NCBI GenBank assembly: GCA_025353305.1
Contig: JANXQX010000090.1
Location: 1 to 20,376 of the forward strand
DNA from: Holophagaceae bacterium
GTDB lineage: Bacteria; Acidobacteriota; Holophagae; Holophagales; Holophagaceae
Direction of reading: 5' to 3'
DNA length: 20,376 nt
Made by a program: the position numbers and the translations under genes. The notes under the pieces are model-generated. The model saw nothing but the letters and a program-made list of their open reading frames with translations, did no database searches and was not told the origin of the DNA. Shown here in pieces: positions 1-20,376 of the stretch (positions are counted from its first letter, which is position 1; the number at the start of each line of letters is the position of its first letter).

Positions 1-267
1 ATTCGGATGACTGGAGGCCGTTAATCATCCGTGGAATTCCCCACGGCGGGGGGGAGGAAGGACACCATGTTTCCCCGGAGGTGGAATCACAAGTGTCCAG
101 CGACCATGATTATGCTTCCCGTCGGGCAAAGGCTGCCCGCCCAGTGGGCGCACCTGTGGATGGTCTGTTCCCCTGGGCGAACGGGTGCTGTGGATGGACG
201 AAGGAGAATCCCCCCGCGCAACTCAATCAAGGTGGCGAGTCCTCACCCACAGCCCAAAGCCCGTAAC
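1..267. other. Region with no recognisable gene; several small GC-rich hairpins
   Basis: I find no reading frame here with recognisable protein character. Open frames exist on both strands, but their translations are low-complexity and run on into the antisense of the response regulator. Small inverted repeats are visible: CCGTGG/CCACGG at 29-34 and 41-46, GGGCA/TGCCC at about 124-138, and CGCCC/GGGCG at about 139-151. The sequence CTGTGGATGG occurs twice (154-163 and 188-197). Positions 241-275 form a heptad repeat listed separately. The stretch could be a structured intergenic RNA or the decayed tail of a gene to the left. I cannot match it to a known riboswitch or ncRNA family. Confidence 0.5.
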
Positions 268-275
268 CTACAGCC
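241..275 (-). repeat. Five-unit heptad repeat at the 3' end of the LytTR regulator gene
   Basis: Read on the minus strand, 275 to 241 divides exactly into five 7-bp units that each begin with GG: GGCTGTA, then units resembling GGTTACG, GGCTTTG, GGCTGTG and GGTGAGG. The stop codon TAG (270-268) of the upstream gene straddles the first two units (CTG TAG G). The same GGCTGTA-G junction supplies the stop of the 5'-nucleotidase at 5845-5847. Heptameric short tandem repeats are known in some bacteria, such as the STRRs of cyanobacteria. Whether this is the same phenomenon is inference. Confidence 0.7.
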
Positions 276-993
276 CCAGCTTTTCCTTCAGGTGATGCGC
301 CGCGTTTCGGCTGGCTTCCAACTCGACGCCATCGGGCAGCAGCACCGCTTTGCGGCCCGTGGGCAGCGTGCGCAGGCCGAGCACGGCCTCGGGTCGCAGC
401 ATGATGTTCCGTTGGATGCGCAGGAAAGCCACGCCCGGAAACGAGGCCTCCACATCGCTTAGGCTGGTCCAGGTGCACCGGAATTTCTTTCCACCGGCCC
501 AGGCCCATACGACCTGGTCAATGACTTCGAAATAGGCCACGCGCTTCAGCTCCAACAGCAGTTTTCCATCGCCAGCCTTCACGGGAAAACGTGTGGATCC
601 TGCGCTAGAAGCAACTGGCACGGCTTCGGCCTTGCGGGGATCGAAGCCCTCCAGTCGGGCCAGGGTTTTTGCCAGACGATCAGCGGTCACGGGCTTTACC
701 AGATAATCTGAAGCCTGATGCTCGAAAGCTGCCACAGCATGTTCCGCGTTGGCGGTGACGAAGATGACCGGGGGGCCGTCGCGCAGTTCCGCCAGTAATT
801 CCATGCCTGAAGGTCCCGGCAGGGCGATGTCGAGAAAGAGAGCATCAAGTTTGTGGCCTTCCCTCAGCCAAGCCAGCAACTGATGGCCATCCTCCAATTC
901 CGCGAGCACCTGACAGCCCGCTTCCCGCAGCAGGCGGCCCAGGCGCATGCGGGCTACGGGTTCGTCGTCGACCAGGGCGATTCGAAGAGACAT
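268..993 (-). CDS. LytTR-family response regulator
   Basis: A 241-residue two-component response regulator that binds DNA through a LytTR domain. Residues 1-118 form a receiver domain with the acidic pair D9/D10, phosphoacceptor D55 (in [10 protein letters not shown]), switch residue T80 and K100 (in YLVKP). A linker follows, then a LytTR domain from about 134 to 241, including [19 protein letters not shown] start at ATG 993, where the receiver begins directly with [12 protein letters not shown]. The frame stays open to 1191, but that extension is not receiver-like and would overlap the divergent kinase gene. The ribosome binding site is weak (AAGG directly before the start). It lies head-to-head with the hybrid kinase at 1091, its probable phosphorelay partner. 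The C-terminal codon and stop fall in a heptad repeat. Family assignment is firm; target genes are unknown. Confidence 0.93.
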
Positions 994-1090
994 GGCCTTA
1001 GAATGCTTGGTTCTGGCCGCGCACTCAACCCTTCGCTCTAGAGAATCGGGCAGAATCGCGTGGGCCACTCGGCTGGAGTTTGTGTTATCC
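994..1090. promoter_or_regulatory. Divergent promoter region with a direct repeat
   Basis: These 97 bp separate the divergent response regulator and hybrid kinase, so promoters for both should lie here. AGAATCG occurs twice, at 1042-1048 and 1052-1058, spaced 10 bp start to start, about one helical turn. That is a plausible operator arrangement for autoregulation, but it does not clearly match the known LytTR consensus. GGAG at 1075-1078 is the likely ribosome binding site of the kinase gene. I could not assign convincing -35/-10 boxes. Confidence 0.35.
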
Positions 1091-4000
1091 ATGTTCATGT
1101 TCATGCGGGAAAGAGGGTCGTGGTGTCGCGGTCTGGCCGCTTGCGCCATGCTCTGCCTTGGCTCGATCATGCCCGCGCAAGGTCCCGGCACCGTGGCTTT
1201 CCATGCTTACGGGGCTGAACAGGGACTCACGAATTTCGCTGTCTCCGCCCTGGAGCAGGACGATCGGGGTTTCCTGTGGGTGGGTACCGAGGATGGCGCT
1301 TTCCGTTTTGGTGGCGCCCGCTTCGAACGGTTTGGCCTTGAGCAGGGCCTGGAGCGCCCCTGGGTGACCCAGCTCGCGAAGGACGGCTCGGGTGGTCTTT
1401 GCGCGGGAACGGATCGGGGCCTGTTCCATTTCGATGGCGATGCCAATACGACGGTCTTCCGCCGCCTTCCACTTCCGGGGTCTCCGAACGCACCGGTCCG
1501 AGCCATCACAGCAGCTGGCGGCAGCATTTGGGTTGCCACCTCCGATGGCTTTTTCGCCGGTTCCGCAGCCAAGGGATTCCTGCCTGTGATCGGATGGAAG
1601 GCCACGCCGCCCACAGCGGTATCGGTGGACGCCGCTGGGTTGCTGGCCATGTCGGACGGAGTGTTGTGGGTTCAGGATGGGGATCGCTGGCGGGCTGCCG
1701 CGGCCTTGCCAGAGCTGCGCGGTGAACGCGCTTTTTCGGTTCTGAGGGACGCCGAACACCGCATCTGGGTCCGTAGCCGGGGCCACCTGTTGAGGGGCCG
1801 CGAAGGCCAGGCTTTCGAAGATCTGGCGTCCCGTCTCGCAGGGACTGCCACCAGCGAGGGCCATTTGCGCATGGATTCCAAGGGCCGGGTCTGGATTCCC
1901 ACCGTCGCGGGGCTGGTCATGGCTGATCACGATGCCCTGGTTCCCCTGCACCCCGATCCGGGTCAGAGTTTCGGTTATTGCCGACAGGTCTTCGTGGATC
2001 GCGAGGACAGTTTGTGGGTAGCGGGCGAGCAGCTGTTCCGAGCCCTGGGCCAGGGTGCGTGGAGTTCCTACCGGACCCGCGAAGGATTGCCTTCCAACCA
2101 GGTCTGGTCGCTGCTGCGGGACCGCCAGGGGGTGCTCTGGGCCGCCACCAATCGCGGAGTGGCCCAAGGCACTGAAAGCGGATTCAAACCGGTCCAGACC
2201 CATTTTCCCGTGGGGCCTCTCACCTTGGCCCTTGGGCCCGATGGGCGCATCTGGGCCGGGGGACGCGATGGCGCCGCGCTTTACGCCTGGGATCCATCAG
2301 GCCGCAACATCACATCCGTGCGCATCAAGGATCTGGGTGATGGCGACACCATCGTGCGGGACCTCCGCTTCGACCGCTCAGGCAACCTGTGGGCTGCCAC
2401 CAGCAATGGCGGCTTGCGCTTGATCCGCTCCGGCGCCTCGGGACAGGTGGAAGCGGAACCCGTGGCATTGCCCGGTGGCTCACCACGGGAAAACATCTGG
2501 TCCATCGCGGAGGACACGCAAGGGCGGATCTGGGTCGGCGGCTCCGAAGGCCTTGCGGTATTGGAGGATGGCCGCTGGCGCAGGTTTACCGCCGCCAATG
2601 GCTTGTTGGACACCGAGGTGCGTTGTATTGCTCCCACGCCAGGCGGCGCAGTGTGGATCGCCTATGGCCGGTCCCTGGGCGTCGCGAAAGTATCCCTCAG
2701 TGATGCTTCCCTGAAACTCATGGAGCAGGTGGGCGAAAGCCGCGGCCTGGGCAGAGTCCAGATCAACGCCTTGGCCTGTGATGCGCGTGGTGTTTTATGG
2801 TTGGGCACGGCCCTGGGCCTGGTCCGATGGGATGGCAAGCTGCTGGACACCTTCGGCAGATTGGAAGGGCTCCCCGGCGAGGATTGCATCTTCGGCGCGC
2901 TGCTCTGTGACGGGATCAATGATGTCTGGGTTGGAACCACCGCGGGGCTGGGGCGTTTTCATGCGGAGGGGGAAGGCAACTCCCTCCCGAGCCTAGTTAC
3001 GATTCTCACCGAGGCCCGTTTCGGCCCCAAAGATGCCAACACCATTTCCCGCTTTGATCAGGTGTTGCGAATCCCCCATGAATTGCGCTCCCTGGAGATC
3101 CGCTTCTCGGCGATGTCATTCCTGAATCCTGCCAAAGTGCGCCATCAGGTAAGGTTGCTGGATTTCCAGAATGACTGGAGGGACATCGCTTCGTCCCAGG
3201 TGAATTATGCAGGCCTGCCGCCTGGGGTCTACCGTTTCGAGGTGCGGAGCCGGGCGGGAGCTTCACCCTGGGGGCCATCGGCCAGGATGTATTTCCGGAT
3301 GGTGGGGCCCTGGTGGAGCAGTGGGTGGGCCCTTGCATTTTATGCAATTGTGGCACTGGCCCTCATCTACCTCGCCTTCCGCGTCAGAACCCGTGTGCTG
3401 CGTTTCAAGAACCAGGCCCTCGGCGATCTCGTTCGAGCGCAAACAGAAGAAATCCAGACAGCCCTCGACCAGGCCGAGCACGCGAACACGGCCAAAAGCG
3501 AATTCCTGGCGGTGATGAGCCACGAGCTTCGTACCCCCATGCATTCCATCCTGGGCATGACGGATCTGTTGCTGGATTCCTCCCTCAGCCGGGAGCAGCG
3601 CGATAGCGCCCAGACCATCCGCCGCGCGGGCCAGGCCCTGCTTTCGATCCTCAACGACATCCTGGATTTTTCGAAGATCGAGGCTGAAAAAGTCGCCCTG
3701 CGCGAAGTACCCCTGGATCTACGGAGCCTTTGCGAGGATTTGATGGATCTGCTCAGCGTCAGCGCCCAGGAAAAGGGTCTGGAACTGGTGCTGCGCTTCG
3801 AGCCGGAAGGCAGCCCTGGATACCTGGGCGACCCGGAGCGCATCCGGCAGGTCCTGTTGAATCTGCTCGGCAATGCCATCAAGTTCACGGAAACCGGATT
3901 CGTGCAGCTCACGGTGCGGGTCACGGACCAGCAGGAGGATCGCCACGCGCTGATGCTTTCTGTGGTGGACAGCGGCCCCAGCATCCCGCTCGACAAACAG

Positions 4001-5563
4001 GCCAAGCTCTTTGAAAAATTCAGCCAGGCCGATACCAGCATCACGCGTCGGTTTGGCGGCACAGGTCTGGGCCTCGCCATCAGCAAGCGGCTGGTGGAAG
4101 CCATGGGCGGCGTCATCGGCCTGGACAGCGAGGCCGGGCACGGCACCACCTTCTGGTTCACACTGAGCCTGAAGCCCGTCGAAGAAAATGAAAACGGCGT
4201 TAGCGCCGCCGCGGCTCTCTCCAGCGATTTTCGCGTGCTGGTGGCGGACGACCTGCCGGAAAGTGCCAACGCGCTCTTCGATCAGCTCTGGCGCTGGGGC
4301 CTGGAGGCGAGCCTGGCCTCCACCGGCTCCGAGGCTTTGGAAGATATTCTGGTTTCCGCTGGAAACGGAAAGCCCTATCACCTGGTGCTGCTTGACGAGG
4401 ACTTGCCCGGCATGGGTGGATGGGAGTTGGCCAAGACTTTGCGCGCCGAACATCCCGAAGTTGCACCCATGCTGGTGCTGCTCTGCCCCATGCACCAGCC
4501 TCGCGAAATCTGGGCACTGAAGGCCGCCGGATTCAATGCGATGCTTCGTAAACCAGTCTTCGCCTTCGAGCTGAGGGAGCTGATGGTGGAAGCGTCCCGG
4601 AGATCTGACGGCGCCAGTTCTGGATGGATCGGCACCGAGGCGGAAACTTCTGGCGATGAAGCACCGGTGGGTGCGGCCGCCCAGGCCCTGGCGGGGCGCC
4701 GGATTCTCATAGCCGAGGACAACCCGCTGAACCAGCACGTGGCCCTGCGTCTGTTGAAATCCATGGGCGCGGTGGTAACGCTTTGCTCCACGGGTCTGGA
4801 AGCGGTCGAGCAGGCGGCGCGGGGTGGGTTTGATATCATCCTGATGGATGGCCAGATGCCGGGGATGGATGGACTGGAAGCTGCGCGGACCATCCGCGCA
4901 TCGGGGGGACGATTGCCCATCCTGGCGATGACCGCCCATGCCCTGCAGGGGGATCGCGAGCGCTTTCTCAAATCAGGCATGAACGATCTGCTCACCAAGC
5001 CCTTCAGCCGGGATGAATTGCGGGATGCCATTCTGAAGCAATTGGAACCGGAATCGAACCTTGCATCCGAGGCTACGCTGATCATTCCAATGCCAGTGTT
5101 CGAGCCCGATGAAGATTCCAAGGAGACCGCCCTCTCTCCCGATGGCGAACCTTTGGAAGAAGAGGCCGGCGATACGATGCAGATGCCCGTCCAGATCCCC
5201 GCCACAGATTTCCGCCACCCCGTTGACACCGTGTCCCTGCTGCATTCCATCCATGCCGAGGACCGCGACGAGCTGCGCGAATTGCTCGTGATGTTCCGGG
5301 CCCACGCGCCTGACCGCATGGCGGATATCCGGATGGCGCTGCAAGAAAAGGATGCCAAGGCTCTGAAAGCCGCCGCCCACGCCCTGTGTGGCAGCGCGGC
5401 CTACGTCTACGCCCGCCCGGTGACGGATATCGCGCGCCGGATGGAAGAACTGGCCGCCGAAAACCGCATCTTCGAAGCGGCGGTTTTCCTGCCGGAGCTG
5501 GAAATGGCTTTCACTGCAGCTGAAACAGCGTTGAAGGAACTGGAGGCGCGGCTAGCGCGGTGA
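1091..5563 (+). CDS. Hybrid sensor histidine kinase with double beta-propeller sensor, two receiver domains and HPt
   Basis: A 1490-residue membrane-anchored phosphorelay kinase. A signal peptide (about 1-30, ending MPAQ) is followed by about 14 two-component-regulator propeller blades (about 35-640; tryptophan motifs from W63 to W613). That number suits two seven-bladed propellers. A Y_Y_Y domain (about 675-738), one membrane helix (about 743-765) and a short coiled linker follow. HisKA has phospho-acceptor H811 in [10 protein letters not shown]. The ATPase domain has N928 in the N box, D960 in the G1 box and GTGLGLAIS from G990. Receiver 1 (about 1047-1165) has D1102 and K1154. Receiver 2 (about 1204-1320) has D1253. 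The C-terminal HPt (about 1374-1485) has H1430. The start at 1091 has GGAG 12 nt upstream and directly precedes the signal peptide; ATGs at 1097 and 1103 are alternatives. Oddities: the G1 box reads DSGPS where DxGxG is usual, and receiver 1 has Cys at the Thr/Ser switch position. The ligand is unknown. Confidence 0.93.
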
Positions 5564-5676
5564 AACTGGCCAAATTCAATGGCCGAAAAAATAGCCGAAC
5601 AACCAATGCAATTTGGGCATGGGCCGCCAATTTTAGGGGACGGGAAATCGGCCACATAAATTACAAAAAAAAATTA

Positions 5677-5735
5677 GCCACAAAGGGGCACAAAGGGTCA
5701 CAAATAAAAAAGCAGTTCCTTGTGTCCTTTGTGGC
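5677..5735. terminator. Inverted repeat between convergent genes, possible bidirectional terminator
   Basis: This lies in the 281-bp gap (5564-5844) between the convergent kinase and 5'-nucleotidase genes. The arm starting GCCACAAAGG at 5677 pairs with CCTTTGTGGC ending at 5735, giving about 18 bp with minor mismatches and a roughly 20-nt A-rich loop. The left arm is a 10-bp tandem repeat (CACAAAGGGG, then CACAAAGGGT). A-rich sequence precedes it and ATTTATTT follows, so a two-way intrinsic terminator is plausible. Similar CACAAAGG/CCTTTGTGG repeats are, from memory, common between genes in several phyla and produce spurious annotations of the KGHKG type. The rest of the gap shows no gene. 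Confidence 0.6.
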
Positions 5736-5824
5736 CATTTATTTCAGCTCTGTTCCGGTGTTCAGACGTTGTTCTCTACGCTGAGCTGGCTCATCGTTTT
5801 AGTGGCCATGCTCGGTTTCGTCCC

Positions 5825-5852
5825 TATAGCCCACAGACCACCGCCTACAGCC
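5825..5852 (-). repeat. Four-unit heptad repeat at the 3' end of the 5'-nucleotidase gene
   Basis: On the minus strand, 5852 to 5825 divides into four 7-bp units: GGCTGTA, then units resembling GGCGGTG, GTCTGTG and GGCTATA. The stop codon TAG (5847-5845) sits at the boundary of the first two units, in exactly the register seen at the LytTR regulator's 3' end. Confidence 0.65.
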
Positions 5853-7323
5853 TTTCATGCGGTAGCGCCAGGGCGGGGGCGTAGACCGTGGTATTGGGAT
5901 CCACCATGTAGAGGTTGCTGATCTTGCCGGTGTAGGCACCAGCGTATTGCTGGATCTGGTCACCCAGGCGGGTCTGCTCGTCGCCTTCCCGGAAGAGTGT
6001 CCCCCACACGGAATTGAAAGAATTCTCCACGTGGCGGTTCAATTCGTGCACTTTTTCTCTTTGGGCTTCAGTACGCTGGCGGGCCTCCACCAATTCGGCT
6101 TTCAACAAGCCAGCTTCCCGGTCTATGGCGTGGAGGGCTTCAGGCGATATGCGAGGTGCCAGGACCCGGCGGTGTTCATGGTTGCGCGCGATCTGGTCAC
6201 TGAGAATGTTCACCCGCCGCTGGCCGCGTCGCCGCTGGGTCTCCACCTTCAGCAGTTCACGGATGTCATCGGCGTGGAGCTCCAGCTGTTCCAGTTCCGC
6301 TTCCAGTTCAGGGATGAGCATGAGGGTATGCCAGGAGAGGCTTTTCTTGGATTTCAGGATGTCGCCGTAGATGTGGTCGCCGATATAAAGGACTTGCTCG
6401 CTATTGGCTTCGAGCCTTGCCTCCAGCCAGTCCGCGTTGCCGCCGGTGAATACGTTCGGATGGTCCTGCATGGGAACTGCCTCGTGGCCTTCGGCGAAAA
6501 AAGCGGGCTTTCCCGAGCTCACCACCACCGTGTGGAAGTAGTCGGCCCATTGGGGCCGCGCCGCATCCACATCATTGAGCAGGTGACCCAGCACGCCGTT
6601 CGTGAATGTCCACTCGCTATTGGTGAGCAGGAACAGTTTTTTCCCGGCGCGGATCCAGCGGTCGAGAGCCGCGGGCAGCTGTGGGTCCTTGGGGATGAAG
6701 AAATCACGGTGGGCGAGGATCTCGGCCTTCATGTCCCCTTCCCGATGAACGGTGTCGATGCCCCACCGCACGTCATTGAACAATTGGATGTAGTCCTTGC
6801 CCGGCAGCATCCCGTGATCCAGGCGATCCACGAGCAGGGCGTAGAGGTGGCTCTCCGGGATCTCGAACATGGTGTCGATGCTGCGAAAGCCCTTGGCCGT
6901 CGTTGATAGGCGGCGGCGGCCGTAGCATGATTCGATCGCCATGGGATCCATTGGCTTGGTGCCGTGGGTCGCCCGGACCACCCTGCGTTCGCGGCTGACC
7001 TTCAGCAGGTTTCCGCGCACGCCGTCCAGCACCAGGCCCCGGATGGAGAACTTGGGATCGAATTCCGCAGCCAGAAGCGAAGCCGGATAGTCCTTCTCGC
7101 GCACCAGCAGCCGGAGCGATTTCGTGAATGCCAGCTCGTCGATTTCCGGCGAGCGATAGCGCGCCAGCGTGTAGTCCATGTCGAAGCCAACGGCCTTGAT
7201 GGTGGGCAAGGGCAGGGTCTGCAAGACGTAGAGCTTCTGCGCGGGTGGCAGCCGCGCTTCATCTTCCTGGTCCCAGGTTGGGGGAACGGGCAGAAGGCTC
7301 GGGTTCCAGGGGATTGGGGCCAT
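5845..7323 (-). CDS. HAD-IG family 5'-nucleotidase (purine 5'-nucleotidase-like)
   Basis: A 492-residue protein of the HAD-superfamily 5'-nucleotidase group related to eukaryotic cytosolic purine 5'-nucleotidase NT5C2. It is predicted to hydrolyse nucleoside 5'-monophosphates in the cytoplasm. HAD motif I is at 46-52 (GFDMDYT; nucleophile D48, acid/base D50). Motif II is in LLTNSEW, with T234. The last motif is GDHIYGD at 315-321, where acidic residues bind magnesium. A helical, probably coiled-coil region (about 335-440) precedes the family-typical end (WGTLF, then YTGKISNLY and LPHE). Length fits the bacterial family. I start at ATG 7323; no good ribosome binding site is visible, so a leaderless or weak start is possible. 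It is divergent from the pseudouridine synthase and convergent with the kinase. Exact substrate preference cannot be read from sequence. Confidence 0.9.
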   Translation of the reverse strand: MAPIPWNPSLLPVPPTWDQEDEARLPPAQKLYVLQTLPLPTIKAVGFDMDYTLARYRSPEIDELAFTKSLRLLVREKDYPASLLAAEFDPKFSIRGLVLDGVRGNLLKVSRERRVVRATHGTKPMDPMAIESCYGRRRLSTTAKGFRSIDTMFEIPESHLYALLVDRLDHGMLPGKDYIQLFNDVRWGIDTVHREGDMKAEILAHRDFFIPKDPQLPAALDRWIRAGKKLFLLTNSEWTFTNGVLGHLLNDVDAARPQWADYFHTVVVSSGKPAFFAEGHEAVPMQDHPNVFTGGNADWLEARLEANSEQVLYIGDHIYGDILKSKKSLSWHTLMLIPELEAELEQLELHADDIRELLKVETQRRRGQRRVNILSDQIARNHEHRRVLAPRISPEALHAIDREAGLLKAELVEARQRTEAQREKVHELNRHVENSFNSVWGTLFREGDEQTRLGDQIQQYAGAYTGKISNLYMVDPNTTVYAPALALPHERL

Positions 7324-7347
7324 GGCATGAGGATACAGCCATGGATT

Positions 7348-7400
7348 AGGGGCCGTTACAGTTTGGCCAGCGCTCTTCTGGCCGGACTGTTATGGCCCCT
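7348..7400. repeat. 53-bp near-perfect long hairpin in a divergent intergenic region
   Basis: Arms 7348-7370 and 7378-7400 are each 23 nt, separated by a 7-nt loop (CGCTCTT). I count 22 of 23 positions pairable: 19 Watson-Crick and three G-T, with a single T-T mismatch. The ends are AGGGGCC/GGCCCCT and the inner part TGGCCAG/CTGGCC. It lies in the 155-bp gap between the divergent 5'-nucleotidase and pseudouridine synthase genes. No T-run directly follows on either strand, so it is not a classical terminator. It could be a leader structure, a palindromic operator, or one copy of a dispersed palindromic repeat. Confidence 0.8.
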
Positions 7401-7478
7401 TATGCCAGTCCAACTTAATTTGCGATCAATTTTTTCTACCGGAACGGCTTAGGCTTGAGGTCGAAGGGAAGACCCGGA

Positions 7479-8423
7479 ATGTCAGAGCCAGATGATTTCC
7501 CGGGCATGGGCCTTAGCCGCTCGCTTAAAGCGTCCAGGGTCACATTGCCGAAGCTCGACCCGCTGCCACCGAATGTGCTGGCCTTTTTGCGAGGCAGATT
7601 TCCCTTCGTTCCAGATTGGGAATCCCGCATGGCGCGGGGCCTGGTGCGAGTGGATGGGGAAGGACCGCTGGCGGTGCATGCACCCTACCGTGCTGGCTTG
7701 AGAATCCTCTATTTTCGCGAGGTGGACACAGAGCCCGAGATCCCCTTCGAAGGCAAAATCATTTTTCAGGATGCGCACCTTCTGGTGGCGGACAAGCCGC
7801 ATTTCCTGCCGGTGATCCCAGCGGGCCCCTATGTGCGAGAATCGCTGCTGGCGAGGCTCCAGGAGCAGAAGGGCCTCGGCGGTCTGGCGCCCATGCATCG
7901 CCTTGATCGCGAAACCGCGGGCCTGGTGCTTTTCTCAATCAGGCAAGACAGCCGTGCCGCATTCAGCGGCCTTTTCCAGAAGGGTTCCATCACGAAGATC
8001 TATCACGCCGTAGCACGGGTGGGGGCAGGACCATCACCTCGTGGCTGGCGCGTGGAGAACCGCATTGAAAAGGGCGAGCCCTTCTTCCGCATGACCTGTG
8101 TGGAGGGCCCGGTAAATGCTCGCAGCACCATCCTGTTGCTCGCGGAGAAGGATGGCTACGGCCTTTTCGAAGTACGCCCCGAGACCGGCAAGAAACATCA
8201 GATCCGCCTCCATATGGCCACCATCGGCCATCCGATCCTCCACGACAAGCTCTACCCCGAACTCCAACTGGAACCTGTAGCAAGTGCCTTGCCCGATTAC
8301 AGCAATCCCCTGCAACTCCTGGCCCAGCGATTGGAATTCGTGGACCCCATCACGGGGGAAATGCGAATTTTTAAATCCGAGCTGGAGCTCGAATGGAATC
8401 CACTGCGCTGGAGTGAGGTATGA
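7479..8423 (+). CDS. RluA-family pseudouridine synthase
   Basis: A 314-residue RNA pseudouridine synthase that isomerises uridine in rRNA or tRNA. The catalytic motif HRLDRETAG is present with Asp at residue 143. The family-typical KIYHAV (about 170) and, near residue 242, PETGKKHQIRLH follow. The segment before the catalytic core has ILFRE/ILVADKP-like sequence (LLVADKPHFLPVIP). No complete S4 domain is obvious, although the first 70 residues (LRGRFPFVPDWESRMARGLVRVDG) look like a short S4-like or RluA-associated segment. I choose ATG 7479, which has AAGGGA nine nt upstream; an in-frame TTG at 7455 lacks such support. The final codons GAG GTA TGA lie in a heptad repeat shared in mirror image with the convergent SprT-like gene. 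The modified RNA position cannot be told. Confidence 0.9.
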   Translation: MSEPDDFPGMGLSRSLKASRVTLPKLDPLPPNVLAFLRGRFPFVPDWESRMARGLVRVDGEGPLAVHAPYRAGLRILYFREVDTEPEIPFEGKIIFQDAHLLVADKPHFLPVIPAGPYVRESLLARLQEQKGLGGLAPMHRLDRETAGLVLFSIRQDSRAAFSGLFQKGSITKIYHAVARVGAGPSPRGWRVENRIEKGEPFFRMTCVEGPVNARSTILLLAEKDGYGLFEVRPETGKKHQIRLHMATIGHPILHDKLYPELQLEPVASALPDYSNPLQLLAQRLEFVDPITGEMRIFKSELELEWNPLRWSEV

Positions 8424-8442
8424 GGTCTGAGGGGTGAGGGGT
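8415..8442 (+). repeat. Four-unit heptad repeat at the 3' end of the pseudouridine synthase gene
   Basis: Plus strand 8415-8442 divides into GAGGTAT, GAGGTCT and two copies of GAGGGGT. The stop TGA (8421-8423) spans the first two units. It forms the left arm of an imperfect inverted repeat with 8497-8524, sharing the 11-mer GAGGTATGAGG. The 92-bp gap between the two stop codons contains nothing else recognisable. Confidence 0.75.
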
Positions 8443-8496
8443 GCGCCTTTGCCGCACGAGGTGATGCGACCCGTGGCCGCCACCTCATTGAATCCC

Positions 8497-8524
8497 GCTC
8501 CTCACACCCCATCCCTCATACCTC
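8497..8524 (-). repeat. Four-unit heptad repeat at the 3' end of the SprT-like gene
   Basis: Minus strand 8524 to 8497 divides into GAGGTAT, GAGGGAT, GGGGTGT and GAGGAGC. The stop TGA (8518-8516) occupies the same register as in the mirror copy at 8415-8442. Both convergent proteins therefore end in Glu-Val from the same repeat motif. Confidence 0.75.
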
Positions 8525-8908
8525 TTCCACCCCGATCCCATGCGTGATGCTCTGGTGCCCGAAACTTTCCCAGGCGGTGTTCCGGAAGGCTTCGGTGTGG
8601 CCCCAGTCTTTGGCGCCGTCCTTCCACAGTTTGTAGTGGATCAGTTCATGTTCGAGGATGCGCTGAAGGATGCTTTCCGGATCGCGGCAGTTGACGCCGC
8701 AAACGACCTGGGGCCATGGCCAGTCCCGGCGTCGTAGCAGCGGAATCGACAAGCGGATCTCGGGGTGCCAGATTCCCCGCGCATCTTTCTCGATGACAAA
8801 CAGGCCCGCGCAGCGGGTCATGCGGGAGGACCATAGCACTGGTAGCGATGGCAATTCCCACCCCGCCGAACGCAGGATGGATTCAGTGCGATGGCGAAGG
8901 GTGATCAT
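8516..8908 (-). CDS. SprT-like zinc metalloprotease domain protein
   Basis: A small 130-residue SprT-like protein. The zinc-metalloprotease motif HELIH is at 87-91 (H87, E88, H91). A third likely ligand, H104, lies in DWGHTEAF, matching the HExxH...GH(G/T)xxF pattern of the SprT/Spartan family. It is shorter than E. coli SprT (about 165 residues) and lacks a cysteine zinc ribbon after the catalytic core, so it is a core-domain-only version. The start ATG (8908-8906) overlaps the aspS stop in ATGA and has no separate ribosome binding site, so translation is probably coupled to aspS. Substrate is unknown. Homologues include proteases acting on DNA-protein crosslinks, but that role is not shown here. 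Confidence 0.8.
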   Translation of the reverse strand: MITLRHRTESILRSAGWELPSLPVLWSSRMTRCAGLFVIEKDARGIWHPEIRLSIPLLRRRDWPWPQVVCGVNCRDPESILQRILEHELIHYKLWKDGAKDWGHTEAFRNTAWESFGHQSITHGIGVEEV

Positions 8909-10908
8909 TCAAAATCGAAGCTGGGTCCGCCCAGGTTGCTGGTCTCCACACGCACGATTTCGCCATCCATGGTGATGGTGCTGGCGCTGTGGGGCCGGGT
9001 CCCGTGGCTGAGGGTCTGCAAGGCGCGGAAGGGGGCCTGGAGCTCGGCGGGGACGCTCTCGAAGAACATCACGCCAGCGCGGTAGGTCTGGGGCGCCGCA
9101 TTGGCGGTGGTGGCGATGTGCAGCTCCTTCAACTGGCGCTGATCCACTTCGCTTGGCGCTTCGGTCATCAGGCAGCGGGCCTGCGCGGTTTTGGGGAAGG
9201 CGATAACCTCACGGATGCTGGTCTCGCCCACCAGCAGCATCACGAGGCGGTCGAGACCCAGCGCCAACCCGCCCATGGGCGGCGCGCCGAAGGCCAGGGC
9301 ATCCAGCAGGAACCCGAATTTCGAGCGGGCTTCCGCTTCACCAATGCCGAGGGCGCGGAACATGCGGCTTTGCGTTTCGGCGTCATGGATGCGGATGGAA
9401 CCGCCGCCGATTTCACAACCGTTGAGAACCAGGTCATAGGCCACCGCACGGCAGACGCCGGGATTTGAATCCAGCTTGTCCATGTCATCGGGGTGGGGGC
9501 TCGTGAAGGGATGGTGGCAGGCCACGTATCGGGCATTTTCCTCGTTCCATTCCAGCAGCGGAAAATCCACCACCCATAAAAAGGCGAAGCGCGATTCATC
9601 CAATTGGCCGAAGGCCCGCGCCAATCGGAGACGCAACTCACCAAGCACCTTGGAAGTCTGGGCATCGGTGCCGATGGCGAACACTGCCAGCCCTTCGCCC
9701 TTCACATCCAGCTTGGCTTTCAGTGCGGATTCAAGCTCTGGACTGATGAATTTCTTGAAGCTCGAGGCGAGCCCGTCCTTCCCCCATTTCATGTAAGGCA
9801 GACCACCGGCGCCGAGATGCTTGGCGGAGTCCTGCAGTTCATCTAGCTGCTTGCGGGACATGGCGCCGGCCTGTTCGCCTTCGAAGTAGAGGGCGCGAAC
9901 CCTTCGCTGGCCTTGGCTTTCGGCGGCGGTGCGGAACAGGTTGAAATCGCTCGTGGCGAAGAACGCGCTCACATCCTGGATTCGCACGTCGCATCGCACA
10001 TCCGGTTTGTCGGAGCCGTACCACTCCATGGCCTCGGCATAGGGCAGGCGTTGAAAGGGCGCTGGAGCTTCCTTCCCCACGAGCTTGGAGAGCTTCACCA
10101 TCAACGGCTCAAGGACGTCTTGGACATCCTTCTCGCGGACGAAGCTCATTTCCACATCCACTTGGGTGAATTCCGGCTGCCGGTCAGCGCGCAGATCTTC
10201 GTCGCGGAAACAGCGGCAGATCTGAATGTAGCGCTCGAAACCCGATACCTGGAGCAGTTGCTTGAAGAGCTGCGGGGATTGGGGCAGTGCGAAGAACTCG
10301 CCCGGATGGACTCGCGATGGAACCAGGTAGTCCCGCGCGCCTTCTGGCGTGGATTTGGTTAGGATGGGCGTTTCGAACTCTATGAAATCCAGGTCCCGGA
10401 AGTGATTGCGGATGATCGAAGCCACTTCGCTGCGCAGGATCATGCTCCTCTGCAGACTGGGGCGCCGCAGATCCAGAAAGCGGTATTTCAACCGGAGGTC
10501 TTCGCCGGCATCTGAGCCACTGGTGCCGCCTTCCATCACGTCATCCACGGGGATGGGTGGAGTATTGGCGGTGTTGAAGATCTTCAGGCCCGTGAGGTTC
10601 ACCTCCACATCGCCCGTCGGCAGATTCGGGTTCTTGGATTGCCGTTCGATGACGATGCCTTCTACACCCAGCACGAATTCGCTGCGCACGGCCTTGAGCT
10701 TGGCCAGAAGTTCTGGATCGATTTCCGTTTCGTCGGCCTTGATCTGCACCACGCCCCAGCGGTCCCGCAGATCGAGGAAGACCAGCGACCCCATGTTGCG
10801 GGAGCGCTTGCACCAGCCCAGTAATCGCACAGTCTGGCCCACATGTTCCATGCGCAGTTCGCCATTGCGGTGGCTGCGGGAAAAATTGCCCAAAGGATCC
10901 AGACGCAT
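8905..10908 (-). CDS. aspS: Aspartate--tRNA ligase (class II)
   Basis: A 667-residue bacterial-type AspRS that charges tRNA-Asp. An N-terminal OB-fold anticodon-binding domain (about 15-120, LLGWCKRSRNMGSLVFLDLR) is followed by the class II core. Flipping-loop and QSPQLFKQ segments are at 185-220. Motif 2 is FRDEDLRADRQPEFTQ at 234-249. The bacterial GAD insertion spans about 295-430, HHPF is at 465-468, and motif 3 GLDRLVML is at 551-558. I start at ATG 10908 with GGAG six nt upstream; a TTG one codon earlier is too close to it. Oddities: a roughly 65-residue C-terminal tail (about 600-667) beyond the usual end near ELHI, and a Gly/Asp-rich insertion at 126-136. Residue 545 is Met in GAPPMGG, where His is usual, and residue 39 is Met. 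The gene is coupled to the SprT-like gene. Confidence 0.96.
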   Translation of the reverse strand: MRLDPLGNFSRSHRNGELRMEHVGQTVRLLGWCKRSRNMGSLVFLDLRDRWGVVQIKADETEIDPELLAKLKAVRSEFVLGVEGIVIERQSKNPNLPTGDVEVNLTGLKIFNTANTPPIPVDDVMEGGTSGSDAGEDLRLKYRFLDLRRPSLQRSMILRSEVASIIRNHFRDLDFIEFETPILTKSTPEGARDYLVPSRVHPGEFFALPQSPQLFKQLLQVSGFERYIQICRCFRDEDLRADRQPEFTQVDVEMSFVREKDVQDVLEPLMVKLSKLVGKEAPAPFQRLPYAEAMEWYGSDKPDVRCDVRIQDVSAFFATSDFNLFRTAAESQGQRRVRALYFEGEQAGAMSRKQLDELQDSAKHLGAGGLPYMKWGKDGLASSFKKFISPELESALKAKLDVKGEGLAVFAIGTDAQTSKVLGELRLRLARAFGQLDESRFAFLWVVDFPLLEWNEENARYVACHHPFTSPHPDDMDKLDSNPGVCRAVAYDLVLNGCEIGGGSIRIHDAETQSRMFRALGIGEAEARSKFGFLLDALAFGAPPMGGLALGLDRLVMLLVGETSIREVIAFPKTAQARCLMTEAPSEVDQRQLKELHIATTANAAPQTYRAGVMFFESVPAELQAPFRALQTLSHGTRPHSASTITMDGEIVRVETSNLGGPSFDFE

Positions 10909-10935
10909 CAACGACTCCAGGACCTTCTAGAATAC

Positions 10936-11030
10936 GGGCTCTGGGCTTCAGGCTCCAGGAAGAAGGCAAAGCTTCAGCATCCAGGAATAAGCCAAGGACT
11001 GCGAGTACGCAGAGGGTAGCGGAGTGGCGG
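10936..11030 (+). repeat. Heptad-type repeats upstream of aspS
   Basis: The 269-bp gap (10909-11177) between aspS and the metallo-hydrolase gene has no gene. From 10936 to 10970 the plus strand falls into five 7-bp units (GGGCTCT, GGGCTTC, AGGCTCC and two decayed units). From about 10998 a purine-rich GCGGAG-type repeat follows, whose complement resembles the CTCCGC-rich stretch at 11139-11176. The two form a loose inverted pair about 120 bp apart. The aspS promoter should lie in this gap, but I cannot assign it. Confidence 0.5.
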
Positions 11031-11138
11031 TGGGGAGCGGAGGATTGCCGATGGTCTTGGAGCCGTCCATGGCCATTTCAGCCGGGATGGCAACCCCAAG
11101 AAGCCTGATCACTAGGTCAGCTTTAACACGATTCTTTT

Positions 11139-11176
11139 CTCCGCTTCCCTCCGCCCCTCTGCTGCCCTCCGCGTGG
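11139..11176 (-). repeat. GCGGAGG-type repeat just after the metallo-hydrolase stop codon
   Basis: The minus strand downstream of the stop (11180-11178) reads CCACGCGGAGGGCAGCAGAG and continues with further GGCGGAG-like and AGCGGAG-like units at about 7-bp spacing. This is less regular than the other arrays. It is partly complementary to the repeat around 10998-11030. Confidence 0.45.
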
Positions 11177-11177
11177 T

Positions 11178-12107
11178 TTATTTTTTGGGTGCCCGCCCAG
11201 CAGCGATATCAAAGAACTTGTCCCAGGTCCGGTAGGGCGCCAGGTCGTGGAAGTCGCTCCAGGCCTTGTGGTCGAAGCTGTCATCCAGTTCCTTGCCGGT
11301 CTTGGCGGGATTGGCTTCGATATGTTTCTGCACGGCTTTCAGGAAATCCCGGAAGCGCGCCACGTCCTTCTTTCCACCCACTGGACCATGGCCGGGAATG
11401 ACTTTCGAATCCTCGGGAAGGAAGGCTAGGACCGCGTCCAGGTTGGCAATCATGCCAGCCAGGCTGCCGCCGCCGTTCAGATCGATGACGGGCGTGAGGC
11501 CATTGAAAAAGATGTCTCCCATGTGCATGACGTGGGTACTTGGCATGCCGATGATCACGTCGCCATCGGTGTGGCCGGGGCCGAAGTGGGCCAGATGGAT
11601 TTCTACACCGTCGAGATTGATGGCGAGGACAGAACGCACCTTGGGATCAGCATCCCCGAAGGTGATCTCCGGGAGGCCACCCCGTTTGGCAGGTTCCAGC
11701 TTGGCCTGCTCCAGTTCCATCCGATGGCGCACATTGGTGTGGGCCACGATGACCTGCACCTGCTTTTCCAGGGCGATGTTGCCGCCCACGTGATCGCCAT
11801 GGTGGTGGGTGTTGATCAGGTACTTGATGGGTTTGTCCGTGACGGACCTCACTACCTTCAACAGCCCCGGCACGAGCCGTTCGAACTGATCGTCAATCAG
11901 GATGGCGTTCTTCTCCGTGACGATGAGCCCGATATTTCCGCCTTCGCCAAAAATGCAATAAACGTTGTCGCTGAGCTTTTCGATCTTGTGAGGATCGGGC
12001 TTGGGGGCGGCATCCTGGCGGATGAGCGCAGGCGAGGGGGCAGGGAGCGGAGATGCGAACAGGGAGACGAGTACCAATGGCAACGTAGCAATTGACAATG
12101 CGTGCAT
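11178..12107 (-). CDS. Exported metallo-beta-lactamase-fold hydrolase
   Basis: A 309-residue metallo-hydrolase. A signal peptide (MHALSIATLPLVLVSLFASP, cleavage near residue 20-25) suggests periplasmic location. The metal-binding motif THHHGDH gives H101, H103, D105 and H106. Further ligands are H179 in GPGHTDGD, D198 in HMGDIFF and H240 in PGHGP, a complete dinuclear zinc site. The start ATG 12107 has GGAGG four nt upstream and directly begins the signal peptide; the upstream frame extension to 12266 is rejected. It lies downstream of the TonB-like gene on the same strand with a 136-bp gap, so separate transcription is likely. The fold covers beta-lactamases, quinoprotein-relay hydrolases, thioesterases and others. 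Substrate is undetermined and a resistance role should not be assumed. Confidence 0.88.
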   Translation of the reverse strand: MHALSIATLPLVLVSLFASPLPAPSPALIRQDAAPKPDPHKIEKLSDNVYCIFGEGGNIGLIVTEKNAILIDDQFERLVPGLLKVVRSVTDKPIKYLINTHHHGDHVGGNIALEKQVQVIVAHTNVRHRMELEQAKLEPAKRGGLPEITFGDADPKVRSVLAINLDGVEIHLAHFGPGHTDGDVIIGMPSTHVMHMGDIFFNGLTPVIDLNGGGSLAGMIANLDAVLAFLPEDSKVIPGHGPVGGKKDVARFRDFLKAVQKHIEANPAKTGKELDDSFDHKAWSDFHDLAPYRTWDKFFDIAAGRAPKK

Positions 12108-12221
12108 GGAACCTCCAGGAGTGGAAGGCGATCCTATCGCGCTTTCATTGCGGATTCCACGAAGAAAGATGTTCAAACACGCAATATTTATGGGACCCAG
12201 TTCGTTGAATATCCATCCGAA

Positions 12222-12245
12222 GAGCCCAATTTTCCAGATGGGCTC
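12222..12245 (-). terminator. Hairpin overlapping the stop of the TonB-like gene
   Basis: GAGCCCA (12222-12228) and TGGGCTC (12239-12245) form a perfect 7-bp stem with a 10-nt loop. It overlaps the stop codon of the TonB-like gene (12244-12246). No T-run follows in the gene's direction, so termination is only a possibility. The rest of the 136-bp gap up to 12108 holds no gene. Confidence 0.35.
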
Positions 12246-13119
12246 ACTGGGTGGTTTGTGGTTCATCCAAACGGAAAAGGTAAGTCATGGGAAAGGTGGC
12301 CGGGGCTTCGATCCCATATTTCCCCGGCGGTTCAAACTGCCACAATTTGAGCACCCGCAAGCATTCGGGCATGAGCAGATCAGAGCCACTGAGCGGCCTT
12401 AGCGCGGTGGGGCGGCCTAGGGCATCCACCGTCACCATCACCACCACGTACCCTTCGATGTGGTGCAAACGGGCCTGGTAGGGGTAGACCGCTGGTACCT
12501 TCCTGAGGACACCCCATTCGGTCGGGATGGGCTTGGCCTTGGCGCCGCCTCCGCGTCCTCCAGCGCTGCCCATCCCATCTCCATTGCCCGACCCGAAGCC
12601 ATTTCCGCGGCCTGAGGGATGCCCATCCCCGCCTGTGGCCACGGGCAGCATTGGATCGCCTACGATGCGGAGTCCAAGATCGTGTGCTTCTGAATTCAAG
12701 GGACCATTTGGATCGGTGAAGGTCGGTGGCACCAGCTTTAATTTTAAAAGGTCAGGGCCCACGGTCCCAGTACCGTAGCTCCCGCCCATCGGCTGGTTCC
12801 TTCCCAGGCCCGTGACAGCCTTGGCCTGGCCCCGTCCGGGGCCTTCCGCATCTGGAATGCCCGCGTCCAGCATGATTGCGACCCTGTGTTGAATTCCCTT
12901 CCTCGCCATGGAGGACAGTGGATTCATGCCTTCCAGAAAGGAGCTGAATGGCCAGGGTGCGACAAGAATAAGACTGAAAACAGACAGGGTGACACCCATG
13001 CCCCAGGGGGAGAGCTTGGCTCCCGAAGGGTATTGGAATTGGGGAACCGGGCCATATTCGAGGGGGGTCATCGAGGCGAATCTCCGCATGGATTGTTTCA
13101 AGCTGAGATCAAAAGGCAT
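12244..13119 (-). CDS. TonB-family C-terminal domain protein
   Basis: A 291-residue inner-membrane protein ending in a TonB-like domain. The order is a short cytoplasmic N-terminus (1-39), one membrane helix (about 41-62, MGVTLSVFSLILVAPWPFSS) and a periplasmic linker. The linker includes a Gly-rich stretch at about 162-193. TonB C-terminal homology follows at about 200-287 (YPYQARLHHIEGYVVVMVTV, later LKLWQFEPP). Instead of the usual Pro-rich spacer the linker is Gly/Asn-rich. No ExbB/ExbD or TonB-dependent receptor genes are nearby, so it may be an orphan or have a non-transport role. I start at ATG 13119 with AGGA 11 nt upstream; the frame continues to a TTG at 13224 without support. The family assignment rests on the C-terminal domain. 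Confidence 0.8.
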   Translation of the reverse strand: MPFDLSLKQSMRRFASMTPLEYGPVPQFQYPSGAKLSPWGMGVTLSVFSLILVAPWPFSSFLEGMNPLSSMARKGIQHRVAIMLDAGIPDAEGPGRGQAKAVTGLGRNQPMGGSYGTGTVGPDLLKLKLVPPTFTDPNGPLNSEAHDLGLRIVGDPMLPVATGGDGHPSGRGNGFGSGNGDGMGSAGGRGGGAKAKPIPTEWGVLRKVPAVYPYQARLHHIEGYVVVMVTVDALGRPTALRPLSGSDLLMPECLRVLKLWQFEPPGKYGIEAPATFPMTYLFRLDEPQTTQ

Positions 13120-13281
13120 GCCGCAAATATTCCTGAATAAATAAGCCTTGGACGGGCTAAAAGTGCCAATTGCTGATGCGTTACACCACGCGAAGGGCAT
13201 CCTGCACCCCTGAACCAGATTCAAGGGTTACATTAGATCGTGCAATGTCATGTGCACTGGATTGCCCCAGGCTGTAACGGT

Positions 13282-14586
13282 CTACTTCCCGCGCGTGCTG
13301 GGGCGGTTGTGGTGAGCGCCGTCGTGACGTCCTGCGGATGCGGGTCGGCCAGCGCCTCCGGATCGCCCGCCACTAGGCCTTCCGCCACCACCGCCACCTG
13401 TGCGGCGGCCGGTCTCGATGGGTTCGGCCCGGATGGCGGGATCCGGGGCGAAGCCGGGGATCACCACCTTGGGGATGTCTAGTTTCAGAAGCTTCTCGAT
13501 GTCCCGCAGCAGCCGCGATTCATCCACGCAGACCAGGCTCAGGGCCTGGCCCTCCACGCCGGCGCGGCCGGTTCGGCCGATGCGATGAATGTAGTCTTCG
13601 GGCACCTGGGGCAGTTCGTAGTTCACCACGTGCGGCAGGTGATCAATGTCCAGGCCGCGGGCGGCGATATCGGTGGCCACCAGCACGCGGACTCTGCCGT
13701 CCTTGAAATCCTGGAGGGCCCGGATGCGCTGGGGCTGGCTCTTGTTGCCGTGGATGGCGGCGGAGGTGATGCCGTCCTTCTCCAACTGGTCGCTCAAGCG
13801 GTTCGCGCCGTGCTTGGTTCGGGTGAACACGAGCACCTGTTCCAGGCGGCCTTCGCGGATGATGTCGCTCAGCATCTCGCGTTTGCGCTCCCGATCCACG
13901 GGATGCACGATCTGGTCCACGAGTTCAATGACGGAGTTCCGCGGGGCCACATCCACGCTGACGGGGTCTTTCAGGAATCCAGAAGCAAGTCCGCGAATCT
14001 CGTCGCTGAAAGTGGCGCTGAAGAGCAGGCTCTGCCGCTTGGTGGGCAATAGCGCGAGGATTTTCTTGATGTCGCGGATGAAGCCCATGTCCAGCATGCG
14101 GTCGGCCTCGTCCAGCACCAGGAATTCCACGTGGCGCAGGTTCACGGTGCCCTGGCCCTGGTGGTCCAGCAGGCGTCCGGGGGTCGCCACCAGGATGTCC
14201 ACGCCGCCCTGGAGGATGCGGATCTGGGGATTGATGTTCACGCCGCCGAACACCGTGGTTGAGCGCACGGGCAGATGCTTGCCGTAGGTGCGCACGCTCT
14301 CCTCGACCTGCATGGCGAGTTCGCGGGTGGGGGTGAGCACCAGCACCCGGATCGGGTGGCGGGCGGGGCTGGTGCTGCTGGAAAGCTCGGGCGTGAGCAT
14401 CTGCAGGATGGGCAGCACAAAGCCTGCAGTTTTACCGGTTCCGGTCTGGGCGGCACCGAAAAGATCGCGTCCCGACAGCACGACGGGGATGGCTTTGGAT
14501 TGGATGGGCGTGGGGGTCAGATAACCCTTGTCTTTGACCGCACGCAACAGCTCGGCACTGAGGCCGAGGGATTCGAAGGAAGACAT
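13282..14586 (-). CDS. DEAD-box ATP-dependent RNA helicase, RhlE-type
   Basis: A 434-residue RNA helicase. All core motifs are present: Q motif with Q29 (TPTPIQ), Walker A AQTGTGKT at 46-53, PTREL at 86-90, TPGR at 135-138 and DEAD at 159-162. Also present are SAT at 190-192, VFTRTK at 253-258, [10 protein letters not shown] at 304-313 and [10 protein letters not shown] at 334-343. The tail from about 393 to 434 is Gly/Arg-rich ([17 protein letters not shown]), typical of RhlE-like helicases that bind RNA without a specific domain. The start ATG 14586 has AGGAG six nt upstream. Longer versions reaching 14955 would cross a stem-loop and are not helicase-like. Such proteins act in ribosome assembly and RNA decay, often at low temperature; that role is inferred. 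It is divergent from the GT9 gene across a 436-bp gap. Confidence 0.94.
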
Positions 14587-15022
14587 GTATAGCTCCTGGA
14601 AGGCCCGCCAACGCAGATTCCGCGCGGGCCCGGTCAGGGCTGGAAAAGGTGGTTCGGGTTGAGAAAGGAGCGCAGACCGGCAGGGCTCCATCAAGCACGA
14701 TTGATCAGAATAGCCTGGAAATGCTGGAATAGCGAGGGGAAGTGACAAGGTATGGGGTACGAGGCAGGAAGTTCCGGTCTGCTGCGACCTTTTCGGCCGC
14801 TTGCTCTTCAGGTCCCTGAAGCCGCCAATTTCCGAACCATTTGGGATGCCTCTTCTGCGCATCATTGCTCTCCTTTCCAGCCTCGACCAGCCACCCCGGC
14901 CCATGACCCGGGTTCCAACCCCCATGCTTTCAAAATGGGCCAGTTGAATTCCCAATACTCCGTGGTAACCATCAATTCACGGTTGTTCCGGGGATTCCCG
15001 GCCCGATCAGGGGGAGATCATC
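14587..15022. promoter_or_regulatory. Divergent intergenic region with a stem-loop in the helicase leader
   Basis: These 436 bp carry no recognisable gene. On the minus strand, GGCCCG and CGGGCC (outer arms within 14602-14630) enclose an inner CGCGG-AAT-CTGCG hairpin. The result is an 11-bp bulged stem ending about 5 nt before the helicase ribosome binding site. It could control translation of the helicase. TTGTCA on the minus strand at about 14740-14750 is a weak -35 candidate, but no matching -10 is convincing. The promoter and leader for the GT9 gene must also lie here; GGGGGA at about 15011-15016 is its ribosome binding site. Confidence 0.45.
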
Positions 15023-16153
15023 TTGGCCAAGGATGCGCTAACGGTGCTGCGTGAGAGCCTGCTGGCCGGAAATGCCCCGGAAGTCTGGGTTCGCTTTCCC
15101 CGGCAGCTCGGGGATGTGCTCTTTGCGCTGCCTTTTTTCGGGAGCCTGCAGCGGGCCTGGAATGAAGAGGCCGCCAAGGCAGGCGTCAGGCTCAAATGGA
15201 TCGCCGTGGGCCATACGAGCGGGGCCGCCCTCTTCAGCGAGGCGCATCCTGACTTGATTGCCGAATTCATCACCGAGACCAAGGATGGGGGCAAGCCCGA
15301 CCCCTGGCACTTGCTCCGGCGCTGGCGGCGCCAGCGGCCCGCCGCGGTGATCAACCTGAGTCAGAGCGTGCGCCTCGCATTGGCGGCCTTCATGGCCCGG
15401 GTTCCGATTCGGGCGGGGGATGTGAACAATCATCTGGGCGTTCTCTACCATCATGGTTTCACCTACCGGGATCTCGATATTCCCATCGTCGAACGCTTCC
15501 GGCCGCTCCTGAAGAGCCTTACAGGCAAGGACGAGCTTTACTTGGAACCCGTGACGCCCGAACGATTTGGCGGACTGGGAGGCCCCGCGAAGCTGCGGGC
15601 CGCAGGCTGGAAGGGGGAGCCCTATGTGACCCTCGCCTTCGGGACCCGTGGCTTTCCCAAGCGCTGGTTTCCGGAGGTCGTGAAGTGGCCGGAACTGGCC
15701 AGGATCTTTCTGGGCCAGGGACTTGGCGTAGTGTGGCTCGGTGGAGCTGACGAGCAGGAACTGGGTGCGCGCCTAGCCGAACTGGCCCCTGGCAGCTACG
15801 ACCTCACGGGCCAGACCTCCATTCCTGAAGCCTGCATGCTCCAGCATGGCGCCTACGGGAACGTCGCCGTGGATACCGGGCTTGCTCACACGGCCGCCGC
15901 CACGGGCCGCCCCACGATCACCCTCCTGGGGGTTTCCCCCGATCCCCTGATCAATCCCCTGGGGCCCCTTGCCGTAGGCATTCGCGGGCCTGTGATCGAT
16001 ATCGCAGGCCCGAAGGCGGCCTATGCATTTCACGGCAATTCCACGCACAGGGTGAGTCCGCTGCGCATAGCCAACCAACTGCATGCCATTGCGGCTGAAG
16101 CGAAGGGCCACCTTGTTTCGGTGGAGACGCCTGGTGAGGCCGCTCGCGGCTGA
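15023..16153 (+). CDS. Glycosyltransferase family 9, ADP-heptose:LPS heptosyltransferase-like
   Basis: A 376-residue GT9 enzyme, expected to transfer heptose from ADP-heptose during lipopolysaccharide inner-core assembly on the cytoplasmic face of the inner membrane. The N-terminal Rossmann half has RFPRQLGDVLFALPFFGSLQ, the GT9 signature near the acceptor site. The C-terminal half has FPKRWFPE, VVWLGGADE, LTGQTSIPE and DTGLAHTAAATGRPTI (D284 to H289), the nucleotide-sugar binding motif. Length is usual. The start codon is TTG at 15023, seven nt after GGGGGA; no ATG occurs in frame until far inside the conserved core. It converges with hisS, the stops being about 30 bp apart with no obvious terminator. 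WaaF, WaaC and other GT9 activities cannot be separated from sequence alone. Confidence 0.85.
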   Translation: MAKDALTVLRESLLAGNAPEVWVRFPRQLGDVLFALPFFGSLQRAWNEEAAKAGVRLKWIAVGHTSGAALFSEAHPDLIAEFITETKDGGKPDPWHLLRRWRRQRPAAVINLSQSVRLALAAFMARVPIRAGDVNNHLGVLYHHGFTYRDLDIPIVERFRPLLKSLTGKDELYLEPVTPERFGGLGGPAKLRAAGWKGEPYVTLAFGTRGFPKRWFPEVVKWPELARIFLGQGLGVVWLGGADEQELGARLAELAPGSYDLTGQTSIPEACMLQHGAYGNVAVDTGLAHTAAATGRPTITLLGVSPDPLINPLGPLAVGIRGPVIDIAGPKAAYAFHGNSTHRVSPLRIANQLHAIAAEAKGHLVSVETPGEAARG

Positions 16154-16183
16154 TGTCCCCGAAGTAGCCAGTGTCTGCGCAGA

Positions 16184-17464
16184 TCAGCCTTTAAGGGGCT
16201 TCAGCGGGAGGCGTCCGTCCGCGCCTCCTAGTTTGAAAGGCACCTCCTCCAGTGCCCATTCTTCCTGTTCGCCGGTCTCCAGGTGCTTGACGGCCACAGT
16301 GCCTTTTGCAAGTTCGCCATCGCCGAGGATCAATGCGAGTTTCGCCCCCATCCGGTTGGCGGAGCCCAAGGCTTTCTTCAGCGCGCAGCCTCTGGTCTCC
16401 AATTGCACCTGGAGACCGAGAGCCCACCATTGCCGCGCCAACTGGAGCGCTTTGGCGGAGGCCGCTTCACCAAGGGGAACGAGCAGAACGGTGGGTTCGA
16501 AGGATGCTTCCCCCTGGAGTTGTTTGAGCACCATAGCCAGTCGATCAAGGCCAAGGGCCCACCCAAAAGCTGGCGTCTCGGGGCCGCCGAGTTGCTTGAC
16601 CAGGACATCGTAACGACCACCGCCCAGCAGCGCCGATTGCGCGCCGAGATCCGAGCTGAGCACTTCGAACGCGGTGCGGGTGTAATAGTCCAGCCCCCGG
16701 ACCAGCCGCGGATTTTCGGTGAAGGGGAGGTCGAGGGCCGTCAGCAATTCCTTCAGCCGAGCGTGATGGGCCTTGGACGCCTCGTCCAGGAATTCCACCA
16801 TGGTGGGGTGGTCTTCGAGGGCTGCCTGGCAACCTGGATTCTTGCAATCCAGGATGCGCATGGGATTGGTTTCGATGCGGCGGTGGCAGTCCTCGCAGAA
16901 GCGGTCCGCACGGGCATCGAAAAAGGCTCGGAACGCCGCATTGAAGGCGGGCCGCGATTCCGGCGTGCCCACGGAATTCAAGGAAAGCGACAGGGATTTC
17001 AATCCCAGCGCCCCCAGGAAATCGAAGAGCATGGTCAGGGATTCCGCTTCGGATTCTGGGGTGGCCACGCCGAAACTCTCGGCGCCGATCTGCCAGAACT
17101 GGCGGTAGCGGCCGGCCTGCATGCGCTCGTAGCGGAACATGGGGCCTAGATAATAGAGCAGTTGCGGGTCGTTGTTCACCAGGAGCTTGTGCTCCACCAT
17201 GGCCCGCACGACACCTGCCGTATTCTCCGGGCGCATGGTGACCGAGCGGCCGCCCTTGTCCAGGAATTCGTACATTTCCTTGTTCACGATGTCTGAGCTT
17301 TCACCGACGCTGCGCTTGAAGACCTCGGTGTATTCGAGGATCGGTGTGCGGATTTCGCGATAGCCGTGGGCGCTGAAAACCCGATGCGCGGTTTCCTCGA
17401 TGCGCTGGAACCAACGCAGCTCATCTCCCCAAAGATCCCGCATTCCCTTTACACTGGACGACAT
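16184..17464 (-). CDS. hisS: Histidine--tRNA ligase (class II)
   Basis: A 426-residue HisRS that charges tRNA-His. Class II motif 1 is around RTPILEYTEVF (39-49), and TMRPENT at 76-82 is the ATP/histidine region. Motif 2 is FRYERMQAGRYRQF at 110-123. The HisA signature RGLDYYTRTAFEV is at 256-268, and motif 3 GWALGLDRL at 301-309. The C-terminal anticodon-binding domain runs from about 325 to 410. Cysteines C190, C193, C207 and C212 in the insertion domain are a pattern found in many bacterial HisRS. Length matches the family. The start ATG 17464 has GGGAG six nt upstream. The start lies only 3 bp from the start of the divergent amidase gene, so the hisS promoter must lie inside the amidase coding sequence. 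Confidence 0.96.
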   Translation of the reverse strand: MSSSVKGMRDLWGDELRWFQRIEETAHRVFSAHGYREIRTPILEYTEVFKRSVGESSDIVNKEMYEFLDKGGRSVTMRPENTAGVVRAMVEHKLLVNNDPQLLYYLGPMFRYERMQAGRYRQFWQIGAESFGVATPESEAESLTMLFDFLGALGLKSLSLSLNSVGTPESRPAFNAAFRAFFDARADRFCEDCHRRIETNPMRILDCKNPGCQAALEDHPTMVEFLDEASKAHHARLKELLTALDLPFTENPRLVRGLDYYTRTAFEVLSSDLGAQSALLGGGRYDVLVKQLGGPETPAFGWALGLDRLAMVLKQLQGEASFEPTVLLVPLGEAASAKALQLARQWWALGLQVQLETRGCALKKALGSANRMGAKLALILGDGELAKGTVAVKHLETGEQEEWALEEVPFKLGGADGRLPLKPLKG

Positions 17465-17467
17465 CCC

Positions 17468-18247
17468 ATGCTCCCGCGAATCCTGCTCATTCCTTTTCTT
17501 AGCCTACTGGCTTGGGGACAAAGTCCCCAAACGCCAGTGTCATCCCCGCGCCTGAAAATCGCTCTGGATGCGGGCCATGGCGGCGATGACACCGGGGCCA
17601 AGGGTTCCAAGGGATTGCTCGAAAAGGACGCCGCCCTTGCCATCGTGCAGGAGCTGAGCGTTAGCCTGGGCGAGGCAGGCTTCGACGTGGTCCTGGTCCG
17701 GAGCGACGATACACTCATCCCCTTGTGGGATCGCGCGAAAATCGCCAACGAGGCCGGGGCGGATCTTTTCCTAAGCATCCACCTGAACGCTGCGCGGGCG
17801 CGGGCCGCCAAGGGCTCAGAAGTTTATTTTCTGTCGCTGGATCGCGGTGACGAGGACGCGGCTTCCGTGGCTGCCTTGGAAAATGCCGGCGCGGGCGCCA
17901 AGCCTATCGCAGACAACGTGGTGGCGGGCATTCTAGAGGACATGGCGCAAAAAGCCTACCTGCAGGATTCCGAACGGCTGGCGGTGGCGATGCAGCTCCA
18001 GCTCAACCGGCTGGGCGGCATCAAGGAGCGCGGCGTCAAGCAGGCGCCCTTCGTGGTGTTGCGGGGCGCCGCCATGCCCGCGGTGCTGGTGGAAAGCGCC
18101 TTCATCTCCAACGGAAAAGAAGAAGCCAAGCTCAAGGACAAAACCTTTCTCAAGAAACTCGCAGCCACCCTCACCAGCGGTGTCCGCCATTACTTTGCCG
18201 GCGCCGCCGGAACCGCAAGGCGCAAAGCGGTGGCCACCTCCCGATAA
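17468..18247 (+). CDS. N-acetylmuramoyl-L-alanine amidase (Amidase_3)
   Basis: A 259-residue exported zinc amidase that cleaves the bond between N-acetylmuramic acid and L-alanine in peptidoglycan. A signal peptide (MLPRILLIPFLSLLAWGQSP) leads into an Amidase_3 domain from about residue 28 to 245. Zinc ligands are H37 in LDAGHGG, E52 in GLLEKD and H105 in SIHLNA. The catalytic glutamate is E209 in LVESAFISN. There is no AMIN or SPOR domain, so it is a minimal version. I start at ATG 17468, which begins the signal peptide directly. A ribosome binding site is weak (GGA about 9 nt upstream, inside hisS antisense). Its promoter must overlie the 5' end of hisS. Start-to-start spacing with hisS is 3 bp, making shared regulation likely. 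Confidence 0.92.
   Translation: MLPRILLIPFLSLLAWGQSPQTPVSSPRLKIALDAGHGGDDTGAKGSKGLLEKDAALAIVQELSVSLGEAGFDVVLVRSDDTLIPLWDRAKIANEAGADLFLSIHLNAARARAAKGSEVYFLSLDRGDEDAASVAALENAGAGAKPIADNVVAGILEDMAQKAYLQDSERLAVAMQLQLNRLGGIKERGVKQAPFVVLRGAAMPAVLVESAFISNGKEEAKLKDKTFLKKLAATLTSGVRHYFAGAAGTARRKAVATSR
17512..17530. promoter_or_regulatory. 19-bp perfect palindrome near both divergent starts
   Basis: TTGGGGACAAAGTCCCCAA is an 8-bp perfect inverted repeat with a 3-bp spacer. It lies within the amidase signal-peptide region (coding for GQSPQ) and 48-66 bp upstream of the hisS start, where the hisS promoter or leader should be. It could be an operator or an RNA hairpin in either transcript. An 8-bp stem can arise by chance in 20 kb, so the position is what makes it notable. 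Confidence 0.4.
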
Positions 18248-18265
18248 GGCCAGGTGGCGTCCCCC

Positions 18266-18283
18266 GTGGATGGTTGCATCCAC
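18266..18283 (+). terminator. Hairpin after the amidase gene
   Basis: GTGGATG (18266-18272) and CATCCAC (18277-18283) form a perfect 7-bp stem with a GTTG loop, 19 bp after the amidase stop and 32 bp before the tRNA. There is no T-run after it, so it may be a weak terminator or a processing signal. Confidence 0.4.
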
Positions 18284-18314
18284 CCAGGTAAAAGCGTCAT
18301 CATGAAATCGATGA

Positions 18315-18391
18315 GCACCCGTAGCTCAGTTGGATAGAGCGCTGCCCTCCGAAGGCAGAGGTCGCTGGTTCGACCCCAGTCGGGTGTACCA
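18315..18391 (+). tRNA. tRNA-Arg (anticodon CCG)
   Basis: A 77-nt tRNA with encoded CCA. The acceptor stem GCACCCG/CGGGTGT pairs fully, including one G-T at position 1-72. The D-arm is GCTCAGTTGGATAGAGC. The anticodon stem CTGCC/GGCAG encloses loop CTCCGAA with anticodon CCG, so it reads the arginine codon CGG. The T-stem GCTGG/CCAGT (one G-T pair) carries loop TTCGACC, and the discriminator is A followed by CCA. The last 25 nt plus five flanking bases are repeated 280 bp downstream. Confidence 0.96.
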
Positions 18392-18486
18392 ATCAAACTA
18401 GGAGCCTGATCGAAAGGTCATGCTCCTAACTTTTGTCAGAGCCAGGGTCGAACCAGCGAGCCCGTCGTCGGAGACGCGACTCCCGT
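18367..18486 (+). repeat. Copy 1 of a tRNA 3'-end-linked direct repeat
   Basis: Starts in the T-arm of tRNA-Arg. The first 30 nt (18367-18396) are identical to 18647-18676, the offset being exactly 280 bp. Homology continues for roughly 90 nt at lower identity: a hairpin (18401-18426), then GGTCGAACCAGCG (18446-18458). The latter is the exact reverse complement of the tRNA T-arm segment CGCTGGTTCGACC (18363-18375). Confidence 0.8.
18401..18434 (+). terminator. Likely terminator of tRNA-Arg
   Basis: GGAGCCTGA (18401-18409) pairs with TCATGCTCC (18418-18426) with one mismatch and an 8-nt loop, followed by TAACTTTT. It begins 10 nt after the tRNA CCA end, in the right place for an intrinsic terminator, although the T-run is short. 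The hairpin is conserved in the second repeat copy. Confidence 0.6.
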
Positions 18487-18646
18487 CTAACAGATGCTCC
18501 CCGCGTCCTCGCTCGCGCCTGCGGCTTGCGGAGCCGGGAACCCTTGTCGCATCGAATCGGCGGGGAGGGGCCCATCTCCGTGAGCCAGAGGCGAGCGGGA
18601 GGACAGCGCCCAAAGCGCTGTTCGATAGATGGGAGCGAAGCCCAAC
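18487..18646 (+). ncRNA. Possible structured RNA between the two repeat copies
   Basis: No protein-like reading frame is convincing. Perfect complementary segments occur in order: CTCCCCGC (18497-18504) with GCGGGGAG (18560-18567), CCCATCT (18571-18577) with AGATGGG (18627-18633), and inside that ACAGCGC (18603-18609) with GCGCTGT (18615-18621). Together they make three helices, two of them nested. This suggests a folded RNA or a structured DNA element. I do not recognise it as RNase P, tmRNA, SRP or 6S RNA. GC-rich DNA can show such helices by chance, so confidence is low. Confidence 0.3.
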
Positions 18647-18765
18647 GGTTCGACCCCAGTCGGGTGTACCAATCAACATTGGAGCACGAGCCAAGAATCG
18701 TGCTCCTGTGATAGTCGGAGTCAAGGTCGAACCGGCGAGCCCAGTCCTTCGAGACATTCTTCCCG
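18647..18765 (+). repeat. Copy 2 of the tRNA 3'-end-linked repeat (tRNA remnant)
   Basis: Begins with 30 nt identical to the tRNA-Arg T-arm, acceptor 3' strand and CCA. No matching acceptor 5' strand or anticodon arm precedes it, and the T-stem 5' half is altered (AACGG), so it is not a tRNA gene. A perfect 9-bp hairpin GGAGCACGA/TCGTGCTCC (18681-18706) and GGTCGAACCGGCG (18725-18737) follow, at positions equivalent to copy 1 apart from a 1-nt shift. It could be an att-like duplication or the remnant of a second tandem tRNA. Confidence 0.75.
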
Positions 18766-18856
18766 ATTCCCTGTCGCCACCATCCACTTGCATCTCGCAT
18801 TTCCGCCTCTGCCCTTCCACTCCCGCATGTTTTACTAGAAGTCCCAGGGAAGGCCC

Positions 18857-19690
18857 ATGAAGCAGAAGATCCCCCTCACGGTCGTCAGTGTTTCTTTTGT
18901 GCTCCTGCACCTGGCCTGCCTGACCGTTTTCTTTGTGGCCTTCAGTTGGTGGGCGGTGCTAATCGGTGTTTTACTCTATCTCCTCCGCATGTTCGCAGTG
19001 ACGGCGGGATACCACCGCTATTTCGCCCACCGCACTTACCGACTGAACCGTTTCAACCAGTTCGCCATGGCCTTAGTGGCGCAGACTTCGGCCCAAAAGG
19101 GCGTGCTGTGGTGGGCGGCCCATCACCGGGACCATCATCGGTTTTCAGATACAGAACAGGACATCCATTCGCCCATCGTGCGCAGCTTCTGGTGGTCCCA
19201 CGTGGGCTGGGTTCTATCGGACAAATTCGATGATTACAACCAGACCAACATCCGCGATTTCGGGAAGTATCCTGAGCTGCGGTTCATCAGCGCCTATCAC
19301 TGGATATGTCCCTGGCTCTTGGGCACCGCGGTATTTGCGCTCGGCCATTTCACGGGCATCGGCGGATGGAGCGCGCTGGTGTGGGGCTTCGTGCTGAGCA
19401 CGGTGCTGCTATTTCACGGCACCTTCAGCATCAACAGCCTGAGCCATCTCTGGGGCACGCGCCGCTTCAAGACAGGCGACCACAGCCGCAACAATTTCCT
19501 ACTGGCCTTGATCACCCTTGGCGAGGGCTGGCACAACAACCACCACAACTTCATGAATGCCTGCCGACAGGGCATCAAGTGGTGGGAGATCGACTTGACC
19601 TACTACGGTTTGAAGATGATGAGCTGGGTGCGGATCGTCCAAGATATCCGGCCTTATCCTGAATCAGCCCGGGTGGCGACGGAGCCGTAG
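18857..19690 (+). CDS. Membrane fatty-acid desaturase (acyl-CoA/delta-9 type)
   Basis: A 277-residue integral-membrane di-iron desaturase that introduces a double bond into saturated acyl chains using oxygen. The three histidine boxes are present: HRYFAH at 53-58, HRDHH at 90-94 and GWHNNHHNF at 225-232, with another family His (H197, SLSHLWG). Hydrophobic segments at about 6-28, 32-48 and 150-190 fit the usual membrane topology. It lacks a cytochrome b5 domain, so an external electron donor is needed. The start ATG 18857 has AGGGA six nt upstream. The stop directly abuts the start codon of the next gene, so the two are almost surely co-transcribed. Oxygen dependence implies at least some aerobic or microaerobic life. 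Confidence 0.93.
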   Translation: MKQKIPLTVVSVSFVLLHLACLTVFFVAFSWWAVLIGVLLYLLRMFAVTAGYHRYFAHRTYRLNRFNQFAMALVAQTSAQKGVLWWAAHHRDHHRFSDTEQDIHSPIVRSFWWSHVGWVLSDKFDDYNQTNIRDFGKYPELRFISAYHWICPWLLGTAVFALGHFTGIGGWSALVWGFVLSTVLLFHGTFSINSLSHLWGTRRFKTGDHSRNNFLLALITLGEGWHNNHHNFMNACRQGIKWWEIDLTYYGLKMMSWVRIVQDIRPYPESARVATEP

Positions 19691-20376
19691 TTGTCAAGAA
19701 GTGGCATCGCAAAGGTCGCGGTCATCGGTGGGGGCATCTCCGGCCTTTCCGTGGCCTATCTGCTCAGCAGGCGATTCCGCGTGACGCTTTTTGAAAAGCG
19801 GGACAGGCTGGGCGGCCACACGCTCACGGTGCCGGTTGAAGCGGCCGATGCGCCCGGGGGCAGTGTGCCCGTGGACATGGGATTCATCGTCCACAACCGG
19901 AAAACTTATCCGAATTTCTGCCGCCTGATGGCAGAGCTGAAGGTGGAGAGCTGCGAAAGCAACATGTCCTTCGCGTTGCATGGCGGACCCAAGGGGCTCA
20001 CCTGGAGTTCACGTGGATTGAACGGATTCTTCGCCCAGCGGATCAACGCTTTGAACCCCCGCTACTACCAGCTTTGGCGCGAAGTCATGCGCTTCAACAA
20101 GCTCGGCAATCGGTTGCTCGAAGACGGTGCCAGCCAGGATGTTTCTTTGGGTGAATTCCTGGATGAGCATCGCTTCAGCCCGGCTTTCCGCGAAAATTAT
20201 CTCTACCCCATGGCGGGCGCCGTGTGGTCCTCGACCCTCGAAGAGATGGACGCCTTCCCGGCCTTCACGCTGCTGGTCTTCTTCCGCAATCACGGTTTCC
20301 TGGGCCTGACGACCCATCAGCGCTGGCGCACCATCCAGGGCGGCACCTCACGCTACATCGAACCGCTGACAAAGCC
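19691..20376 (+). CDS. FAD-dependent amine-oxidase-family protein, partial (cut by window end)
   Basis: The first 228 residues of an FAD/NAD(P)-binding protein of the flavin amine oxidase/phytoene-desaturase superfamily, resembling the COG2907 group. The dinucleotide motif is VIGGGISG (G13, G15, G18), with E35 ending the second strand (VTLFEK) and RLGGHT at 39-44. MGFIVHNRKTYPNF and YLYPMAGAVWS are characteristic of this group. The start is TTG at 19691, immediately after the desaturase stop, with GGAG six nt upstream; no ATG or GTG is available before the FAD motif. Proteins of this group often sit next to DUF1365 and cyclopropane-fatty-acid-synthase-like methyltransferase genes, so the operon probably modifies membrane fatty acids. 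The remainder lies outside the window. Confidence 0.85.
   Translation, partial: MSRSGIAKVAVIGGGISGLSVAYLLSRRFRVTLFEKRDRLGGHTLTVPVEAADAPGGSVPVDMGFIVHNRKTYPNFCRLMAELKVESCESNMSFALHGGPKGLTWSSRGLNGFFAQRINALNPRYYQLWREVMRFNKLGNRLLEDGASQDVSLGEFLDEHRFSPAFRENYLYPMAGAVWSSTLEEMDAFPAFTLLVFFRNHGFLGLTTHQRWRTIQGGTSRYIEPLTK

Follow-up and report, generated by a model that had tools for sequence, protein, structure and literature searches.

Why does the 3' end of a tRNA gene recur a short distance downstream, together with a hairpin and an antisense piece of the T-arm? The question is raised by a tRNA-Arg(CCG) gene in a contig of a Holophagaceae bacterium. The window analyzed here is the whole stretch of 20,376 nucleotides, in which the gene is flanked by a gene for N-acetylmuramoyl-L-alanine amidase and one for a fatty acid desaturase (Pfam). 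Our results make it probable that a small mobile repeat, structured and non-coding, inserted just downstream of the tRNA gene and left its footprint in this region. The argument uses the following features, in which T denotes a copy of the target and R1 a covariance model that is introduced below.

18315-18391, + strand: intact tRNA-Arg, anticodon CCG (ARAGORN; Rfam RF00005, 65.5 bits)
18367-18463, + strand: target copy 1 (T), with the tRNA 3' end, a terminator-like hairpin and an antisense T-arm; direct repeat with 18647-18742
18399-18428, + strand: terminator-like hairpin 3' of the tRNA, a stem in predicted folds, followed by ACTTTTG
18445-18459, + strand: antisense T-arm 1, 15 nt, exact reverse complement of 18362-18376
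18464-18646, + strand: 183-bp segment that separates the target copies
18481-18538, - strand: degenerate inverted element core, weak (R1 22.5 bits, E=0.017)
18571-18633, + strand: element core, three-way junction, 63 nt (R1 74.2 bits; predicted fold of -34.1 kcal/mol; family covariation)
18571-18577/18627-18633, + strand: core P1 (predicted fold)
18578-18598, + strand: core P2 with tandem G.A (predicted fold), followed by the linker GA
18601-18623, + strand: core P3, followed by the linker GAT
18647-18742, + strand: target copy 2 (T), 76/97 positions identical to target copy 1
18681-18706, + strand: hairpin of target copy 2 (from the sequence), in register with the first hairpin
18725-18734, + strand: antisense T-arm 2, 10 nt, reverse complement of 18646-18655

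The duplicated tRNA-Arg end and the segment between its copies

The limits of the tRNA gene are 18315-18391 according to ARAGORN and 18315-18388 according to Rfam. An exact repeat of 30 nt had been described at its 3' end, and this is indeed what we find: 18367-18396, comprising the last 25 nt of the tRNA and 5 nt more, is identical to 18647-18676, 280 bp away. The direct repeat extends further, with 61 nt at 82% and then a block (18435-18463 / 18714-18742) at 86%, and the duplicated unit of approximately 97 bp exceeds the 30 nt given in the first-pass annotation. A hairpin is present at the matching offset in both copies, as was also reported there. The antisense T-arm likewise occurs in both copies and measures 10 nt in the second; in the first copy, however, it spans 15 nt and not 13, and 300 shuffled versions of the downstream DNA gave no match longer than 11 nt.

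The nearest relatives that were found via the amidase protein are L001, L002 and L003 (94%, 88% and 87% amino acid identity), L004 (66%) and the Geothrix oryzisoli locus L005 (65%). Record titles assign L001, L003 and L004 to Holophagaceae and L002 to Acidobacteria. The end pair of the window tRNA is G1.U72 (GCACCC...GGGTGT); a G-C pair is found in L002 and L003, and the U is present in copy 2 as well.

The sequence 3' of the tRNA appears highly structured: the fold predicted for 18392-18640 (249 nt) is unusually stable, with a z of -6.1 against dinucleotide shuffles. The core at 18571-18633 was absent from the earlier reading of the sequence. Across the family such cores are approximately 53-86 nt long, most often about 62 nt, and are built from a variable outer stem P1, a P2 hairpin with tandem G.A pairs, a P3 hairpin and the linkers GA and GAT. 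They contain internal inverted repeats and are not A+T-rich (G+C of 0.57-0.83 among the matches). L001 has a core in the same place that is 96% identical to that of the window, as well as a counterpart of the weak inverted core (4833-4889, minus strand, 41.8 bits). In the window 107 nt instead of 5 separate the end of the left target copy from the strong core, with the weak inverted core in between; the locus is therefore regarded as composite.

The second copy could in principle be a decayed tandem tRNA-Arg gene, as had been suggested, since it consists in part of a tRNA 3' end. However, only tRNA positions 53-77 are contained in copy 2, the duplication takes in the downstream hairpin and the antisense piece, and a dispersed core lies between the copies. 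The core and the duplicated non-tRNA part contradict such a decay, which we consider extremely unlikely.

Above the curated cut-off, tRNA (RF00005) is the sole Rfam family found, both in the window and among 14 loci with an element or a tRNA; weak Rfam matches in the region, all under the gathering scores, were taken as chance. ARAGORN additionally calls a tRNA-Leu(CAA) at 18574-18671, which spans the second tRNA end together with the greater part of the element core. As this call is without Rfam support and overlaps the element core, it was taken as spurious, and it is probably a false gene that annotation may carry.

Distribution, structure and flanks of the core

The first-pass annotation had pointed to relatives as the place to look for the downstream segment, and there both other copies and covariation were found. 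A DNA search with 18565-18646 as query gives copies in four of the five relatives at E<=0.01. With R1, which was built from nine copies, matches at E<=0.01 are obtained in all five near relatives (at least 21, 39, 27, 5 and 9); these copy numbers are lower bounds, because part of the candidates was scored. The Geothrix family, by which we mean the family of the Geothrix oryzisoli genome G005, called Holophagaceae after NCBI taxonomy, is represented by 77 genomes, and 63 of these contain an R1 match at E<=1e-3. No match at E<=1 was found in 75 loci of other organisms (1,154,730 bases, including one titled archaeon and two titled Acidobacteria). In a sample of the phylum, at least 36 of 396 genomes contain a match, with at most 13 candidates scored per genome. 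Three phylum genomes outside the family list (G079, G108 and G178) have one strong match each, of 57.5-69 bits, which suggests transfer or contaminant contigs.

Among 73 distinct copies, 92.0% of the cells are paired and two-sided changes occur in 21 of the 23 pairs. The covariation score amounts to 0.542, against 0.160 in shuffles and at most 0.090 for slid structures. Because this alignment was fitted to the model, the count was repeated on a MAFFT alignment made without a structure model, using 23 copies of model length (62 nt) that were chosen by hand and of which 22 are gap-free relative to each other. Here 90.9% of the cells are paired and 16 of the 23 pairs show two-sided changes, a number reached by 2 of 500 shuffles. 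The score is 0.497 against 0.157 in shuffles, none of which reaches 0.497, and at most 0.108 for slid structures. A three-way-junction structure of the core, adopted by either DNA or RNA, is well supported by these alignments. It had been proposed that the two helices near the tRNA are kept as RNA. The anatomy of the tRNA-Arg locus does recur in relatives, but the strong covariation sits in the three-way-junction core instead.

Direct repeats commonly flank the core. In a first set, 43 of 53 matches lie between direct repeats of score >=16 with the cores unmasked; these 53 were taken from 75 R1 matches, the 22 omitted being second matches in a locus plus L122, L130 and L003. The second set consists of 62 matches in G009 and G054 plus 3 found in surrounding regions, the G037 matches being omitted. 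With the cores masked, flanking direct repeats (score >=16) are found at 45 of these 65 matches, which include orthologous sites and are therefore not independent; none of 115 control points taken from these loci has such repeats. The duplications in this set measure 18-218 bp (median 65), and in 25 of the 45 duplicated matches the left copy stops 4-6 nt before the core. The usual layout is T-E-T: a left T, often followed by about 5 nt, then the core, a variable tail and the second T. No duplication is visible at 20 of the 65 matches, convergent core pairs among them. Among 55 loci, 49 have a duplication exceeding 26 bp.

Targets confirmed by Pfam are the start of miaB, the end of ridA and the 3' end of recR, and a location at gene ends holds for these. 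An automatic ORF test of gene-end insertion was probably blurred by long antisense ORFs in G+C-rich DNA. Dyad symmetry at the insertion junction, which inspection by eye had suggested, is unsupported in 56 loci, with a hairpin score of 4.37 against 4.27 at control positions. In-frame insertion, as in Rickettsia palindromic elements, was also considered and rejected, since the spacing of the miaB copies, 140 bp in three genomes, is not a multiple of three.

Two sites are polymorphic between relatives. At the 3' end of recR, G009 has the T-E-T layout (71-bp duplication, 100-bp insert) and G017 and G054 have one T; at the second site G054 is filled, with a 67-bp duplication, and G009 has one T and no element. 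Both comparisons were made by BLAST, and the duplication lengths are the overlaps between the two halves of the query. In this unrooted comparison the single-T relatives fit gain by insertion; a single clean T would also be expected from loss of the element via recombination between the T copies.

Another reading of the region takes the repeat as an attL/attR-type duplication from a tyrosine-integrase element that had integrated into the 3' end of the tRNA. The exact duplication of that end agrees with it, and of the options in the first-pass annotation an integrating element came nearest. Nonetheless, an insert of 183 bp is too short to hold an integrase gene, and the duplication extends 72 nt beyond the tRNA. 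Cores with duplications also occur at miaB, ridA and recR and within the copied tRNA 5' half in L002, and non-tRNA insertions with duplications of 18-218 bp contradict the att reading, which is thus very unlikely. The exact 30-mer gave 0 matches in viral contigs.

The tRNA gene itself has further neighbors of this kind. A further copy of the 5'-terminal 14-19 nt of tRNA-Arg(CCG) precedes the intact gene in L002, L003 (at 2835-2887), L190, L193, L197, L209 and L243, and all seven loci have an R1 core upstream on the tRNA strand, though a weak one in L003. Consequently, insertions at this tRNA affect the D-loop in addition to the T-arm. In L002 (10835-10996) the first 19 nt are repeated upstream and followed by two tandem cores. 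By eye, cores appear nested in a smaller hairpin between T-arm copies in L243, L244, L214 and L250, and the same smaller hairpin has a plain short loop in other genomes (e.g. L213 and L215).

Other arrangements were seen as well. Locus L299 has four cores at a spacing of 60 nt. Convergent pairs of 57-59-nt cores, with starts 75 nt apart and no target duplication, occur in L272, L273, L281, L286 and L142 and perhaps form a separate subfamily. A tail with a second hairpin, carrying P2-like tandem G.A, was noted by eye in L093, L127, L129, L097, L125, L128, L140 and L145; its presence at several sites suggests an optional second domain.

Antisense T-arm and inverted pieces of the target

An antisense T-arm of at least 13/18 and up to 18/18 nt is found in 27 of 47 tRNA-Arg(CCG) loci; 25 of these 27 exceed the best of their own 200 shuffles and 2 equal it. 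Similar pieces were scored in the tails of other insertions. From 60 chosen loci, 55 with the T-E-T layout and a left edge at most 10 nt from the core were retained, representing 31 distinct sites. With one locus per site, an inverted junction piece of score >=8 is present in the tail at 15 of 31 sites, against 71 of 930 mismatched-junction controls, and direct pieces at 5 of 31 sites, against 66 of 930. At score >=9 the numbers are 8/31 against 23/930 for inverted and 3/31 against 17/930 for direct pieces, and at score >=10 both kinds occur at 3 of 31 sites (7 of 55 each when all loci are counted). Since direct and inverted pieces are equally frequent among the longer ones, the target contributes to the tail in either orientation. 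The element family repeatedly displays a short inverted segment of the target junction, and the antisense T-arm at tRNA-Arg is most simply seen as one such segment. It probably stems from an older event, because L002 and L003 carry the antisense piece without a second downstream tRNA end.

Alternatively, the antisense T-arm might be conserved as an RNA element, pairing with the T-arm of the tRNA by read-through or in trans and so regulating tRNA-Arg folding or decay, with both helices under selection. Its recurrence in 27 of 47 loci agrees with this, as does the predicted fold of 18362-18459 (98 nt), a 15-bp duplex over the terminator. Furthermore, the variable T-loop base (with the preceding A) is the same in tRNA and antisense piece in 24 of 27 loci, and 0 of 5000 permutations reproduce this, though counts and permutation ignore kinship and copies chosen by similarity favor agreement. 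However, the second direct copy of the T-arm, which is non-functional, agrees with the tRNA equally well (21 of 22 loci). RNA pairing could explain the agreement between tRNA and antisense piece, but has no need of that with the second direct copy. The antisense piece is moreover missing in 20 of the 47 loci, and inverted junction pieces also occur at insertions in other genes. On this evidence we consider a regulatory pairing distinctly unlikely.

Homogenization of the copies offers another explanation for their likeness. On the acceptor strand, which is without an antisense partner, both tRNA ends read GGGTGT in the window and GAGTGC in L001. Copy 2 thus tracks lineage-specific changes, as homogenization predicts. 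Comparable results were obtained for T pairs at miaB, a permease-like site and ridA, where 8 of 9 within-genome pairs are more alike than every between-genome comparison. The exception is L129, with 50/56 within the genome against 48-51/56 between genomes. As for the compensatory changes described earlier, the exchange of T-A to C-G in the T-arm/antisense helix does not hold: 18646 is located just outside the duplicated segment, and so this is not a substitution at a homologous site. Overall, the supposedly compensatory changes fit homogenization of the copies, with selection for pairing as a possible contributor. Recombination between short direct repeats would be enough for homogenization. 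Tandem arrays of two to three core-plus-target units are observed in L131, L133 and L124, and these fit such recombination.

Mechanism, mover and relation to known repeats

For the mobile repeat favored here, insertion would take place at staggered nicks, tens of bp to approximately 200 bp apart. Fill-in of the nicks would create the long duplication, with the target gene staying intact through the copy that is still attached. One element end, the precise one, would be joined at one nick, and attachment of the other end would follow a short bout of copying from adjacent target DNA, frequently in inverted orientation. The two short direct copies could subsequently recombine with each other, which would keep them alike and could yield T-E-T-E-T arrays.

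Two enzyme families were evaluated as mover and rejected, as neither tracks the element across the 77 genomes. A Y1 transposase (PF01797) is present in 13 of the 77 and was found in none of the copy-rich genomes G009, G037, G054 and G073. Reverse transcriptase (RVT_1) is present in 23 of 77 and absent from several genomes with at least 20 copies, such as G054, G013 and G034. The question therefore becomes what moves the element.

It might be argued that the element moves via RNA. A SINE-like RNA would then have its precise 3' end on the strand opposite to that shown and be reverse-transcribed at a nicked target by an enzyme acting in trans, the inverted target piece being a template jump. One precise and one variable end, long duplications of variable length, and target pieces, often inverted, at the variable end would all be in line with this. 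The distribution of RVT_1, lacking in several copy-rich genomes, argues against it, and DNA fill-in with strand switching accounts for the same marks. An RNA intermediate is therefore possible but rather unlikely. The specific picture of a bacterial SINE-like element, in which a three-way-junction RNA is copied into nicked DNA at one precise end, with duplications of up to approximately 200 bp, and often leaves a short inverted target copy, is quite unlikely.

In bacteria, small mobile repeats are generally classed as MITEs or REPINs that are moved by a known type of transposase. REP and REPIN elements, with a GGAG motif before the palindrome, are moved by RAYT (Y1) transposases, which REPINs need. 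Transposition of the IS200/IS605 type is not known to make long target duplications, and REPINs are not known to duplicate their target on insertion. The element described here resembles REP/REPIN in its scattered, G+C-rich hairpins and in having GGAG before a palindrome. It differs in other respects: Y1_Tnp is found in 13/77 genomes whereas the element is found in 63/77, and duplications of 71 and 67 bp occur at sites with one T in relatives. DDE transposases make short target duplications, and MITEs of DDE transposons share terminal inverted repeats with an autonomous IS. The duplications here are far longer, and the search for a parent IS covered Y1 transposase and reverse transcriptase.

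RUP, Correia/NEMIS and similar bacterial MITEs are described in PMC2229807 as non-autonomous, shorter than 200 bp and in some cases accompanied by target duplication. The present element shares these properties, but has neither TA ends nor A+T-richness. The nearest published bacterial kind that we found is YPAL/RU-2 of Yersinia, described by De Gregorio 2006 and Delihas 2007 (via PMC2229807) and compared here by description only. According to this source, YPAL elements are approximately 168 bp long, have internal inverted repeats and target duplications of 3-26 bp, are intergenic and not A+T-rich, and have targets next to or spanning dyad symmetry, with filled and empty sites compared (PMC2229807). 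Common to both are small size, an intergenic location, internal inverted repeats, a composition that is not A+T-rich, duplications of the target that vary in length, and the occurrence of filled as well as empty sites. In contrast to YPAL, our element has duplications of 18-218 bp and a core of most often about 62 nt, its left edge is often sharp, its tail contains pieces of the target, and hairpin scores at the junction do not support dyad symmetry.

Similar tendencies are seen in mitochondrial DNA, whose GC clusters and repetitive hairpin elements are described as mobile palindromic or multi-hairpin units (PMC4478555, PMC2800124); GC clusters have flanking repeats AG or ACT and can merge (PMC4478555). 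Double-hairpin elements belong to the same comparison. The mobile palindromic or multi-hairpin units and the merger of clusters are points of likeness, whereas the flanking AG or ACT and the mitochondrial host, as opposed to a bacterial one, are points of difference. Judged by title or start of abstract, none of the matches listed from the largely open-access literature describes such a repeat in Geothrix or Holophagaceae.

Summarizing, the family combines a covarying three-way-junction core with duplications far longer than the MITE and REPIN classes make. As one copy of the gene can stay intact through the duplication, insertion of such an element need not be destructive, even in a tRNA gene; at the ends of genes, these elements give rise to tandem arrays and antisense fragments. 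The polymorphic sites within the Geothrix family make the question of mobility testable. If the SINE-like reading were true, copies would carry an antisense tag of their own host gene, such as the miaB start or the tRNA-Arg T-arm, and these tags could serve as ready-made antisense regulators.
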